From Campylobacter curvus (GTDB taxonomy: Bacteria; Campylobacterota; Campylobacteria; Campylobacterales; Campylobacteraceae), in contig NZ_CP053826.1 in NCBI RefSeq assembly GCF_013372125.1, positions 620,001 through 684,000 of the forward strand: a stretch of DNA of 64,000 nt. Direction: 5' to 3'. The position numbers and the translations under genes were made by a program. How positions within the stretch are numbered: position 1 is the stretch's first letter; the number at the start of each line of letters is the position of its first letter. Of the stretch, positions 1-64,000 are shown piece after piece. Under the pieces are notes generated by a model. That model was not told the DNA's origin and made no database searches. It was given only the letters and a program-made list of their open reading frames with translations.

Positions 1-975
1 AAACAGCCTATCTGCAATGCAATATCCTACTTGCTTGGCCTCTTTGCCGCGCTGACAAGGGCTCACGCAGTTGCTGATACACTGGATCTTCGGGCCTTGT
101 CGCTTATCGACTAAATTTAGTAGATTTGTGCGGATACCGCGTGCAGGATAGCCTACCGGGCTTTTTATAAGCTCGATGTCCTCTTTTTTGGCGTTTAAGA
201 TGACCTCTTTGAAGCGGATATTTGCGTCACATTCGTAGGTGCCGATGAAGCGAGTGCCCATTTGCACGCCGTCTGCGCCAAGCTGCATAACCTTTTCGAT
301 ATCCTTTTTATCCCAGATACCGCCGGCAGCGATGAGCGGGAAATCTCCCCACTCCTTTATCTCCTCTTTGACTGGTGCGATGAGCTTTTCTAGCTGATAC
401 TCTGGATCTATGCACTGCTCGTAGGTAAATCCCTGATGGCCTCCGCTTAGAGGACCTTCCAGCACTACTGCGTCGGGCAGGCGTTTGTAGCGCTGCATCC
501 AGCGCTTACAGATGATTTTAAGGGCTTTGGCGCTTGAGACGATAGGCACTAGCGCAATGTTTTTGAAATTTTCGGTAAATTCGGGTAGATTCGTAGGTAG
601 TCCGGCGCCTGAGACGATGATGTTGATCCCGGCCTCACATGCGTCTTTGACGACTCTTGCGTAATCGTTTGCCGCATACATGATATTTACGCCAAGGGGC
701 AGATCACCGCAAATTTTACGAGCGTTTGCGACGATAGCTTTCAGGCCCGCCGTTGAGTAAAAATTTTCGCTGCCAAAAGGTTTTGCGTTTAGCTCCTTAC
801 TGATATATGCGCGGTTTTCATAGTATCCCGTGCCTACGGAGCTGATTATCCCAAGGCCGCCTTCTAGGCTCACGTTGCCCGCTAGCTTGTCCCAGCTGAT
901 ACCAAGCCCCATGCCGCCTTGAAATATCGGGTATTTTATCTCGTATTGTCCTATTTTTAGCGGTTTGAATTCCAT
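1..975 (-). CDS. Nitronate monooxygenase family protein (3' end outside window)
   Basis: The gene runs off the left edge, and 325 codons are visible. The protein starts MEFKPLKIGQYEI and shows the TIM-barrel FMN-enzyme pattern of nitronate monooxygenase/2-nitropropane dioxygenase: an N-terminal QGGMGLGIS segment, a central SGAGLPT loop, then AAGGI and GADGVQMGTRF phosphate-binding turns. The family oxidises nitroalkanes using FMN; the real substrate in Campylobacter is not known. The start overlaps the tyrS stop (TGATG), so the two are translationally coupled. A cysteine-rich segment (around residues 300-315, C-x3-C-x3-C) lies near the cut edge. Family assignment is secure, substrate is not. 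Confidence 0.85.
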   Translation of the reverse strand, partial: MEFKPLKIGQYEIKYPIFQGGMGLGISWDKLAGNVSLEGGLGIISSVGTGYYENRAYISKELNAKPFGSENFYSTAGLKAIVANARKICGDLPLGVNIMYAANDYARVVKDACEAGINIIVSGAGLPTNLPEFTENFKNIALVPIVSSAKALKIICKRWMQRYKRLPDAVVLEGPLSGGHQGFTYEQCIDPEYQLEKLIAPVKEEIKEWGDFPLIAAGGIWDKKDIEKVMQLGADGVQMGTRFIGTYECDANIRFKEVILNAKKEDIELIKSPVGYPARGIRTNLLNLVDKRQGPKIQCISNCVSPCQRGKEAKQVGYCIADRLF

Positions 976-2180
976 CAGACGACCTTTAGCCTCGCAAATT
1001 TTTTCTTGCCTACTTGTAAAACGTAAATTCCGCTCTCAAGCTTTAGCTGCTCGTCGTTTATCTTTTTTTGATCCACGCTCACGGCGTTTGCGGCGATATC
1101 GCGACGTGCTTGAGAATTCGTAGGGCATAGCTTGCAGTGAGTCAAGGCCTCAACTATCCAAGCAGGAGAGCTCATCTCAAAGGTTTCAAGATCGCTTGGT
1201 ATCTGATTTTGCACGTGAACGCTATTAAATTCCTCGCATGCCGCTTTCGCCGCAGCCTCGCCGTGATAGCGAGCCGTGATCTCGTAGGCTAGATCCTCTT
1301 TGGCTTTTTTAGGGTGGTATTTGCCTACATCTACGCTAGCTCTTAGCGCGGCTATCTCGCCTGTGCTCTTTTCGCTCAAAAGATCATACCAGCGCCACAT
1401 GAGCTCGTCGCTGATACTTAGCGTTTTGGCGAACATCTCGTTTGGTGCGTCCGTCACGCCGATGTAGTTACCTAGGCTTTTGCTCATTTTATTTACGCCG
1501 TCAAGCCCCTCAAGTAGCGGCATCATGATGACGGCTTGCTCTTTACCGACATTGTAAATTCGCTGCAACGTGCGTCCCATGAGAAGGTTAAATTTTTGAT
1601 CCGTACCGCCCATTTCGATGTCGCATTTCATCGCGACGCTATCATAGCCTTGCATGAGCGGATATAAAAACTCACTTATCGAGATCGGCGTGCCGGCCTT
1701 TATGCGCTTTTCAAAGTCGTCTCGCTCGAGCATACGAGCTACCGGAAATGTGCTAGCCAGCTCGATCATTCCAGCCGCGCCTAGCTCGTTTGACCAGGTC
1801 GAGTTAAACATTATCTTTGTCTTTGCGGGGTCTAAAATTTTAAAAACCTGCTCCTCGTAGGTTTTGGCGTTTTTTAGCACGGTCTGCTTATCGAGCTTCT
1901 TTCTGGTGGCGGATTTGCCGCTAGGATCGCCGATCTGCCCAGTGAAATCGCCTATCAAAAACTGCACGATCGCACCGTGCTTTTGCAAAAGCGCCATCTT
2001 GCCAAGTACTACGGTGTGGCCTAGATGAAGGTCGGGTGCTGTCGGGTCAAAACCCGCTTTCACATAAAAATTTTCGCCTTTTTCATAGAAATTTTTGATC
2101 AAATTAAATATACGATCCTCGTCGATCATCTCGGCGACGCCTCGTTTGACCTCTTGCATTATTTGCATCAAATCAACCAT
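975..2180 (-). CDS. tyrS: Tyrosyl-tRNA synthetase
   Basis: Class I aminoacyl-tRNA synthetase that charges tRNA-Tyr in the cytoplasm. The 401-aa protein has the HIGH-type motif HLGH at residues 52-55, the GDFTGQIGDPSGKS segment at about 77-89, and the KMSKS motif at 231-235. A C-terminal S4-like RNA-binding domain covers roughly 335-401. The start is supported by AAGGAG five bases upstream of ATG. It is the second-last visible gene of a long minus-strand operon and is followed with one-base overlap by the nitronate monooxygenase gene. Length fits the TyrS subclass with a short C-terminus. Confidence 0.97.
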   Translation of the reverse strand: MVDLMQIMQEVKRGVAEMIDEDRIFNLIKNFYEKGENFYVKAGFDPTAPDLHLGHTVVLGKMALLQKHGAIVQFLIGDFTGQIGDPSGKSATRKKLDKQTVLKNAKTYEEQVFKILDPAKTKIMFNSTWSNELGAAGMIELASTFPVARMLERDDFEKRIKAGTPISISEFLYPLMQGYDSVAMKCDIEMGGTDQKFNLLMGRTLQRIYNVGKEQAVIMMPLLEGLDGVNKMSKSLGNYIGVTDAPNEMFAKTLSISDELMWRWYDLLSEKSTGEIAALRASVDVGKYHPKKAKEDLAYEITARYHGEAAAKAACEEFNSVHVQNQIPSDLETFEMSSPAWIVEALTHCKLCPTNSQARRDIAANAVSVDQKKINDEQLKLESGIYVLQVGKKKFARLKVV

Positions 2181-2195
2181 TTTTTCTCCTTAAAT

Positions 2196-4388
2196 TTAGT
2201 TATGATACGGGTCGCTTTGCGATACGAAATCGATTATCTTGTAGCGCTCTTTTAGCTTGTCTCTTATATCGTTGGCATCGATATTTTCGGCTATCTCGAC
2301 GCTAAGCTCAAACAAATCTCCCGTAACGTCATTGGCTTCGTTTAGCATGATTGTAGCTAAATTCACATCAAGCCGCGCCAGATAGGTCAGGAATTCTGCC
2401 AGTGAGCCTTTGCGGTTTTCTAAATTTAGCAAAATTTTATATCTATACGGTGCATTTCTGGTCCATTTGACGAAGATGATCTCCTCGTTTTTATCCATCA
2501 GTTTGCCCGCTCTTTCGCAGAGCTTATGGTGCACGGTCACGGTGTGCCCGTTTTTAAACCCTACGATGCTGTCACCTCGTTTAGGGTTGCAGCAATAATC
2601 AAACTCGACGTTATTTATTTTATGGTTCGAGTATATCACGATATTTTCAAATTTCTGCTTTTTGATCTGGTATTTGTCGCCAAGTGCTATCAAAAACGGA
2701 CGCTCTTTGCGGATGTATTTTTTAAGGGCGTTGGCTACCTCTTGCAGATACACGGAGTCGGTCGCGGCTTTAAAAATTTTCTTGCTTAAATTTTCGCGCT
2801 CTATCCAGTCCAAGATCCTTTGAGAGGATACGCTAAAGACCGATTTTAGGATGTCGACGGCAATTTTGTGATTTATCTCTTTTATCTTTTGCTTGCAAAA
2901 CGATCGGATAGTCGCGCGTGCTTTACCGGTTCGCACGCTATTCATCCATGAGCAGCGATACTTTGCCTCGTCTCCTGTCACGATGCGCACGATATCGCCG
3001 TTTTTAAGCTCTGTTAGAAGCGGCATCTTGACGCGGTTTATATAAGCTTCTTTGGCGTAAAGGCCTATCTCGGTGTGAATTTCATACGCGTAATCAAGCG
3101 CAGTCGCTCCGCGCGGCAAGGTAAAGACCTCGCCTTTTGGCGAATATACCGCGATATCCTCGATATAAAGGCTGTCTTTTGCGTATTCGTAAAGCTCTTC
3201 AGGATTATTCTCGCTTTCGCCGTTTTGCATACCGATATCGTTTAGCCAGTCTAGCTTAGGGTTTAGCAGGCTGCCTTCGCCGTTTTTATATTTCCAGTGC
3301 GCGGCGACACCGTATTCGGCGGTTTTGTGCATATCGTAGGTGCGAACCTGCGCTTCAAATATGCTTTTGTTATCAAATATCGTCGTATGGATAGTCTGAT
3401 AGCCGTTTTGCTTTGGAAGTGCGATGTAGTCCTTAAAGCGCGAGATCAAAGGGTTGAAATTTATATGTAAATTTCCAAGCGCAAGGTAACAATCAAGCGG
3501 TTTTTGCACGATGATGCGTATAGCTAACAAGTCAAGCACCTCCTCGATAGAGATGCCCTTTCGCTGCATTTTTAGGTATATCGAGTAGTAGTGCTTTATA
3601 CGTTTTTGAATTTCAAAGCTTCCCTCACTAAAGCCGTTTTGAAGTAAAATTTGACCGACTTTTTCATAAAAGGCGTTGAGCTTTAGCGCGAGCTGCTGCT
3701 TGTGTTTATCCAGGTAGTTGTAAATTTTGGCGTATTCATCGGGCATGGCGTATTTAAAGCTTAGATCTTCGAGCAAATTTTTGATAGATGAAATTCCAAG
3801 CCTATGCGCTATCGGAGCGTAAACCATCAGTGTCTCTTCGGCTATGCGTTTTTGCTTTTCTGGAGCTAGCGCATCGAGAGTGAGCATGTTGTGCAACCTG
3901 TCGCAAAGTTTTACGACAAGCACGCGCACGTCTTCGATGGATATTAAAAGCATACGCCTAAACGTAAGGGCGGACGAGGCTAAGCGCTCGTTGCTATCCG
4001 AGCTTGCGAGCTTGTCCTCTCTTATGGCTACGATCTTGGTAAGCCCTTCGACCAGCTTTGCGACCTCTTCGCCAAATTCCGTTTGTACCTGCGCTAACGT
4101 AGTGTCGGTATCCTCGACCACATCGTGTAGCAGTGCGGCGATGACCATATTTTCATCGCCACCCATATACGAGACGATGCAAGCTACCAAGATAGGATGT
4201 ATCGCATACGGTTCGCCGCTTTTTCGGTATTGACCGGAGTGCGAAGTCACGCAGGTGTCTATGGCTTTTTGCAGTAGCGGTGTTTGCTCGCAGAGCGAAA
4301 AGAGCAACGCCATTACATCGGGCACGTTTCTACATGCCGATATCTCGTCTATGAGCTGCTCTATGAATATACTATTTTCCTTCAACAA
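2196..4388 (-). CDS. spoT: Bifunctional (p)ppGpp synthetase/hydrolase
   Basis: RelA/SpoT homologue of 730 aa. It makes and degrades the alarmone (p)ppGpp and controls the stringent response. An N-terminal HD hydrolase domain is intact ([14 protein letters not shown] around residue 85), followed by the synthetase domain ([11 protein letters not shown] linking region, then [13 protein letters not shown] around 325), a TGS domain ([19 protein letters not shown]) and a C-terminal ACT domain with the [10 protein letters not shown] start. Both catalytic domains look complete, so this is probably the only RSH enzyme, as in other Campylobacter. The start is TTG, inside the last codons of rpoZ (17-nt overlap); two adjacent TTG codons make the exact start uncertain by one residue. 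Confidence 0.95.
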
Positions 4389-4587
4389 TAGCCTCTAGCC
4401 CTATCTTTCCCTCTGCGACTTCCATGAGTGCGATGTCGGCAAATTTCATCTTGGAAGTATCACCGTCTATGAGCGCTTGCGCGCCGTTTGCAAGCGCTTC
4501 AGCACGCTTTGCCACGATCAAAGACAGCTTGTATCTGTCGTCTCCGATTTGTTTTAGTGCTTTTGCCGTGATTTGTTCGGTTCTCAT
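4372..4587 (-). CDS. rpoZ: RNA polymerase omega subunit
   Basis: A 71-aa protein starting [21 protein letters not shown], matching the short epsilonproteobacterial omega subunit: an N-terminal segment with [15 protein letters not shown], then the RPB6-type helix. Omega stabilises beta-prime during RNA polymerase assembly and in other bacteria takes part in ppGpp binding, which suits its position directly before spoT. The 3' end overlaps the spoT start. Position between pyrH and spoT is the conserved Campylobacter arrangement. Confidence 0.93.
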
Positions 4588-4605
4588 TTTTATCCTTTTA
4601 AAATT

Positions 4606-5373
<768 letters not shown>

Positions 5374-5393
5374 TTAATGCAGTGCAAGAGTGG

Positions 5394-6620
5394 CTATTTT
5401 AGGCTGATGAGCTCGAGCGGGTCGATGTGGTAGTTTTTTTGTGTCACTTCAAATGTCAGATCGTTTCTGACTCGTCCGATCACGTATCCTTTTTGCACCA
5501 TCGAGCCGACCTTTATGGTAGGGGCTATCTGGCTTAGATGAGCATATATGGTGTGGATGCCGTTGTCGTTTTCTACGATGACGACATTATCTAGCATAGG
5601 GGTTTGTTTGGCAAAGACGACCTTGCCGTTTAGCACGCTTTTCACCTTTGCGTCAGGAGTGTTCGAGCGCAGCACTACTGACTCGTTGAAAATTTTGATG
5701 TTATATATGGGATCAACATAGTTGCCGAATTTTTGCTTCACGCTAAAGCCTTCTAAAGGCGCTATCGTCTTTGCGCCGGTATATCTTTTTACCGAGCTTG
5801 TTTGATAGCTCGAGCCCATTTGTTTGACGCCGGAGCCTTCATTTTTTGGCTTACCGCCAGCTGTTTTTTGCTCGGCTTTGCGTCTAGCCTCTTGAGCCGC
5901 CGCGTCCTCGCGTTTTTGCATGATCGCTAGCTGCTCGAGTGTCTTTCTTAGCTCATCTTGTTGAGCTTGCAGCTTTGCAAGCTTTTTGGTGTAAATTTCC
6001 TTGTCTCGTTTCAGGTTGTTTATAGTGCTTTTTTGATTGCTCTCAAGCGCTACTAGGTCACTTTGCTTGCGTCTGTAGTTTTTTATGCTGGAATTTATCT
6101 CGTTTATCTTGTTTGATTGCGATTTTATCTGATTTATCGTATCTTCGTAGTTTTTGCTTAGCTTCTTGAAGTCCTCTTTTGTTATGCTGTTTAGCTTCAT
6201 TAAAATTTGCGAGACCATGATGCTATCCTCGCTCTCTTTGCTCTCATCACCCGATAAAAGTAGGTCAAACGACAGATCCTCGGCGATTATCCTTATCATG
6301 TTTTGCTCGAGCTCTTTTTGCGTTTTGGCTAGCTCCTGATTTTGCTTGGTAAGCTTGTCAAGCTCGCCAAGTGCGTTTGTCGCGTTACCTTCTAGGGCTG
6401 AAATTTGAGACTTTAAATTTGAGATATCAGAGCCTATACCTTTTAGCTTTTTCTCGCCGCTTACGATGTCGCTTGCCAGATCGTCAAGCTTTTTGTTTAG
6501 CTGCTGCGACATTGCCTCACTGGAGCGTAGCGAGCTCGTGGAGTCTTTTATCTTTTCTTGCGTACTTGGTGCTGCGAGCAGCCCACTCAAAAAAGCTAGG
6601 ATAAATATAAATTTTCTCAT
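5394..6620 (-). CDS. EnvC-like murein hydrolase activator with degenerate LytM domain
   Basis: Periplasmic 408-aa protein: cleavable signal peptide (MRKFIFILAFLSGLLAA), a long coiled coil at about residues 25-245 rich in K/E/Q heptads, a low-complexity linker, and a C-terminal M23/LytM-like domain from about 285. The zinc-binding pattern of active M23 peptidases is missing: the first His position falls in KIFNES, and the usual H-x-H is replaced around LTFEVTQ, although YAHLS remains. This is the EnvC state, in which the domain activates amidases instead of cutting peptidoglycan. It overlaps ftsX by 4 nt and follows ftsE-ftsX, the expected partners of EnvC. Amidase activation is inferred from the family. 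Confidence 0.85.
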   Translation of the reverse strand: MRKFIFILAFLSGLLAAPSTQEKIKDSTSSLRSSEAMSQQLNKKLDDLASDIVSGEKKLKGIGSDISNLKSQISALEGNATNALGELDKLTKQNQELAKTQKELEQNMIRIIAEDLSFDLLLSGDESKESEDSIMVSQILMKLNSITKEDFKKLSKNYEDTINQIKSQSNKINEINSSIKNYRRKQSDLVALESNQKSTINNLKRDKEIYTKKLAKLQAQQDELRKTLEQLAIMQKREDAAAQEARRKAEQKTAGGKPKNEGSGVKQMGSSYQTSSVKRYTGAKTIAPLEGFSVKQKFGNYVDPIYNIKIFNESVVLRSNTPDAKVKSVLNGKVVFAKQTPMLDNVVIVENDNGIHTIYAHLSQIAPTIKVGSMVQKGYVIGRVRNDLTFEVTQKNYHIDPLELISLK

Positions 6621-7432
6621 ATATCGCTTTTTCTCGCTTTTCTCATCACAAGGCTGACTACGAATATGCTGAGTAAAAGCGCGATGCCAAAGAGTATCGG
6701 CACCTCTTTTGTTATATCAAGGGCCGGCAGGACGACGTCGATCTGTCTCACGAGATCGCTGAAAAATTCGATGTTAGGCAGAGCAAAGAAAAATCCTGCG
6801 ACGATCAGCGTGGCTACGATGCTGTCTGTTATCGCGCTTTTATAAAGCATGGCGCTTTTTAGCCAAAAAGGCGCACCAAATAGCGTCATTATCTCTATGC
6901 GCTCCTTATGCTCGTAAAGCCAAATCCTAACTTGCTTGAACATAAGCATTATGCCGATGACGCCTAAGATACACATGAACATATATGAAAGCATCTTGGC
7001 TAAATTTAAAATTTTAAAGACCTTGTCGTGTGTCTTTGAAAAGGTCTCGACGCGGCTAACTCCGTCTATTTTTTGCAGCTTGGCCTTTACGTCGTTCATA
7101 AATTTTGGCGTCGGGAAGGAATTTAGCTTTAGCGAATAAAATTTAGGCAAAGCGTTTTGCAAGACGGATAAATTTTTAGACGAGATGTCGTTTGAGAGCC
7201 TGTCGATTATCTTTTTGGTGCTAAGAGGCTCGAGCGAGGCGAAAGTATTTACCAGAGGCCTTATATCCGCGTCGTTTAGCTCTTTGTTCGAGACGATCAC
7301 GATGTTGTAGTCGTTGCTCATCAAATTTTCATAGTTTTTTACCACCTTGTCTGCCGTCATGCTAAATTCTGCCGCAAAAAGCAGGGCGATTAGCGGGAAT
7401 ATAAATCCCAAATGATCTCTAAGCGATTTCAT
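6617..7432 (-). CDS. ftsX: Cell division protein FtsX
   Basis: Integral membrane subunit of the FtsEX complex, 271 aa. One N-terminal transmembrane helix (about 9-26) precedes a periplasmic domain of about 125 residues containing the LKLNSFPTPKF stretch, and three more helices follow (about 150-172, 200-220, 245-265), the standard FtsX topology. FtsX passes the ATPase state of FtsE to periplasmic EnvC-type activators. It overlaps ftsE by 14 nt and the envC-like gene by 4 nt, so the three are probably translated together. Confidence 0.92.
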   Translation of the reverse strand: MKSLRDHLGFIFPLIALLFAAEFSMTADKVVKNYENLMSNDYNIVIVSNKELNDADIRPLVNTFASLEPLSTKKIIDRLSNDISSKNLSVLQNALPKFYSLKLNSFPTPKFMNDVKAKLQKIDGVSRVETFSKTHDKVFKILNLAKMLSYMFMCILGVIGIMLMFKQVRIWLYEHKERIEIMTLFGAPFWLKSAMLYKSAITDSIVATLIVAGFFFALPNIEFFSDLVRQIDVVLPALDITKEVPILFGIALLLSIFVVSLVMRKARKSDI

Positions 7433-8090
7433 GCACGCCTCCGTTTTCTATGACGAAATGTCGATACGGTATGCGCAGGGTCGATGGTATGTGGTGTGTC
7501 ACCACGACCACGCTCGTGCCTAGGAATTCTCGTGCGGATTTTAGTAGCGACCAGATGACGTCGCTTGAATATTCGTCCAAATTTCCGGTCGGCTCGTCGC
7601 ATAAAAGCAAATTTGGATTATGCGCCAAGGCCCTTGCCATCGCGACTCGTTGCTGCTCGCCGCCGCTTAACTCGACAGGGTATTTGTCGGCTTTATGAAG
7701 CATATTGACGTGCTTTAGCAGCTTTGTGACCTGTTTTTTACATACGCTTTGAGTTATGCCCTTGATGATGAGAGGCAGCATCACGTTTTTCTCGACGCTC
7801 CACTCGTTTATGAGGCGATAGTTTTGAAATATTATCCCAACCCTTTGTCTAAGCTCGCTGAGCTCCTTATCGTTTATGCCTCTCATCGAGGCCATACAGA
7901 CGTTTAGATCGCCCGCTAGCGGCGCTATCTCGCCATAAAACGACTTTAACAGCGTAGATTTGCCACTTCCGCTTTTGCCTGTTATAAATACAAAATCATT
8001 TGCCATGATGTCTAAATTTGCACTATTTATCACGATCTCGTTGCGTTCGTATGCGAGGCTTAGATTGCGAGCGCTAATAATTTCTTGCAT
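7419..8090 (-). CDS. ftsE: Cell division ATP-binding protein FtsE
   Basis: ABC ATPase of 223 aa with Walker A GKSGSGKST (about 38-46), Q-loop IFQNYRLI, signature LSGGEQQRVAMARA and Walker B LLLCDEPTGNLDE. It powers FtsX, coupling division-site peptidoglycan hydrolysis to the cytoplasm. The ALAHNPNLLLCDEPTGNLD segment is typical of FtsE/LolD-type ATPases, and the following ftsX fixes the identity. It overlaps trmB upstream by 17 nt. Confidence 0.95.
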   Translation of the reverse strand: MQEIISARNLSLAYERNEIVINSANLDIMANDFVFITGKSGSGKSTLLKSFYGEIAPLAGDLNVCMASMRGINDKELSELRQRVGIIFQNYRLINEWSVEKNVMLPLIIKGITQSVCKKQVTKLLKHVNMLHKADKYPVELSGGEQQRVAMARALAHNPNLLLCDEPTGNLDEYSSDVIWSLLKSAREFLGTSVVVVTHHIPSTLRIPYRHFVIENGGVHEIA

Positions 8091-9267
8091 TTGCCAAATA
8101 CTCCTTCAAAACTGCATGCGCGCTTAAATTTTCTCTTGTGAGCAGGGGCTTTTTTATGAAATACTCACACCCATTTGCGTCTAGCTTTACAAAGCATTGC
8201 TCCGGTTTATTGAATGCGCCAAAAGCGACTTTTAGCAGTATACTTTGCTCGTCTATGATATAAATTTCCTCAAAATGCACGAAAAAATCGTCCATTTTTA
8301 TCGTCTCGTTTTTAAAATTTCTAACGATCTTTTGAACATCGTAAATTTCGCCGAAATTTAGCTCACCATTTAACTCATGCTCGTCGCTTAGGACGTTACA
8401 AGTATAAAGCATATCGTAAATGTCCTTATCTTGGCGCTTCCAGCGATCCTCGTATTTACTGCTGATTTGTAAATTTCGGTTTTTATAAACTAAAATTTGA
8501 GCGCCGTTTAGGTCTAGGAAATGACGCATGCTAAAGTCGCAGTATTCGCGCGAGTCGGTCCTAAGCTCAAAATTTCCGCCTGTTTTCAAAACCCTCTCGC
8601 ACTCTTTTGCAAAGGCCTGCGACACGACACGTCTGTGCTCGGCCTTATCCCAAGGCACCGGAAAATGCAAGAAAATTTTATCCGCTAAATTTGAGCCTAT
8701 AAGCGATAAAAACAGCCTTGCGTCGGTGTTTATTAGGCGGATATTGCTTAAATTTTGCGCATTTGCCAGCTTTGCGACCTGCTCGATACTTGGTTTATAG
8801 ACCTCGATGCCGATGACTAGGGCCTTAGCATTGTTTTGCGCTTGAAATAGCAGATGACGCCCAGAGCCAAAGCCGATCTCGATGAAAATTTGGCTAAATT
8901 TCGCCCGTAGCTCGTTAAATTCTGCCAGGAATTCTTTCATATCCGAGATAGCGCTAGTTTTACGCGTGAGGTGAGTGCTTTTAACCGCCATCGCTTCGCT
9001 TAAGACGCCGTTTGTGTTTTCGTCGCGATAGACGCAAAGCGCCTTTTGCAAAAGGCCTATCTTGGCAGGCTTTGTTAGCTTTTCGCCCTTTATTACAAAG
9101 CCCTCTTTATCCGTGCATTTTTTTACGATAATAAAGAAATTTTCATCGGCGCTTTGAGTAAAGACCAGCTTTTCGCTCCTGCCTTGCGCCTCCCACAAAA
9201 ACCGCACATCATCTTTGCCGAAAGGATAGGCCCTGTCTTTTAGGCTTTTGGCTATGAAATTTGGCAT
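8074..9267 (-). CDS. trmB: tRNA (guanine-N7-)-methyltransferase
   Basis: SAM-dependent methyltransferase that forms m7G46 in tRNA variable loops. At 397 aa it is much longer than the roughly 240-aa E. coli enzyme, because epsilonproteobacterial TrmB has extra N- and C-terminal regions. The catalytic core starts near residue 130 with the SAM motif IEIGFGSGRHLL, followed by the family motif FLHFPVPWDKAEHRR and then ERVLKTGGNFELRTD. The start overlaps the preceding gene's stop (TAATG). It is in the same minus-strand operon as ftsE. Confidence 0.92.
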   Translation of the reverse strand: MPNFIAKSLKDRAYPFGKDDVRFLWEAQGRSEKLVFTQSADENFFIIVKKCTDKEGFVIKGEKLTKPAKIGLLQKALCVYRDENTNGVLSEAMAVKSTHLTRKTSAISDMKEFLAEFNELRAKFSQIFIEIGFGSGRHLLFQAQNNAKALVIGIEVYKPSIEQVAKLANAQNLSNIRLINTDARLFLSLIGSNLADKIFLHFPVPWDKAEHRRVVSQAFAKECERVLKTGGNFELRTDSREYCDFSMRHFLDLNGAQILVYKNRNLQISSKYEDRWKRQDKDIYDMLYTCNVLSDEHELNGELNFGEIYDVQKIVRNFKNETIKMDDFFVHFEEIYIIDEQSILLKVAFGAFNKPEQCFVKLDANGCEYFIKKPLLTRENLSAHAVLKEYLANARNY

Positions 9268-9797
9268 TATTTGATGCTTATTTCCACTTTGGCCGATTTG
9301 TCCGAGCCGATGCCAAATTCATCGACTGCGATTATTTGATAGGTGTAGGTAGCGCCCGGCTGCACGCTGGTATCGGTGTAGCTTGTGCCGATGATACCGT
9401 TTATCGTGCGCTCGCTGCCGCCCTCTCTATAAAGCGTGTATGAGGTCGCGCGCTCTACGCCGTTCCAGCTTAAATTTGCACCGCTACCATCAAACGAAGC
9501 CGAAGTAAATGTCGGAGCCGCAGGGGCGGCTAGCGTCTGACCAAGGACCGGTTCGTCTTGCTTTAGGCTTTCAAGGCCGTCTTTATCGACGACCGTGACC
9601 TTATAGTATCTTTGCGTACCGTTTGAATTCAGCAGATCCTCGTATGAGTTGCTCGTGGTCTTGGCCAGATAGGTGTAGGGCAAAATTTTACTCATCGTCC
9701 TATATACGTTGTAGTGCGAGAAATCCTCGCCTACCGCGCTGTCCCAAGTGATGACGATCTTTTTTGGCGCTGTCGTAGTGGCCTGTAAATTCGTCAC
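9267..9797 (-). pseudogene. flpA: flpA 3' part: fibronectin type III domains 3-4, out of frame with the 5' part
   Basis: This 176-aa reading frame holds two fibronectin type III repeats (about residues 5-95 and 96-176, each ending in a YTYQI or YYKVTV-type strand) and has no secretion signal. It begins at a GTG only 5 nt after the stop of the upstream fragment, in the -1 register. Read upstream without the stop, the frame continues as ...YPRGVTNLQA, so one base difference in the CCCTAGGGGC stretch near 9800 would join the two halves into a single four-domain lipoprotein. C. jejuni has one uninterrupted fibronectin-binding lipoprotein FlpA at this locus. Either a true disruption or a sequencing error; separate translation from the GTG (AAGGAG lies 13 nt upstream) is possible but would leave the product in the cytoplasm. 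Confidence 0.75.
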
Positions 9798-9801
9798 GCC
9801 C

Positions 9802-10476
9802 CTAGGGTAACTCCTTTGTGGTCGCGCTTATGTTTTGGCTAGGTTTTGAGACAGTGCCGGATGTGGTTTTGACGAAAATTCTATATTCATACCCTTTGCC
9901 GTCTTTTACGTCGCTATCAATGTATTCGGCGTTTAGTCTGCCCTTGACCTCTGCGATCTTGCTCCAGTTGTTCCTGCCTGCGTCGCTTCTTTCTATGATG
10001 TAGCTGGCGACGCGTGTGTCAGGATGCGGACGCCAGACTAGCTTGACTCTTGAAGGAAGTCCCGTGATGGCCTGCGCGAAGGGGACTGAGTCTAGTAGGG
10101 CCTTTGTGGTCGCGGTGACGGTCACGCCCGGGCCCGAGATGGCATTTTGCGAATAGCTTCTCATCTGATATGCATATGTAGTCTCCGGGGCTAGGTTGTA
10201 ATCTACATAGTGTGTCGCAAAGCGATCTTTGATGTTTGCTACGATCTGCATTTTGGAATTCGCCTCGTTTGGATTTGAGCGGTAAAGATAGTATCCGATG
10301 ACGCTCTCGTCGTTTGTCGGACTCCATTCAAAGGCTACTTCGGTCATGTCGGATATGGTTTTTAGGCTATTGATAGTCGGTAGGGACGGGTTTTGCTGAG
10401 TCGGAACGCTAGATGCGCATCCAGCTATCAATGCCGCTAAAAGCGGCGTCAAGAGACTTCGGACAAATTTTCTCAT
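9802..10476 (-). CDS. flpA: flpA 5' part: lipoprotein signal plus fibronectin type III domains 1-2
   Basis: Outer-membrane adhesin-type lipoprotein. The chosen start gives MRKFVRSLLTPLLAALIAGC, an ideal signal peptide with lipobox ending IAGC (Cys20), preceded by AAGGAG seven bases upstream. The longer upstream frame lacks a signal and is rejected. Two fibronectin type III domains follow (about residues 33-125 and 126-222) with the characteristic GYYLYRS and YIIERSD strands. In C. jejuni the homologue FlpA binds host fibronectin. Here the frame stops after ...ATTKELP, and the remaining two domains lie in another frame immediately downstream. The first 68 nt overlap the 3' end of the pseudouridine synthase gene. 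Confidence 0.82.
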   Translation of the reverse strand: MRKFVRSLLTPLLAALIAGCASSVPTQQNPSLPTINSLKTISDMTEVAFEWSPTNDESVIGYYLYRSNPNEANSKMQIVANIKDRFATHYVDYNLAPETTYAYQMRSYSQNAISGPGVTVTATTKALLDSVPFAQAITGLPSRVKLVWRPHPDTRVASYIIERSDAGRNNWSKIAEVKGRLNAEYIDSDVKDGKGYEYRIFVKTTSGTVSKPSQNISATTKELP

Positions 10477-11380
10477 CAAATAACTCCTTGGAAATTTTTT
10501 TATATACGATCTGGTTAAAGTCATCCCATGTTTGTGCGATAAATTCGACCTTCTCGCCGCTTCGCGGATGGAGGAAATAAAGCATATAAGCATGGAGCAT
10601 AACTCGCTTGATTTTATCGTTTTCGCTCTTAAATCCGTATAAATTATCCCCCAAAATATGGCGATTTATGCTGGCTAGGTGTGCCCTTATCTGATGGGTG
10701 CGCCCTGTAAAAAGCTTTGCGGCTATCAAATTCACCTCGTCCGTTTGCGCTAAATTTAAAAAGGCGCTTTTGGCGTGGCGTCCATTTGTGACTATACCCA
10801 TTTTTAGGCGATTTGACGGGCTCCTGCCGATAGGCTTGTCGATTATGCACTCTTGCTTTAGTGGCAGATCGGTCAGCGCCAGGTAGATCCTGCCCATGCT
10901 TTTATCGTTTAGCTGAGCGCTCAAGGCTGCGTGTGCGGCGTTGTTTTTAGCGACGACTATCGCTCCGCTCGTGCCCTTGTCCAGTCTATGAACGATACCC
11001 GCACGCAGATCGCCGTTTAGATTCGAGAGCATGAAGCCTTTTTGATTGAGCCATTCTACGAGCGTGGCCTCTTTGACGCTTGGGGCTTGGTGGACGACTA
11101 TTTGAGGGGGTTTATTGAGCACCAAGATATCCTCGTCCTCGTAAATGATAGGAATTTCAAAATTTACCTCATAATCGTTCGTTTTTTCCTTTGGCGGGGC
11201 AAATTTCACGCAAATTTCATCATTTTGATTTAGCTGCATGGAGGGCTTTAAAGCAGGCTTTGAATTTACGCTCACAAGGGCGTTTTTGATCAAATTTGTA
11301 GCCTGATTGCGCGAAATTTTGAGCTCGCTTGCCAGCGCGACGTCAAGCCTCGAACTTTGCGTTTGGACGAAATTAACCAA
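10409..11380 (-). CDS. RluA/RluD-family pseudouridine synthase
   Basis: Converts uridine to pseudouridine in rRNA; the exact site is not predictable by eye. The 323-aa protein has an N-terminal S4 RNA-binding domain (SRLDVALASEL, about 8-70) and the catalytic motif HRLDKGTSG (around 125) containing the active-site Asp, then GRTHQIRAHL (around 225), all typical of the RluD/RluC subgroup. The start is a TTG at 11380 with AAGGA five bases upstream; an earlier ATG in the frame has no ribosome site and adds a region unlike the family. It is divergent from rodA and overlaps the flpA start by 68 nt. Confidence 0.9.
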   Translation of the reverse strand: MVNFVQTQSSRLDVALASELKISRNQATNLIKNALVSVNSKPALKPSMQLNQNDEICVKFAPPKEKTNDYEVNFEIPIIYEDEDILVLNKPPQIVVHQAPSVKEATLVEWLNQKGFMLSNLNGDLRAGIVHRLDKGTSGAIVVAKNNAAHAALSAQLNDKSMGRIYLALTDLPLKQECIIDKPIGRSPSNRLKMGIVTNGRHAKSAFLNLAQTDEVNLIAAKLFTGRTHQIRAHLASINRHILGDNLYGFKSENDKIKRVMLHAYMLYFLHPRSGEKVEFIAQTWDDFNQIVYKKISKELFDEKICPKSLDAAFSGIDSWMRI

Positions 11381-11427
11381 AATATTCCTTCTTTGTGATA
11401 TAATCAAGCCAAAAACAAGGCCTGCGC

Positions 11428-12534
11428 TTGATAAAACTTGATCGTCGTATTTTAACACATTTTGACTTTTTACAGCTTTTTTTGATAATCCCGATCATCG
11501 TATTGTCGTATATCTTAGTCTCCGAGGCCAACGAAATTTTAGCCAACAAGCAGATCATATATTTTGGTGTGGGTTTTTTAGCGTTTTGTCTGTCGTTTTT
11601 GCTGCCTATTCGTAGGATCGAGTGGATAATACCGATGTTTTATTGGGTTTGTATAGTGCTTTTGCTGAGTGTGGATCTGTTTGGAGTGAGCCGTCTGGGA
11701 GCTAGAAGATGGCTTGAAATCCCGTTCGTGCATTTTACGCTTCAGCCCTCCGAGGTCATGAAGCCGGCCTTTTTGCTGATGCTGGCATATCTGATAAAGC
11801 GCAGTCCTCCGGGCGAGGACGGATACGGACTAAAGGACTTTTTACGGCTTAGCTTTTACATACTTTTGCCGTTTGCTTTGATCCTTAAAGAGCCCGATCT
11901 TGGCACTGCGCTCATACTTTTACTCGTGGGCTACACGATACTTTTTGTCATCGGCGTGAATAAAAAAATTTGGATCTGTATATTTTTAGCCATCGGTTTT
12001 TGTACGCCGGTTTTGTATGAAAATTTACATGATTATCAAAAAAAGCGAATATATGACTTTGTCTCCAAAGAGCCAAGCTATCACGTCAAACAAAGCATCA
12101 TCGCTATCGGAAGCGGCGGACTGAAGGGCAAGCCAAAAGACGAGGCGACTCAGACGCATTTTAAGTTTTTGCCGATCGCAACGAGCGATTTTATATTTGC
12201 TTACAATATCGAGCGTTTCGGATTTTACGGAGCGCTGGGGCTACTTAGCTTTTACGGCGCGTTGATAGCGCATCTGCTGAGCCTAAACTATGGGCTTAAA
12301 AACGACTTTTTCACGCAGGTCATCGCCACTGGTATCGCGGCGCTCATCTTTATATATGTGGGCGTGAATGTCTCGATGACTATCGGGTTCGCCCCCGTCG
12401 TCGGAGTGCCGCTGCCGTTTTTCAGCTACGGAGGCAGTAGCTTTGTCACGTTTATGGTACTTTTTGGAATTTTGCAGAATTTGCTGACTTTTAGGTTTGA
12501 CCCGACCTATCGCTCGGTAAAGATAAAATTTTAA
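11428..12534 (+). CDS. rodA: Rod shape-determining peptidoglycan polymerase RodA
   Basis: SEDS-family glycosyltransferase of 368 aa that polymerises lipid II during cell elongation with PBP2 (also in this window, at 38.8 kb). About ten membrane helices are visible. Family marks are LQPSEVMKPAFLLMLAY (around 110), LKEPDLGTALILL (around 155, containing the conserved Asp) and the C-terminal GVPLPFFSYGGSS motif. Start is TTG with AAGG about eight bases upstream, 47 nt from the divergent pseudouridine synthase start. Known as mrdB in C. jejuni. Confidence 0.93.
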   Translation: MIKLDRRILTHFDFLQLFLIIPIIVLSYILVSEANEILANKQIIYFGVGFLAFCLSFLLPIRRIEWIIPMFYWVCIVLLLSVDLFGVSRLGARRWLEIPFVHFTLQPSEVMKPAFLLMLAYLIKRSPPGEDGYGLKDFLRLSFYILLPFALILKEPDLGTALILLLVGYTILFVIGVNKKIWICIFLAIGFCTPVLYENLHDYQKKRIYDFVSKEPSYHVKQSIIAIGSGGLKGKPKDEATQTHFKFLPIATSDFIFAYNIERFGFYGALGLLSFYGALIAHLLSLNYGLKNDFFTQVIATGIAALIFIYVGVNVSMTIGFAPVVGVPLPFFSYGGSSFVTFMVLFGILQNLLTFRFDPTYRSVKIKF

Positions 12535-12565
12535 AATTAAAGTTGGTTTAATTCTTTATCTTTTT
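12535..12565 (+). terminator. Possible terminator after rodA
   Basis: A short AT-rich inverted repeat, AATTAAA and TTTAATT around GTTGG, lies directly after the rodA stop and is followed by CTTTATCTTTTTA. The stem is weak, so the call is tentative. Confidence 0.4.
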
Positions 12566-12721
12566 ATCGCTACTCACATATAATCTAGAAATATCAGAGC
12601 AATTTAATTGCTCATTTTGTAATACAATATAAATCTAAGATTGTTGATTTTTATAAGAAACTATGGTTAATAAAACGCATCCAACCCATAATCATAAATA
12701 TCTAATAAATATTTTTATACT

Positions 12722-12806
12722 AAAATAAATCTAATGATAATGTATTGAAAATAATTATAATTTTCTATATAATACAAATTAAATTTATAAATAAAAGGAT
12801 TTCTAA
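12722..12806 (+). promoter_or_regulatory. Promoter region with Fur-like box upstream of the TonB receptor
   Basis: The stretch 12732-12765 (TAATGATAATG ... ATTGAAAATAATTATAAT) is built of GATAAT/ATTATC-like hexamers as in Fur boxes, and overlaps -10-like TATAAT sequences at 12767-12773. The 14-mer at 12743-12756 recurs exactly upstream of the gene starting at 57854. AAAGGA lies 9 nt before the ATG. The rest of the 272-nt gap after rodA is AT-rich with no other feature. Iron repression is inferred from the sequence and from the genes that follow. Confidence 0.6.
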
Positions 12807-14888
12807 ATGCAAAGACAAATTATGCTAAGTATCGCACTTGCTGGTTTTTTAATGGCAGCTGAAAACGAAGTTGAGCTAAAAACGCTTGAAGGTATCACAG
12901 TAACAGCGCAAAGATCATCTCAAAGTGTGGATGAGATAAGTAAAAGTGTTTCTGTGGTGAGCAAAGAAACTATCGAAAGAAAGCTTGGTAAAAGCATGCC
13001 AGAGCTCATAAGCGAGGTTCCTGGTGTGTCAATGGTAAATGAGGGCGTTGATTCTGGCACAATAAACATACGTGGTTTTAGCTCGTCTGATTATAGGGTG
13101 CCGATGTTTATCGATGGGCTTAGATTTAGGGGCAGGCCAGCGTTTGAGTATTCTATATTTACCCCTGATCAAATCGAGAGGATAGAGATAATTAGAGGTC
13201 CAGCCAGCACGCTTTATGGCACAGATGCATTTGGCGGTATCGTAAATTTAGTCACCAAAAGAGCCAGCGGTGATGTCTTTGGTGACTGGGCGCTATCTGA
13301 CACATATCTAAGCTCGCAATATCAAAGTGTAAATAAAGGCACTCAAAGTCGCTTACAGCTTGGCGTAGTAGGACATGGCTTTGACGCATTGCTTGGATTA
13401 AACTACAAGCATGGCAAAAACTACGATACCCCAGCTGGTGAAATTTTAAATACGAGCTATAATTACAGAAGCCTAGACTTTAAAGGTGGATATAGCTTTG
13501 CTGATTTTCATAGGCTTGAACTCGTAGGCAGATACACTGAGTCGCAGCGCGGAGTAGTGGGAACATCTGTCGGAGCTCCTGGCACGGCGAATAAAAAAGG
13601 TTTTCAAAAATACATAAGAGAAGCACCACTTAGAGAAAAATATATAGCTTTAAATTATGACGCAAATATAAATGATAAGATTATTTTGGATTCTAGCTTA
13701 TATTTTAGAGAGCTTTATACGCATCTAAATATCAAGCCATATATGGGCTCTTTTTCGCCAAGGCAGGTTGATAACTATGTAAATGGACCAAAGGTGTATG
13801 GCGGTAAATTTATAGGTAAATTTGTAGGCGATAATCTCACACAAACTTATGGCGTTGATTTTTATTACGAGGACTGGGATAGTGTAAATCAAAGCGTAAA
13901 TAACGGACCTAGACAAAGAAACAGGCTAAGGACGAAGCAGCTTGATGTCGCTGGATTTGGCTTGCTTGAATACGCTTTTAGCAATGATGCGATATTGAGT
14001 GCAAATTTACGCTACGATCATGTCAAAACATCGTTTGATATGGATAGCTCTATGAGTCCAAGTGTGAAAAAGCTCTATGAAAACGCAAATAATAGAAAAG
14101 ACAGCAGGGCTAGCTACGGGCTTGGGCTTATTTATCCGATCGTTGGCGAGCTTGAATTTGTAGGAAATTTTGCGACATCTTTTAGAGCTCCGATGAGTGG
14201 CGAGGTGGCTCCGATCTTGACATTTTCAGGAGCTGAGGCTTATTTGCCAAATCCTGATCTAAACATAGAAAAGGGCGTTACTTACGAAGCTGGACTTCGC
14301 TATACAGATAAAATTTTAAGATCAAATTTGATATTTTATACGGGAGACTATAAAGATCTGATCGTGGAAAGAAGCTGGACTAACGGTGGAACGACATATT
14401 ATCAAGCTCAAAATGTAAATAGAGCAAGAATAAGCGGAGTCGAGTTTGATATAGCTTATAAATTTTTATCAAATTTTGAGTTTAAGACAAATTTAGCCTA
14501 CACTCGCGGCAAAAATAAACAAACTGGCAAGCCTTTACCAGAGATCGCGCCTCTTAGCGGACATGTGGCGCTTTCGTATTCGCCAGAGTTTTTGGATCAC
14601 TCATATATCGAGTATAGCGCAGACTGGGCAAAACACAAAACCCGCATAGATGATAGTGTCGAAAAAGAAAGAGCTGGATACGTCGTGCATAATCTTTACT
14701 TTGGCAAGAGTTTTGGTAAGCTTGGGATATTGAAAGATTTTAGTTTAAATTTTGGAATCGAGAATATCTTTGATAAAGAATACGCCCCAAGTCTGAGCTA
14801 TGAGCTCATCAGTCAGCCAAGAAGTGCTACAAATCCACTCTTAAATCCTGGTAGAAATTTTAAACTAGGCTTTAAAGCTAGCTTTTAA
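12807..14888 (+). CDS. TonB-dependent outer-membrane receptor
   Basis: A 693-aa receptor: signal peptide (about 1-17, ending AAEN), TonB-box-like segment TLEGITVTAQR (about 25-35), plug domain with EVPGVSMVNEG, INIRGFSSSDYRVPMFIDG and IEIIRGPASTLYGTDAFGGIVN (about 50-150), then a 22-strand-type beta barrel ending with the terminal aromatic residue (GFKASF). It would take up a siderophore, haem or cobalamin-type ligand with TonB/ExbBD energy. The ABC importer directly downstream and the Fur-like promoter favour an iron compound. Closest in style to CirA/BtuB receptors; ligand unknown. Codons are more A/T-ending than in the flanking core genes. Confidence 0.9.
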   Translation: MQRQIMLSIALAGFLMAAENEVELKTLEGITVTAQRSSQSVDEISKSVSVVSKETIERKLGKSMPELISEVPGVSMVNEGVDSGTINIRGFSSSDYRVPMFIDGLRFRGRPAFEYSIFTPDQIERIEIIRGPASTLYGTDAFGGIVNLVTKRASGDVFGDWALSDTYLSSQYQSVNKGTQSRLQLGVVGHGFDALLGLNYKHGKNYDTPAGEILNTSYNYRSLDFKGGYSFADFHRLELVGRYTESQRGVVGTSVGAPGTANKKGFQKYIREAPLREKYIALNYDANINDKIILDSSLYFRELYTHLNIKPYMGSFSPRQVDNYVNGPKVYGGKFIGKFVGDNLTQTYGVDFYYEDWDSVNQSVNNGPRQRNRLRTKQLDVAGFGLLEYAFSNDAILSANLRYDHVKTSFDMDSSMSPSVKKLYENANNRKDSRASYGLGLIYPIVGELEFVGNFATSFRAPMSGEVAPILTFSGAEAYLPNPDLNIEKGVTYEAGLRYTDKILRSNLIFYTGDYKDLIVERSWTNGGTTYYQAQNVNRARISGVEFDIAYKFLSNFEFKTNLAYTRGKNKQTGKPLPEIAPLSGHVALSYSPEFLDHSYIEYSADWAKHKTRIDDSVEKERAGYVVHNLYFGKSFGKLGILKDFSLNFGIENIFDKEYAPSLSYELISQPRSATNPLLNPGRNFKLGFKASF

Positions 14889-14901
14889 AATTTAACCTGA
14901 T

Positions 14902-14928
14902 ACCCAAGGTGGCACATCTGCCTTGGGT
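14902..14928 (+). terminator. Stem-loop between receptor and binding-protein genes
   Basis: Perfect 8-bp inverted repeat ACCCAAGG / CCTTGGGT with an 11-nt loop, 13 nt after the receptor stop. No T-run follows, so it may attenuate or stabilise the mRNA rather than end transcription before the importer genes. Confidence 0.55.
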
Positions 14929-14950
14929 TAATAAATTTAAAGGATGAAAT

Positions 14951-15982
14951 TTGAAAAAATTTATATTGTTTTTATTTTTATCTATGTTTTTATATGCTGT
15001 GGATTTTATTGATCAAAACGGCAATAAACTTCATTTTGATAAATCCATTAAAAGTGTGGCACTCTTTCCTGTGCCGCTTGCGTCGTTTTCTCTAAGTGTC
15101 GAAAATAACGCCTCTCGTATCGCTTCTGTGCATCCGATAGCTAAAAAAAATATAAATCGCGGAATGCTTGCAAAAATGATAAAAGGGGCGTCTGATATAC
15201 CAGCAGGCGGTATAGGTGATGATTTTACGCCAAATATCGAAGAGCTAATCAAACTATCTCCCGAGCTTGTCGTGCAGTGGGGCATGAGAGGAGAAAAGAT
15301 CATAGAACCACTAAGAAAAGTAGGGCTAAAAGTGGCTTTGATAAATTTAAAAGGCACAGAAGAAGACCCGCTATTTTGGTTTGATATGCTGGGTAAAATT
15401 TATGAAAAAGAGCCAAAAGCCGAGCAAATTTTAGCTAATAGGGCTACCGTTAGGGCTAAGGTAGAAAAATTTGTCCAAAGCCTTACAAATAAACCAAAAG
15501 TGCTTTTTATATTTGGACGAGATAAAAGCTACGAAGCGGCTGGCAAAAATACATATTTTGATTATGAAATTTTGCTAAGTGGCGGGCAAAATGCGGCTAA
15601 ATTTGATGGATTTAGGATATTAAATAAAGAAGAGATTATCGTGCAAAATCCAGATATTATTTTGCTTAGCAATTTTGACGAACTGACGCCGAGCGACTTT
15701 TTCAATGATAAAATTTTAAAAGGTGTAAAGGCTGTAAAACAAAAAGCGATCTATAAAATGCCACTTGGCGGGGATATGTGGGAGCCTCCTACGGGTGAGT
15801 CGCATCTAGCGTGGGCGTGGTTTAGCGTGCTATTTTCTGGGCAAGATCATATAAATTTAAAAGATGAGATGAAAAATAGTTACAAGCTACTTTACGAATA
15901 CGACCTAAATGATGAAGAAATAGCTAAAATTTTACGCTTTGATCTAAATGGCGAAAGTAAATTTTACGAATTTTTTAAATGA
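14951..15982 (+). CDS. ABC transporter substrate-binding protein, FecB/BtuF type
   Basis: Periplasmic binding protein of 343 aa with a signal peptide (MKKFILFLFLSMFLYAV) and the two-lobed, helix-linked fold of iron-siderophore/haem/cobalamin binders: KSVALFPVPLASFSL in the first lobe, NIEELIKLSPELVVQWG, a central helix around 140-165, then the second lobe with NPDIILLSNF and MWEPPTGESHLAWAW. Start is TTG, with AAAGGA 8 nt upstream; the nearby ATG is out of frame. The stop overlaps the permease start by 4 nt. Confidence 0.87.
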   Translation: MKKFILFLFLSMFLYAVDFIDQNGNKLHFDKSIKSVALFPVPLASFSLSVENNASRIASVHPIAKKNINRGMLAKMIKGASDIPAGGIGDDFTPNIEELIKLSPELVVQWGMRGEKIIEPLRKVGLKVALINLKGTEEDPLFWFDMLGKIYEKEPKAEQILANRATVRAKVEKFVQSLTNKPKVLFIFGRDKSYEAAGKNTYFDYEILLSGGQNAAKFDGFRILNKEEIIVQNPDIILLSNFDELTPSDFFNDKILKGVKAVKQKAIYKMPLGGDMWEPPTGESHLAWAWFSVLFSGQDHINLKDEMKNSYKLLYEYDLNDEEIAKILRFDLNGESKFYEFFK

Positions 15983-16941
15983 AAAAATATATTTTTTTAC
16001 TATTTTTGCTTGTGGTCGCAGTCATTTTTTCGCTATTTGCAGGTAGAATTTCTCTTGAAGGACTAATGGATTACTATCATAATGACAAAGAAACTTTATA
16101 CGCCATTATTTTTGATCTGCGCCTGCCAAGGCTCATTGTCGCTTTTTTGATCGGGGCTAGCCTAAGCGTAGCGGGCGTGATATTTCAAGCGATGTTTCAA
16201 AACCCGCTTGTTAGTCCAAATATACTTGGTGTAGGTAGTGGGGCTGGCTTTGGGGCGGTGGTTTGCATACTTATGTTTGATAGCCCGTTTTTGACGCAAG
16301 TGGAAGCTTTTGTTTTTGGCTTTTTGGCTGTTATGATAGCCTATGCGCTTGGCTTTTTGGCAAATAAAAACTCAAAACTTATGCTCGTGTTAGCTGGCAT
16401 TATCACAGCTGCGATATTTGAGGCGCTCATCTCGGTGGTAAAATATGTTGCCGACACACAAGAAAAGCTGCCTAGCATAGTTTATTGGCTAATGGGTAGC
16501 CTAAGTGCCATCTCGTGGCAAGACGTTGTTATCTTATCACCGATTTGTATTGCAGGACTCGTGCTTTTAAGCCTTATGGGCTGGAAGCTAAACATCCTAT
16601 CGCTTGGAAGCGAGCATGCAAGCATATTTGGCGAGAGTAAATTTTTAGGCTTTATTTTCATCGTTTTAGCTACACTTATCACCAGTGCTAGCGTCGCGAT
16701 TGCTGGTATCATCGGCTGGGTTGGGCTTTTAGTGCCACATATCACAAGGCTTGTTTTTGGCTCAAATAACGCCAGCCTAGTGCCAGTTTCTGCACTTTTT
16801 GGTGGTATATTTTTGATGCTTGTTGATGTCATAGCTAGGAGTACAAGCTCGGCTGAGATCCCACTTAGCATACTCACTGCGCTGATCGGAGCTCCTATGA
16901 TAGGTGTGATAATAATAAAAAGAGGCAAAAAATGGTCTTAA
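15979..16941 (+). CDS. FecCD-family ABC permease
   Basis: Inner-membrane permease of 320 aa with about ten helices. Family signatures include LRLPRLIVAFLIGASLSVAGVIFQAMFQNPLV near residue 50 and IAGIIGWVGLLVPHITRLVFG near 240, the latter carrying the cytoplasmic loop that docks the ATPase. Imports iron-siderophore, haem or cobalamin in the FecCD/BtuC family. Coupled by 4-nt overlap to the binding-protein gene and by 10 nt to the ATPase gene. Confidence 0.92.
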   Translation: MKKYIFLLFLLVVAVIFSLFAGRISLEGLMDYYHNDKETLYAIIFDLRLPRLIVAFLIGASLSVAGVIFQAMFQNPLVSPNILGVGSGAGFGAVVCILMFDSPFLTQVEAFVFGFLAVMIAYALGFLANKNSKLMLVLAGIITAAIFEALISVVKYVADTQEKLPSIVYWLMGSLSAISWQDVVILSPICIAGLVLLSLMGWKLNILSLGSEHASIFGESKFLGFIFIVLATLITSASVAIAGIIGWVGLLVPHITRLVFGSNNASLVPVSALFGGIFLMLVDVIARSTSSAEIPLSILTALIGAPMIGVIIIKRGKKWS

Positions 16942-17705
16942 AAGTGGAAAATTTGAGCTTTTCTTATGGTAAAAAAGAAATTTTTAAAAATTTAAGCCTA
17001 AGCCTTGAAAGTGGCGAAACGCTCGGGATACTAGGGCGAAATGGCATAGGAAAATCAACTCTTTTAAAGATCATTTTAGGGCTTTTAAAAATCCAAAGTG
17101 GGCAAATTTTTATAGATAATCAAAATTTACAAACACTTAGCAACAAAACCCGCGCAAAGCTCGTAGGCTACGTCCCACAAAGTGAAAACATCGCTTTTAG
17201 CTTCAAGGTGCGCGACCTCATACTAATGGGCATAAACGCAAATATCGGTATCTTTGCTAGACCAAGCAAAGAAGATGAAAAGATCGTCGAAAAAGTCACC
17301 GATATAGTGGGCGTTAGAGAATTTTTAGATTTAAATGTCGATGAGCTAAGCGGTGGTATGACACAGCTTGTTTTGATAGCTAGATCGCTCGTTTTAAGCC
17401 CCAAGATTCTCATCATGGACGAGCCAACATCTTATCTTGACGTTTTCCATCAAGACGCTATTTTAAGCCTCATAAAGAGGCTAAATTTTGAGTTTAAAAC
17501 CTGCGTGATATTTACCTCACATCACCCCGATCATACGCTTGCTGTCGCAGATAAAACGCTACTTTTAAATGGAACTTCTGGGTTTAATTTTGGGATAACG
17601 AGGCAAATTTTAACAGATGAAAATTTGACTGAGCTTTTTGGTATAAAATTTGTAAATTTAAGGCTTGATGACAAATCTAGACTTTTGGCTAGGTGGAGTG
17701 TTTAA
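16932..17705 (+). CDS. FecE-type ABC transporter ATPase
   Basis: A 257-aa ATPase with Walker A GRNGIGKST (about 36-44), Q-loop GYVPQSEN, signature LSGGMTQLVLIARSL and Walker B ILIMDEPTSYLD followed by the switch histidine in TSHHPDH. It energises the preceding FecCD permease. ATG sits inside the 3' end of the permease gene. It closes the four-gene import cluster; no ExbB, ExbD or TonB gene is present here, so those must be encoded elsewhere. Confidence 0.92.
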   Translation: MVLKVENLSFSYGKKEIFKNLSLSLESGETLGILGRNGIGKSTLLKIILGLLKIQSGQIFIDNQNLQTLSNKTRAKLVGYVPQSENIAFSFKVRDLILMGINANIGIFARPSKEDEKIVEKVTDIVGVREFLDLNVDELSGGMTQLVLIARSLVLSPKILIMDEPTSYLDVFHQDAILSLIKRLNFEFKTCVIFTSHHPDHTLAVADKTLLLNGTSGFNFGITRQILTDENLTELFGIKFVNLRLDDKSRLLARWSV

Positions 17706-17901
17706 ATACTGTATTCTATTAGACATCGCTGCGACGCTATTAAATAGACTTTATAATCTACCCGAACGACTAAAAGTAAGTATAAATTTAAGCGATGAGG
17801 TTGAGGGCAAGCTAAATTATGAGATAGAGGAAATTCTAAGAGAGCTAAAAATGCCTGAAACCTACACGGCAGACACAACAAAAAAGAAAAATAATAAGTA
17901 A
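17706..17901 (+). other. Short open frame of unknown nature after the ABC ATPase
   Basis: An open frame begins within the 3' end of the ATPase gene (TTG-ATG at 17665-17670, other frame) and runs to 17901. The part beyond the ATPase encodes ILLDIAATLLNRLYNL, SDEVEGKLNYEIEEILREL and a lysine-rich tail (KKKNNK), giving acidic amphipathic helices. I do not recognise it. It has no clear ribosome site or start of its own, so it could be the tail of a lost gene or a small protein expressed by coupling. Confidence 0.3.
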
Positions 17902-17966
17902 TGTGGCGGCTCAAAATTTATCTCACTCGCCGAACGATCTGTATAAGTGCAGTTATTATATCAAAA

Positions 17967-18338
17967 TTAAAGTGTTTTTATATATTGCTTTGCCGAAACC
18001 GCCAAAAATGCAGAGCGAGACAACCCCATTTTCTTAGCATAAAAGTCGATCTCGTTGACTAGACTTTGCTTTATTGTTACGGCTAGATTTTTGCTTTTAT
18101 CGCTTTGCGCGGGCATTGGGATAGGGATATTATCTTCGATTAGCCCCTCTAGAGTAAATTTAAAAGCGGCATCAAGATCCTCTAATGCCTCGCTTTTTGT
18201 TTCGCCATCACCATAAAAAAAGGCTATTCCATTAAATTCAGGCATAAAAGCCCCCCAACCGCCCCCCTCATTTTCGGGTATTTTTTTAAGCTCTATCTTA
18301 TAGGGCAAATTTAGATAATAATTGACATCTTTTTTCAT
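17967..18338 (-). CDS. hicB: HicB-family antitoxin
   Basis: A 123-aa antitoxin with the partially degraded RNase-H-like HicB domain (GGGWGAFMPEFNGIAFFYGDG and SEALEDLDAAFKFTLE, about 25-70) and a C-terminal ribbon-helix-helix DNA-binding segment (NLAVTIKQSLVNEIDFYAKK, about 88-110). HicB normally neutralises the HicA mRNA interferase and represses the hicAB promoter. The reading frame is intact, while the HicA gene immediately upstream is frameshifted, so this may be an orphan antitoxin. RBS AAAGGAG spans the hicA end. Confidence 0.88.
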   Translation of the reverse strand: MKKDVNYYLNLPYKIELKKIPENEGGGWGAFMPEFNGIAFFYGDGETKSEALEDLDAAFKFTLEGLIEDNIPIPMPAQSDKSKNLAVTIKQSLVNEIDFYAKKMGLSRSAFLAVSAKQYIKTL

Positions 18339-18339
18339 C

Positions 18340-18566
18340 TTACTCTCCTTTTATGGCTTTTAAAACAGCTTTCACGTAAAATACTTTCATCGGCTTATGA
18401 TATGGCAAAGTTATAAGCATCTTGCCATTTGAAAAGCTATGATGTGAGCCCTTTACACTTTTTAGTTCAAAATCATTATCTTTTAAAATTTTTCTAAAAC
18501 TTCAAATTTAACATTTGTCGGATTGTTTTCGATATTTTTTAATAGTTTATCTTTTTGACCCATCAT
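18340..18566 (-). pseudogene. hicA: HicA-family mRNA interferase toxin, frameshifted
   Basis: On the minus strand, ATGATGGGTCAAAAAG opens a HicA-like frame (MGQKDKLLKNIEN...FEVLEK) that stops after about 22 codons. Shifting one base at the run of five A (plus-strand T5 at 18489-18493) restores the family's remainder: ILKDNDFELKSVKGSHHSF, then KMLITLPYHKP...VKAVLKAIKGE, ending two bases before hicB. The catalytic His of HicA lies in the SHHSF turn. With six A the protein would be about 75 aa, the normal HicA length. As given, the toxin is dead unless slippage at the A-run restores some product. Confidence 0.8.
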
Positions 18567-19053
18567 TGACTCTTTAGTTTATGTATGTATTGTATATATT
18601 TTATTCTTATAATTTTATTATGTTTATTTTAAATATGAGATGATAAGTTATAGGTAGTAGTATTTTAGGATCTGTAATAAATTTAGGCTCTGTTACAGTA
18701 AAGTATTAATGCGGGGGCTTTATTGATTGTAAGTTTTTTGAACTGATGAAAACTTTAAAACATCGGGAGCATCTTATAAGATTTTGGGCTTTATTGTGTT
18801 TAAAGCCTAGTGCTAGACACTGCTTATAAGAAAGGGCGAGAACACGACAAAAATTATCTTATCGGGGATATCCTATGAAAAAAGGTTATTTTGTTGGTAT
18901 CAATATATCAAAAGATAAAATCGATATTTTATCAGATATCTTAAGATAAAAGTATTGAATTGTAGAATGATTTTAATAAATATGTATAAATATATATCTA
19001 AGAGCGTAGTCATCGTTATAATCTATAACTCTACTATAATTTTATGATTCGTA
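18567..19053 (+). other. Gene-poor AT-rich gap holding mobile-element debris
   Basis: Nearly 490 bases with no intact gene. It contains a GGCTCTGTTACAG segment at 18686-18698 whose surroundings resemble 41829-41872, two CTTATAAG palindromes near 18775 and 18824, and the IS110-like transposase start at 18875. It looks like remains of inserted elements between hicAB and the methyltransferase gene. Confidence 0.5.
18875..18949 (+). mobile_element. Relic of an IS110-family transposase N-terminus
   Basis: A 24-codon frame, MKKGYFVGINISKDKIDIL..., matches the very start of IS110/IS1111 (DEDD) transposases, whose first motif is F-V-G-I-D-V-S-K-D. The catalytic Asp is Asn here (GINISK), and the frame stops at once after the first motif. 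Recognition is from memory of the family motif and the segment is short, so the call is moderate. Confidence 0.5.
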
Positions 19054-19917
19054 TTATTTAAATATTACTTTATCAAATGATTCAACTATTGTTATTTTAC
19101 TATTAAAAAATAATTCAACTTCTTTTAATTTATTTTTAGCCGAGTATTGAAGCTTATATTTTTTAGGGTTATATTTATTATAAATATTTATTATTTCTGG
19201 TTCATTATCATAAGTTAATATCCAAAAATATTTATCTAATTTTTTTATAGCTAAGCTTAAATCTTCATGATTTTTATGATTAAAGAAATTTGTATATAAG
19301 TTTTTACCTTGCCTATAATATGGCGGATCAAAAAATATAAAAAGATTATTTTGGTTAAATTTTGGTAAAACATTTTTAATAAAATCGTTTGCTTCTAGGT
19401 TGTAAAGCACAATATCGTTTTTATGCTTGGCAATCTCATATATCTTACTTATTATGTACTCTTTATTAAATCTGCAGTCAAGTTTATAAGTACCTTGTTG
19501 CTTATTTCCACCTATAGCCCCACCTTTTATTATTCCTGAAACATTTGTTCTGTTTAAAAAAAGTGTAGCAAAACCCAAGTTGAAATTATACTTATTCTTG
19601 GACTGATTAGACATATAAATTTCTTTTTGTTTCAGTCTCTCGTCTATTGTTATTTTTATTTCATTAATTTTTCTTATAAGCTTTTCAGTATCATTCAATA
19701 CAGCATACCAAAATGAATAAATGGCCGCATCAAAGTCGTTTAGAATAATTTTATCTACTTTTTTATCAAGCAATAAATTTATAGCTACCCCTCCACCACC
19801 ACAAAAAGGTTCACAGTAGATAGGGTTTTTTATACTATTTATTTCTATCGTATGTGATACAAACTTAGTTAGTTGACTTTTACCGCCAGGATAGCGTAAT
19901 GGAGATTTAATGTTCAT
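19054..19917 (-). CDS. Dam-type (D12 class) DNA adenine N6-methyltransferase
   Basis: A 287-aa alpha-class adenine methyltransferase. N-terminal LRYPGGKSQL (about 6-15) and PFCGGGGVAINLLL form the SAM-binding motifs X and I, and the catalytic motif IV is DPPYYRQG around residue 200. Such enzymes often methylate GATC or related sites; the target cannot be read from sequence. No restriction endonuclease is visible nearby. Its partner is the ParB-domain gene 55 nt upstream on the same strand. Base composition is strongly AT-rich compared with the core genes around, indicating acquisition by transfer. Confidence 0.9.
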   Translation of the reverse strand: MNIKSPLRYPGGKSQLTKFVSHTIEINSIKNPIYCEPFCGGGGVAINLLLDKKVDKIILNDFDAAIYSFWYAVLNDTEKLIRKINEIKITIDERLKQKEIYMSNQSKNKYNFNLGFATLFLNRTNVSGIIKGGAIGGNKQQGTYKLDCRFNKEYIISKIYEIAKHKNDIVLYNLEANDFIKNVLPKFNQNNLFIFFDPPYYRQGKNLYTNFFNHKNHEDLSLAIKKLDKYFWILTYDNEPEIINIYNKYNPKKYKLQYSAKNKLKEVELFFNSKITIVESFDKVIFK

Positions 19918-19972
19918 ATAAATTCTTTGATAGCATAATTATGATATAATAATTATATCAAAAAATAAATTT

Positions 19973-21397
19973 TTATTCTTCTTCTATGCTTATTAAATCT
20001 TTTATTATTGGAACAAGCTTATTAAAAAAGTTATTTAAAAAATTTATAGATATATTAATATTTTTTATATCATGAATATACATATTTAAGGAGTCTAGAC
20101 TGGTTTCATTTTTTGGGTTTAAGAATTGATCTATATGCTTGTTGTTAAGGTTTTTATTGATTTCTTTTAATTTTTCTTTTAACGATCTATTGTTAGTATT
20201 TTCAATAGAATTATCTTGAATATATTCAGCAACACTTAAGTCCAGCAATACTCTTAGCAATGCCGCTACCGCGTTTGGGTATTTTACGGTAGGAATATGC
20301 TTTAATTCATTAAACACTGATAATAGCCTATAGTTTTTTGTAATAACGCTATATCCTTTTATGACCCTTGCTCTTTTAATATCGTCTATTGTTGTAATTG
20401 CCCTTGATGGACTAGAGTTATTGCTGACTGATTGAGTATCGTAGCTTGTTTTGGATACTAAATTTTTATAATGATTTATATTACTATCGTTATAGTCCTC
20501 GATATTAGTATCTACCTTTGGAAGATGATCTAAAATCTTGTCTAAGCTTGAGGTTACTGTTCTTGTATCTATTTTTATGGTTGTATCTTTACTAACTATA
20601 TTTTTAATTAAATATTTAAAGGCATCCATAAAATCTTTATTATTTTTAATTTTTAGATTTTCACCATCAAAGTTAATACCCCATTTCTCTTGGACTATAG
20701 CAGAAGAAAAGAATCTTTCTAATATCGTAATTGGAAAATTTATAGCTATGGCCATTTTATATTCTTTGTTAGTTAAGATTTCTTTTACTTCTTCTCGTTT
20801 AATTAAATTTCTTATTTTTACAAACCTTATAATATTCTCTAGCTCGCTTTTTGTCATATTAAAATCATTTGCTACTTCTTCTATATTTTTATTTCTTCTC
20901 ATGTACTCATCGTAATACCACTGATGTTGTTGAACCCTACTCCAAGATTGCTTTAATGTGGAAATGCTATTTCTCTCGTTTATATACCAAACCGTATCAT
21001 CAAAGCTTGGAGCTATGATTACTGGTATTTTCGATATTATTGATTTATCTTTTATCTTATCTGATTGAATTTTTATTTGTTTTCTATATTTTATTGGTGA
21101 TTTTTGCGGTTCAAGCAGTATCTTAAGTGCCAAAACCCTTCTATTTCCTTCAGCTACAATTAATCTATTGTTGTCTTTATAAGTAACTATTGGATCAATT
21201 GAAATAAAGCCCTTTTCTGCTATAGATTTGACCAAATTCATAAAATTTTGTTTATCTGAAGAATCAGTTACAATATTATCAAAATAGTCCCTTAGATATT
21301 TATACTCTTGTTCTGGATCTAGCCTAGGATTATCTCCCCATAAACATAATTCCTTTACTGATCTAGAATATCTTTTTGATGCCCAGTTGTTATACAT
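19973..21397 (-). CDS. ParB/Srx-fold N-terminal domain protein of unknown function
   Basis: A 474-aa protein. The first 110 residues carry a ParB/sulfiredoxin-like fold: WGDNPRLD (near 20), an AEKGFISIDPIV strand-turn, and VAEGNRRVLALKILLE (near 84-99), the analogue of the ParB G-E-R-R motif that binds CTP/phosphate. A predicted helix-turn-helix-like region (NIEEVANDFNMTKSELENIIRFVK, about 165-190 in two parts) follows, then a long alpha-helical C-terminus without known motifs. It is not chromosomal ParB (no ParA partner, wrong length). Directly upstream of the Dam-type gene and equally AT-rich, so probably one transferred unit. Function could be DNA binding, modification control or phage defence; unproven. 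Confidence 0.7.
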   Translation of the reverse strand: MYNNWASKRYSRSVKELCLWGDNPRLDPEQEYKYLRDYFDNIVTDSSDKQNFMNLVKSIAEKGFISIDPIVTYKDNNRLIVAEGNRRVLALKILLEPQKSPIKYRKQIKIQSDKIKDKSIISKIPVIIAPSFDDTVWYINERNSISTLKQSWSRVQQHQWYYDEYMRRNKNIEEVANDFNMTKSELENIIRFVKIRNLIKREEVKEILTNKEYKMAIAINFPITILERFFSSAIVQEKWGINFDGENLKIKNNKDFMDAFKYLIKNIVSKDTTIKIDTRTVTSSLDKILDHLPKVDTNIEDYNDSNINHYKNLVSKTSYDTQSVSNNSSPSRAITTIDDIKRARVIKGYSVITKNYRLLSVFNELKHIPTVKYPNAVAALLRVLLDLSVAEYIQDNSIENTNNRSLKEKLKEINKNLNNKHIDQFLNPKNETSLDSLNMYIHDIKNINISINFLNNFFNKLVPIIKDLISIEEE

Positions 21398-21715
21398 AAG
21401 TATCCTTTTTGTATTTACTTTTTATGTAGATGCTAAATACCAAATTTGCCCATATGGCATAAATTATTTTAATCAATACCCTTGTTCTGTTTAGATGATC
21501 TCTAATCATATGTTTGGCATTTTAGGCTCTTTCATAATTTTTTACGGACTAAATTTAAAAGTCCGTCATATTGTCCGTTAAAATCACTTAAAAAAACATA
21601 AACAAAAATAAAAAAATATAAACGACATTAAACAAAGGAAAGCTAGCAAAAAGGCTATTTTAGGGAGTTTTAATAAACGAAAATAAACAAACTTGGATAA
21701 AGAAAAATGGATAAA
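21398..21715 (+). other. AT-rich gap between the ParB-domain gene and the tRNA gene
   Basis: No gene is visible in these 318 bases. Present are an imperfect repeat of GTCCGT (21569-21574 and 21585-21590), and several short direct repeats of the type ATAAACAAAAATAAA / AAATAAACAAA (21598-21690). Promoter signals for the minus-strand ParB-domain gene are expected at the left end. I found no copy of the tRNA 3' end that would mark an attachment site. Confidence 0.4.
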
Positions 21716-21792
21716 TGGTGGGTTCACCAGGACTCGAACCTGGGACCATCCGGTTATGAGCCGGATGCTCTAACCAACTGAGCTATGAACCC
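21716..21792 (-). tRNA. tRNA with CAU anticodon (Met elongator or lysidine-Ile)
   Basis: Complete 77-nt cloverleaf on the minus strand: acceptor GGGTTCA pairing with TGAACCC, D-arm GCTCAGTTGGTTAGAGC, anticodon stem ATCCGG/CCGGAT with loop CTCATAA (anticodon CAU), T-arm CCAGGTTCGAGTCCTGG, encoded CCA at 21716-21718. It is not the initiator, since the acceptor stem ends in a G-C pair. I favour elongator Met; Ile2 (lysidine-modified) is the alternative. Confidence 0.93.
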
Positions 21793-21847
21793 GCAGTTAA
21801 AATGAAATGTGATTATACAAGAGGAAAGCTTATTTAAATATAAAAAT

Positions 21848-21867
21848 AAGCCTCGAGTGCGAGGCTT
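21848..21867 (-). terminator. Terminator of ppa
   Basis: Perfect stem AAGCCTCG / CGAGGCTT just after the ppa stop, followed on the minus strand by ATTTTTATATTT. Classic intrinsic terminator. Confidence 0.85.
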
Positions 21868-21869
21868 TG

Positions 21870-22388
21870 TTATTTATAGTTTTTGATGGCTGTGTCTAAA
21901 ATTTCTTTCGCGCACTCTTGGCACTTAAATTCTTTGACCTTCACCCATTTGTTAGGTTCGAGGATTTTGTAGGTTTCAAAGAAATTTTTGATCTTATTTA
22001 GCGTAGCTTCCGGCAGGTCTTTATAGCTCTTGATGCCGTCATATCGCGGGTCGATCTTGCTAACAGGTACGGCTAAAAGCTTTTCGTCCATGCCAGCTTC
22101 ATCCTCCATTACGAGCACGCCGATTAGTCGGCATGGGATCACGCTACCAGCTTGTAGCGGGTATTCATTTAGCACGAGGATGTCGGCAGGATCGCCGTCA
22201 GCTGCTAAAGTATTTGGCACAAAGCCGTAGTTTGCAGGGTAGAACATCGCCGAGTAGAGCACGCGATCGACGCACACTGCGCCGCTTTCTTTATCGATCT
22301 CGTATTTGATGTTTGAGCCGTAAGGGATCTCGATCACGGTGTTGATTTTATCGGGATTTGAGCCGACTTTGATTTTTGAAATGTCCAT
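21870..22388 (-). CDS. ppa: Inorganic pyrophosphatase (family I)
   Basis: Hydrolyses pyrophosphate to drive nucleotide and protein synthesis. The 172-aa protein has the family I pattern: EIPYGSNIKYEIDKE at the N-terminus, YPANYGFVPNT around 52, and the metal-binding DGDPADILVL around 65 with the D-x-D-P-x-D signature. Length is standard for the bacterial hexameric enzyme. AAAGGAC lies before the ATG. Single-gene unit with its own terminator. Confidence 0.97.
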   Translation of the reverse strand: MDISKIKVGSNPDKINTVIEIPYGSNIKYEIDKESGAVCVDRVLYSAMFYPANYGFVPNTLAADGDPADILVLNEYPLQAGSVIPCRLIGVLVMEDEAGMDEKLLAVPVSKIDPRYDGIKSYKDLPEATLNKIKNFFETYKILEPNKWVKVKEFKCQECAKEILDTAIKNYK

Positions 22389-22497
22389 TTTTGTCCTTTT
22401 TAGCTTGCGTTAAATTTAACGCTTCGCTTGTGAAATTTATGGTGCGATTATATAAAAAATCGGCTAAATTTGGAGTAAAACTAAAATTTAAGAATTC

Positions 22498-22514
22498 AGG
22501 CGGCAAAACCGCCC
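22498..22514 (-). terminator. Terminator of the YgiW-like gene
   Basis: GC-rich stem GGCGG / CCGCC with a CAAAA loop directly after the stop; on the minus strand it is followed by TGAATTCTTAAATTTT. Confidence 0.75.
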
Positions 22515-22518
22515 GAAG

Positions 22519-22863
22519 TCATTTCACGATCTCAATGCGTTTTACATCTATCGTCGCATCTTTCATAAAGCCTTTATCGACCTCGCCATAGATGCGTATA
22601 GGCGTGTTCTCATCGACTTTCACACCGCCCCAGTCCTTGTCATCTATTTCGATCTCTATCGTGTCGCCCTTATTGTCGGCAAAGGTATAGTGCTCGGAGC
22701 GGATCTGAGACTTGATCTTGCCCTCTAGGACGACTGGTGCGTCGTCTTTTAGGGTCTTGGCGTTTGCTACGCTAGTTACGCTCGCACTGCCTGCGCCTGT
22801 AAATCCACCCGCTGCAAATACCGCACTCGCAAGCGCTGCTGAAACTAAAATTTTCTTTAACAT
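22519..22863 (-). CDS. YgiW/YdeI-family periplasmic stress-tolerance protein (BOF fold)
   Basis: A small exported OB-fold protein of about 114 aa. I start it at the ATG giving MLKKILVSAALASAVFAAGGF, a clear signal peptide with AAAGGA 6 nt upstream; the longer frame adds a non-signal extension. The mature part has the BOF pattern VVLEGKIKSQIRSEHYTFADNKG, then EIEIDDKDWGG and IYGEVDKG...IDVKRIEI. In enterobacteria YgiW/YdeI-type proteins help with peroxide, cadmium or acid stress. Stands alone between ppa and the lactate genes. Confidence 0.85.
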   Translation of the reverse strand: MLKKILVSAALASAVFAAGGFTGAGSASVTSVANAKTLKDDAPVVLEGKIKSQIRSEHYTFADNKGDTIEIEIDDKDWGGVKVDENTPIRIYGEVDKGFMKDATIDVKRIEIVK

Positions 22864-23123
22864 GTTTTGTCCTTTGATTTTATTTGATTTTTGAAAAATC
22901 ATAGTCACATTTTAATCGATCGTTGTGAAATTTTTGTTAATACAGACTGGCGTCATATAGGTTCTTAAATAGGCACAGATCTGCATATTGAAATTTTAGC
23001 GGTATTCCCAAAATCATTTAATAAAAATTATTGAAAGAAAAAAATTATAGCAGTATTTTTATTGTATCAAAAGAGTAAATAGGAGATAATTACTCCGAAT
23101 TAAATTTCCAAAAAAGGACAAAA
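22864..23123 (+). promoter_or_regulatory. Divergent promoter region, YgiW-like gene and lactate genes
   Basis: AT-rich 260-nt gap between divergent genes. A near-palindrome GGAG-ATAATTA-CTCC lies at 23082-23096, about 30 nt before the lldD start, and could be an operator or a leader hairpin. AAAAGGAC provides the lldD ribosome site. Confidence 0.4.
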
Positions 23124-24296
23124 ATGAAAGACCTTTCTTTAATGACAAACATCGAGGACTTACGCCGCGTTTGCTATCGCAACGTCCCAAAAATGTTCTA
23201 CGAATACGTAGATACGGGCTCTTGGACGCAGAGCACCTACCGCGAAAACCACACCGACTTTGAGCCGATCAAATTTAAACAAAAGATCCTAGTCGATATG
23301 GCAAACCGAAGCTTAGAAACCAAGCTGCTTGGCAAAACGGCAAAATTCCCCGCGATGACTGCGCCTGTGGGCTTTATGGGTATGATGTGGGCGGATGGCG
23401 AGATACATATGGCGCGCGCCGCGCAAAAATTTGGCATCCCTTTCACGCTCTCGACGATGTCGATCTGCTCGATCGAAGACCTCGTAGAGGCTGGCGTCGA
23501 GCCGTTTTGGTTTCAGCTTTACGTTATGCGCGACCGCGAATTTATGAAAGATTTGATCCACCGCGCAAAGGCTGCAAACTGCTCGGCCCTCGTCGTCACA
23601 GTCGATCTGCAAGTGCTGGGAAATCGCCACCGCGACATCAAGAACGGGCTCTCCACACCGCCAAAATTTACGATCCCAAATCTCATAAATTTAAGCACAA
23701 AAATCCCGTGGGGCTTGCGTTATCTAAAAAATAAACGCTGGACGTTTAGAAACATCGCCGGACACGCTAAAAACGTGAGCGACCTTAGCTCGCTAAGCTC
23801 CTGGACGAAGGAGCAGTTTGACCCGAGCCTACAATGGAGCGACATCGAGGAGATCAAAAATTTATGGGGCGGCAAGATCATTTTAAAGGGCATCATGCTA
23901 CCAGAAGATGCCGAGCTCGCCGTCAAACACGGAGCTGACGCGATCATCGTCTCAAACCACGGCGGACGCCAGATGGACGGCACGCTTTCAGCGATCAAAG
24001 CCCTACCAGACATCGTCTCAGCCGTCGGCGATAAGACCGAGGTGTGGATCGACAGCGGATTTTACAGCGGTCAGGACATGCTAAAAGCATGGGCGATGGG
24101 CGCAAGAGGCATCATGCTCGGCCGCGCGCCTGTCTATGGGCTGGGAGCATACGGCGAGGATGGCGTCACGCGCGCACTGCAAATCATGTATGACGAGATG
24201 GACACGACGATGGCGTTTGCGGGTCATCGCGACATACAAAACGTCACGAGCGATATCCTAGTGCCAGGGACGTATCCGACGCCGATAATGGGGTAA
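23124..24296 (+). CDS. lldD: FMN-dependent L-lactate dehydrogenase (alpha-hydroxy-acid oxidase family)
   Basis: Oxidises L-lactate to pyruvate at the membrane and feeds electrons to quinone or cytochrome. The 390-aa TIM barrel has the FMN and substrate residues of the family: YEYVDTGSW near 34, TAPVGFMGMMW near 77, FQLYVMRDREF near 135, ILKGIMLPEDAELA near 255, and the catalytic SNHGGRQMDG near 280 (active-site His and Arg). The adjacent lactate permease gene, 14 nt downstream, supports lactate as substrate. C. jejuni, as I recall, uses a LutABC-type system next to its permease, so this is a different solution. Confidence 0.88.
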   Translation: MKDLSLMTNIEDLRRVCYRNVPKMFYEYVDTGSWTQSTYRENHTDFEPIKFKQKILVDMANRSLETKLLGKTAKFPAMTAPVGFMGMMWADGEIHMARAAQKFGIPFTLSTMSICSIEDLVEAGVEPFWFQLYVMRDREFMKDLIHRAKAANCSALVVTVDLQVLGNRHRDIKNGLSTPPKFTIPNLINLSTKIPWGLRYLKNKRWTFRNIAGHAKNVSDLSSLSSWTKEQFDPSLQWSDIEEIKNLWGGKIILKGIMLPEDAELAVKHGADAIIVSNHGGRQMDGTLSAIKALPDIVSAVGDKTEVWIDSGFYSGQDMLKAWAMGARGIMLGRAPVYGLGAYGEDGVTRALQIMYDEMDTTMAFAGHRDIQNVTSDILVPGTYPTPIMG

Positions 24297-24310
24297 AATT
24301 AGGACTTAAC

Positions 24311-25957
24311 ATGCAAGGATATTTTTTACAAAACTACGATCCTGCGGGCAATATCTGGCTAAGCGCCCTCGTGGCGGCTTTGCCGATATTTGTCTTTTTG
24401 CTCTCGCTTGTCGCGCTCAAGCTAAAAGGCTACGTCGCGGCGTTTCTCACGGTCGCGGCGAGTGCCGGCGTAGCGGTACTTTTTTACAAGATGCCCGTAT
24501 CTGCGGCGTTTGCGAGCTTTGCGTATGGCTTTTTATACGGACTTTGGCCGATCGCTTGGATCATCTTGTGCGCCATTTTTCTTTACAAGCTTAGCGTAAA
24601 TTCAGGCTATTTCGAGACGCTAAAAACGAGCATCACCATCATCTCGCCCGACCACCGCATCCAAGTCATCTTGATCGCGTTTTGCTTCGGCTCGTTTTTG
24701 GAGGGAGCGATCGGCTTTGGCGCGCCCGTAGCGATCTCGGCGGCACTTCTCATGGGGCTAGGGCTAAAGCCACTAAGCGCAGCTGGACTTAGCATGGTCG
24801 CAAACACGGCAGGAGCGGCATTTGGTGCAGTCGGTATCCCGATCACGGCTCTGGCTGGCACGGTAAATTTAGACCCGACGATCATCTCCACGATGACGGC
24901 TAGGATGCTACCGCCGATCACGTTTTTAGTGCCGTTTTTCTTAGCATTTTTGGTGGGCGGTAAATTTAAAGACGTCCTGCCTCACGTCACGGTCGCCGCG
25001 GCTAGCTACACCATCACGCAGTATGCGACGGCGAAATTTTTAGGCCCTGAGCTCGTAAATATCACTTCCGCGATCGTCTCCATTGTGCTATTAAGCGCGT
25101 CGGTGAGGATTTGGAAGATAAAAAATATTTTCAGACTGGACGCCGCGCAGGGCGAGCAAAATTTAGAGCCGCCACGCCTAAGTGCGGGGCAAATTTTAAA
25201 AGTTTGGCTGCCGTTTGGCTTCGTCATCGCCGCGATTGTGGTGTGGAATTTAGACGCCTTTAAAAGCGCGATGAGCTTTGCGGACATCAAATTTGAAGTG
25301 CCAAATTTACACAACGTGGTCGTGCAAAGCGCGCCGATCTCGGAGGGCGAGCAGGCGATCGCCGCCGTGTATAGCTGGGGCGTGATAAAGGCGACCGGCA
25401 CGGCGATACTGCTTGCAGTGGTGCTTACGATCCTTGCTCTGCGCGTCAAATTTAGCATCGTTCTTGCTTCGGCAAAGCAGGCTGGCAAAGAGATGAGCCT
25501 GCCGATAGCGACGATCGGGCTCATCGTCGCCTACGCCTACATTGCCAAATACAGCGGTCAAGCCGCGACCATGGGGCTTGCACTTTCCAGCACGGGTAAC
25601 GCCTTTGGCTTCTTTTCGCCGATCATCGGTTGGCTAGGCGTGTTTCTCACGGGCTCGGTCACGAGCGCGAACCTACTTTTTGGGACGCTCCAACAAGTCA
25701 CGGCAAACCAGCTTGGCGTGCATGAAGTGATATTTCTCGCGGCAAACACTGTGGGCGGCGTCGTGGGCAAGATCATCAGCCCGCAAAGTATCGCCGTCGC
25801 GTGCGCGGCTGTGGGTATGGCGGGGCGTGAGAGCGAGGTGCTAAAATTTACACTCAAATACTCGCTCATTTTCATCGTGCTAGCAAGCGCGATCACGTGG
25901 CTTGTCATACACGTATTTCCACAGCTCGTGCCTGTGGTGACGGATTTTATAAAGTGA
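24311..25957 (+). CDS. lctP: L-lactate permease
   Basis: Inner-membrane LctP-family transporter of 548 aa with about 13-14 membrane helices. Family landmarks are WPIAWIILCAIFLYKLSV near 80, the FLEGAIGFGAPVAIS segment near 135, and GWLGVFLTGSVTSANLLFG near 440. Imports L-lactate (and glycolate in E. coli) with protons. In operon with lldD, allowing growth on host lactate as an electron donor. Complete at both ends. Confidence 0.95.
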   Translation: MQGYFLQNYDPAGNIWLSALVAALPIFVFLLSLVALKLKGYVAAFLTVAASAGVAVLFYKMPVSAAFASFAYGFLYGLWPIAWIILCAIFLYKLSVNSGYFETLKTSITIISPDHRIQVILIAFCFGSFLEGAIGFGAPVAISAALLMGLGLKPLSAAGLSMVANTAGAAFGAVGIPITALAGTVNLDPTIISTMTARMLPPITFLVPFFLAFLVGGKFKDVLPHVTVAAASYTITQYATAKFLGPELVNITSAIVSIVLLSASVRIWKIKNIFRLDAAQGEQNLEPPRLSAGQILKVWLPFGFVIAAIVVWNLDAFKSAMSFADIKFEVPNLHNVVVQSAPISEGEQAIAAVYSWGVIKATGTAILLAVVLTILALRVKFSIVLASAKQAGKEMSLPIATIGLIVAYAYIAKYSGQAATMGLALSSTGNAFGFFSPIIGWLGVFLTGSVTSANLLFGTLQQVTANQLGVHEVIFLAANTVGGVVGKIISPQSIAVACAAVGMAGRESEVLKFTLKYSLIFIVLASAITWLVIHVFPQLVPVVTDFIK

Positions 25958-25986
25958 ATTTGCGATTTATTGTTTGCAGTTTTAAA

Positions 25987-26012
25987 ATTTTGGAGCGCTT
26001 GAGCTCCAAAAT
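25987..26012. terminator. Bidirectional terminator between lctP and adk
   Basis: Perfect 10-bp stem ATTTTGGAGC / GCTCCAAAAT with a 6-nt loop between two convergent genes; it has T- or A-rich flanks on each side, so it can serve both strands. Confidence 0.8.
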
Positions 26013-26579
26013 TTATAAATTCTCGATGAGTTTTTTTATGTCGGCGACGATCGGTTCGATCGTGCGTTCACCATTTACGACGTGAAGCAGATTTTTGTCT
26101 TTGTAAAATTTACGTATCGCCTCGATCGGGTCGAGATAGACTTTCATACGGTTGTTGAAAACTTCGTTGTTGTCATCCGCTCCGCGTGCGCGTCCGAGCA
26201 CTCTCTCGCGTGCGATGGCTTCGCTGACATCAACTTCGATGACGCCGCGTAAATTTATCTCGTTTTGCGCACTTAGCACCTTGTCAAGTTCGGTCATTTG
26301 CTCGACGCTTCTAGGGTAGCCGTCGATGATGATGCTTGACTTTTTAGAGCCTTTGATCGCCGAGATTATCGCATTTACGACGACTTCGAGCGGGACTAAA
26401 TTTCCTTTTGAGATGAAGCTGTCTATCTTTTTGCCTAGCTCGCTACCGCTGGCGACTTCGGCGCGGAGTAGGTCGCCTGTGGAAAAGTGTGCGTATTTGT
26501 CGTCCTCTTTTGCGATGAGACTCGCATCCGTCGTCTTTCCGCTGCCAGGAGCACCGATTATCAAAAATAGTTTTTTCAT
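26013..26579 (-). CDS. adk: Adenylate kinase
   Basis: Interconverts AMP, ADP and ATP. The 188-aa short form has P-loop [13 protein letters not shown] (about 8-20), the NMP-binding [12 protein letters not shown], and [12 protein letters not shown] around 82-93. The zinc/LID insertion is short, and residues R-x-R near 128 follow the LID region. Convergent with lctP and sharing its terminator; upstream of it on the same strand lies aspS, the order known from C. jejuni. Confidence 0.96.
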
Positions 26580-26634
26580 AAATTTCCTTTTAAATTTGCA
26601 AATTTGCCACGCACTCGCGGCAAATGCATAAATT

Positions 26635-28386
26635 TCACTTCTCTTTCTCTCTTAGCCTAAGCCCGAGTTCGCGTAGTTGCTCGGCACTCGGTGCGCTTGG
26701 CGCTTTCGTGAGCGGGCACTGGGCGCGCTGGGTCTTTGGAAATGCGATGACGTCGCGTATAGAGCTTGATTTGCTAACTAGCATATTTAGCCTGTCAAAG
26801 CCGATCGCGATGCCGCCGTGCGGTGGCGCACCAAAACTGAGCGCGTCGAGCAAGAAGCCAAATTTCTCGCGCTGTTCGGCTTCATCGATACCAAGCAGCC
26901 TAAATACCTTTTGCTGGATGTCGTTTTTATGTATCCTCACGCTGCCCCCGCCTAGCTCAAAGCCGTTTAGCACCACGTCATGCGCGACGGAAAGGATGTC
27001 TTCAAGGTCTGGTTCGTCGATATTTTTTGGCATCGTGAAGGGATGGTGCATCGCAGAGTAGCTACCATCGTCGTTTTGCTCGAACATCGGGAAATCTAGA
27101 ACCCACAAAAACTCCATCTTGTCTTGATCAATGATACCCATTTGCTCGGCAAGGAAAATTCTAAATCGCCCCATGTAATCAAGCACGACCTTTTTCTTTC
27201 CTGCGCCGAAAAATACGACATCGCCTACGGCTAGCTCGCAGCGGCTGACGATTTGGGCCAAATCTGCGTCAGAGAAAAATTTACAAAGCGGACCTTTTAA
27301 GCCGTCCTCTTTCATCTGGAAGTAGCCAAGCCCCTGCGCGCCGAATTTTCGGACGAATTCTTCAAAGCGGTTCATCTCGCGTTTGCTAAAAATATTATCG
27401 CCGTTTGGCACTTTGAGCGCTTTTATGCGGTTTTTCTTTGGCTCAGCGGCGATCTTGCTAAAAATTTCATTCGTTGATCGCGCGAAGATATCGATCACAT
27501 CGATCATTTTTAGATCGTAGCGAAGGTCAGGTTTATCAGAGCCGTAGGTCTCGGTCGCCTCGCGGTAGCTCATACGGCGAAACGGGATTTTGATGTCGTA
27601 TCCACAAGCGGCGAATACGTCTTTTAGCATCGTTTCAGCCATATTTAGGATGTCTTCTTGTTCGATAAAGCTCATCTCGATGTCGATTTGGGTAAATTCG
27701 GGCTGCCTATCGGCGCGCAGATCCTCGTCGCGAAAGCACTTTGCGATCTGGAAATATTTATCAAATCCCGAGCACATCAAAAGCTGTTTAAATAGCTGCG
27801 GGCTTTGCGGTAGGGCGTAAAACTGCCCCGGATAGACGCGGCTAGGCACGAGATAGTCGCGTGCGCCCTCTGGTGTGGCGCGAGTAAGGATCGGCGTCTC
27901 AAACTCGATAAAGCCCATTTTATCGAGCGAATTTCTAGCCGCTATCGCCGCTCGCGAGCGCATTTTAAAGATATTTTGCAGTCGCTCGTTGCGTAGGTCG
28001 AGGAAGCGGTATTTTAGCCTGATGTCTTCATTTACGCTCTCATCGCCTATCGTAAATGGCAACACCTCGCTTGGATTTTCGATTATTAGCTCATCTACGA
28101 CGACTTCGATCTCGCCCGTTTTTAGCTTTGGATTTGCCAGTCCTTCGCCTCTGGCACGCACCTTGCCGCGCGCTCTTAGGACGTATTCGTTTCGCACCTT
28201 TGTCGCGGTTTCGTGTGCGTCCTTGCTGTCAGCCGGGTCGCAGACTAGCTGGATGAGCCCCGTCCTGTCGCGCAGGTCTAAAAATATGATGCCGCCGTGG
28301 TCGCGGTAGGTATTTACCCAACCGCACAGCGTGACCTCTTTGCCTATGTCAGCTACACCTAAGTCTGTGCAGTAGTGACTTCGCAT
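26635..28386 (-). CDS. aspS: Aspartyl-tRNA synthetase
   Basis: Class II synthetase of 583 aa with an N-terminal OB anticodon-binding domain ([14 protein letters not shown] at about 18-31), the catalytic core with [20 protein letters not shown] (motif 2), the bacterial GAD insertion, and motif 3 near the end ([16 protein letters not shown]). The start is the ATG with AAGGAG five bases upstream, 25 codons inside the longest frame, which would begin at TTG. Campylobacter generally lack AsnRS, so the enzyme is probably non-discriminating (charging tRNA-Asn too); that is inference. Confidence 0.96.
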
Positions 28387-28587
28387 TTTCACTCCTTCTT
28401 GCTTATTTTTAGGCGCAATTATACACGAGATTTGCTTTTGCAGAGCTTTTAACAAAATCAAAATAAAATTTTTATCAAAAGCGGGTATAAATAAAATTTT
28501 GGTAAAATCGGATTTAAAAACTAAAGGTGGGTTGCGATAGTGTTTTATCCTGTTTTCTGATAGGATTTTCTATAGTGGGAAAATAAA

Positions 28588-28611
28588 ATGACACAATTAA
28601 AAGATAAATAA
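28588..28611 (+). other. Seven-codon mini-frame coupled to nadK start
   Basis: ATG ACA CAA TTA AAA GAT AAA TAA ends with its last A as the first base of the nadK ATG (TAATG). nadK has only a weak ribosome site of its own. The mini-frame may couple translation, or may be chance in an AT-rich leader; an imperfect hairpin ATCCT/AGGAT precedes it at 28546-28566. Confidence 0.25.
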
Positions 28612-29480
28612 TGAAAAAAGATCTAAATATAAAAACCATTAAAAAAGTCGGTATCGTGGCAAAATCCAGCCCGGAACTGGTGCAAAATTTAAAAACGATA
28701 GAAAGAATTCTATCCGGCTACGGGGTGGAGATTTTGCTAGAGAGCGCAGTCGCAAAGGAGCTAAATTTAAGCGGATACGAGACGGGCGAGCTAGCTCGAA
28801 ATTGCGATTTTTTGATCTCTTTGGGCGGAGACGGCACGATCATCTCACTTTGTCGTAAAACGGCTGAAATTTCACCTTTCGTGCTTGGTATCCATGCCGG
28901 GCGACTCGGGTTTTTAACGGACATCACGATGAATGAATGCGAGAAATTTTTCGCGGACTTTTTCGCGGGTAAATTCGAGGTGGAAAAGCCGCATATGCTT
29001 GACGTTTTCCTTCACGAAAAGAGCGGCAAGACGCTGCAAAAGATAGCATTTAACGACGCGGTGATCGTGAGTGCGAAGTCTGCGGCGATGACTCAGATCG
29101 AGGCGTGTCTAAACGGAAAATACTTTAACTACTACTTTGGCGACGGCGTCATTATCGCCACACCCGTGGGCACGACGGCGTATAATATGAGCGCAAACGG
29201 GCCGATCATCTATCCGCTAAGCGAGGTTTTTACCGTGACGCCGATCTGTTCGCACTCGCTAACGCAACGTCCTGTCGTGCTTCCGCATGGATTTGAGGTC
29301 AAATTTAAAACTTCAAGCGATGCGATGCTCGTTATCGACGGGCAGGATCGTTACAAGATGTCAAACTTGACCGCCGTCAGCGCGCGCCTGAGCGACAAGT
29401 CGGCACGTCTGATAAGGCATGTAGGCAGGGATTATTTTCAAATTTTAAAAGAAAAACTTCACTGGGGTTATAATGATTGA
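28611..29480 (+). CDS. nadK: NAD kinase
   Basis: Makes NADP from NAD and ATP. The 289-aa protein has the signature [13 protein letters not shown] (about 72-84, GGDGT motif) followed by [13 protein letters not shown], and the second conserved block [24 protein letters not shown] near 180-205. The start codon forms a TAATG with an upstream mini-frame. The stop overlaps the recN start by 8 nt, the usual Campylobacter pairing. Confidence 0.95.
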
Positions 29481-30993
29481 GCGAATTTTGATAAAAGATT
29501 TTTTAAGTTTTCGGTCGGCCGAGCTAAATTTTAAAGAGGGTCTTAGCGTATTTACGGGTGTGAGCGGTGCAGGCAAATCGGTCCTTATGAGCGCGATAAT
29601 GGCGATATTCGGGCTAAAAGAGAGCGAAGCTAGGCTGATCGAAGCCGATGTGGAGCATGAGTTTAACATGGATGAGTTTGGTATCGAAAACGAGAGCGTA
29701 AATACTTTTAAATTTATCCGCGACAAGTCGGCGAGGTATTTTGTAAATTCGCAAGCGATCTCTAAAAAAAATCTCGCCCAGATCGCAAAAGAGCACATCA
29801 AATACCTCTCGGCAAAGGAGATAAACGAGTTTGAAAACGAGAGATTTTTAAATTTACTCGATGCTTTACAGACAAAAAAGGACGCGAAATTCGGCGAATT
29901 TTTAGAGGGTTTTAGGGCGAAATTTAAAGAATTTGATGAAATTTCAAGAGCGCTAAAGACTATCATGGACGAGGAAAAAAAGATTGAAGAGCTAAAGGAA
30001 TTTGCAAAATTCGAGATCGACAAGATAGAGTCCGTGAGCCCTAAAAAAGGCGAATTTGACGAGCTGATGGAGACTAAAAAACGCCTTAGCAAAAAAGACA
30101 AAATAAACGAAGCGTGGGCGAGAGCCGAGCGTGTGTTCGAGGTCGAGCATAGCGTCATGGAGGCGCTAAATATCAGCGATCTTGATACGAGCTTTTTTGA
30201 GGAGGCGATGAACGAGCTGCGCCTCGCACGCGAGAGCCTAAATATGGAAGAGCTTGACGACATCGACGTCGAGGCGGTACTTGATCGTATAGAGGCGGTA
30301 AATTCGCTCGTTCGCAGATACGGCAGCGAGGAAGACGCGCTTGAGACGCTGGCTAGGCGTAAGGCTGAGCTGGCAAGATATGAAAACATAAGCTTTGAAA
30401 AGGATGAGCTGGAGCGTAAATTTAAAGCTGCAAATAGCGAGATAAACGCACTTGCCAAGATGCTAAGCCAAACTCGCGCGGCAAATCTAAAAGAGCTTGA
30501 AAGCCTGATAAATTCATACTTAAAAGAGCTTTATATGAGTGGCGTAACGCTAAATTTAAACGAGAAAAATTTAGACGTCACGGGACGCGACGAGGTCGTT
30601 TTAAATTTAAATGAAACGAATCTGAAAAATTTAAGCTCGGGCGAGCTAAACCGCCTGCGTTTGGCTTTCATCGCAAGCGAGAGCAAGATCACTCAAAGTG
30701 GCGAAGGCGTCATCATTTTGGACGAAATAGACGCAAATTTAAGCGGAAAAGAGGCGATGAGTATCGCAAACGTACTGCTAAATTTAGCCAAATTTTATCA
30801 AATTTTTGCGATCAGTCATCAGCCACAGCTCAGCTCCAAAGCTCACTCTCATTTTTTGGTCGAAAAGCACGGTGAGATTTCAAGCGTGAGAGAGCTTGAA
30901 AAAGAGGAGCGAGTGACGGAGCTAGCGCGCATGATAAGCGGGGAAAAGATAACGGACGAGGCTATAAATTTCGCCAAAGAGCTGTTAAGATAA
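29473..30993 (+). CDS. recN: DNA repair protein RecN
   Basis: SMC-like ATPase of 506 aa acting at double-strand breaks. Walker [16 protein letters not shown] lies at about 27-41, long coiled-coil arms span about 130-330, and the C-terminal head has the signature [12 protein letters not shown] and Walker [19 protein letters not shown] followed by ISHQPQLSS. About 50 residues shorter than E. coli RecN, usual for epsilonproteobacteria. Coupled to nadK by overlap. Confidence 0.95.
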
Positions 30994-31092
30994 GGGGTGA
31001 TTAAATTTTGCATTTAAGCTTGATAATAAAAAAATTCGCTAGAATACCTTTGTAAATTTTTAAGGATTTAAATTTAATTTTTGGATAAGGAT

Positions 31093-32349
31093 ATGGAGAG
31101 AATTTTAGTAGTCGATGACAACAAAGCCCTGGCAAAACTCATAGTCAAGCAGATGGATAAAAGCATCGACGATATGATCATCGATGTGGCTTATAATTTT
31201 GCCGAAGCTAAAATGCTCATAAGCGAACATAAAAAAGAGTATTTTATGACGATCCTCGATCTAAATTTACCTGACGCTCCAAACGGCGAGATCGTAGACT
31301 ACGTCATCGCTCAAGGACTACCCGTGATCGTCCTAACAGGCAGTATCGACGAGCAGACTAAAAATAATTTCATACATAAAGATATCGTTGATTACGTTTA
31401 TAAGGGCAATATGGACGATATAAATTATATCTTTCAAATGATCAATCGCCTAAGCAAAAATAGGCAATATAAGGCGCTCATCGTCGAAGACTCGATGCCT
31501 TTTAGAAACAGCTTGAAAAAGATCTTGACCAGCCTTCAGTTTCAGGTATTTACGGCCGCTCACGGCGAAGAGGCGATGAGCTATTTTGCTGACAATCCCG
31601 ATATGAAGCTAGTCATCACCGACTATAGGATGCCGGTAAAAGATGGGCTTGAAATTTTAAAAGAGATGAGAAAAGAGAAAGACAAAAACGCTCTTGGCAT
31701 CATCGTGATGACCTCTCCTAGCGAAAATATAGGCGCACCAGTGTTTCTCAAAAGCGGAGCTAGCGACTTCATCGCCAAGCCTTTTGAAAAAGAGGAGCTG
31801 ATATGTCGCGTAAACAACACGATAGAGGCGATGGAAAACATAAATCAGATCGCAAATTTCGCTAATCGCGACTTTCTAACCAGCGTCTATAATAGGCGAT
31901 ATTTTTATGACGATATGACGCAGTATCTCGCAAAAGCCGAAGAGACCGCAGAACCTTACGCGATCGCGATGATAGATATAGATCATTTTAAAAATATCAA
32001 CGACACTTACGGACACGACGGCGGAGATAAGGTCTTGCAGTTTTTGGCTAAAAAGCTGGTAGACGATACGAAAGGAAACGATATCGTAGCTAGATTTGGC
32101 GGAGAGGAATTTTGCGTCGTGCTTAAAAACATCTCGCAAGAAGAGGCGGTAAAATTTTTTGTAAATTTAAGAGCCAAGATAGCAAATAGCAAAATTTCAT
32201 TGAAGAAAAATGTTATAAATTTTACCGTTTCCATAGGCGTCGTATTTAACAGAAGCGACTACCGACTGGACGAGCTTTTAGAGCTTGCCGATGAGGCGCT
32301 TTACATCGCCAAAGAAAGCGGCAGGAACAGAGTCGAGGTCGCTAAGTGA
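31093..32349 (+). CDS. cbrR: CbrR-like response regulator: two receiver domains plus GGDEF
   Basis: Cytoplasmic signalling protein of about 418 aa. Receiver 1 (about 1-120) has phospho-acceptor Asp in TILDLNLPD; receiver 2 (about 130-250) has it in VITDYRMPVKDG. The C-terminal diguanylate cyclase domain keeps DIDHFKNINDTYGHDGGD and an active-type GGEEF; no RxxD inhibitory site precedes it (KGND instead). In C. jejuni the homologue CbrR is needed for bile-salt resistance. I use the ATG 12 nt inside the longest (TTG) frame. No sensor kinase gene is adjacent. It overlaps tatD by 4 nt. Confidence 0.88.
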   Translation: MERILVVDDNKALAKLIVKQMDKSIDDMIIDVAYNFAEAKMLISEHKKEYFMTILDLNLPDAPNGEIVDYVIAQGLPVIVLTGSIDEQTKNNFIHKDIVDYVYKGNMDDINYIFQMINRLSKNRQYKALIVEDSMPFRNSLKKILTSLQFQVFTAAHGEEAMSYFADNPDMKLVITDYRMPVKDGLEILKEMRKEKDKNALGIIVMTSPSENIGAPVFLKSGASDFIAKPFEKEELICRVNNTIEAMENINQIANFANRDFLTSVYNRRYFYDDMTQYLAKAEETAEPYAIAMIDIDHFKNINDTYGHDGGDKVLQFLAKKLVDDTKGNDIVARFGGEEFCVVLKNISQEEAVKFFVNLRAKIANSKISLKKNVINFTVSIGVVFNRSDYRLDELLELADEALYIAKESGRNRVEVAK

Positions 32350-33131
32350 TCATCGATACGCATTGCCATTTGGACTCCAAATGCTATGATGTCGATTTAC
32401 CTAAAATTTTAAGCGATGCGGCTGATTTAGGGGTCTTGGGCTTTGTTATACCGGGAGCTGATATCAATGATTTACCAAAAGCCGCTACAATTGCAAACGC
32501 GCATGAGAATATTTATTTTGCCGTTGGCGTTCATCCGTATGACAAAAACGGCTTCGATGAGGCTCTTTTGCGTAAATTCGCAAACGATAAAAAGTGCGTG
32601 GCTATCGGCGAATGCGGACTTGATTATTTCCGTCTGCCAAAAGACGAAGATGAAAAGAGCCGTGAAAAGCTAGAGCAAAAACGCGTTTTTTTAGCTCAAC
32701 TTGACTTGGCCGTTGAGTTAAAAAAACCCGTTATCCTTCACATCCGTGATGCTAACGAGGATAGTTTCAATATCCTAAAAGAGTATGCGCCAAAGCTGAG
32801 AGCGGGAGCCGTTTTGCACTGCTACAACGCTTCGCCCCTGCTTTTGCAGCTTGCTGAATTTGGGAATTTTTATTTTGGCATAGGCGGCGTTTTGACATTT
32901 AAAAATGCTAAAAGCCTAGTCGAAATTTTGCCTAAGATTCCGGTCGATAGGATATTGATAGAGACGGATGCGCCGTATCTCACGCCAGAACCAAACAGAG
33001 GCAAGAGGAACGAGCCGGCATTCACAGTGTTTGTTGCTAAAAAGATAGCTGAAATTTTAAACCTTGAATTTGACGAGGTCTGTGAGATTACGTCAAATAA
33101 TGCCAAAAGGTTATTTGGGTGCTTCGCGTAA
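32346..33131 (+). CDS. tatD: TatD-family metal-dependent DNase
   Basis: A 261-aa amidohydrolase-fold nuclease. Metal ligands are visible as DTHCHLD at the N-terminus, GECGLDYFRL near 93, PVILHIRDA near 130, VLHCYN near 155 and LIETDAPYLTP near 205. The family has 3'-5' exonuclease activity on DNA and may act in repair or D-tyrosyl-tRNA clean-up. Start is GTG in a GTGA overlap with cbrR. Confidence 0.93.
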   Translation: MIIDTHCHLDSKCYDVDLPKILSDAADLGVLGFVIPGADINDLPKAATIANAHENIYFAVGVHPYDKNGFDEALLRKFANDKKCVAIGECGLDYFRLPKDEDEKSREKLEQKRVFLAQLDLAVELKKPVILHIRDANEDSFNILKEYAPKLRAGAVLHCYNASPLLLQLAEFGNFYFGIGGVLTFKNAKSLVEILPKIPVDRILIETDAPYLTPEPNRGKRNEPAFTVFVAKKIAEILNLEFDEVCEITSNNAKRLFGCFA

Positions 33132-33202
33132 ATTTACGCTGCACTTGTTTCAAAACACCGCGTCCAGCGATGTTTTGACTTTGACACGAAAAAAGGATAG
33201 AA

Positions 33203-34414
33203 ATGAAAGCCATACTTAAGATTTTTTTGATCTTTGCATGTAGTTTATCGCTATTTGCAAGCGCCCCCGAGAGGGATCCTTATGAAGCGCAGGCTAAAAT
33301 TTTAAAAGAGCTTGACATAGATACTAGCTTCATGAAAACATCTTATTATGCAAATATGAGAAAGGGTATCCAGTCCTCACAGGTAAGGACTTTTACCGAT
33401 GCTTTAAAAAGCGGATATATGTATATCCCGATGATAAAGACGCAGATAAAAGCTTCGGGCGTTCCCGATTCGTTTTTTTATCTTGCTATGATAGAGTCGG
33501 GCTTTTCAAACCATACGGTCTCAAATGCAAAAGCTACCGGCATGTGGCAGTTTATGGAAAAAACGGCTAGGCTTCACGGCCTAAAAGTCGGAGAATACGT
33601 AGATGAGAGGAAAGATCCGGTCGAGTCTACGAAGGCTGCGACCATGTATCTTCGCTCTTTGAAAAATCAGTTTGGAAAATGGTATTTGGCCGCTCTTGCC
33701 TATAACTGCGGCGACGGCTGTTTGTCAAAAGCCATACAAAAGGCCGGAACGGACGATCTGGCGACACTTATCGATCCTGAGAAAAAATATCTACCTCCTG
33801 AAACCAGAAAATTTATAATCAAAATTTTAAGGGCCGCTTATATCGCTAAGGATGCTGACTTTATCGTCTCTAAAGACTCGTCTTTACTAAATGTGAGCGG
33901 AGGGCTGAAGCTCACTAAAGTCGAAGTGCCAGGTGGGACAAATTTAGCCCAGATAGGTGATAGTATCGGGCTTGGCACGAAAAAAATGAAAGACAATAAC
34001 CCACATTTGAAATTCGTATTCACCCCTCCTACGCTTAAAAATTATTACGTCTATATACCTGAGAACAAAAAGCAGCTCTTTACTGAAAATTTCAAGCCTT
34101 TTAACGGCAAAAACAACTTCTACACATATACCGTCAAAAAGGGCGATACTTTGCTTGCGATATCCAAAAAAACAGGCATAAGCCATAGAGCCATCAAAAG
34201 CTACAATGAGCTTAAAACAAACGCAGTCGCGTATAATCAAAAGCTGATAATCCCGTCGTCTAATCACAACAAAATTCAAAACTACACCATCCAAAACGGC
34301 GATACTTTAGCTACGCTTTCCAAGAAATTCAAAGTCGATGAAAAAGATATAAAAGAGGCGAATTCTCTGGCCAGTTCAAATTTAAGCGTCGGAGCAAAGA
34401 TTGTCATACCTTAA
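33203..34414 (+). CDS. Membrane-bound lytic murein transglycosylase D-like, with two LysM domains
   Basis: Exported peptidoglycan-cleaving enzyme of 403 aa. Signal peptide about 1-20; family 1 transglycosylase domain at about 75-210 with catalytic Glu in LAMIESGFSNHTVS and the ATGMWQFM and AYNCGDG motifs; two C-terminal LysM peptidoglycan-binding repeats (YTVKKGDTLLAISKKTG near 312 and YTIQNGDTLATLSKKF near 357). No lipobox, unlike E. coli MltD. It overlaps the rlpA-like gene by 14 nt, and the pair sits downstream of tatD as in C. jejuni and H. pylori. Confidence 0.92.
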   Translation: MKAILKIFLIFACSLSLFASAPERDPYEAQAKILKELDIDTSFMKTSYYANMRKGIQSSQVRTFTDALKSGYMYIPMIKTQIKASGVPDSFFYLAMIESGFSNHTVSNAKATGMWQFMEKTARLHGLKVGEYVDERKDPVESTKAATMYLRSLKNQFGKWYLAALAYNCGDGCLSKAIQKAGTDDLATLIDPEKKYLPPETRKFIIKILRAAYIAKDADFIVSKDSSLLNVSGGLKLTKVEVPGGTNLAQIGDSIGLGTKKMKDNNPHLKFVFTPPTLKNYYVYIPENKKQLFTENFKPFNGKNNFYTYTVKKGDTLLAISKKTGISHRAIKSYNELKTNAVAYNQKLIIPSSNHNKIQNYTIQNGDTLATLSKKFKVDEKDIKEANSLASSNLSVGAKIVIP

Positions 34415-35243
34415 TAGTCCCAAATTTTATTTGGGCGCTACCTTTGCACTGTTTCTAGCCGGTTGCTCTTGGAGCGGAGCCCCATTTGCTCCAAGCGGTC
34501 CTACAAATGCCAAAGTCATCAACACTCCTGCGATGCAAAAAGCCACCATGCGCCCTTATACTATAAACGGCAAGACCTACTATCCTACCGTCGTCAGCGT
34601 AGGCGATAGAGCCAGTGGAATAGCCAGCTGGTATGGTCCGAATTTTCACGGCAAGACCACGTCGAACGGCGAAATTTACAATATGCATAACATGACCGCC
34701 GCACATAAGACCTTGCCGATGAATACCGTGCTCAAGGTCACGAATTTAAAAAATCAAAAAAGCGTCATCGTGCGCATAAACGATCGCGGCCCGTTTGTGG
34801 CCGATAGAGTGCTCGATCTTTCAAAGGCCGCTGCTACGAAGCTTGACATCATAGGCACAGGCACAGCTCCTGTAAATATGGAAGTCATAGGCTTTAACGC
34901 CGAAAATGTAGCTATCGCTTCAAATCAAGGCTCTATCTACAAAGGGAAAATTCCTCCTAGCTCGCCTAGTGCACCAGCTGGCGGTATCATCATCTCATCC
35001 GAGCAAAGCGTAGTCGGAGGTGATTTCATGGTGCAAATCGGCGCATTTAAAAACAAAGACGGCGCCAATCGCTATCAAAAAGAGCATGAGAGCATAGACG
35101 GCTACAAGTCCGTAGTCAGGACGTTCACAATAGACGGCGAGACGATCTACCGCGTGTTTTTAAATGGCTTTAGGAGCGAAGACGAGGCGAGGGATTACGC
35201 TAGAAGCGGTAAATTCCAAGGTGCATTCATAGTAAGAGGTTAG
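34401..35243 (+). CDS. rlpA: RlpA-like septal-ring lytic transglycosylase lipoprotein
   Basis: Outer-membrane lipoprotein of 280 aa: signal with lipobox LFLAGC (Cys22), double-psi beta-barrel domain (GIASWYGPNFHGKTTSNGE near 75, RINDRGPFVADRVLDLSKAAA near 132, containing the catalytic-type Asp), and a C-terminal SPOR domain (MVQIGAFKNKDGANRY near 210) that binds denuded glycan at division sites. RlpA cuts naked glycan strands in Pseudomonas. Start is TTG, overlapping the transglycosylase gene by 14 nt. Confidence 0.92.
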   Translation: MSYLNSPKFYLGATFALFLAGCSWSGAPFAPSGPTNAKVINTPAMQKATMRPYTINGKTYYPTVVSVGDRASGIASWYGPNFHGKTTSNGEIYNMHNMTAAHKTLPMNTVLKVTNLKNQKSVIVRINDRGPFVADRVLDLSKAAATKLDIIGTGTAPVNMEVIGFNAENVAIASNQGSIYKGKIPPSSPSAPAGGIIISSEQSVVGGDFMVQIGAFKNKDGANRYQKEHESIDGYKSVVRTFTIDGETIYRVFLNGFRSEDEARDYARSGKFQGAFIVRG

Positions 35244-35244
35244 C

Positions 35245-35832
35245 ATGAAGGACGAAATTTTAAAGATTGTCAGGACGACAAAAGAGACCGATATCAGCGC
35301 CGAGCTTAAAATTTACGGCGAAGGCAGATGCGAGATAGCCACGGGAGTAGGATTTTTCGACCATATGCTCGAGGCCTTTGGTAAGCACGCTTTGTTTGAT
35401 ATGAAAATTTCATGCAAAGGCGATACGCACGTGGATTTTCACCATAGCGTCGAGGATGTCGGCATTGTCATCGGCTCGCTTTTAAAAGAGGCGATCTATC
35501 CGGTAAGCGGCATAGAGCGTTTTGGCGATAGTGTGGTCGTGATGGACGAGGCGGCAGTGAGCTGCGCGCTTGATCTGAGCAACCGCGCCTTTTTGGTATA
35601 TGAAAATTTCAATGAAAAGGGCAAGGTCGGAGAATTTGACATCGAGCTTGCGGAGGAGTTTTTTAGAGCCGTCGCGATGAATGCAAACATCACGCTTCAT
35701 ATCGCTAAACTCCGCGGCAAAAACAATCATCACATAATAGAAGCCGCGTTCAAATCCTTTGCCGTCGCACTTAGACGTGCGCTCGCTAAAAATCCCCGCG
35801 TCAATACGCCAAGCACAAAAGGCGTGCTATGA
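35245..35832 (+). CDS. hisB: Imidazoleglycerol-phosphate dehydratase
   Basis: Sixth step of histidine synthesis: IGP to imidazole-acetol phosphate. The 195-aa monofunctional enzyme has both Mn-binding repeats: GFFDHMLEAFGKH and DFHHSVEDVGI in the first half, and NNHHIIEAAFKSFA with RAFLVYE in the second. It lacks the fused N-terminal histidinol-phosphatase of E. coli HisB. It lies among envelope genes away from other his genes, overlapping kdsC by 4 nt. Confidence 0.95.
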   Translation: MKDEILKIVRTTKETDISAELKIYGEGRCEIATGVGFFDHMLEAFGKHALFDMKISCKGDTHVDFHHSVEDVGIVIGSLLKEAIYPVSGIERFGDSVVVMDEAAVSCALDLSNRAFLVYENFNEKGKVGEFDIELAEEFFRAVAMNANITLHIAKLRGKNNHHIIEAAFKSFAVALRRALAKNPRVNTPSTKGVL

Positions 35833-36317
35833 TAGAGATCATATTTTTAGATGTCGACGGCTGCTTGACTGACGGCAAGATCGTTTATAGCGCAAACGGC
35901 GAAGAGCTTAAATTTTTTGATGTGAAGGACGGCTACGCCATCGAGAGTTGGCTGAAGCTTGGTAAAAAAGTCGCCATCATCACGGGCAGAAAGTCCCCTA
36001 TCGTCGAGCGACGCGCTGAGGATCTAAAGATAAATCACGTCTATCAGGGCGTTAGCGATAAATTTGAAGTAGCCAAGGAAATTTTGAAATTTGAAGGGCT
36101 TAGATTTGAAAACGCCGCAGCGATCGGCGATGATTATAACGACTTTAAAATTTTAAACGCCGTGGCATGGAGCTTCAAGCCAAAAGACGCCATAAAACAG
36201 CTTGAGGTTAAAACGAAGCTCAAACACAAAGGCGGCGCTGGTGCCGTGCGCGAGATGATCGAGATCATCATCGAAAAGCAAAATTTATTTGAAGAATGGT
36301 CTAAGCGTTGGTTATAA
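35829..36317 (+). CDS. kdsC: KDO 8-phosphate phosphatase (HAD family)
   Basis: A 162-aa HAD-superfamily phosphatase without cap domain. Motif I is FLDVDGCLTDGK (nucleophile and acid Asp), motif II ITGR, motif III lysine in KFEVAKEIL and motif IV IGDDYNDF. Tetrameric KdsC releases inorganic phosphate from KDO-8-P in LPS core synthesis. The following lptC and lptA genes, overlapping by 10 nt, agree with an LPS role. Confidence 0.9.
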   Translation: MIEIIFLDVDGCLTDGKIVYSANGEELKFFDVKDGYAIESWLKLGKKVAIITGRKSPIVERRAEDLKINHVYQGVSDKFEVAKEILKFEGLRFENAAAIGDDYNDFKILNAVAWSFKPKDAIKQLEVKTKLKHKGGAGAVREMIEIIIEKQNLFEEWSKRWL

Positions 36318-36832
36318 AAATTTTCTATTTCGTCGTCGCGATATTTAGCGTCGTGATGATATTTTTAGCGCTTCAGGATCCATATTTTGCCGAACAGTTC
36401 AAGCAAGATATCAACGTTTCTAATATGCAGGCAAACGACGTGCTTGATTACGAGATGAACGCAAGCGGCATAAACGCCGTATATGAAGCTGACGAGGTAA
36501 ACAGATATAGTAGCGAGGATGAGTTTTTAAAATTCAAAGCTGAAATTTTAAGAAGCGGATTAAAGCATATCCTAAGCTCTGATAAGGCTATCTCGCAGGG
36601 CGATGACGTGAGATTTTTAGGCAACGTAAAATACGATAACAACGATAGTCTTAGCTTCACTTCAAACGAGGTGATATACAATACCAAAACGAAAATAGCA
36701 CGCTCTGACGGTAGCTTTGTCGTGACGCAAAATTCAGACAAGGCTACCGGCGAGAGCGGGTCATACGATCTAGCTAAAAAACAGACGCACATAAAAGGGT
36801 TAAAAGCATGGATAGAGCAGCAAAGGCGGTAG
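36308..36832 (+). CDS. lptC: LPS export protein LptC
   Basis: Bitopic inner-membrane protein of 174 aa: one N-terminal helix (about 3-22), then a periplasmic beta-jellyroll of the OstA/LptC type (GDDVRFLGNVKYDN, SNEVIYNTKTKIARS). It passes LPS from LptB2FG to LptA. Identified mainly by size, topology and the lptA neighbour, which it overlaps by 25 nt. Start is TTG inside the kdsC end; sequence conservation of LptC is low, as usual. Confidence 0.83.
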   Translation: MVIKIFYFVVAIFSVVMIFLALQDPYFAEQFKQDINVSNMQANDVLDYEMNASGINAVYEADEVNRYSSEDEFLKFKAEILRSGLKHILSSDKAISQGDDVRFLGNVKYDNNDSLSFTSNEVIYNTKTKIARSDGSFVVTQNSDKATGESGSYDLAKKQTHIKGLKAWIEQQRR

Positions 36833-37293
36833 CTTTAGGGCTATTTGTGGTCTTAAATTTTACGGCGCTTCACGCGGAGCAAGTCGAGATAACATCAAAT
36901 AGTTTTTTTGCCGACGAGAATAAACAAATCAGCGAATTCACCGGTAACGTCCATATAAAAAAGGGTGCTTACGACGAGCTTTTCGCAAACAAAGTGATAG
37001 TTTATTTCGACACCAAACGTCAGCCGATAAAATATGTCGCCACAGGCAACGCCAGAGCCAAGATAGCCATGAAAGACAAGCATTATGACGGCAAAGGCGA
37101 TACGCTCACCTACGAGCCGGCTACGCAAACATACACAGTCACCGGTAACGGCCACCTACACGAGGTAGAGACCGACAAAAACGTCTACGGCGAAAAGATC
37201 GTCGTAAATCAAAATAGCGGCACATATAACGTAAATAGCGACGAAAAAAAGCCTGTGAAATTTATCTTTCAGATCGAGGATAAAGCCAAGTGA
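36808..37293 (+). CDS. lptA: LPS transport periplasmic protein LptA
   Basis: A 161-aa periplasmic bridge protein with signal peptide (about 1-23, ending LHA) and OstA-domain repeats: VEITSNSFFADENKQISEFTG, IKKGAYDELFANKVIVYFD, and YDGKGDTLTYEPATQTYTVTG. It carries LPS from LptC to the outer-membrane LptD. Overlaps lptC and engB (4 nt). Confidence 0.9.
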   Translation: MDRAAKAVALGLFVVLNFTALHAEQVEITSNSFFADENKQISEFTGNVHIKKGAYDELFANKVIVYFDTKRQPIKYVATGNARAKIAMKDKHYDGKGDTLTYEPATQTYTVTGNGHLHEVETDKNVYGEKIVVNQNSGTYNVNSDEKKPVKFIFQIEDKAK

Positions 37294-37907
37294 TACGCGT
37301 TTTAAACGCTAAATTTATAAGCTCAAGCCCAAGCATCAAGGACGCTGCCGAGTTTGCCCTCAGCGAGGTAGTATTTTTGGGGCGCTCAAATGTCGGTAAA
37401 AGTAGCCTGATAAACGCACTCGTAAATCAAAAAGCCCTGGCTAAGAGCTCATCGACTCCGGGCAAGACGCAGCTTATAAATTTTTTTGAAGTGGAATTTG
37501 ACGAACGAGATGATCAAAGTGGCGAAAAAACGGATAAATTCAAGATAATGTTCGTCGATCTGCCGGGCTTTGGCTACGCTAAGGTGGCAAAGTCAAAGCA
37601 CGAGGAGTGGAGGCGCAACCTCGATGAATTTTTGAAATTTAGATCAAGCATCAAGCTTTTCGTCCATCTCATAGATGCCAGGCATTTTGATCTGGATATC
37701 GACGTGAACGTAAATAATTACATAAACGAGTTTTTAAGGCCGGATCAGAAAATTTTAAATTTTTACACGAAGGCCGATAAGCTAAATCAAAGCTCAAAAA
37801 GCGCCGTTTTGAAATTTGATCCAAACGGGATCCTAGTCTCGACGCTAAATAAAGTCGGCATAGACAAAGCACGCGAGCTGATCGTCACTCGGGCGCTTGG
37901 ACGATGA
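37290..37907 (+). CDS. engB: Ribosome biogenesis GTPase EngB/YsxC
   Basis: A 205-aa TRAFAC GTPase acting in 50S assembly and cell division. G1 GRSNVGKSSLINAL (about 34-47), G2 region KSSSTPGKTQLINFF, G3 DLPGFGYAKV (near 92), G4 TKAD (near 160). An acidic insertion (DERDDQSGEKTDKF) between G2 and G3 is somewhat longer than usual. GTG start in a GTGA overlap with lptA; conserved placement. Confidence 0.95.
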   Translation: MIRVLNAKFISSSPSIKDAAEFALSEVVFLGRSNVGKSSLINALVNQKALAKSSSTPGKTQLINFFEVEFDERDDQSGEKTDKFKIMFVDLPGFGYAKVAKSKHEEWRRNLDEFLKFRSSIKLFVHLIDARHFDLDIDVNVNNYINEFLRPDQKILNFYTKADKLNQSSKSAVLKFDPNGILVSTLNKVGIDKARELIVTRALGR

Positions 37908-38362
37908 TAGAGCTAAGAAAGCCAAAGCCAAAAGACGTCGCTCTTATGCAGGCTTTGGTCGCTCCTGAGGTCGCAAAGGGCGTCATACTGCCTAGAAGCG
38001 ACGACGAGATAAGCACGAATATCCGCTCATATATCCTTGCCTGTGAGGGCGAGCGAATAGTCGGATTTTGCGCGCTTCACATACACGCGGTCTGTCTTGC
38101 CGAGATAAGAAGCCTCATCGTGAGCGAGGATATGCGCGGCCAGGGTGTGGGCACTATGATGGTAAAAAAGCTGCTGGAGGAGGCAAAATTTTATGAAATT
38201 TCAAAGATTTTCACGCTCACCTATCAGCGCAGCTTTTTTGAAAGGCTTGGCTTTCGGGAGATACCAAAAAGCGAGCTTCCGACCCAAAAAATTTGGGCTG
38301 ATTGTATAAAATGCAAACACTTTCCCGTATGCAACGAAATAGCACTGATCTACAATTTCTAA
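37904..38362 (+). CDS. argA: GNAT acetyltransferase, probable short N-acetylglutamate synthase
   Basis: A 152-aa GNAT-fold protein. The acetyl-CoA loop is RGQGVGTMMVKKLLE (about 84-98), preceded by the strand LAEIRSLIVSEDMRG. The C-terminal IWADCIKCKHFPVCNE, with three cysteines, resembles the short NAGS/ArgA proteins described in Campylobacter and actinobacteria, which start arginine synthesis from glutamate. The specific function is therefore likely but not proven; a generic N-acetyltransferase is the alternative. Overlaps engB by 4 nt. Confidence 0.72.
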   Translation: MIELRKPKPKDVALMQALVAPEVAKGVILPRSDDEISTNIRSYILACEGERIVGFCALHIHAVCLAEIRSLIVSEDMRGQGVGTMMVKKLLEEAKFYEISKIFTLTYQRSFFERLGFREIPKSELPTQKIWADCIKCKHFPVCNEIALIYNF

Positions 38363-38817
38363 AAGAGCTCTTTGGCATCGTATTTTTGATCGCTTATGAG
38401 ATAGCTACGACGCAGCTTGGCTTTTTACCGCCGCTGATGGGGCTGTTTTTTACGTATTTGATCCTCGAATACACAAAAAAGCAAAAAAGATATACGGAAT
38501 TTGACTTTTATTGGTATTTTGCCGTCACGTTTTTGCTCTTTTGCGAGCAGATCCACGGCTTTTATCTCTTTTCCAGCGTGATAGCGTTTTTGATATTTTA
38601 TAACTTCGTAGTTGACTGGCTTTTTGTCACGATGAAGTGGCGCAACTGCTTGCTTGCGATATTCGTTGCCAGCGGATACGCCATGACATTTTTAGTAAAC
38701 AACCTCATCGCATACATGGAAAACGGCTCGTTTTTGAGCTTTGGGATAGAGTATTTTTTTTACATCGTGACAGAAACGATCCTGGCGATAATTTTATTTA
38801 AGGATCGCGTCGTATGA
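38329..38817 (+). CDS. Integral membrane protein in MreD position
   Basis: A protein of about 162 aa with four or five hydrophobic helices and aromatic-rich segments (YWYFAVTFLLFCEQIHGFYLF). It directly precedes PBP2 (4-nt overlap), the place where many bacteria have mreD, and overlaps the acetyltransferase gene by 34 nt. Sequence similarity to MreD is not obvious by eye. Start uncertain: ATG at 38329 is used; ATG at 38311 and TTG at 38302 are also in frame. A role in cell elongation is inferred only from context. Confidence 0.7.
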   Translation: MQRNSTDLQFLKELFGIVFLIAYEIATTQLGFLPPLMGLFFTYLILEYTKKQKRYTEFDFYWYFAVTFLLFCEQIHGFYLFSSVIAFLIFYNFVVDWLFVTMKWRNCLLAIFVASGYAMTFLVNNLIAYMENGSFLSFGIEYFFYIVTETILAIILFKDRVV

Positions 38818-40643
38818 GGATGCGTATAGTTTTTAGCGTGATAGCGCTATTTTGGATCATCCTTCTTAGCAGGATATATAATTTAAGCGTAAATTCCAAC
38901 GAATACTACAACGAGATCGCCGAGCAAAACGCCGTCAAGATGCAGTATATCCCGCCCGTTCGCGGTATCATCTTTGATGTCAAAGACAGACCCATGGCGA
39001 TAAACAGGCTTGGCTTTTCTATCCTCGTAAAGCCCCATCTTAGCGGTATGAAAAGCGAAATTTTAGACTCCGAGCTAAACTATATCGGCGGGCTGTTTGA
39101 CGATTTAAATGTCACAAAACTAAAGCGCGAATACATAAAAAACGACTCGCCTTACAATCAAGAATTTATAAATGTAGTGGAATTCATCGACTATGATAAA
39201 TTTCTGCCGTATTTTGCGAGCCTGTCGTTACGTGAAAATTTACGCATAGAGCCGGCCTCAAAGCGCCACTATCCATACAATGATCTAGCCTCGCACATCA
39301 TCGGCTACGTCGGTAGGGCAAATCAAAAAGATATAGAGAGCGACCCTCTTACGAAGCTCACCAACTACACGGGCAGAAGCGGTGTGGAGCGTTATTATAA
39401 CTCGGTATTGCAAGGCGTGGAGGGCTCTAAACGTATAAAAGTAAATGCCTTGAACGAAGAGATCGAGCAGATGAATTTCACCGCGCCGCACAGCAAAAAT
39501 ATAAAGCTCAGCATCGATCTTGAGGTCCAAAAATTTGTAGCCGATGTTTTTGGAGAGGATGCGGGAAGCGTGATAGTGATGAGCCTAAAAGACGGCGCTA
39601 TCATCGCTGCCGGCAGCTTTCCCGAGTATGATCTAAATCCTTTCGTGCTTGGCATCAGTCAAAAGGAGTGGAACGATCTTGTAAAAGACGTCGATCATCC
39701 CTTTACAAACAAGCTGGTAAACGGACTTTACCCGCCGGGCTCTATCGTAAAAATGGGTATGGCACTTGCATTTTTGGATAATGGCATGAGTAAATACGAC
39801 AGCTTTTACTGCTCGGGCTCGTATGAGCTTGGCGGGCGTAAATTTCGCTGCTGGAAGACCTACGGACACGGAAATGTCAATATGAATACGGCTATCCGCG
39901 AAAGCTGTGACGATTATTTTTATAAAGGTAGCCAAAAGGTCGGCATAGACGCTATCGTGCCGATACTTGAGCGTATGGGCTTTGGCACGAAAACGAACGT
40001 TGACCTGCCAAACGAATTCGTAGGCACACTGCCTAGTCGCGAGTGGAAGATGCGAAAATACGGTAAGGCGTGGTTTCAGGGCGAGACGCTCATCACCTCG
40101 ATAGGACAGGGAAATTTCCTCGTTACGCCTATGCAAGTAGCCAAATACACGGCCGGGCTCGCGACCGGACTAAATATAACGCCTCATTTTTTAAAGAGCA
40201 TAGACGGTGTGGATGTAGATTTCACGCCGACTGACGATGCTTTTACCGAGTTTGAGAAATCGCAGCTACCGGCCATCAGACACGCGATGTATGAGGTGGC
40301 GAACCACCCTAAAGGCACGGCAAATAGGCACTTTATCGGTAGTGTCGTGAAGGTCGCGGCAAAGACTGGTACCGCGCAAGTCGTAGGCATCTCGCAGACC
40401 GAGAAAAAGCGTATGCAAGAAGAAGATATGGCGTATTTGCAGCGCTCACACGCATGGATGACGACTTACGGGCCTTATGAAGATCCTCAATACGTCGTTA
40501 CGATGGTCATCGAGCATGGCGGACACGGCGGTAGTGCGGCAGGGCCTAAGATATCGCAAATTTACAATAAGCTTGTCGATATGGGCTACATCAACCTTGA
40601 AAAATCGATCGCAGCCGACGCTAAAAAGCAGGGTAAAAAGTGA
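38814..40643 (+). CDS. mrdA: Penicillin-binding protein 2 (elongation transpeptidase)
   Basis: Class B PBP of 609 aa: N-terminal membrane anchor (about 5-22), dimerisation domain with VRGIIFDVKDRPMAIN (about 43-58) and the GRSGVERYYNSVLQG segment, and a transpeptidase domain with SxxK in PPGSIVKMGMAL (near 308), SCD in IRESCDDYF, and KTG in VAAKTGTAQVVG (near 515). Crosslinks peptidoglycan during lateral wall growth together with RodA, which is encoded at 11.4 kb in this window. Overlaps the MreD-position gene by 4 nt. Confidence 0.95.
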   Translation: MRMRIVFSVIALFWIILLSRIYNLSVNSNEYYNEIAEQNAVKMQYIPPVRGIIFDVKDRPMAINRLGFSILVKPHLSGMKSEILDSELNYIGGLFDDLNVTKLKREYIKNDSPYNQEFINVVEFIDYDKFLPYFASLSLRENLRIEPASKRHYPYNDLASHIIGYVGRANQKDIESDPLTKLTNYTGRSGVERYYNSVLQGVEGSKRIKVNALNEEIEQMNFTAPHSKNIKLSIDLEVQKFVADVFGEDAGSVIVMSLKDGAIIAAGSFPEYDLNPFVLGISQKEWNDLVKDVDHPFTNKLVNGLYPPGSIVKMGMALAFLDNGMSKYDSFYCSGSYELGGRKFRCWKTYGHGNVNMNTAIRESCDDYFYKGSQKVGIDAIVPILERMGFGTKTNVDLPNEFVGTLPSREWKMRKYGKAWFQGETLITSIGQGNFLVTPMQVAKYTAGLATGLNITPHFLKSIDGVDVDFTPTDDAFTEFEKSQLPAIRHAMYEVANHPKGTANRHFIGSVVKVAAKTGTAQVVGISQTEKKRMQEEDMAYLQRSHAWMTTYGPYEDPQYVVTMVIEHGGHGGSAAGPKISQIYNKLVDMGYINLEKSIAADAKKQGKK

Positions 40644-41051
40644 TCACTCCTCCATCGTTCGCACGATCAGGCTTTTTGGAAGTTTGAATTTCGTGATGAT
40701 CTGCACCTCTTTTTCGCGCATCTGCCCGCCATCTTTCTCATGATCAAAGCCAAGCACGTGAAGCAGCCCGTGTATGAAAAGCAGGGCGGTCTCATCGTCG
40801 TTTGTGTGCCCTAGCTGGGCTGATTTTTGCGCGACTAGATCGGTGTTTATCACGATACAGCCGATAGGAGCGTGAAGCACTAGCTCAAGCGGGAAGCTAA
40901 GCACATCAGTCGTTTTATCAAACCCTCGCTCTTTTAAATTTATCTCTCTCATCTCCTCGCTATTTACGAAGCTCAGCTCGATATCTCCTGGTGTTAAAAA
41001 TGCGCAAATTTCATCTAAAATTTCAGGGTATTTTTCCTCGCAAAGTATCAT
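40644..41051 (-). CDS. ybeY: Endoribonuclease YbeY
   Basis: A 135-aa zinc RNase for 16S rRNA 3' maturation and ribosome quality control. The zinc motif [12 protein letters not shown] (near 110, H-x3-H-x5-H) and the upstream [11 protein letters not shown] block are complete. It is convergent with mrdA with no space between the stops, and about 57 nt from the divergent queC start. Confidence 0.94.
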
Positions 41052-41108
41052 TTTGACTCTTTAAATTTAAAATTTTGTATAATTTTAGCAAAAATCTCAA
41101 GGAAAACT

Positions 41109-41780
41109 ATGAAAAAAGCAGTCTGTATAATGAGCGGAGGCATGGATAGCACACTTTGCGCGGTGATGGCAAAGCGCGAGGGATACGAGATCATGGCGCT
41201 TCACTTTGACTACGAACAGCGCACGATGAGGCGAGAGAAAATGGCTTTTGAGCAAATCTGCGACCGTCTTGGTATAAAAAAGCGGCTAAATTTAGACGTC
41301 AGCTTTATCGCGGATATCGGCGGCAATGCGCTGACTGACAAGAATTTAGCCGTCTCTAAAGACGGTCTGGGCGATGAGATACCAAACACCTATGTGCCGT
41401 TTCGTAACGGGATATTTATCTCCATCGCCGCCGCGCTCGCCGAAAAAGAGGGCGCACAAGCGATTTATATCGGCGTCGTAGAGGAGGATAGTAGCGGTTA
41501 TCCGGACTGCAAGGGCGAATTTATCGAGTGCATGAATGCCGCCATAAACGTCGGCACGGCGCCTGAAACAAAGATAAAGATCGTCACGCCGTTAGTAAAT
41601 TTAAGCAAGGCTGACATCGTGGCAAAGTCGCTGGAATTTGGCTCTCCGCTCGAGCTTACTTGGAGCTGTTACGAGCGTGAGGACGAGGCTTGCGGGCTTT
41701 GCGACAGCTGCCGCTTGAGGCTAAGAGGCTTTGAAAGAGCCGGTGCAAAAGATAAGATAAAATACGCAAATTTAAGCTGA
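41109..41780 (+). CDS. queC: 7-cyano-7-deazaguanine synthase
   Basis: Makes preQ0 for queuosine in tRNA. The 223-aa protein has the PP-loop [13 protein letters not shown] at 9-21, the LNLDVSFI and [11 protein letters not shown] blocks, and a zinc site with four Cys near the C-terminus ([19 protein letters not shown] region, split C-x7-C-x2-C-x2-C). Start ATG with AAGGAAA 7 nt upstream. Stands alone. Confidence 0.95.
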
Positions 41781-42061
41781 TAAGCAAATCTCTGAAATTC
41801 CATATATTTAACGTGATGTAAAAATAAAAATCTGCTATTGATTTTGGCTCTGTTATAATCAAATATCGATGCTCTTTTTATTCTCTCCTACACCATGCTG
41901 ATAGCCGCCAGCAAAGAAGTGAAAATCAATCGTATTTTTTGCGAAGTATTATTTTAAGACGTCGAGACTTTATTAAACAAAGTCTTTCATTTTGACATTA
42001 TTCTGATAAGCAAAATCATAAAAGCTTAAATATATAGATTAATCTTAATTTTTAAACTTCA
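41781..42061 (+). other. Gene-poor gap upstream of the hcp promoter
   Basis: No intact gene. At 41829-41872 it resembles 18669-18711 (shared TCTG-N11-GGCTCTGTTA), suggesting remains of the same repeat or insertion-sequence end. A plus-strand frame at 41891-41998 contains LRRRDFIKQSLSF before a stop, which looks like a Tat twin-arginine signal without a following protein; it may be chance. Confidence 0.4.
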
Positions 42062-42110
42062 TTGACTAAAATCAACTTAAAATACAAATAAATCGTGTAT
42101 AATGCGCTTA
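42062..42110 (+). promoter_or_regulatory. hcp promoter with FNR-type operator
   Basis: Palindrome TTGAC-TAAA-ATCAA at 42062-42075 fits the FNR consensus TTGAT-N4-ATCAA with one mismatch. A perfect -10 TATAAT lies at 42098-42103, 22 nt after the box, and the predicted start near 42110 puts the box centre at -41.5, the class II activator position. The haoCA promoter has the same geometry. Ribosome site AAGGAG follows at 42127-42132. Confidence 0.8.
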
Positions 42111-42137
42111 AATTTTCTAAAATTTCAAGGAGAAAAA

Positions 42138-43469
42138 ATGAGTAAAGATATGGAGATGTTTTGCTACCAATGCGAAATGAGCGCGCCCGAAGGCTGTGGC
42201 GCCAAGGGTCAGAGCCACGGTACCTGCGGCAAAGACGATACGCTCGCGCGCCTTCAAGATACGATGATTTTCGGTCTTAAGGGTCTTAGCGCTTATCGTC
42301 ACCACGCAGACGAGCTGGGCGCAGACACCAGCGCGGTAGATCGCGTGATGGCGGACACACTATATTTCACGCTCACAAACTCGAATTTCAACTTCGACGA
42401 GCACGTCAAACAGCTCCTTGCGGTCGGAAGTGCGGGTGTAGAGGTCATGAACATACTAAGCGAGGCGCATACGGCAAAATTTGGCATCCCTGCACCCGTA
42501 AAAGTGAGCCAAAACAAAGTAGAGGGCAAGGCGATCTTAGTAAGCGGTCACAACCTGCACGCCTTGGAGTTGTTGCTAAAAGCGACCGAGGGCAAGGGCA
42601 TAAACATCTACACTCACTCCGAGATGTTGCCCGCCCACGGCTATCCGCAGCTTCGCAAATATCCGCATCTAAAGGGCAACGTCGGCAAGGCGTGGTTCGA
42701 TCAAACCAAGCTTTTCAACGAATTTAAAGGCGCTATTTTGATGACTACTAACTGCATCGTGCCGCTTCGCTCGTCCTGTACCTATGCAGACCGCTTGTTT
42801 GGCTACTCGATCGCAGGCACGAACGGCGTAAAGCACATCGAAAACGACGATTTTACGCCGCTCATCGAGTGCGCTCTGGCTTGCGGCGACGTGAGCGGAT
42901 TTGATAGCGACGAGACGCTGGTGACGGGCGGGCATTACAAAACGATTTTAAGCCTTGCGCCGCAAATTTTAGAGGCGATCACGTCGGGTAAAATTCGCCG
43001 CTTTTTTGTCATCGCAGGCTGCGACGCACCGGGCAAAGGACGCGAATACTACCGCGAGCTAGCCCAGAGCCTACCTAAAGACTGCGTCATTTTGACATCA
43101 AGCTGCGGAAAATTTAGATTTAACGACATCGACTTTGGCAACGTGCCGGGTACGCAGCTTCCGCGATACATCGACCTTGGCCAGTGCAACGACAGCAACG
43201 GCGCGGTCAAAATCGCCCTAGCGCTCAGCGAAGCGACCGGTATCGCGGTAAACGATCTGCCGGTCTCGATCGTGCTGATGTGGATGGAGCAAAAGGCGGT
43301 CATCATCTTGCTAGCACTCTTTAGCCTCGGCATCAAAAATATCAACGTAGGTCCTAGCCTGCCTAGATTTTTCAACGACGAGATAGTGAATTTCTTGGTT
43401 CAAAATTTCGGTGTTCGCCCTATAAGCGGCGACGCACAGGCTGATTTGAAGTATTTCTTGGGCGAGTGA
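42138..43469 (+). CDS. hcp: Hybrid cluster protein (hydroxylamine reductase/NO reductase type), short form
   Basis: Fe-S protein of 443 aa. N-terminal cluster Cys lie in MFCYQCEM, then GCGA and TCGKDD; hybrid-cluster ligands are recognisable in LVSGHNLHALELLLKA (His), EMLPAHGYPQL (Glu), TTNCIVP, IAGCDAPGKGREYY, TSSCGKFRFN and LGQCNDSNGA (Cys), and MWMEQKAV (Glu). It is about 100 residues shorter than class I/II Hcp of about 550 aa, consistent with loss of one helical segment as in class III. Hcp reduces hydroxylamine in vitro and NO in E. coli. Start chosen at ATG with AAGGAG, 12 codons inside the longest frame. No hcr reductase gene follows. Confidence 0.93.
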   Translation: MSKDMEMFCYQCEMSAPEGCGAKGQSHGTCGKDDTLARLQDTMIFGLKGLSAYRHHADELGADTSAVDRVMADTLYFTLTNSNFNFDEHVKQLLAVGSAGVEVMNILSEAHTAKFGIPAPVKVSQNKVEGKAILVSGHNLHALELLLKATEGKGINIYTHSEMLPAHGYPQLRKYPHLKGNVGKAWFDQTKLFNEFKGAILMTTNCIVPLRSSCTYADRLFGYSIAGTNGVKHIENDDFTPLIECALACGDVSGFDSDETLVTGGHYKTILSLAPQILEAITSGKIRRFFVIAGCDAPGKGREYYRELAQSLPKDCVILTSSCGKFRFNDIDFGNVPGTQLPRYIDLGQCNDSNGAVKIALALSEATGIAVNDLPVSIVLMWMEQKAVIILLALFSLGIKNINVGPSLPRFFNDEIVNFLVQNFGVRPISGDAQADLKYFLGE

Positions 43470-43474
43470 AATTT

Positions 43475-43514
43475 AGGCGGCTAGTCCCGCCTGTTGGGGC
43501 GCTAAAAAAGCCCC
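43475..43514. terminator. Paired hairpins between convergent hcp and the next gene
   Basis: First hairpin AGGCGG/CCGCCT at 43475-43492 after hcp; second GGGGC/GCCCC at 43496-43514 with an A6 loop overlaps the 3' end of the minus-strand gene. Neither has a long T-run, but location between converging genes supports termination. Confidence 0.6.
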
Positions 43515-44485
43515 GCTTGCTCTTTGCTTTGATTTAGCACGTTTAAAAGCTCGCTTTTATCGCAAAAAACTAGCGCATATCTAAAGCCTTTTAAATTTTT
43601 TATCTCTTCTAATTCATCGAAATATAAGGCATTTTGCACGTTTATATCGCTTGATCTCGGTAGACAGATCAGCGCTTCGTCGATGCTGAAATTCTTTTGT
43701 AAAAATGCAGTCTCTATCAAAAAGAGCTCCTCGTCGTTTTCGACTATCAGCGCGCGAAAGCTGGCTCCGAAATTTGCGGGCTTGAAATTTTTATCGATAA
43801 ATATCGGCTCAAAGTGCGCTAGCGCCCTTGTATCGTTTAGTTTAAAGGAGATGTTATTTTGTTTGAAGTAGTGGAGCAAACCGCAAAGCATACCCATGAA
43901 AACGCGCGGGATGTTTAAATTTTGATAGTAGATCCCGTCGCAGATCATCGTTGTGAAAAATATCGAGCTTGGATTTATCGCTTGAGCCTTAGTATCGGTC
44001 CAAACGGCGTCGTAAAGTGGAGATATGCGCTGAAGCACGCGGGTATCGCCGCTAAAAAATATGTCCCCGTCCTTTGCACGCATGATCTTGTAAAAGAGCT
44101 CGGGCACGCTTTTAGGCATGAGTGCGGCGTTTTTACCAAGGCTTATGCGCTCCAGGATCGCCATTTGGGCGGCATTCACGGCGCAAAATTTCAGATTTTT
44201 ATGCGTCGCCTCAAAGCGCATGAGCCGCATGATCGCGGTTTGGACGCTGCTTACTTTGATATAGGCGATCTCGCTGTCTTTTTGGGGAAATTCCTCCTCG
44301 CCGATGACAGCGTAAGCGCCGTGTTTGACGGCCAGATCGACATCGTTTTCACCAGCGTCAAGCGCAAAAAACGCGTATCCTTGCCTCACGTTTTTAGCCT
44401 CGAAAGCAAAGTCTGTTATGCTAGAAACGCTTGGTTTGTTTAGGGTTTGCCCGTTGATCAGGCGCGCTAAATTTTCGATCGTCAT
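43502..44485 (-). CDS. Uncharacterised protein with MurE/MurF-like N-terminal domain
   Basis: A 327-aa soluble protein. The first 80 residues look like the UDP-binding N-domain of MurF (IENLARLINGQTL, VRQGYAFFALDAGENDVDLAVKHGAYAVIGEE), but no ATP-binding P-loop or ligase centre follows. The rest has no motif I can name. C. jejuni has an uncharacterised gene at the same place after metG. It begins one base after the metG stop, so they are cotranscribed. Perhaps a former Mur ligase with a regulatory or unknown role. Confidence 0.7.
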   Translation of the reverse strand: MTIENLARLINGQTLNKPSVSSITDFAFEAKNVRQGYAFFALDAGENDVDLAVKHGAYAVIGEEEFPQKDSEIAYIKVSSVQTAIMRLMRFEATHKNLKFCAVNAAQMAILERISLGKNAALMPKSVPELFYKIMRAKDGDIFFSGDTRVLQRISPLYDAVWTDTKAQAINPSSIFFTTMICDGIYYQNLNIPRVFMGMLCGLLHYFKQNNISFKLNDTRALAHFEPIFIDKNFKPANFGASFRALIVENDEELFLIETAFLQKNFSIDEALICLPRSSDINVQNALYFDELEEIKNLKGFRYALVFCDKSELLNVLNQSKEQAGLF

Positions 44486-44486
44486 A

Positions 44487-46397
44487 TTATCCGACTATCG
44501 CTCCGTTTTTGACCTTTTTTTGAGTGCTAAGTAGCGTCAGCGAGCCGTCTTCCGCGCTTAGGATCATGCCTTGAGAGACGTATTTTTTCATCATCGTTCG
44601 CTCTTTGAGATTTGCCAGGACGCAAACTTGTTTGCCGATGAGGTCGCTTGGGTCGTAGTATTTTGCGATACCAGAAAGTATGGTGCGAGGCTTTTGCTCG
44701 CCCAGATCGATCGTGAATTTCAGTAGCTTCTCGCTGCCTTCGACCCTCTCGCACTCCAGCACTTCGCCCACTTTTATGACGATTTTGGCAAAATCATCTA
44801 TCGTTATGACGTTTTCGTCCTTTTTCTCGTTTTGCGGCTCATTGACGCTTGGAGTGGTACTTGGCATCAGCTCGCTCTCGATCCTTGGAAACAGCGGCTC
44901 GGTCGGCTTTGAGACGAAATTTTGCACGCCGTTATCAAGCACCAGATCCTTAAAGTTTCGCTCGTTTATCTCGAAGCTAAGCGCCTCTGCGATCTTGTCC
45001 GCTGTTTTTGGCATCGCAGGGCTTAGTAAAACGGCTACTTTTGCAAGTAAATTTGCGCTTAGCGCGACAAGGGCGTTAGCCTCAGTCGTTTTGCCCTCTT
45101 TTATCATCGCCCAAGGCTCGTATTTTGCGATGACACCGTTTGCCAGCGTCACTACCTTCCAAAGCTCCTCCAAGTAGCGATTCGTGGCTAGAACTTCTAA
45201 ATTTTCTATTGCTGATTTTAGATGAGCGTGGGCTTCTTCTAGCTCGGCGTTGTAAAATTTAGCCACGTTTGAAGCGTCTATTTTAAACTCGCTATATTTG
45301 CCGCTCATGCCGATTATGCGGTTTAGTAGATTGCCAAGTCCGTTGCCAAGCTCGGAATTTATGCGCTCTATGAGTGCCTTTTGGCTAAAGTCGCCGTCTT
45401 GTCCAAACGGCACTTCTCGGAGCATGAAATATCTGAAATTTTCAAGGCCGTAAGCTTTAGCGACCTCCCTTGGATCGATGACATTTCCCTTGCTCTTACT
45501 CATCTTTTCGCCGTTACGTGTCCACCAGCCGTGGGCTGCGACGTGTTTTGGCAAGGCTAAATTTAAACTCATCAAAAACGCCGGCCAATACACCGCGTGA
45601 AATCGCAAGATATCCTTGCCCACGATGTGCGTGGTGTTTTGCCAAAAGTCCATCAATGCGTCGTCTCTTGAGTAGCCAAGCGTCGTGAGATAGTTTACGA
45701 GCGCGTCTAGCCAGACATACATCACGTGCTTTGGATCGTTGGCGCTAGCCGGTAGCTTCACGCCCCAGTCAAAGCTCGTGCGGGTGATGGAGAGGTCTTT
45801 TAGCCCGCCTTTTACGAAGCTTACGACCTCATTTTTCTTGCCTTTTGGGATGACGCAAAGCTCGTCGTTTTCATACCATTTTAGCAGGGCGTCTTGGTAT
45901 TTCGAGAGTCTAAAAAAGTAGCTCTCCTCTTTTACGATACTGGTCTTTCGCCCGCAGTCAGGACAGCAGTTGTCGTCAAGTAGCTGAGTAGCCGTGAAAA
46001 ACGTCTCGCAGCTAACGCAGTAAAAGCCCTCGTATTCGCCCTTGTAGATGTCACCGTTTGCCTGCATCTTGCTAAAAACATTTTGTGCGGTGAGCTTGTG
46101 CTCCTCGTCGGTCGTGCGGATAAAATGATCGTAGCTTATCTCAAACTCGTCCCAAAGCGTGCGAAATTTAGCGCTTATCTCGTCGGCGTATTCTTTTGGC
46201 GTCTTACCACGCGCTTTTGCGGCTTGCTCGATCTTTTGCCCGTGCTCGTCCGTACCGGTCATAAAGTATGTCGGATGCCCCTGTAGGCGCTTAAAACGTG
46301 CAAAGGTATCGGCGATTATCGTGGTGTAGGCGTGTCCGATGTGCGGAACATCGTTTACATAATAAATCGGCGTGGTGATATAAACTTTTTCTTTCAT
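44487..46397 (-). CDS. metG: Methionyl-tRNA synthetase
   Basis: Class I synthetase of 636 aa. HIGH motif HIGHAYT (about 20-26), zinc knuckle SCETFF...DDNCCPDCGRK near 130-148, KMSKS in EKMSKSKGNVIDP near 297, anticodon-binding helical domain to about 500, and a C-terminal tRNA-binding (Trbp111-like) domain (FAKIVIKVGEVLECERVEGSEKLLKF, in two parts near 540) used for dimerisation. Full length and ends as expected. Confidence 0.97.
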   Translation of the reverse strand: MKEKVYITTPIYYVNDVPHIGHAYTTIIADTFARFKRLQGHPTYFMTGTDEHGQKIEQAAKARGKTPKEYADEISAKFRTLWDEFEISYDHFIRTTDEEHKLTAQNVFSKMQANGDIYKGEYEGFYCVSCETFFTATQLLDDNCCPDCGRKTSIVKEESYFFRLSKYQDALLKWYENDELCVIPKGKKNEVVSFVKGGLKDLSITRTSFDWGVKLPASANDPKHVMYVWLDALVNYLTTLGYSRDDALMDFWQNTTHIVGKDILRFHAVYWPAFLMSLNLALPKHVAAHGWWTRNGEKMSKSKGNVIDPREVAKAYGLENFRYFMLREVPFGQDGDFSQKALIERINSELGNGLGNLLNRIIGMSGKYSEFKIDASNVAKFYNAELEEAHAHLKSAIENLEVLATNRYLEELWKVVTLANGVIAKYEPWAMIKEGKTTEANALVALSANLLAKVAVLLSPAMPKTADKIAEALSFEINERNFKDLVLDNGVQNFVSKPTEPLFPRIESELMPSTTPSVNEPQNEKKDENVITIDDFAKIVIKVGEVLECERVEGSEKLLKFTIDLGEQKPRTILSGIAKYYDPSDLIGKQVCVLANLKERTMMKKYVSQGMILSAEDGSLTLLSTQKKVKNGAIVG

Positions 46398-46414
46398 ATT
46401 TTTCCTTTTTAAAT

Positions 46415-46615
46415 TTAAAAATCAAAGCCGCCCGAGCTGCCCTTGGACATCGAGTTGTAGCAGGTATCTACGTAGTCTTTTCGTATCTGACAGTCAAAAA
46501 ATTTCTCACAGCTAAAGCAGCTTTTGAGCTCTTTTTGTTTTTGGCAATCCTGTAAAATTTTAGCCTTTTCCTCGAAGGCCAGCTCGAATTTATCCTTTTG
46601 CCCGCTCTCTTGCAT
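46415..46615 (-). CDS. Small cysteine-rich hypothetical protein
   Basis: A 66-aa protein with five Cys (QDCQKQ, SCFSCEKFFDCQIR, DTCYN) and a Ser/Gly-rich tail GSSGGFDF. Spacing could bind a metal, but it matches no family I know; a gene of similar size occurs between metG and fbp in C. jejuni. Its start overlaps the fbp stop (TGATG), so it is made with fbp. Confidence 0.75.
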   Translation of the reverse strand: MQESGQKDKFELAFEEKAKILQDCQKQKELKSCFSCEKFFDCQIRKDYVDTCYNSMSKGSSGGFDF

Positions 46616-47478
46616 CAGTCTTTTCCGTAAAATTTATGAAGCAGGGCGATCTCGCCAGCGGAGCCAAAGAAACAAGGCGAGGTCTGATGAGTCTTTGTGA
46701 TATTTACGTCAAATAGTGTATCGCTCTTGCCGTCACTCGTTGCACCGCCCGCGTTTTCGTAGATGAATGCAAACGGCAGCACCTCAAAGAGCAGGCGCAG
46801 CTTGCCGTTTGGGTGATCGCTCGTGGCAGGATAGCTAAAAAGCCCGCCACCTTTTAGTAAAATTTGGTGCAAGTCGCTGACCATCGCTCCTGAGTAGCGT
46901 AGGCGGTATCCTTCGTCAAACAGCTCGTTTATGAAGGCTCTATGCGTTTGATCCCAGCCTTTTTGCGTCGCACCTGTGGCGTTTAGTTTGCCTTTTTGGG
47001 CTAGCTCGAGCTCTTTTACGAATTTAAAATTCCCGTCTTTGCCAAGGCGGTAAAATTTTGGCTTCGCGCCCTTTTTATCGTTTATGACTAGCTCCAAGCG
47101 AGGACCGTATATGCTGTAAGCTGCAGCTATTAAATTTTGGGGCTTTAGCTCGTTCTCGTAGATGCCAAATATCGAGCCCACGGCGAAATTTACATCTACA
47201 AGGCTCGAGCCGTCCAGCGGATCGTATGCGATTATGAATTTCCCGTTTGCATTTATAGGCAAAATTTCGTCCTTTTCCTCGCTGACTAGCGCTTTTACGC
47301 AGCTAAGAGCCTTAAATTTGGCTGTGATTATCTCGTCGCTTTGCACATCGAGCTTCAGCTGGGTGTCGCCCGTGGCATTTTCGTGCGTCGTATAGCCAAG
47401 ATCGGCGTATTTTATGACCTCGCTTATCTCTTTTGCTACGCTTTTTATCATCTCGAAAATTTCATTTAAATCTTGCAT
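46615..47478 (-). CDS. fbp: Fructose-1,6-bisphosphatase, class I
   Basis: Gluconeogenic phosphatase of about 287 aa. Metal site blocks are LVSEEKDE (near 78), [21 protein letters not shown] (near 103) and [17 protein letters not shown] (near 207), with [19 protein letters not shown] including the metal-binding Glu. Campylobacter lack phosphofructokinase, so this supports gluconeogenesis. Two adjacent ATG codons (47481 and 47478) follow the mobB stop; I take the second, whose spacing from AAAGG is better. Confidence 0.94.
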
Positions 47479-47957
47479 CATACAGCCTTTGCATTTTCTA
47501 GTATCCACGCGCAAATCGCGTCTATGTCGTCTAAATTTATATTTTTTATCTCGTAGGGCACACTGGGCTTATAGGTGGCTATCGCGTCTGAAAAGCTTAG
47601 ATATTTTTCGTCTATCTCGTCTTTAAATACGCTAAGACGCGGCAACGGCAGTGTCTTTAGCCCCTCGACCAAAAGTATGTCAAACTCTCCTAGCATCCTT
47701 ATGACCTCGTCTATTTGTGAGGGTTGCTGTGAAAAATACGTCGTCCTAGTCGGGCTCATCACGACGACCTCCGCCCCGGTCTGAGAAAATTTAAAGCTAT
47801 CCTTGCCCTCTACGTCAAATCTCGCCTTGTCGCCCGGGTCGTGCTTTACGACAGCGGTTTTTAGTCCTTGGTCTATGAAATGTTTGGCTACTTTTAAAAT
47901 GAGCGTGGTTTTTCCGCTGTTTGACGGGCCTGAAAACGCTATGGCGAGTCTTTTCAT
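47478..47957 (-). CDS. mobB: Molybdopterin-guanine dinucleotide biosynthesis adapter MobB
   Basis: A 159-aa P-loop GTPase: Walker [14 protein letters not shown] (about 8-20), [25 protein letters not shown] (split between 38 and 63) and [14 protein letters not shown] near 95. It assists MobA in attaching GMP to molybdopterin, needed for nitrate/formate/TMAO-type oxidoreductases. Overlaps fbp by one base. Confidence 0.93.
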
Positions 47958-48088
47958 GAGAACCTTTTTTGATAAAATTTTTGGGGATTATAGCCAAAGT
48001 TGGCTTTAAAATTTATGAGTGAAAATGATTTAGTTTTAAAAATAAAATGCTAAAATAGGGCGAAATTTTAAAATTCAAGGTGGCTGCG

Positions 48089-48571
48089 GTGAGAAAAATT
48101 TTGCTTGTTTTAGTATTCATTTTTGGGGTATTAGGATGCTCTGATAAAAAGATCATCGTTCATGAACCGTTAAAAAACGAGCTTCTAGCATACACTAGCA
48201 AGGCCGAGATCATCAATGATACCAACCGCACGTTGATCATCGCCACATATCTAAATCCGATCTATCAAAGTAAAATTTCTATCAAAGGCGAGGAGAAATT
48301 CCTAGTAGCCATCAGCCCCAAAGAAAACGAGATAGACGCCTCAAGCGTAAAGGTAAATAACGAAAGCAACGCTACTTCGCTAAGGTTGCTTGATAAAAAC
48401 GACGAGCTTTTGAGCCTTGCCGGCTTTAACATGCCTTGGGCGGCTTATTATGAGATATCAGCCCCGAGCAAAAGCAGCGACAAGCTAAATCTCACTTTCG
48501 AAATTTATCCGTCGCAGAAGGTGAGCTTAGAATTTCAAAAAGTTGCGAAATCTTTATATTGGAACCCATGA
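48089..48571 (+). CDS. Conserved lipoprotein of unknown function
   Basis: About 160 aa with a lipoprotein signal, lipobox FGVLGC followed by SDKK. The mature region predicts mostly beta strands with no named domain. I use GTG at 48089 because AAGG lies 8 nt upstream; GTG at 48080 is the alternative. C. jejuni has a similar-sized lipoprotein in this spot. Its last 80 nt overlap the 3' end of the convergent slt gene, so both proteins use the same DNA in opposite directions. Confidence 0.75.
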   Translation: MRKILLVLVFIFGVLGCSDKKIIVHEPLKNELLAYTSKAEIINDTNRTLIIATYLNPIYQSKISIKGEEKFLVAISPKENEIDASSVKVNNESNATSLRLLDKNDELLSLAGFNMPWAAYYEISAPSKSSDKLNLTFEIYPSQKVSLEFQKVAKSLYWNP

Positions 48572-50129
48572 GCGCACTATAAACTACGTAGTTTGCAAGC
48601 ACCTTTTTGCCGTAGTTTCGCGTCTCGGTGACGGGTACTAGCTCCATAGATAAAAACGGCTCGTAAATTCCCTCTTTAAACATATCATCGCGCGTGATGA
48701 GCTTTTTGGTAAAGCCGATACCACCGTTATATGCGTATGCGATAAATAGTGGATGAAAGAGGAATTTCTCCAGATAATCAAGATGATAATTTGCAAATTT
48801 AAAAGCTACATCTTGTTTAAACATATCGTCTTGGTCGAAATTTTCGATCTTTAGCTCTTTTTTGCCGATCGTATTTGCTAAAAACGGCATGAACTGCATC
48901 ATCCCAAGCGCGTAAGAGGTGGAAATGAGGCTTGGGATAAAAAGGCTCTCTTGCCTGCCAAGCGCGTAGATCATCGATTTTCGCGTGACGTTCGTATCCT
49001 CTAGCTCGGAAGACTCCGGCATCAAAAAGTAATGCTTGTCCCAGCCGGCAGCCCTTTGCATGAAATAAGCATACGCCCCCACACTCTCTTTAGTGTAAAA
49101 ACGTTTTGCATATTCGCTTGCCTGTTGGGCGTTCATCTGCTTTGCGAGTGCGGCGGTCTTTACCCATAAAAATGGATCCGTCACGTCAAAATTTTCCGGT
49201 TTTTCTTTGCTCGGGTGAGGCACTATGACCTCAAAAGGCTCGGCGTTTGTAAAATCTCTGGCATAAAGCGAGTAGATATTCACGTCGCTACTTTGTGCGA
49301 GTTCGTTTAGATAAATTTCATCTTTGCTGATGAGATACAGCCAAAATGTGGCGTTGTCTCTTTGCCACTCGCGCTCGAAGCTCGCTTTTGCTTTTGCAAA
49401 AAATTTAAGCGCAGCGGTATCGTTTTTAAGGGTGATGGCATTTATGCCGAGCATGAAAGCGTCGTTTTTTTCAGTGATGTTTTCATCTATTTTTAGTAAA
49501 TTTTGTCTGAACGCATCGTATTTTTTATTTATCACGACATCGTTTAAAAGCGTGCTAAAGCCCTTTTCCTGATAAAATTTATCCATAAAGCTAGCGTCAA
49601 ATTCCGTCCCGAAAAATTTCATCGTTTGAGAGATGCTACTGGCGTTAAAAAGCGCCATGAAATTTTTCGTATCACCGTTTTGTGCAAATTTAACCGCCGG
49701 ATTTTCATCGTTTAAAATAAGCAGCGTTTGCGCCTTTTGCGGGTAAAAATCAGCTAGCTTAGCGGCTAACTGCGTGCGTGTTTTGATATCCAGCTTTAGA
49801 GCGAAGCTGATCGTCGTAAGCGCGTTTTGGCAGGTGATGTTGGCATCTAGGATGTTTTTAGGATTCACCCCCGGGTAGAGGCTGGGCTTTGGTGCGGGCG
49901 GCAAAATTTTATCGATCGATTTTTGCACCGGGCCAGCTCGCCTATAAACGTCCTTTGCGAGCTCTTTTATCTGCTCTTTCGTGTATGAGCCCTCGTTGAT
50001 GAGGCGGTTTATATAATAATCCTTTGCGAGGCTCTTTGGCTCGTCTTTTAGCTCCTCGTAGCTTAAAATTTTAGCCAAGCCGAGCACGATAAACAGCGAT
50101 AAAACGCTAAATAGACGAAGCAAGCGCAA
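48492..50129 (-). CDS. slt: Soluble lytic murein transglycosylase
   Basis: Periplasmic 545-aa enzyme: signal peptide (about 1-19), a long alpha-superhelical (ring-forming) region to about 375, then the SLT domain with catalytic Glu in YALGRQESLFIPSLIS (near 391), SYALGMMQFMP and AYNGGIGFTKK. Cuts glycan strands with 1,6-anhydro ends, for wall growth and secretion-system insertion. The 5' end overlaps the yggT-like gene by 23 nt. Confidence 0.94.
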   Translation of the reverse strand: MRLLRLFSVLSLFIVLGLAKILSYEELKDEPKSLAKDYYINRLINEGSYTKEQIKELAKDVYRRAGPVQKSIDKILPPAPKPSLYPGVNPKNILDANITCQNALTTISFALKLDIKTRTQLAAKLADFYPQKAQTLLILNDENPAVKFAQNGDTKNFMALFNASSISQTMKFFGTEFDASFMDKFYQEKGFSTLLNDVVINKKYDAFRQNLLKIDENITEKNDAFMLGINAITLKNDTAALKFFAKAKASFEREWQRDNATFWLYLISKDEIYLNELAQSSDVNIYSLYARDFTNAEPFEVIVPHPSKEKPENFDVTDPFLWVKTAALAKQMNAQQASEYAKRFYTKESVGAYAYFMQRAAGWDKHYFLMPESSELEDTNVTRKSMIYALGRQESLFIPSLISTSYALGMMQFMPFLANTIGKKELKIENFDQDDMFKQDVAFKFANYHLDYLEKFLFHPLFIAYAYNGGIGFTKKLITRDDMFKEGIYEPFLSMELVPVTETRNYGKKVLANYVVYSALMGSNIKISQLFEILSSPSATDKFRK

Positions 50130-50400
50130 ATAAAAGCTTTATCAAAAATCTGTCTAAAAACTCAAGCGCTAAAAGCACGATGAGCGGAGCCAGGTCGATG
50201 CCGCCAAAAACGGTCGGTATGAAGCGTCTGATAAAGGCATAAACAGGCTCCGTCAGACGCCAAAGGAGCTGCACTACTTGGTTGTAAGGATCCGGTCTCA
50301 CCCAGCTTAAAAGAGCTGAGATGATGATGATCCAGATGTAGATATTTATGACTATATGCAAGATGTCCGCAATGGCCGATATGAACGTAGAAAGTATCAT
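50107..50400 (-). CDS. YggT-family membrane protein
   Basis: A 97-aa protein with two membrane helices (about 5-30 and 65-90) and the YGGT signature block between them: ALLSWVRPDPYNQVVQLL, then LTEPVYAFIRRFIPTVFGGIDLAPLIVLLAL in two parts. Role in bacteria unclear (osmotic tolerance and chloroplast division links in homologues). Located between gltX and slt, as in C. jejuni. Confidence 0.88.
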   Translation of the reverse strand: MILSTFISAIADILHIVINIYIWIIIISALLSWVRPDPYNQVVQLLWRLTEPVYAFIRRFIPTVFGGIDLAPLIVLLALEFLDRFLIKLLFALASSI

Positions 50401-50414
50401 TTCTTCTCCTAAAT

Positions 50415-51710
50415 TTAAGCGATTATGCGCGCTAGATCGCTCTTGATGAGCGGATAAAGCTCGCTAAGCTCGGGCCCGTGTAGATCGCCTGTGAGTAGGG
50501 CTCGAAGCGGCATGAAGAAATTTTTGCCCTTTAGGCCGGTAGCCGTCATCAAGGCCTTTTTAAAATCATCAAAATTTTCAAATTCACCTAAATTTTTAGC
50601 TGCATTTTTGATCGTTTCAAATTCGCTTTTGTATTCCTCGGGAGCGACTTTGGGAGCGAAAATTTTATTCACCTTTTCTTTGATCTCGGGCACTAGTGAG
50701 CTTTCTTGGGTGTAAAATCTAACTAAATTCGCCAAATTCTTATCCACGTCAAAAACTTCAGCGATGCGATCGTCGCTTGCCAGATTTATGTGCTCGCGGT
50801 TGATCTGCTCTAGCTTTTTGACGTCAAATTTGGCTGGAGAGCGCGAAATTTTAGTGATGTCAAACCATTTTACCGCATCGTCTATCGTAAAAATTTCGCT
50901 TGGAGTTTTGTTGCCAAGCAGTATTAGATAGTTTGCGATGGCTTCGGGCAAAAAGCCTTGTTCAAAGAGCCATTTCACGCTCGATTCGTTCTCGCGCTTG
51001 CTCATTTTTTTGCCCTCGATATTTAGCAAAATCGGCAGGTGTGCGTAGTTCATCTTGCCCGTGTAGCCAAGGCCTTCGCGGATGAGGTCTTGCTTTGGCG
51101 TGTTGCTGACGTGATCCTCGCCTCGTATTACGAATGTGACGCCCTCTAGCATGTCATCGACCGCGCAGGCGAAATTGTATGTAGGCGTCTTGTCCGTTCG
51201 CATGATGACGAAGCTATCGACTGCGTCAGGCTCGAAGCTCAGCTCGCCTTTTATCGCGTCGGTAAAGCTCATAGTGCGTTCTGGCTTTTTCATACGTATG
51301 ACAAAAGGCTTCTCGCAGGCTAAAACTTCTGCATCGCTTAGCCTCTCGCAAGTGCCGTCATATCGATATGCTACGCCTTCTTCTTTGGCTTTTTGCTTTT
51401 TAGCCTCGAGCTCCTCCTCGGTGCAAAAGCACGCAAAGGCCTTTTTATCGATCAAAAGCTTGGAGGCGAGCTGGCGGTGAAATTTTAAATTTTCGCTTTG
51501 GATGTAAATTTGCTGTGGCTTGATGCCGAATTTGCTCAAAATTTCAAGTATATCTTTCTCTTTTCCCTGGATATTTCGCTCTTTGTCGGTGTCCTCTATG
51601 CGTAAGATAAAGCCGCTTTTATCTTGGAGCGAACAGATGTAGTTAAATATCGCGGCGCGTAAATTCCCGATATGCATATCTCCCGTCGGAGATGGAGCAA
51701 AACGATACAT
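50415..51710 (-). CDS. gltX: Glutamyl-tRNA synthetase
   Basis: Class I synthetase of 431 aa, shorter than E. coli GltX as usual in this group. HIGH-type motif [15 protein letters not shown] (about 10-24) and KMSKR in [11 protein letters not shown] near 235. Campylobacter commonly carry two GluRS paralogues, one of which charges tRNA-Gln for GatCAB; which one this is cannot be told here. Start ATG with AAGGAA upstream. Confidence 0.95.
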
Positions 51711-51856
51711 TTTTGTTTTCCTTACATTGATTTAAGGGCTTGATTATAGCACTGCGTTCATAAATTTAAAGTTACGTAATTTTAAATTTTTATGAGCGGT
51801 AAAGCATTTTTTTAATAAAATCGTCTAGTTTTTGTAACTTAACACAAGGAGAGCTA

Positions 51857-52258
51857 ATGAGTTTTATCAGCGAATTTAAAGAATTTGCAATGAAAGGCAA
51901 CGTGCTTGATATGGCCGTGGGCGTCGTCATAGGAACGGCATTTGGAAAGATCGTCTCGTCACTCGTGGGCGACATCATAATGCCGATCGTGGGCGTGATA
52001 ACCGGAGGCGTAAATTTCACCGATCTTAAGATCACGCTAAAAGACGCCGCCCAGGGTGTGCCCGCAGTCACGATAAACTACGGAAATTTCATACAAACCG
52101 CGGTCGATTTTTTGATCATTGCATTTTGTATATTCTGCGTCATCAAAGCTATAAATTCTCTAAAAAGAAAGCCTGCAGAGCCTGAAGTCGCGCAACCTGC
52201 CGCACCTGCGGAAGATATCGTGCTTTTAACACAGATCAGAGACTTGCTTAAGAAATGA
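51857..52258 (+). CDS. mscL: Large-conductance mechanosensitive channel
   Basis: A 133-aa channel subunit: N-terminal [24 protein letters not shown] with the pore helix TM1 (about 16-43), second helix about 70-95, and a C-terminal helical bundle ending TQIRDLLKK. It opens under membrane tension to release solutes in osmotic downshock. AAGGAG lies 7 nt before ATG. Not at this place in C. jejuni as I recall, where it would interrupt the gltX-metallophosphoesterase order. Confidence 0.96.
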
Positions 52259-52264
52259 TTTAAA

Positions 52265-52294
52265 ATTTCAAAGGGCTTTGGCCTTTTGAAATTT
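52265..52294 (+). terminator. Terminator of mscL
   Basis: Long inverted repeat ATTTCAAAGGGC / GCCTTTTGAAAT (one mismatch) around TTTG, just after the mscL stop. Separates mscL from the regulator gene. Confidence 0.7.
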
Positions 52295-52317
52295 ATAGAT
52301 TAAATTTTGAGGTTAAG

Positions 52318-52962
52318 ATGAAAGTATTAAGACAAATACCCTTTTTTAAATGCCTGGACGAAGACGAGATGAAGCAACTCGAAGACATAACTATCGCAAA
52401 AAAGTATAAAAAAGGCGAGTTTTTGTTTATGGAGGGCGAGGAGCCAAAATGGCTCATTTTTTTGCTCTCGGGCTCGGTCAAGCTCTATAAGACCGCGGCA
52501 AACGGTAAGGAAATTTTCCTCCATCAGCTAGCCCCCATGAATTTTGTCGCCGAGGTCGTAAATTTTGAAAACATCGTTTATCCGGCGAGCGCCGTTTTTA
52601 CGATATCCGGTGAGGTGCTAAAGATAAATTATGAGAAATTTGCTACCGAATTTTTGAGTAATCCTAAAATTTGTATGAATCTCATAAAATCGATGTCGGA
52701 AAAGCTACGTATCACGAGCAATCTCCTGCATCAAGAGCTTGTTTTGAATTCCGAAGCCAAGGTTGCTAAATTTATCCTTATGCATGAAGATTTGTTTAAT
52801 AGCTTAAAGCATACCAAGATCGCATCTATCCTAAATATAACCCCGGAAACATTCTCGAGAATTTTAAATAAATTTAAAACAGCAAATCTCATCAAGCTTG
52901 ATGAGAAAAACCAAATAATCGATAAAAACGTCGATGAGCTGACTCAAATTTTTTCGTATTGA
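52318..52962 (+). CDS. CRP/FNR-family transcription regulator next to haoCA
   Basis: A 214-aa regulator with N-terminal cyclic-nucleotide-fold sensor domain (YKKGEFLFMEGEEPKWLIFLLSGSVKLY, in two parts at 30-57), long dimerisation helix (about 112-140) and C-terminal winged helix. The recognition helix reads TPETFSRILNKF (175-186), giving E177-x-x-S180-R181, the FNR-type pattern that reads TTGAT half-sites. Unlike FNR there is no N-terminal cysteine cluster (only Cys12 and Cys119), so it should sense something other than oxygen via 4Fe-4S, perhaps NO or haem. Matching operators occur 25 nt downstream (before haoC) and upstream of hcp. Confidence 0.88.
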   Translation: MKVLRQIPFFKCLDEDEMKQLEDITIAKKYKKGEFLFMEGEEPKWLIFLLSGSVKLYKTAANGKEIFLHQLAPMNFVAEVVNFENIVYPASAVFTISGEVLKINYEKFATEFLSNPKICMNLIKSMSEKLRITSNLLHQELVLNSEAKVAKFILMHEDLFNSLKHTKIASILNITPETFSRILNKFKTANLIKLDEKNQIIDKNVDELTQIFSY

Positions 52963-52986
52963 AAGTTAATATCAAATAAATATTAA

Positions 52987-53035
52987 TTGATTTAAATCAA
53001 GATTTATTAATATAGTTTTGGATATTATGCGATTT
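52987..53035 (+). promoter_or_regulatory. haoCA promoter with FNR-type operator
   Basis: Perfect palindrome TTGAT-TTAA-ATCAA at 52987-53000. A -10-like TATTAT lies at 53023-53028, 22 nt after the box, so the predicted start (about 53035) puts the box centre at -41.5. Spacing is identical to the hcp promoter at 42062-42110. AGGAGG before the TTG start of haoC is a strong ribosome site. Confidence 0.85.
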
Positions 53036-53080
53036 ATTTTTCAAGTTTTATATTAAAGTTTTAAATTATAGGAGGAAATT

Positions 53081-53653
53081 TTGGCAAACGTTAAAAAGAA
53101 ATTTTTTGTTTGGTCGTCCGTCCTTATAGGTATCGTTATCGGACTTATAGCCTCTATGGGCGTGGCCGATGCTTTACACGCGACAGGAAGCGGCTTTATA
53201 TGTACCGTATGCCATACGATGGACCCTATGAATGCAGCCTATCACGAAGATATACACGGCGGCAAAAACAAGCTTGGCATAAAAGCCGAATGCTCAGCCT
53301 GTCACCTTGACCACAGAAGTGCCTATACCTATGTCCTCACAAAACTTAAAGTATCTATAAACGACGGATATAAAACATTTTTTACAAATACTGACAAGAT
53401 CGATTGGCGTAAAAAGCGCGAACATGCTTCGCACTTCGTATACGATAGCGGCTGCTTGACCTGTCACTCGAATTTAAAAAATGTCATTCAAGCGGGCAAA
53501 TCATTTTTGCCTCACCGCGATTATTTCGTTTTCGGAAATCCTGATAAAAAGTCATGCGTTGATTGCCACAATCATGTCGGTCATAAAGATCTAGGTCTTT
53601 ATATCGATAAATTTGAAGCAATGAAAAATCAAGAAAACAATAAAACCAAATAA
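53081..53653 (+). CDS. haoC: Tetraheme NapC/NrfH-family cytochrome c, probable quinol dehydrogenase HaoC
   Basis: A 190-aa membrane-anchored cytochrome: one N-terminal helix (about 8-28), then four CxxCH haem sites at C41, C71, C125 and C159 (CTVCH, CSACH, CLTCH, CVDCH). This is the NapC/NirT family that takes electrons from menaquinol and passes them to a periplasmic multihaem partner. Because the next gene encodes an octaheme HAO-type protein and not pentaheme NrfA, HaoC is a better name than NrfH. Start TTG with AGGAGG upstream. The CHTMDP segment after haem 1 is typical of NrfH-like members. Confidence 0.88.
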   Translation: MANVKKKFFVWSSVLIGIVIGLIASMGVADALHATGSGFICTVCHTMDPMNAAYHEDIHGGKNKLGIKAECSACHLDHRSAYTYVLTKLKVSINDGYKTFFTNTDKIDWRKKREHASHFVYDSGCLTCHSNLKNVIQAGKSFLPHRDYFVFGNPDKKSCVDCHNHVGHKDLGLYIDKFEAMKNQENNKTK

Positions 53654-53662
53654 GGAGGAGAG

Positions 53663-55030
53663 ATGTTTAAAAAAGTTGCTATTTTATTAGCCTGTTTAGT
53701 ATCTTTTGGCTTTGCTACGGGTACTGATGGCAATAAGACAGAAGCGATCAACCTTAATGTTATCAAAAACATTAAAGTCGCTCACAAAATGTCTGATTTG
53801 TCAAAAAGCTGTGTCGAGTGCCACTCGGAAAAAACGCCCGGTATCGTTGCCGATTGGAAAAATAGCCGTCACGCGCACGTAGGTGTAAGCTGTATGGACT
53901 GCCACTCTGTAGCTGCCGATAGCCCGATGGCTTCAGTAAAGGTGCACCCAAAAGACTCAAACAACCACGTTTCTATGCTTGTTAGCCCTAAAACCTGTGC
54001 TAAATGCCATGAAAACGAAGTCGATCAATTCACAAAGAGTGGTCACGCAAGAGGTGGTATGCAAATGTATGCTAACCCTGCAATAGTGAAACTAATGTAT
54101 CACTATGAGGGCGCAGATCATCCTGACTTTAAAATGGCTCCTGACGCGACAGGTTGTACTCAGTGCCACGGAACCGTCATCAAACTAGACGCTGATCACA
54201 AACCTACAAAAGAGACTTGGCCAAACTACGGTATAGCCAATGTTTATCCTGACGGTGGTATAGGCAGTTGTAAATCTTGCCATAGCGGGCATACATTTAG
54301 TATAGCTGAGGCTAGAAAACCTGCAGCTTGCGCATCTTGCCACCTTGGACCAGATCACCCGGATATCGAGATCTATAACAACTCAATGCACGGACATATC
54401 TTCAACTCAGAGGGTAACACATGGAAATATGACAGCGCTCCTGATACTTGGGATGTGCCTGACTTTAGAGCTCCTACTTGCGCTACATGCCATATGAGCG
54501 GTGTCGGAGAGACTACAACGACTCACAACGTTTCACAACGTCTAAAATGGAATTTGTGGGGTCTAAGAAGCGAGCTAAGGACAAAAGGCTACGAGCAAGC
54601 GGCGTATGATTATTGGAAAACAGGCAAGCTAAACACAGGAACACCTCTAGCCGGTAATCCTCAAGGCCCTGAGGCTGCACGTGCCGAGATGAAACTAGTA
54701 TGCAAAACTTGCCATACGACAACGCATACGGATAATTTCTTTGCTATGGGTGATAAGCAAGTTCAGCTTTATAATGTATATTACGATGAAGCCAAGAAAA
54801 TGCTTGATGATCTAAAAGCTAAGAATTTATTGCTTGAAGATGCTTGGGAGGACGAATTCCAAGATGTGTTCTATCACTTATGGCACCACGAGGGTCGCCG
54901 TATGAGACAAGGCGCATTGATGGGCGGACCTGACTACTCACACTGGCACGGAGTATTTGAGGTCAAAAATGACATCAGAAAACTTCGCAAGATATATAAA
55001 GAAAGAATCGAGAGCGGCAAAGCTCATTAA
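53663..55030 (+). CDS. haoA: Octaheme cytochrome c of the hydroxylamine oxidoreductase family (epsilon-Hao)
   Basis: Periplasmic 455-aa protein with signal peptide (about 1-19) and eight CxxCH motifs at C50, C77, C112, C165, C203, C223, C273 and C347. There is no CxxCK, which rules out classical pentaheme NrfA, and the C-terminal WHHEGRRMRQGALMGGPDYSHWHG block is HAO-like. In Campylobacter curvus and Caminibacter, such Hao proteins have been described as ammonia-forming nitrite reductases that also handle hydroxylamine. HaoC 9 nt upstream supplies electrons. A terminator follows. Whether the HAO catalytic Tyr crosslink residue is present needs alignment; Tyr425 lies in the PDYSHWHG block. Confidence 0.9.
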   Translation: MFKKVAILLACLVSFGFATGTDGNKTEAINLNVIKNIKVAHKMSDLSKSCVECHSEKTPGIVADWKNSRHAHVGVSCMDCHSVAADSPMASVKVHPKDSNNHVSMLVSPKTCAKCHENEVDQFTKSGHARGGMQMYANPAIVKLMYHYEGADHPDFKMAPDATGCTQCHGTVIKLDADHKPTKETWPNYGIANVYPDGGIGSCKSCHSGHTFSIAEARKPAACASCHLGPDHPDIEIYNNSMHGHIFNSEGNTWKYDSAPDTWDVPDFRAPTCATCHMSGVGETTTTHNVSQRLKWNLWGLRSELRTKGYEQAAYDYWKTGKLNTGTPLAGNPQGPEAARAEMKLVCKTCHTTTHTDNFFAMGDKQVQLYNVYYDEAKKMLDDLKAKNLLLEDAWEDEFQDVFYHLWHHEGRRMRQGALMGGPDYSHWHGVFEVKNDIRKLRKIYKERIESGKAH

Positions 55031-55040
55031 TCTTTCAACC

Positions 55041-55068
55041 AAGAGGCGGGGCTTCCCGTCTCTTTTTA
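55041..55068 (+). terminator. Terminator of haoCA
   Basis: Stem AAGAG-CGGG / CCCG-CTCTT with loop GCTT followed by TTTTT, 11 nt after the haoA stop. Confidence 0.85.
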
Positions 55069-55126
55069 TCTCCTAACATCCATTTAATAAAATTTAATAT
55101 AATCAGCCAAAATTTAAAGGAAAAAT

Positions 55127-56239
55127 TTGGGCCTTTTAAGAATAATAATCGGTGCTTTTATATTCTCCGTTTTGACAAATTTCTATTCTTATAAACGTTT
55201 CATAAAAAAGGTCATGTTTTTACAGCCTTATTTGCGTTATATACGTTATTTTTTATATTTCATCTCCGTAGCCGAGTTTATTTTCGTCATGCAGATCAGA
55301 TTTAGCTTCTTGAGTGTAGAGCTTTATCTCATCACAGGCACATTGATCGGTTTTTCGCTATTTTTATTTGCAGTAAGTGTGGGCTATGATGTTTTAAGAA
55401 GTATTTTCAGGCGTACTAAATTTAGCTCCAGTCGCCGTAAATTTATAAAATTTTGTTTCGATGCCACCTTTTTTATATTGCTTTTTGCATATTTTTTCAA
55501 GGGCATGTTCAACGCCCTTACTCCGCCCAAACTACGCCAGGTAGATATAAAAATAAAAAATTTGAGCGCTCCTTTAAAGATCGCCATGATAAGCGATATC
55601 CACTTGGGCGATTTTTTGCAGAAGGAATTTTTAGCTACTCTTGTCTATCAGATAAATGAAACAAAGCCCGACATGGTCGTCATCGTAGGAGATATGATAG
55701 ATTTTAGCGCAGACAAGATAGGGGATTTTTTAGATCCGCTTAAGGATCTACGTTCAAAATACGGTACATTTTACGTGCCCGGCAATCACGAATACTATCA
55801 CGGGATAGAAGGAATATTAGCCAAGATAGATCAAACTGGCGTCAAAATTTTAGGCAACGAAAATGTCAAAGTAGGTGGCGTAAATTTAGTCGGGGTTTAT
55901 GATCTAGCTGGCGTTAGGTTTAAGCACTTAGAGCCTGACCTGGACAAGGCACTTGAGGGCATAGACGAAAATTCGCCTACGATCTTACTCGCGCATCAGC
56001 CGAAATTTACTAAATTTATGACGCGAGATGTCGATCTGCTTCTTTGCGGGCATACGCATGCGGGGCAAATTTTCCCGTTTCAGCTACTTGTTATGCTGGA
56101 TCAAGGATATTTACACGGACTTTATAAACATAATGATAAAATGCAAATTTATGTTAGCAGTGGCGCCGGATTTTGGGGACCGCCAGTGAGGATCTTTGCG
56201 CCAAGCGAGGTTGCGATACTAAACTTAAAGGGAGGATGA
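55127..56239 (+). CDS. Membrane-anchored metallophosphoesterase
   Basis: A 370-aa protein with about four N-terminal membrane helices (within 1-130) and a C-terminal calcineurin-like phosphoesterase domain. Metal ligands are clear: SDIHLGD near 156, VGDMIDF near 187, GNHEYYHG near 221, AHQP near 291 and GHTHAGQIFPF near 309. Related to YkuE/LpxH-like phosphoesterases; substrate not known, a phospholipid or UDP-lipid is possible. TTG start with AAAGGA upstream. Precedes psd by 4 nt, matching C. jejuni order. Confidence 0.88.
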   Translation: MGLLRIIIGAFIFSVLTNFYSYKRFIKKVMFLQPYLRYIRYFLYFISVAEFIFVMQIRFSFLSVELYLITGTLIGFSLFLFAVSVGYDVLRSIFRRTKFSSSRRKFIKFCFDATFFILLFAYFFKGMFNALTPPKLRQVDIKIKNLSAPLKIAMISDIHLGDFLQKEFLATLVYQINETKPDMVVIVGDMIDFSADKIGDFLDPLKDLRSKYGTFYVPGNHEYYHGIEGILAKIDQTGVKILGNENVKVGGVNLVGVYDLAGVRFKHLEPDLDKALEGIDENSPTILLAHQPKFTKFMTRDVDLLLCGHTHAGQIFPFQLLVMLDQGYLHGLYKHNDKMQIYVSSGAGFWGPPVRIFAPSEVAILNLKGG

Positions 56240-56243
56240 TGCG

Positions 56244-57047
56244 ATGAGTGACAACACCTTTTCACGAATTTTCGGGATTATAAGTAGGTTTGAGTTTATA
56301 AGGCCGGTGCAAGAACGCATAAATTCACAATATGTGAAATTTTTTAAAATCGACATGAGCGAATTTAAAAACGTTAGCGAATACAAGAGTCTAAACGAGC
56401 TTTTCACACGCTCGCTTTTAAAGCCACGTGAGTTTGACACGGCTGATGAAATTTTCATCAGCCCTTGCGACGGCACTTGCCTTAGCGTGGGTAGTAGCGA
56501 GCGAAACAAGGCCTTTAGTATAAAGGGTATGAGCTACGATATAAAGGAGCTTTTAGGCTCAGCCATGAGCGAGGCGACCGATCCACAGTATGATTTTGCA
56601 AACATCTATCTAAGCCCCAAAGACTATCACCACTACCATGCGCCTTGCGACCTGCAGATAAAGCGGGCTGTCTATATCCCGGGCAGGCTTTATAGCGTCG
56701 CCGTCAAGTGGCTGAAAAAAGTAGAAAGCCTATACACTAAAAACGAACGCGTGGCGCTTGAGTGCGAGATGAGTGGCGGTAGGCGACTTTGGCTCGTTTT
56801 TGTGGGTGCGCTAAATGTTGGCAAGATGAAATTCGTGTTTGACAAGCGTATACAAACGAATGCTATGGCCGATTTCGCGCAAATTTACGAGTATGAGAAT
56901 TTGAAATTTAAAAAGGGTGATAGGCTTGGAAATTTCGAGCTTGGCTCGACTATCGTCATCATCAGTGAGCATGGCAGCATAGAATATAACCTTTTTGAAG
57001 GCAAAGAGCTTAAATTTGCCGAGAGTATAGGGCTTATAAAATTTTAG
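56244..57047 (+). CDS. psd: Phosphatidylserine decarboxylase proenzyme
   Basis: Makes phosphatidylethanolamine from phosphatidylserine. The 267-aa proenzyme has the FTRSLLKPREFD N-terminal block, SPCDGTCLSVG near 74, the YLSPKDYHHYHAPCD catalytic region near 117-131, and the self-cleavage site LGST near 238, whose Ser becomes the pyruvoyl group. The start ATG is 4 nt after the phosphoesterase stop with GGAGGATG upstream. Confidence 0.95.
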   Translation: MSDNTFSRIFGIISRFEFIRPVQERINSQYVKFFKIDMSEFKNVSEYKSLNELFTRSLLKPREFDTADEIFISPCDGTCLSVGSSERNKAFSIKGMSYDIKELLGSAMSEATDPQYDFANIYLSPKDYHHYHAPCDLQIKRAVYIPGRLYSVAVKWLKKVESLYTKNERVALECEMSGGRRLWLVFVGALNVGKMKFVFDKRIQTNAMADFAQIYEYENLKFKKGDRLGNFELGSTIVIISEHGSIEYNLFEGKELKFAESIGLIKF

Positions 57048-57254
57048 CTCTATTTTAGAAAAGTTTTAAGCCCTTAAACGAAAGCTTCACAAATCTTATA
57101 TGTTCCAGGAGCGAGTAGCCGAACATATAGCACGATTTTTCTGCTTCGCATCGCTCGTAGCGAAGTGAAAAATCGGCGTTGGTAAACTAGCTCGTAAAAT
57201 CTAGTTACCCTAGACTATTTAAAATTTTAGAATTTAGCAGAGTCGATTTTTATA
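57048..57254. repeat. Intergenic region with two nested inverted repeats
   Basis: After psd, 207 bases with no gene. TATATGTTC at 57097-57105 pairs with GAACATATA at 57121-57129 (15-nt loop with AGGAGCGAGTAGC). Next, CGATTTTTC at 57133-57141 pairs with GAAAAATCG at 57167-57175 with an inner CTTCGC/GCGAAG stem. The second resembles a strong terminator-like hairpin; the two together could form a small structured RNA or a decayed repeat element. Confidence 0.55.
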
Positions 57255-57293
57255 AGGCCATTGAAGTAGCTATAAGGCTAGCTTCAACGGCCT
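57255..57293 (-). terminator. Terminator of the YagU-like gene
   Basis: Stem AGGCC-A-TTGAAG / CTTCAA-C-GGCCT (one internal mismatch), located 7 nt after the stop, followed on the minus strand by TTATAAAAATC. It may also end psd transcription. Confidence 0.75.
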
Positions 57294-57299
57294 CTTTAG

Positions 57300-57854
57300 T
57301 TAGTGTTTCGTGCAGCAAACAGCCTCTGGGTCGGGCTCTTTGGTCACGCGATTTCTTATATCCCGTCTGACGATCTCCATTCCCCAAAGCCAAACGATAT
57401 GACCGAAAAATTCTGAACAATTCTCGTCAAAAGGTATCTCGCTAAGAGGTGGCACCTCTTTCATAAGCGGCATGGCAATAACATGTGCTAAAACATATAC
57501 CGCGATGCCAAAAACGGCACCTTGCCACATCTTGATGCGCGGCCAAGCCTCAGCGATGACGCAGTACATCACACCAAAAACCACCGAGAAAAGCACGTGC
57601 ACGATAAAGATCGAAAGTGGCTGTGTCACGCCCGAAAATACGTAAGTCCAGTCTGTCGCGGCTCCGATCTGCTCTAGGAAAATTTTAGGCGGAGTGACGC
57701 GCTCCATCGCATCTACTGGGAAAAATACATTTGGATTGCGCGGTGGAAACGGCACTTCCCATCCCCATTTTACGATGGCTCCAAATACCCCGGCTAAAAT
57801 CCCTATCAAGAACATGAGACCGTATCTACGTTTTGCAGGATCAGTAAAACACAT
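57300..57854 (-). CDS. YagU/DUF1440-family inner-membrane protein
   Basis: A 184-aa protein with about four membrane helices (around 13-33, 78-100, 108-128 and one near 145-160) and the conserved pieces GILAGVFGAIVKWGWEVPFPPR at the first helix and EFFGHIVWLWGMEIVRRDIR near the end. E. coli YagU is linked to acid resistance; the biochemical role is unknown. It ends in CCTKH, a possible metal-binding tail. Its promoter contains a Fur-like sequence sharing 14 bases with the TonB receptor promoter. Confidence 0.82.
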   Translation of the reverse strand: MCFTDPAKRRYGLMFLIGILAGVFGAIVKWGWEVPFPPRNPNVFFPVDAMERVTPPKIFLEQIGAATDWTYVFSGVTQPLSIFIVHVLFSVVFGVMYCVIAEAWPRIKMWQGAVFGIAVYVLAHVIAMPLMKEVPPLSEIPFDENCSEFFGHIVWLWGMEIVRRDIRNRVTKEPDPEAVCCTKH

Positions 57855-58222
57855 TTTTCTCCTTAGTATTGAAAATAATTGTTATTATATAATTATAATA
57901 TTAAGGGGCTATTAATTGGTGAGCTTATGCGCATTTTTACTGTAAAATTTTTCATTTATTTGCTTACGAGTGATGGAAAACGAAAACGGCATTTGGATAA
58001 TAACCACAAAGTACGATTTTACCTTACTTTACTCATAGTTTTCGAGGTATTTTGGCCTTCTCTTAAAACGAGCAGACCGTGCTTTGCATTTTGCTTTTAA
58101 AGACGAGATTTTGTTTATTTTGGGTTGATTTGCAACTTCACAAGGAACTAGTCGCAAACACCAGTAAGGCAAATGTATCCGTTTATACTATTTGCCTACG
58201 CTGTCAGAAAAGAGCTTTGAAT
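57855..58222 (-). promoter_or_regulatory. Fur-like promoter of the YagU gene and otherwise empty gap
   Basis: 57867-57900 contains TATTGAAAATAATT followed by GTTATTATATAATTATAATA, resembling Fur-box hexamers and including TATAAT-like -10 sequences for the minus strand. The remaining 320 bases hold no convincing gene; short frames there lack ribosome sites. An inverted repeat AGGCAAAT/ATTTGCCT at 58167-58197 lies after the ychF stop and may be its terminator. Confidence 0.5.
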
Positions 58223-59326
58223 TTAGACATTAAACCTAAAATGCATCACATCGCCGTCTGCTACGATGTAGTCCTTGCCTTCCAGTCGCATTTTACCGGC
58301 TTCCTTTGCCGCCGTTTCGCCTCCGCACGCTATATAGTCCTCGTAGCTGATGACCTCCGCACGGATGAAGCCACGCTCAAAGTCGTTGTGGATGACGCTT
58401 GCAGCTTTTGGGGCTTTCCAGCCCTTCGTGATCGTCCATGCGCGCACCTCGACCACTCCGGCGGTGAAATAGCTTATCAAATTTAGCTTGCCAAACGCCG
58501 TGCGGATGATCTTTTCCAGTCCGCTTTCGTTCGTGCCAAGCGAGCTTAAAAACTCGTGCGCTTCGGCATCGTCAAGCCCGATTAACTCTTCTTCTATTTT
58601 CGCGCAAAGCTTGATGACCTCGTGTCCCGAGTGAGCGGCAAATTCTCGCAGAGCTTCGACAAATTTATTATCCTGTGCGATGCCGTCTTCATCAACGTTT
58701 GCGCCATAAATCACCTCTTTTGCGCTCAGCAAGCGAAGCTCTTTGTTTAAATTTATATAAATTTCATTTTCTCTATCCGCAAAGCTACTCGCGCCCTTGC
58801 CCTCATTTAGGTGCGCCAGCAGCGCGTTTGCCACCGCTAGCGTCTCTTTCGCGCCCTTTGCGTTCGCCTTTGCTTCGCGCGTTAGACGCTCGATTTTTTT
58901 ATTTAGCTGCTCGATGTCGGCTAAAATGAGCTCCGTCTCGATGATCTCCACGTCGCGGATGGGATCGACGCCGCCTTCTACATGCGTGATGTTTTCGTCC
59001 TCAAAGCAGCGCACGATGTGCAAGATGACCTCCGTTTCGCGGATGTTGGAGAGAAATTTATTCCCCAGCCCCTCGCCACCGCTCGCACCTTTTACAAGCC
59101 CCGCAATATCGACAAATTCGATAGTCGAATACTGGATACGGTTTGGATTTACTATTTTTGCTAGCTCGTTTAGGCGCTTGTCAGGCACCGGCACGACGGC
59201 TTTATTTGGCTCGATCGTGCAAAAAGGATAGTTTGCGCTCTCGGCGTTTTGAGCCTTGGTTAGAGCGTTAAATGTCGTTGATTTGCCTACGTTTGGAAGC
59301 CCTACGATACCTACTGCCAGCCCCAT
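58223..59326 (-). CDS. ychF: Redox-regulated ribosome-associated ATPase YchF/OLA1
   Basis: Obg-family P-loop protein of 367 aa that prefers ATP. G1 [17 protein letters not shown] (about 6-22), YPFCTIEPN (G2), [20 protein letters not shown] (G3), a coiled-coil insertion near 130-200 and the C-terminal TGS-like DUF933 domain ([40 protein letters not shown]). Start at the ATG overlapping the pepA stop (TGATG); the longer frame lies inside pepA. Confidence 0.95.
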
Positions 59327-60777
59327 CACAGCTCCTTTGCAAGCGCGTTTAGGTAGTATAGATTCATCCGCACGCCAGCGCCGCTCGCACCCGCTTGGTT
59401 GTATCCCCATGCTTTTTCCAGATACGCAGGTCCCGCGATGTCAAGGTGTATCCACTTGTCTTTAAACTCTTCTTTTATAAATTTATCGAGAAAAATCCCC
59501 GCCGTTATCGCTCCGCCGTATCTACTTGATGCGGTGTTTGAGATGTCTGCGATCTGGCTTTTTACAAGCTCACGCAGGTGCGGGTTAAATTCTAAAATGG
59601 TAGCGTATTCGCCGCTTTTTGCCGCCTTTGCTTTAAACTCGCTTTTTAGCTCCTCGTTATTTCCCATTATGCCGCTTGTGTATTCGCCAAGTCCCACGAC
59701 ACAAGCACCCGTGAGCGTCGCCATGTCGATGAGAAGGTCTGGCTTAAAATCCTGCGCGTAGCTAAGGCAATCAGCCAGCACGAGCCTGCCCTCGGCGTCG
59801 GTATTTCGAACCTCGATCGTTACACCGCTTCGTGAGATCAGCACGTCATCAGGCTTATATGCGTTGCCGCCGATCATATTTTCAGTCGCACCCAAAATGG
59901 CGTGGATTTCAAACGGCAGCTCCAGCTCGCTTGCGCCCTTTATGATCCCAAGCGCCGCCGCAGCCCCGCTTTTGTCGGCTTTCATCGTTAGCATATAATC
60001 AGCCGGCTTTAAGCTCAGCCCGCCGCTATCATACGTGAGTCCTTTGCCGACAAAGATGATCTTTTTCTTTGCGTTTTTTGGCTTGTAGGTTAGATGTATG
60101 AGACGCGGCGGATGCACGCTCGCGCGATTTACCGCTAAAAATGCGCCCATCTTTTCTTTCTCTAAAAATTTCTCGTCATGCACCTTGCAAGTGACGTTTT
60201 TTAGGCTTTTAGCTAAATTTTGCGCGTCGTCCGCCATCTTTACGGGAGTGTAAATTTCAGGAATTTCATTTACGATGTCTTTGGTGAAATTTGTCGCAGC
60301 TGCGATGACGGAGCCGTTTTTAAAGCCAAGCTCGGCCTTTGCTACATCTACTTTGCCGCCGCCAAATTCTTCCGCGCTAAAGATTATCTCTTTTAATGCG
60401 CAAGTTTGCTTTTTTTCTTTGTATTTGTCAAATTCATACGCTCCCAGCAAAAAGCCCTCGACAAGGCATTGAAAGCTCATTTTGCCGCATCCTACCAGAT
60501 ATGATCCGAGCTTTATGCTTTTTATATTTAGATTTTTTACAGCGTTATAAGCCTTTGCCGCAGCGATCCTTAGCTCGTTGTATTCGAGCTTTGCTACATC
60601 TACGTAAAGCCTCGCACTCTCCGGTAAAAGCAGCACGCCGTCGCCTTTATAGTTTGTAAATTTAAAGATCTTTTGATCTTTTATGAATTTATGCTTTAAA
60701 TTTTTATCCACGACGAAAACGAGCTCTAAATCGGCTTTTATTTCGTTAAGTTTTTTATTTATTATTTGAAATTGCAT
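59326..60777 (-). CDS. pepA: Leucyl aminopeptidase (M17)
   Basis: Cytosolic zinc/manganese aminopeptidase of 483 aa. The catalytic domain has VGKGLTYDSGGLSLKP near 247, MKADKSGAAA, and the signature NTDAEGRLVLADCLSYA near 328 with metal-binding Asp/Glu. The start is the ATG giving MQFQIINKKLNEIK, with GGAG upstream inside the dedA end (23-nt overlap); the longest frame adds an unlikely 31-residue extension. Confidence 0.95.
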   Translation of the reverse strand: MQFQIINKKLNEIKADLELVFVVDKNLKHKFIKDQKIFKFTNYKGDGVLLLPESARLYVDVAKLEYNELRIAAAKAYNAVKNLNIKSIKLGSYLVGCGKMSFQCLVEGFLLGAYEFDKYKEKKQTCALKEIIFSAEEFGGGKVDVAKAELGFKNGSVIAAATNFTKDIVNEIPEIYTPVKMADDAQNLAKSLKNVTCKVHDEKFLEKEKMGAFLAVNRASVHPPRLIHLTYKPKNAKKKIIFVGKGLTYDSGGLSLKPADYMLTMKADKSGAAAALGIIKGASELELPFEIHAILGATENMIGGNAYKPDDVLISRSGVTIEVRNTDAEGRLVLADCLSYAQDFKPDLLIDMATLTGACVVGLGEYTSGIMGNNEELKSEFKAKAAKSGEYATILEFNPHLRELVKSQIADISNTASSRYGGAITAGIFLDKFIKEEFKDKWIHLDIAGPAYLEKAWGYNQAGASGAGVRMNLYYLNALAKEL

Positions 60778-61360
60778 TTCTGTGTCTCCTCTCGTATAAA
60801 ATTTTATTTTCGATACGCCTGAATATATAAAGTAAAGCGGACAAAAATACCAGCACGATAGGTATGGCAAAATACCAGTGCTCTTTGGCCTCTTTTAAAA
60901 TTTCAAGTATATGCTCGCCTAAAATCCATGCAGGTATGACCGTTATCGCCGCCCAGCACCAAGCGCTTATTAAATTTATGAAAGCATATTTTTTCGCGCT
61001 ATAGCCGGTAAGGCCGATACAAAGCGGGATTATCACGCGAAAGCCATACATATAGCGCTGCATAAAGATGATCGGCCAGCCGTATTTTTTGAGCATTATA
61101 TGCGCGATGGCAAATTTACGCCGCTGTGCGTGGAGCTTTTTGGCGATGTATTTTTTGTTATAGCGCCCAAGATAGAAATAAATTTGATCGCCGCAAAAGC
61201 CGCCAAGACCTGCAACGAATATTGCGACGATGATGTGCATATGCGTGGTATGGGCTAGGATACCAGCCATTATGAGAGCCATCTCGCCCTCCATTATACA
61301 CCATACAAAAAGTATGATGTAACCGTACTCCGTGAGTAGTTTTATGAAAAATTCTTCCAT
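60755..61360 (-). CDS. DedA-family membrane protein
   Basis: A 201-aa protein with about five helices and the DedA/VTT pattern: GYIILFVWCIMEGEMALIMAG at the N-terminus, GGFCGDQIYFYLGRY near 52, MQRYMYGFRVIIPLCIGLTGYS near 100, and W-rich helix SAWCWAAITVIPAWILG. DedA proteins flip undecaprenyl phosphate or phospholipids across the inner membrane. One base after apt. Confidence 0.9.
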   Translation of the reverse strand: MEEFFIKLLTEYGYIILFVWCIMEGEMALIMAGILAHTTHMHIIVAIFVAGLGGFCGDQIYFYLGRYNKKYIAKKLHAQRRKFAIAHIMLKKYGWPIIFMQRYMYGFRVIIPLCIGLTGYSAKKYAFINLISAWCWAAITVIPAWILGEHILEILKEAKEHWYFAIPIVLVFLSALLYIFRRIENKILYERRHRNAISNNK

Positions 61361-61361
61361 C

Positions 61362-61910
61362 TTAAATCTCTAATACGCTGTAAATTTTAGTGAGTTTTTT
61401 TAGAGTGCCGCTGCCGCCGAGCTCTTTTAGATCGATGAGAAAGCACGCCTCGACGCATTTTGCTTTGGTTTGATCGATGAGCTCGACAGATGCCTTTGCC
61501 GTGCCGCCAGTGGCGATGAGATCATCGATGAGAAGCACCCGCGCACCCTCTTTTTCACCAAATGCGTCAATATGAATTTGCACTTCATCGACGCCGTATT
61601 CGAGGCTATATTTTTGCGAGATTGTGATATAGGGCAGCTTTTTAGGCTTTCGTATCGGCACAAATGGTAGCCTCAAACGCGCAGCCAGCGCAGCTCCAAA
61701 TATGAAGCCTCGCGACTCGATACCGGCGATGAAATCGATCTCAAAATTTTCATATCTGGCAGTCAAATGATCCATCAAAAAGTTAAACGCCTCTTTATCG
61801 TTTAAAAGCGTCGTGATATCGCGAAACACGATACCGGGCTTTGGAAAGTCCTTTACCGCCCTGATGGAATTTAGCAAATACTCTTTTTCCTTTTTGTTCA
61901 GCTCTTTCAT
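61362..61910 (-). CDS. apt: Adenine phosphoribosyltransferase
   Basis: Salvages adenine to AMP using PRPP. The 182-aa protein has [17 protein letters not shown] (about 17-33), [15 protein letters not shown] (about 60-74), the RKPKKLPY purine-binding region, and the PRPP loop [14 protein letters not shown] near 125-138. Length and motifs are standard. Confidence 0.97.
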
Positions 61911-61927
61911 TTTTGTCCTTGTGAATT

Positions 61928-62260
61928 TTATAGTAGCGCTTCGATCTTGCCCTCTAGCTCGCGGATACGCTGACGAAGTTTGTCATTTTCGAGGCGGTAT
62001 TGAGAATTTCTAGTGCGAAGCGACGTCACGTCGTTTTTGGTTTTGTTTAGTTCGTCGGTCAAGATGTCGATATTTCCGAGACTTCTTTGCAGCTGGATCT
62101 GAAGCTTTCGTATGACGATCTCTGTATCTTGAAGGTTGTTTTTCATGAAGTCTTTAGTCGTGCGCTCCTTTTTCAAAAGCGTTTTAAAGTAAAAAACCAT
62201 CACCGTTAGGTAGATACAAACGCAGATCAAAAATGTGAGAAATAGCCAGTCACTTATCAT
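61928..62260 (-). CDS. Membrane-anchored coiled-coil protein of unknown function
   Basis: A 110-aa protein with an N-terminal membrane helix (about 4-26) and then a long coiled coil (about 40-108: [39 protein letters not shown]). No family recognised. It overlaps rpiB by 4 nt, in the same place as a small gene between rpiB and apt in C. jejuni. Confidence 0.75.
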
Positions 62261-62706
62261 GAAATTTCCTTATTTGGCTCGATCTTGCCGACTCTGCGCT
62301 CATGTCTGCCACCCTGAAATTCCGTGCTAAAAAATACCTTTAGCATTTCGCCAGCCACGCCAGCGCCGATGACTCTGGCGCCAAAGGCTATTACATTTGC
62401 GTCGTTGTGTTCTCTTGCTAGACGAGCGGTAAATTCGTCGTGACAAAGGGCGCAGCGGATATTTTGGTGTCTGTTTGCAGCGATGCTGATACCGATGCCG
62501 GTGCCGCATATCAGCACTCCGTAGCATTTAGGCGCTAAATTTTTAGCCATCGAATGTGCAAAATCAGGATAATCGACGCTCGTTTTGCCATCATTAGTTC
62601 CCAGATCGATGACTTCGTGTCCTAAATTTGAGAGGATCGTTTTTAGCTCGTTTTTTAGCTCAAAACCTGCATGATCGCTCGCGATGAAGATTTTTTCTAT
62701 GTCCAT
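62257..62706 (-). CDS. rpiB: Ribose-5-phosphate isomerase B
   Basis: Pentose-phosphate isomerase of 149 aa, with ASDHAGFELKNEL (about 9-21), VDYPDFAH, the nucleophile-bearing LICGTGIGISIAANR (about 67-81), and HNDANVIAFGARVIG near 100. Interconverts ribulose 5-phosphate and ribose 5-phosphate; some members act on allose phosphate. Confidence 0.95.
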   Translation of the reverse strand: MDIEKIFIASDHAGFELKNELKTILSNLGHEVIDLGTNDGKTSVDYPDFAHSMAKNLAPKCYGVLICGTGIGISIAANRHQNIRCALCHDEFTARLAREHNDANVIAFGARVIGAGVAGEMLKVFFSTEFQGGRHERRVGKIEPNKEIS

Positions 62707-62753
62707 GGATGTTCCGTAAATTTAAAAATCAAGGGATTATAGCGCAAATAGGA

Positions 62754-63032
62754 TTAAAGAGAAATTTTATTTACTTTCTTTTTATCAGATAAAATACCGC
62801 TAATGCGATGACCGAGTAGGCGAAATTTCGCTTGGTTAGGATCTTTTTGCCGATCAGGTCGATTAACAATGATTGAGATATGGGGTTTCAGATATGAGCC
62901 AAGGGATCTTAGCTTGTCAAACGGCTCTAAAATTTCTTTTTTTGTGGCATTAGTTTGCGCAAATAGCTTTATACGCAAGGCATCGCCTTTTATCTTTAGC
63001 AGCTCTTTTTCCAGCTTGAACGTCTCTTTCAT
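62754..63032 (-). pseudogene. Small YqjK-position gene with a C-terminal frameshift
   Basis: The open frame gives 92 aa ending KKVNKISL. After residue 50 (SLGSYLKP) the +1 frame instead reads ISQSLLIDLIGKK...FAYSVIALAVFYLIKRK and stops at 62771: a typical basic-flanked membrane helix tail. Dropping one base from the C4 run (plus-strand G4 at 62882-62885) joins them into an 86-aa membrane protein. Its place after YqjD- and YqjE-like genes matches E. coli yqjK. So the true product is probably frameshifted here or mis-sequenced. N-terminal part is helical and charged. Confidence 0.6.
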
Positions 63033-63418
63033 CTTAGCGTGTCTCGAGGTTGATTTATGATCTCTTTTAGCGCTTTAATGTCTTGTTTTATCTCGGACAC
63101 CGTATCGCTCAAAAAGGCTTGTTTTTTAAAGAATTTGACTACAAAAAAGGTCATCGTAAGAGCCAGCAGTAAAAAAATAACAGCGATGATAAAAAATACT
63201 GAAATTTTAGACTCTGTGTTTTCTAAAAACGCGTTTAGCCCGAAAAGCAAGCTTATAAACGCTGTAAAAATGAAAAAGGTCGCTAGCAAGATGTAAATCA
63301 TCGCTACCAGCAACCTTTCTTTTTGTTCGCTGATTTCCAGGCAGGCCATTTCAAGGCGGATGTGAGCTAGTTCAAGTATCGTGACTAAGGTGTTTTTAAT
63401 ATTTTGAATCGCTTTTAT
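63029..63418 (-). CDS. YqjE-like (phage holin 3_6 superfamily) membrane protein, likely AUA start
   Basis: Two membrane helices (MIYILLATFFIFTAFISLLF and the FFIIAVIFLLLALTMTFFVV region) with a cytoplasmic N-terminal helix. The first ATG (63349) would cut that helix in half; upstream in frame the sequence reads TLVTILELAHIRLEMACLEISEQKERLL, the normal family start. No ATG, GTG or TTG begins it. AAAGGA at 63425-63430 sits 6 nt from an ATA at 63418, so AUA is the likely initiation codon (129 aa). The 3' end overlaps the next gene by 4 nt. Confidence 0.7.
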   Translation of the reverse strand: MKAIQNIKNTLVTILELAHIRLEMACLEISEQKERLLVAMIYILLATFFIFTAFISLLFGLNAFLENTESKISVFFIIAVIFLLLALTMTFFVVKFFKKQAFLSDTVSEIKQDIKALKEIINQPRDTLR

Positions 63419-63457
63419 CTTTTATCCTTTAAAATGGTCGCTTGAAATTTTGACAGC

Positions 63458-63769
63458 CTATTTCTTGCTGATGAGCACACCGAGTAACAAGCCGATAAGA
63501 CCTGCCACACCGATAGCTTTATATGGATTTTCTTGCACTAAAGACTCGGTTTGTTTGGCTATATTTTTTGCGTTGCTCATCGCGTCTTCCTGTAATACGG
63601 CAAATCGCTGTTTAGCCTTATCTATACGAGAATTTAGGCTTTCTTTCAGTCTCTTTAGCTCTTCTGATCCTGCTTTTGACTTTTCGTCGAAAAGCTCCTC
63701 TGCGCTTGTGAGGATATCGCGAATTTCGCCTAGCAACTCTTCACGTTTTTTTTCAAACTGAGTATTCAT
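63458..63769 (-). CDS. YqjD/ElaB-family (DUF883) membrane-anchored ribosome-associated protein
   Basis: A 103-aa protein: long charged helix (about 1-80) and a C-terminal membrane anchor (NPYKAIGVAGLIGLLLGVLISKK, about 81-103), the exact DUF883 layout. E. coli YqjD binds ribosomes in stationary phase. First gene of the three-gene operon. AAAGGAG 6 nt before ATG. Confidence 0.87.
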   Translation of the reverse strand: MNTQFEKKREELLGEIRDILTSAEELFDEKSKAGSEELKRLKESLNSRIDKAKQRFAVLQEDAMSNAKNIAKQTESLVQENPYKAIGVAGLIGLLLGVLISKK

Positions 63770-63934
63770 TACCGCTCCTTTGTTTTGGTATGTGATGAAT
63801 GAAAGTGTATCAGGAATTTCATTTTAAATCAATATGCAAAAATATATAAAAATTCAACAATTTTTTAATAGAATATGAGGAATTTTATATTTTTGCCGAT
63901 ATAATGTTAGTTAAAATTTTTCAAGGAGATTCTT

Positions 63935-64000
63935 GTGAAGGCTGCAGTTTTAAGCTCGACGCTCGCTATTTGCGCGTTGGCAGATGAAAATTTGATAGAA
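63935..64000 (+). CDS. Start of an unidentified exported protein (cut by window edge)
   Basis: GTG start with AAGGAG 6 nt upstream; the first 22 codons give MKAAVLSSTLAICALADENLIE, a short signal-peptide-like start similar to Campylobacter TonB receptors or periplasmic proteins. The rest lies outside the window. The 165-nt gap before it is AT-rich and holds the divergent promoters. Confidence 0.5.
   Translation, partial: MKAAVLSSTLAICALADENLIE

Follow-up and report, generated by a model that had tools for sequence, protein, structure and literature searches.

Nss-type promoter elements upstream of hcp and haoC in Campylobacter curvus and their conservation among its relatives

Two elements with the same geometry

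Do two near-identical palindromes, one upstream of hcp and the other upstream of haoC, belong to one regulon, and which protein would read them? A preliminary description of a 64,000-nucleotide window of the Campylobacter curvus genome (positions 620,001 to 684,000 of NZ_CP053826.1) had called both FNR-type promoters and proposed that they join hcp and haoCA under shared control. On rereading of the sequence, the boxes, the 22-nt gaps, the TATAAT and TATTAT hexamers, and the centers at −41.5 all proved exact. The Nss/FNR-type box before hcp (TTGAC-N4-ATCAA, TTGACTAAAATCAA) occupies 42062 to 42075 of the window (662062 to 662075 of the genome), and its gap, 42076 to 42097, leads to TATAAT at 42098 to 42103. 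Before haoC, the corresponding box (TTGAT-N4-ATCAA, TTGATTTAAATCAA; 52987 to 53000, genome positions 672987 to 673000) is followed across 53001 to 53022 by TATTAT at 53023 to 53028. Counting the hexamer bases as −12 to −7 puts the predicted starts at 42110 and 53035, and the predicted center at −41.5 is reckoned from the −10 position. In the haoC box the palindrome is perfect; the hcp box agrees with TTGATNNNNATCAA at 9 of the 10 specified positions.

These elements, like the genes that follow, lie on the forward strand. The hcp gene (42138 to 43469) encodes a short-form hybrid cluster protein/hydroxylamine reductase of 443 amino acids, which exceeds the curated hydroxylamine reductase cutoffs (NF003658, 563 bits versus 367; TIGR01703, 540 versus 361) and matches Pfam PF03063 at 391 bits; its N-terminal part is about 100 residues short of the model length. 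The haoC gene (53081 to 53653), with a TTG start codon preceded by AGGAGG, encodes a NapC/NrfH-type tetraheme cytochrome (PF03264; four CXXCH motifs). The product of haoA (53663 to 55030) is an octaheme Hao-type cytochrome, assigned from its eight CXXCH motifs and from matches to solved structures; six of the eight matched chains are named HAO or HAO-like, and the top-scoring one, 4qo5, carries the name of a hypothetical multiheme protein. HaoA and HaoC thus have the makeup of the epsilonproteobacterial Hao system, an octaheme HAO-like cytochrome with a NapC/NrfH-type partner. Haase et al., in 2017, are said to have found that this Hao lacks the active-site cross-linking tyrosine and has nitrite reductase activity. 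Adjoining haoC, at 52318 to 52962, is the gene for a Crp/Fnr-superfamily regulator of 214 amino acids with the recognition helix TPETFSRIL and with PF00027 and PF13545 both over the cutoff.

Conservation and breadth of the regulon

Within the genus, a box (at least 9/10), a gap of 22 or 23 nt, and TANNNT stand before hcp at 26 of 26 loci, the gap being 22 nt in 16 of the 26 genomes and 23 nt in 10. Before haoC, box and −10 element are kept in 13 of the 40 hao-bearing genomes, always at 22 nt (13/13), while in the other 27 the box is eroded to TTYATTTACTTAAA; these form one clade, C. concisus included. Thus, of the link first proposed, the hcp half is widely kept, but the haoC half of the predicted pair is lineage-specific. 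A close homolog of the regulator (E ≤ 1e-82) is found in 47 of the 48 genus genomes, and the helix TPETFSRIL is intact in all 10 members read among the 27 of the eroded-box clade, so that the presence of the regulator is no guarantee of a haoC site.

Outside the genus but in the same order, the hcp box (at least 9/10) recurs at 65 of 73 loci (34/40 and 31/33), with a gap of 22 nt in 63 and 23 nt in 2. The 73 loci are what is left of 82 hcp-bearing genomes after 7 from the genus itself and 2 fragments (G211 and G253) are set aside. Two of the remaining genomes, G069 and G056, have instead a TTAAC-N4-GTTAA box before hcp, and six loci have no box of either kind. A regulator homolog at E ≤ 2e-14 accompanies the box in 62 of the 65 box-bearing genomes versus 1 of the 6 boxless ones; for the box-bearing genomes G065, G070, and G319 (90, 88, and 99% complete), no regulator match was found at E ≤ 0.001. 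G168 has a regulator at 54% identity, a divergent hcp, and no box before it. From a further set of 80 loci, 39 were scanned, including three already in the genus count and four with less than 1,100 nt of upstream sequence; the other 41 were 4 from C. concisus and 37 omitted without a fixed rule. One locus of this set, L227, has a weak 8/10 match at 23 nt and is excluded from the counts, whereas two hcp genes with an in-frame stop (in G047 and G319) are counted. By comparison, then, the shared hcp-haoCA regulon proposed at the outset is strongly supported.

Short palindromes abound in AT-rich flanks such as these, and chance matches in the spacers have to be considered. Under one criterion (box of at least 9/10, gap of 21 to 23 nt, TANNNT), dinucleotide shuffles of the upstream regions gave the element in 23 of 10,400 trials for hcp versus 26/26 real regions, and in 67 of 16,000 trials for haoC versus 13/40. 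For the first 40 hcp loci outside the genus, shuffles gave 80 of 8,000 versus 34/40. With shuffles yielding 0.2 to 1%, such counts rule out chance, whose probability we regard as close to nil. The genome-wide motif scan suggested in the preliminary description also gave more matches than its reversed-pattern control: 15 versus 4 for a looser pattern in the C. curvus genome, and 222 versus 49 for box-N21-23-TANNNT across 48 genomes, some of the 222 within coding sequence. In the C. curvus genome, 12 places match the strict box TTGAYNNNNATCAA, and at six of them TANNNT stands 21 to 23 nt off on one side. Of these six, three are inside open reading frames of at least 90 amino acids; the other three lie outside any such frame and precede hcp, haoC, and a TonB-receptor-like gene.

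The regulon appears to be more than a pair of genes. In C. curvus, the element also precedes a ygbA-like gene, the TonB-receptor-like gene, and a DUF2249-like unit, the last with no Pfam match over the cutoff. At 34 loci chosen among the genome-scan matches, whose surroundings were read and most of whose genes were identified by eye, it stands before napA in 8 genomes, nrfH in 5, and a nosZ-like gene in 4, so that nrfHA, besides napA and nosZ, sits behind it in relatives; no strict box was found before napA of C. curvus itself. The idea of hcp and haoC as one regulon therefore holds insofar as both are behind the same element, but a private two-gene regulon is ruled out by the other targets behind this promoter.

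The regulator and its known relatives

Class II promoters of E. coli FNR carry a 14-bp TTGAT-N4-ATCAA site centered at −41.5, and the sites here, judged by the −10 position, are class II sites of this kind. The likeness does not extend to the protein. FNR of the E. coli type holds a [4Fe-4S] center in a four-cysteine cluster, whereas the 52318-52962 product has only Cys12 and Cys119, neither of them kept in all 23 aligned orthologs. Without the cysteine cluster, this regulator is not FNR proper, and the description of the promoters as FNR type stands for the site and falls for the protein. The genome yielded three Crp/Fnr-like proteins, of which one scores under the Pfam cutoff. The 52318-52962 product alone among them has the recognition residues P-E..S-R; the other two, read by eye, have Q-N..N-R and R-E..S-R, which makes control by either paralog less likely. 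We consider the 52318-52962 protein to be probably the regulator and the best candidate for binding both boxes.

Passages of PMC1274295 give a rule relating residues 180 and 181 to the motif, with HcpR and NssR as precedents, and with P180 (not Arg) and E181 alongside TTGAY boxes, a cNMP-binding-like domain, a Crp helix-turn-helix, and no FNR cysteines, the protein fits the Nss/HcpR/DNR kind on its sequence. HcpR1 of delta-proteobacteria and cyanobacteria is described there with hcp as its core target and with Ser or Pro at position 180 for the motif TTGACnnnnGTCAA. The core target and Pro180 are shared; in contrast to HcpR1, the present regulator belongs to another phylum, its set takes in TonB-receptor genes together with haoCA and nos, and throughout the order the box keeps its distance from the −10 element. 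In the same passages, NssR of Campylobacter jejuni, another Crp/Fnr activator for nitrosative stress, has A180 and Q181, TTAAC boxes, and a globin target. Its box, TTAACnnnnGTTAA, is the one found before hcp of G069 and G056; the 52318-52962 protein differs in having P and E at these positions and TTGAY boxes in the window. The best solved-structure match is DNR of Pseudomonas aeruginosa (3dkw, E = 1.1e-11), but the match is a weak one, with CRP structures close behind (E = 8e-11). DNR, an NO-responsive regulator according to parts of PMC1274295, likewise reads FNR-like boxes.

The closest parallel in boxes and targets is with the Nss regulators (NssA, NssB, and NssC of Wolinella succinogenes and homologs in Nitrosophilus), for which passages of PMC11539149 and PMC6682613 give the consensus TTGA-N6-TCAA and nap, nrf, and nos targets. 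Exact Nss boxes in Nitrosophilus begin 48 to 49 nt upstream of the predicted napA, norE, and nosB starts (PMC11539149, in part). Membership in the Crp/Fnr superfamily, the consensus, and the targets are common to both, although nap, nrf, and nos stand behind the box here in relatives and not at C. curvus napA; the regulator's neighbors, moreover, are haoCA and hcp, not nap or nor. The terms "hcp" and "hydroxylamine" do not occur in PMC11539149, nor do "hcp" and "haoA" in PMC6682613; and passages of PMC1274295, PMC11539149, PMC3701875, PMC7059363, PMC12285233, and PMC6682613 yielded no statement that places hcp or hao under an Nss or HcpR regulator in the order. As far as sequence can tell, the elements are a real class II regulon of the Nss type rather than true FNR, of a kind already known.

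Residues and boxes vary together to some extent. Outside the genus, the homolog read in box-bearing genomes shows [PQ]-E..[SN]-R in 61 of 65, and one more of these, G271 (63% complete), yielded no readable recognition helix. One homolog per genome, the best or a chosen one, was read, and many genomes hold others. Both TTAAC-box genomes have a P-V..S-R homolog, encoded in G069 directly before hcp; there it is the second-best match, the best having P-E. G125 and G221, which are among the 65, have one TTAA half-site yet P-E homologs (in G125, two stops interrupt the homolog); in G181, P-A is found in a second homolog. With these cases taken into account, the apparent covariation is one that rests on two switches.

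How the promoters may work

Very likely, the hcp and haoC elements both belong to a single nitrogen-oxide regulon under the 52318-52962 Nss-type regulator, as class II promoters that depend on an activator. We imagine that a dimer of this protein, bound to a signal that is likeliest NO or another nitrogen oxide, would bind the TTGAY-N4-RTCAA palindrome centered at −41.5, replace the −35 element, and bring RNA polymerase to the −10 hexamer that lies 22 nt farther downstream. hcp would thereby be switched on for cytoplasmic reduction of NO and hydroxylamine, together with haoCA for periplasmic reduction of nitrite and hydroxylamine, and the ygbA-like gene, the DUF2249-like unit, and the TonB-receptor-like gene would be coactivated. 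The sequence itself shows the geometry, its conservation, and the fit of the recognition residues to the box; binding, activation, signal, start sites, and enzyme roles are what we infer.

One can also envision that different Crp/Fnr-type regulators serve the two boxes, their likeness being convergent, given three such proteins in the genome (one under the Pfam cutoff), several homologs in many genomes of the order, and the different fates of the haoC and hcp boxes in the C. concisus clade. However, neither other paralog, by eye, has P-E..S-R, and the regulator gene both adjoins haoC and has close homologs nearly throughout the genus; we find convergence improbable. Crp/Fnr proteins are also able to repress, and the polymerase footprint extends over a site at −41.5; at haoC, a weak sigma-70-like pair formed by TTGATT of the box and TATAGT at 53011 to 53016 (9/12) would be covered when the box is bound. 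Nevertheless, a promoter scan of 51800 to 53200 (the hcp promoter lies outside) found 4 sites against a shuffle mean of 4.1, and the near-fixed spacing of 22 to 23 nt to the hexamer suits class II activation better, leaving operators for repression very improbable indeed.

A different question is whether haoCA and hcp form one obligate pathway. Parts of PMC3701875 propose for Nautilia a reverse-HURM, in which Hao makes free hydroxylamine from nitrite and Hcp takes it to ammonium, and report the gene content in C. concisus, C. curvus, and C. fetus. In keeping with such a pathway, hcp is present as well in 11 of the 13 genomes whose haoC box is intact. Against it, hcp is without a match in 20 of the 40 hao-bearing genus genomes, and haoA in 6 of the 26 that bear hcp; moreover, nap, nrf, and nos genes lie behind the same promoter, which suggests a nitrogen-oxide regulon of general scope. 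An obligate link is doubtful.

More tentatively, the single Nss-type regulator may match the supply of Hcp to leaky reduction of nitrite by Hao and by respiration through Nap, Nrf, and Nos, with the hcp geometry kept across the order through at least two box switches matched at residue 181. The C. concisus clade might then have freed haoC and often lost hcp afterward, which would leave it with a Hao that is constitutive and leak-free and reduces nitrite to ammonium. For Hcp and the octaheme nitrite reductase Hao of host-associated campylobacters, the analysis puts forward a candidate regulator, defines the promoter exactly, and lists cotargets. It also makes reverse-HURM testable via regulation: when something causes Hao to leak hydroxylamine, does Hcp go up as well by way of this one regulator? 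Natural test cases exist in the lineages whose boxes have been switched, lost, or eroded. In G044, which is without a close regulator homolog, hcp, and haoA, a box nevertheless precedes a TonB-receptor-like gene.

Geometry and conservation of the hcp and haoC promoters

The preliminary description placed FNR-type boxes at 42062-42075 before hcp and 52987-53000 before haoC, with -10 hexamers TATAAT and TATTAT, respectively, and all of this is borne out in the sequence, the hexamers lying at 42098-42103 and 53023-53028. The gap between box and hexamer is exactly 22 nt at both promoters, as had been proposed, and the proposed box centre of -41.5 likewise holds at both if the hexamer is counted as -12 to -7, giving predicted starts at 42110 and 53035. 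Without any mismatch, the haoC box forms a 14-base palindrome; at the hcp box, 9 of the 10 specified positions match. Downstream, all on the forward strand, are hcp (42138-43469, ATG start at 42138, 443 aa, with hydroxylamine reductase models over cut-off), haoC (TTG start at 53081, four CXXCH motifs, NapC/NrfH type), and haoA (start at 53663, eight CXXCH motifs, HAO-like). This Hcp has about 100 residues fewer than the hydroxylamine reductase model, near the N-terminus, and the gene after hcp lies on the opposite strand, so that there is no partner reductase gene downstream.

We think it very likely that the two elements are class II activator-dependent promoters belonging to one nitrogen-oxide regulon, under the Crp/Fnr-superfamily protein encoded in the window (52318-52962, forward strand, 214 aa). 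When Crp/Fnr proteins activate class II promoters, the dimer sits at -41.5 of a promoter that lacks a -35 element. By analogy, a signal-bound dimer of the window regulator most likely acts in this way, on its site at -41.5 and at promoters without a -35 element; given the company of the target genes, NO is the probable signal. Between the end of the regulator gene and the haoC box there are 24 nt, and because a scan found no terminator in that interval, partial transcriptional readthrough from the regulator gene into haoCA is possible.

Among 48 Campylobacter genomes, with upstream regions chosen by protein match and not by motif, haoA is present in 40 and hcp in 26 (both in 20, haoA alone in 20, hcp alone in 6, neither in 2). 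The hcp count includes a stop-broken copy in genome G047 (G047:C1:261177-262506; L068, L072), which an in-frame TAG splits into two match pieces and whose promoter box is perfect. The expectation that the shared element exceeds chance was upheld: a box at 9 or 10 of 10 positions with a TANNNT hexamer precedes 26/26 hcp genes (22 nt in 16, 23 nt in 10), and box and hexamer precede 13/40 haoC genes (22 nt in all 13), compared to 23/10,400 and 67/16,000 dinucleotide shuffles of the same hcp and haoC regions, respectively. TTGA and TCAA are invariant in all 39 promoters, an invariance that selecting boxes at 9/10 or better favors; most adjoining columns are more variable.

An evenly drawn sample of 298 genomes from the Campylobacterales contains 82 with an hcp match. 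Outside the genus, 73 hcp upstream regions were read, two fragments being left out, and a TTGAY-type box with at least 9/10 positions was found in 34/40 and 31/33 of them (two batches), at 22 nt from TANNNT in 63 and 23 nt in 2; shuffles of the first 40 regions gave the element in 80/8,000. Two genomes, G069 (L305) and G056 (L323), instead carry TTAAC-N4-GTTAA at 22 nt, and six (G144, G091, G105, G138, G168, and G106) have neither type before hcp; the Hcp proteins of G168 and G106 are divergent (43-45% identity). The haoC element at 22 nt was found at 6 of 36 named loci scanned outside the genus: Campylobacter sp. UBA1713, three Arcobacter, one Campylobacteraceae, and one Sulfurospirillum arcachonense record, where a regulator reading P-E-T-L-S-R lies upstream. 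It was absent from the other 30, including 11/11 from Helicobacter and one weak match (L227).

Recognition residues of the candidate regulator

A Pfam search found three cNMP-domain proteins in the C. curvus genome, one of them under cut-off. At the recognition residues (CRP positions 180, 181, 184, and 185, read by eye), the window protein has P, E, S, R; the corresponding residues are Q, N, N, R in one of the other two and R, E, S, R in the second. In the portions of Rodionov et al. (2005, PMC1274295) available to us, Ser or Pro at position 180 of HcpR1 goes with TTGACnnnnGTCAA, Arg180 with CRP-like boxes, and the A180/Q181 pair in NssR of C. jejuni with TTAACnnnnGTTAA. That the hcp and haoC boxes are sites of different Crp/Fnr-type regulators seems to us improbable. 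Of the 65 genomes beyond the genus that carry the box, 61 have [PQ]-E..[SN]-R in the homologue read; three others (G065, G070, and G319) gave no regulator match, and in G271 the helix of the homologue was not readable. Both TTAAC-box genomes have a P-V..S-R homologue (L357 and L343 read P-V-T-L-S-R as against P-E-T-x-S-R). In G056 it is the sole homologue found; in G069 its gene lies directly before hcp, and the best match, elsewhere in the genome, has P-E. No homologue scores better than E 4e-6 in five of the six genomes lacking either hcp box; the other, G168, has a good one. In G144, G091, and G105, where no close homologue was found, the boxless hcp (L293, L309, L310) is preceded by what appears by eye to be another Crp-type helix-turn-helix gene. 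Agreement between regulator residues and hcp box type across genomes is only suggestive, since one or few homologues were read per genome, the switches number two, and genomes that share ancestry do not count as independent cases.

A clade with an eroded haoC box

The 27 of 40 genus haoC regions without a box form one side of a split in the HaoA tree (support, 1.000), which takes in Campylobacter concisus records. On this side, the site homologous to window positions 52987-53000 (e.g., in L021, L020, and L033) reads TTYATTTACTTAAA, having lost both the first half-site's G and the second half-site's C, and lies 23 nt from a TANNNT hexamer in 26 regions and 22 nt in 1. By protein search, 18 of these 27 genomes have no hcp match; all nine that have the gene keep the hcp box. 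The regulator homologue is found throughout, with the helix TPETFSRIL in 10/10 members read. With the haoC box lost but hcp box and regulator kept, the hcp-haoC link probably dates back to the ancestor of the genus and was later cut, or weakened to a poor site, in this clade.

Other genes behind the box

The genome-wide scan proposed as a check gave, with a looser pattern, 15 matches in the C. curvus genome versus 4 for the reversed pattern. One is in promoter position before a YgbA_NO gene (PF11756; L008:1122-1481, near 0.779 Mb), which starts 47 nt past the end of the box TTGATTTATCTCAA and has a TACTAT hexamer at 22 nt. Another is in promoter position before a gene for a DUF2249-like protein of 112 aa (E 0.011, below cut-off); this gene is in one unit with that of a 374-aa membrane protein matching no Pfam family, and a class II Nss-type box stands before the unit (L011:3-1471, near 1.171 Mb; L171). 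A third precedes a TonB-receptor-like gene whose best model, TonB-copper, is far under cut-off. Most of the remaining matches are inside ORFs, and no strict box precedes napA in this genome.

At 34 loci read in relatives, the box precedes napA in eight genomes, nrfH in five, and a unit with a nosZ-like gene second in four, most of these genes being named by eye from N-termini; one NapA was over the model cut-off, and incomplete pieces of NrfA and NosZ matched their models below it. This target set agrees with that of the Nss regulons in Wolinella and Nitrosophilus, for which the parts of the reports available to us list genes of the nap, nrf, nos, and nor groups (PMC11539149, PMC6682613, PMC12285233). 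The TonB-receptor-like gene has a box in several species (L013, L165, L130, L184, and L197), with copper receptors as the nearest models, below cut-off; possibly, it shares the box to supply copper for NosZ. In G044 (L181), the sole genus genome without a close regulator homologue and also without hcp and haoA, a box stands before a TonB-receptor-like gene.
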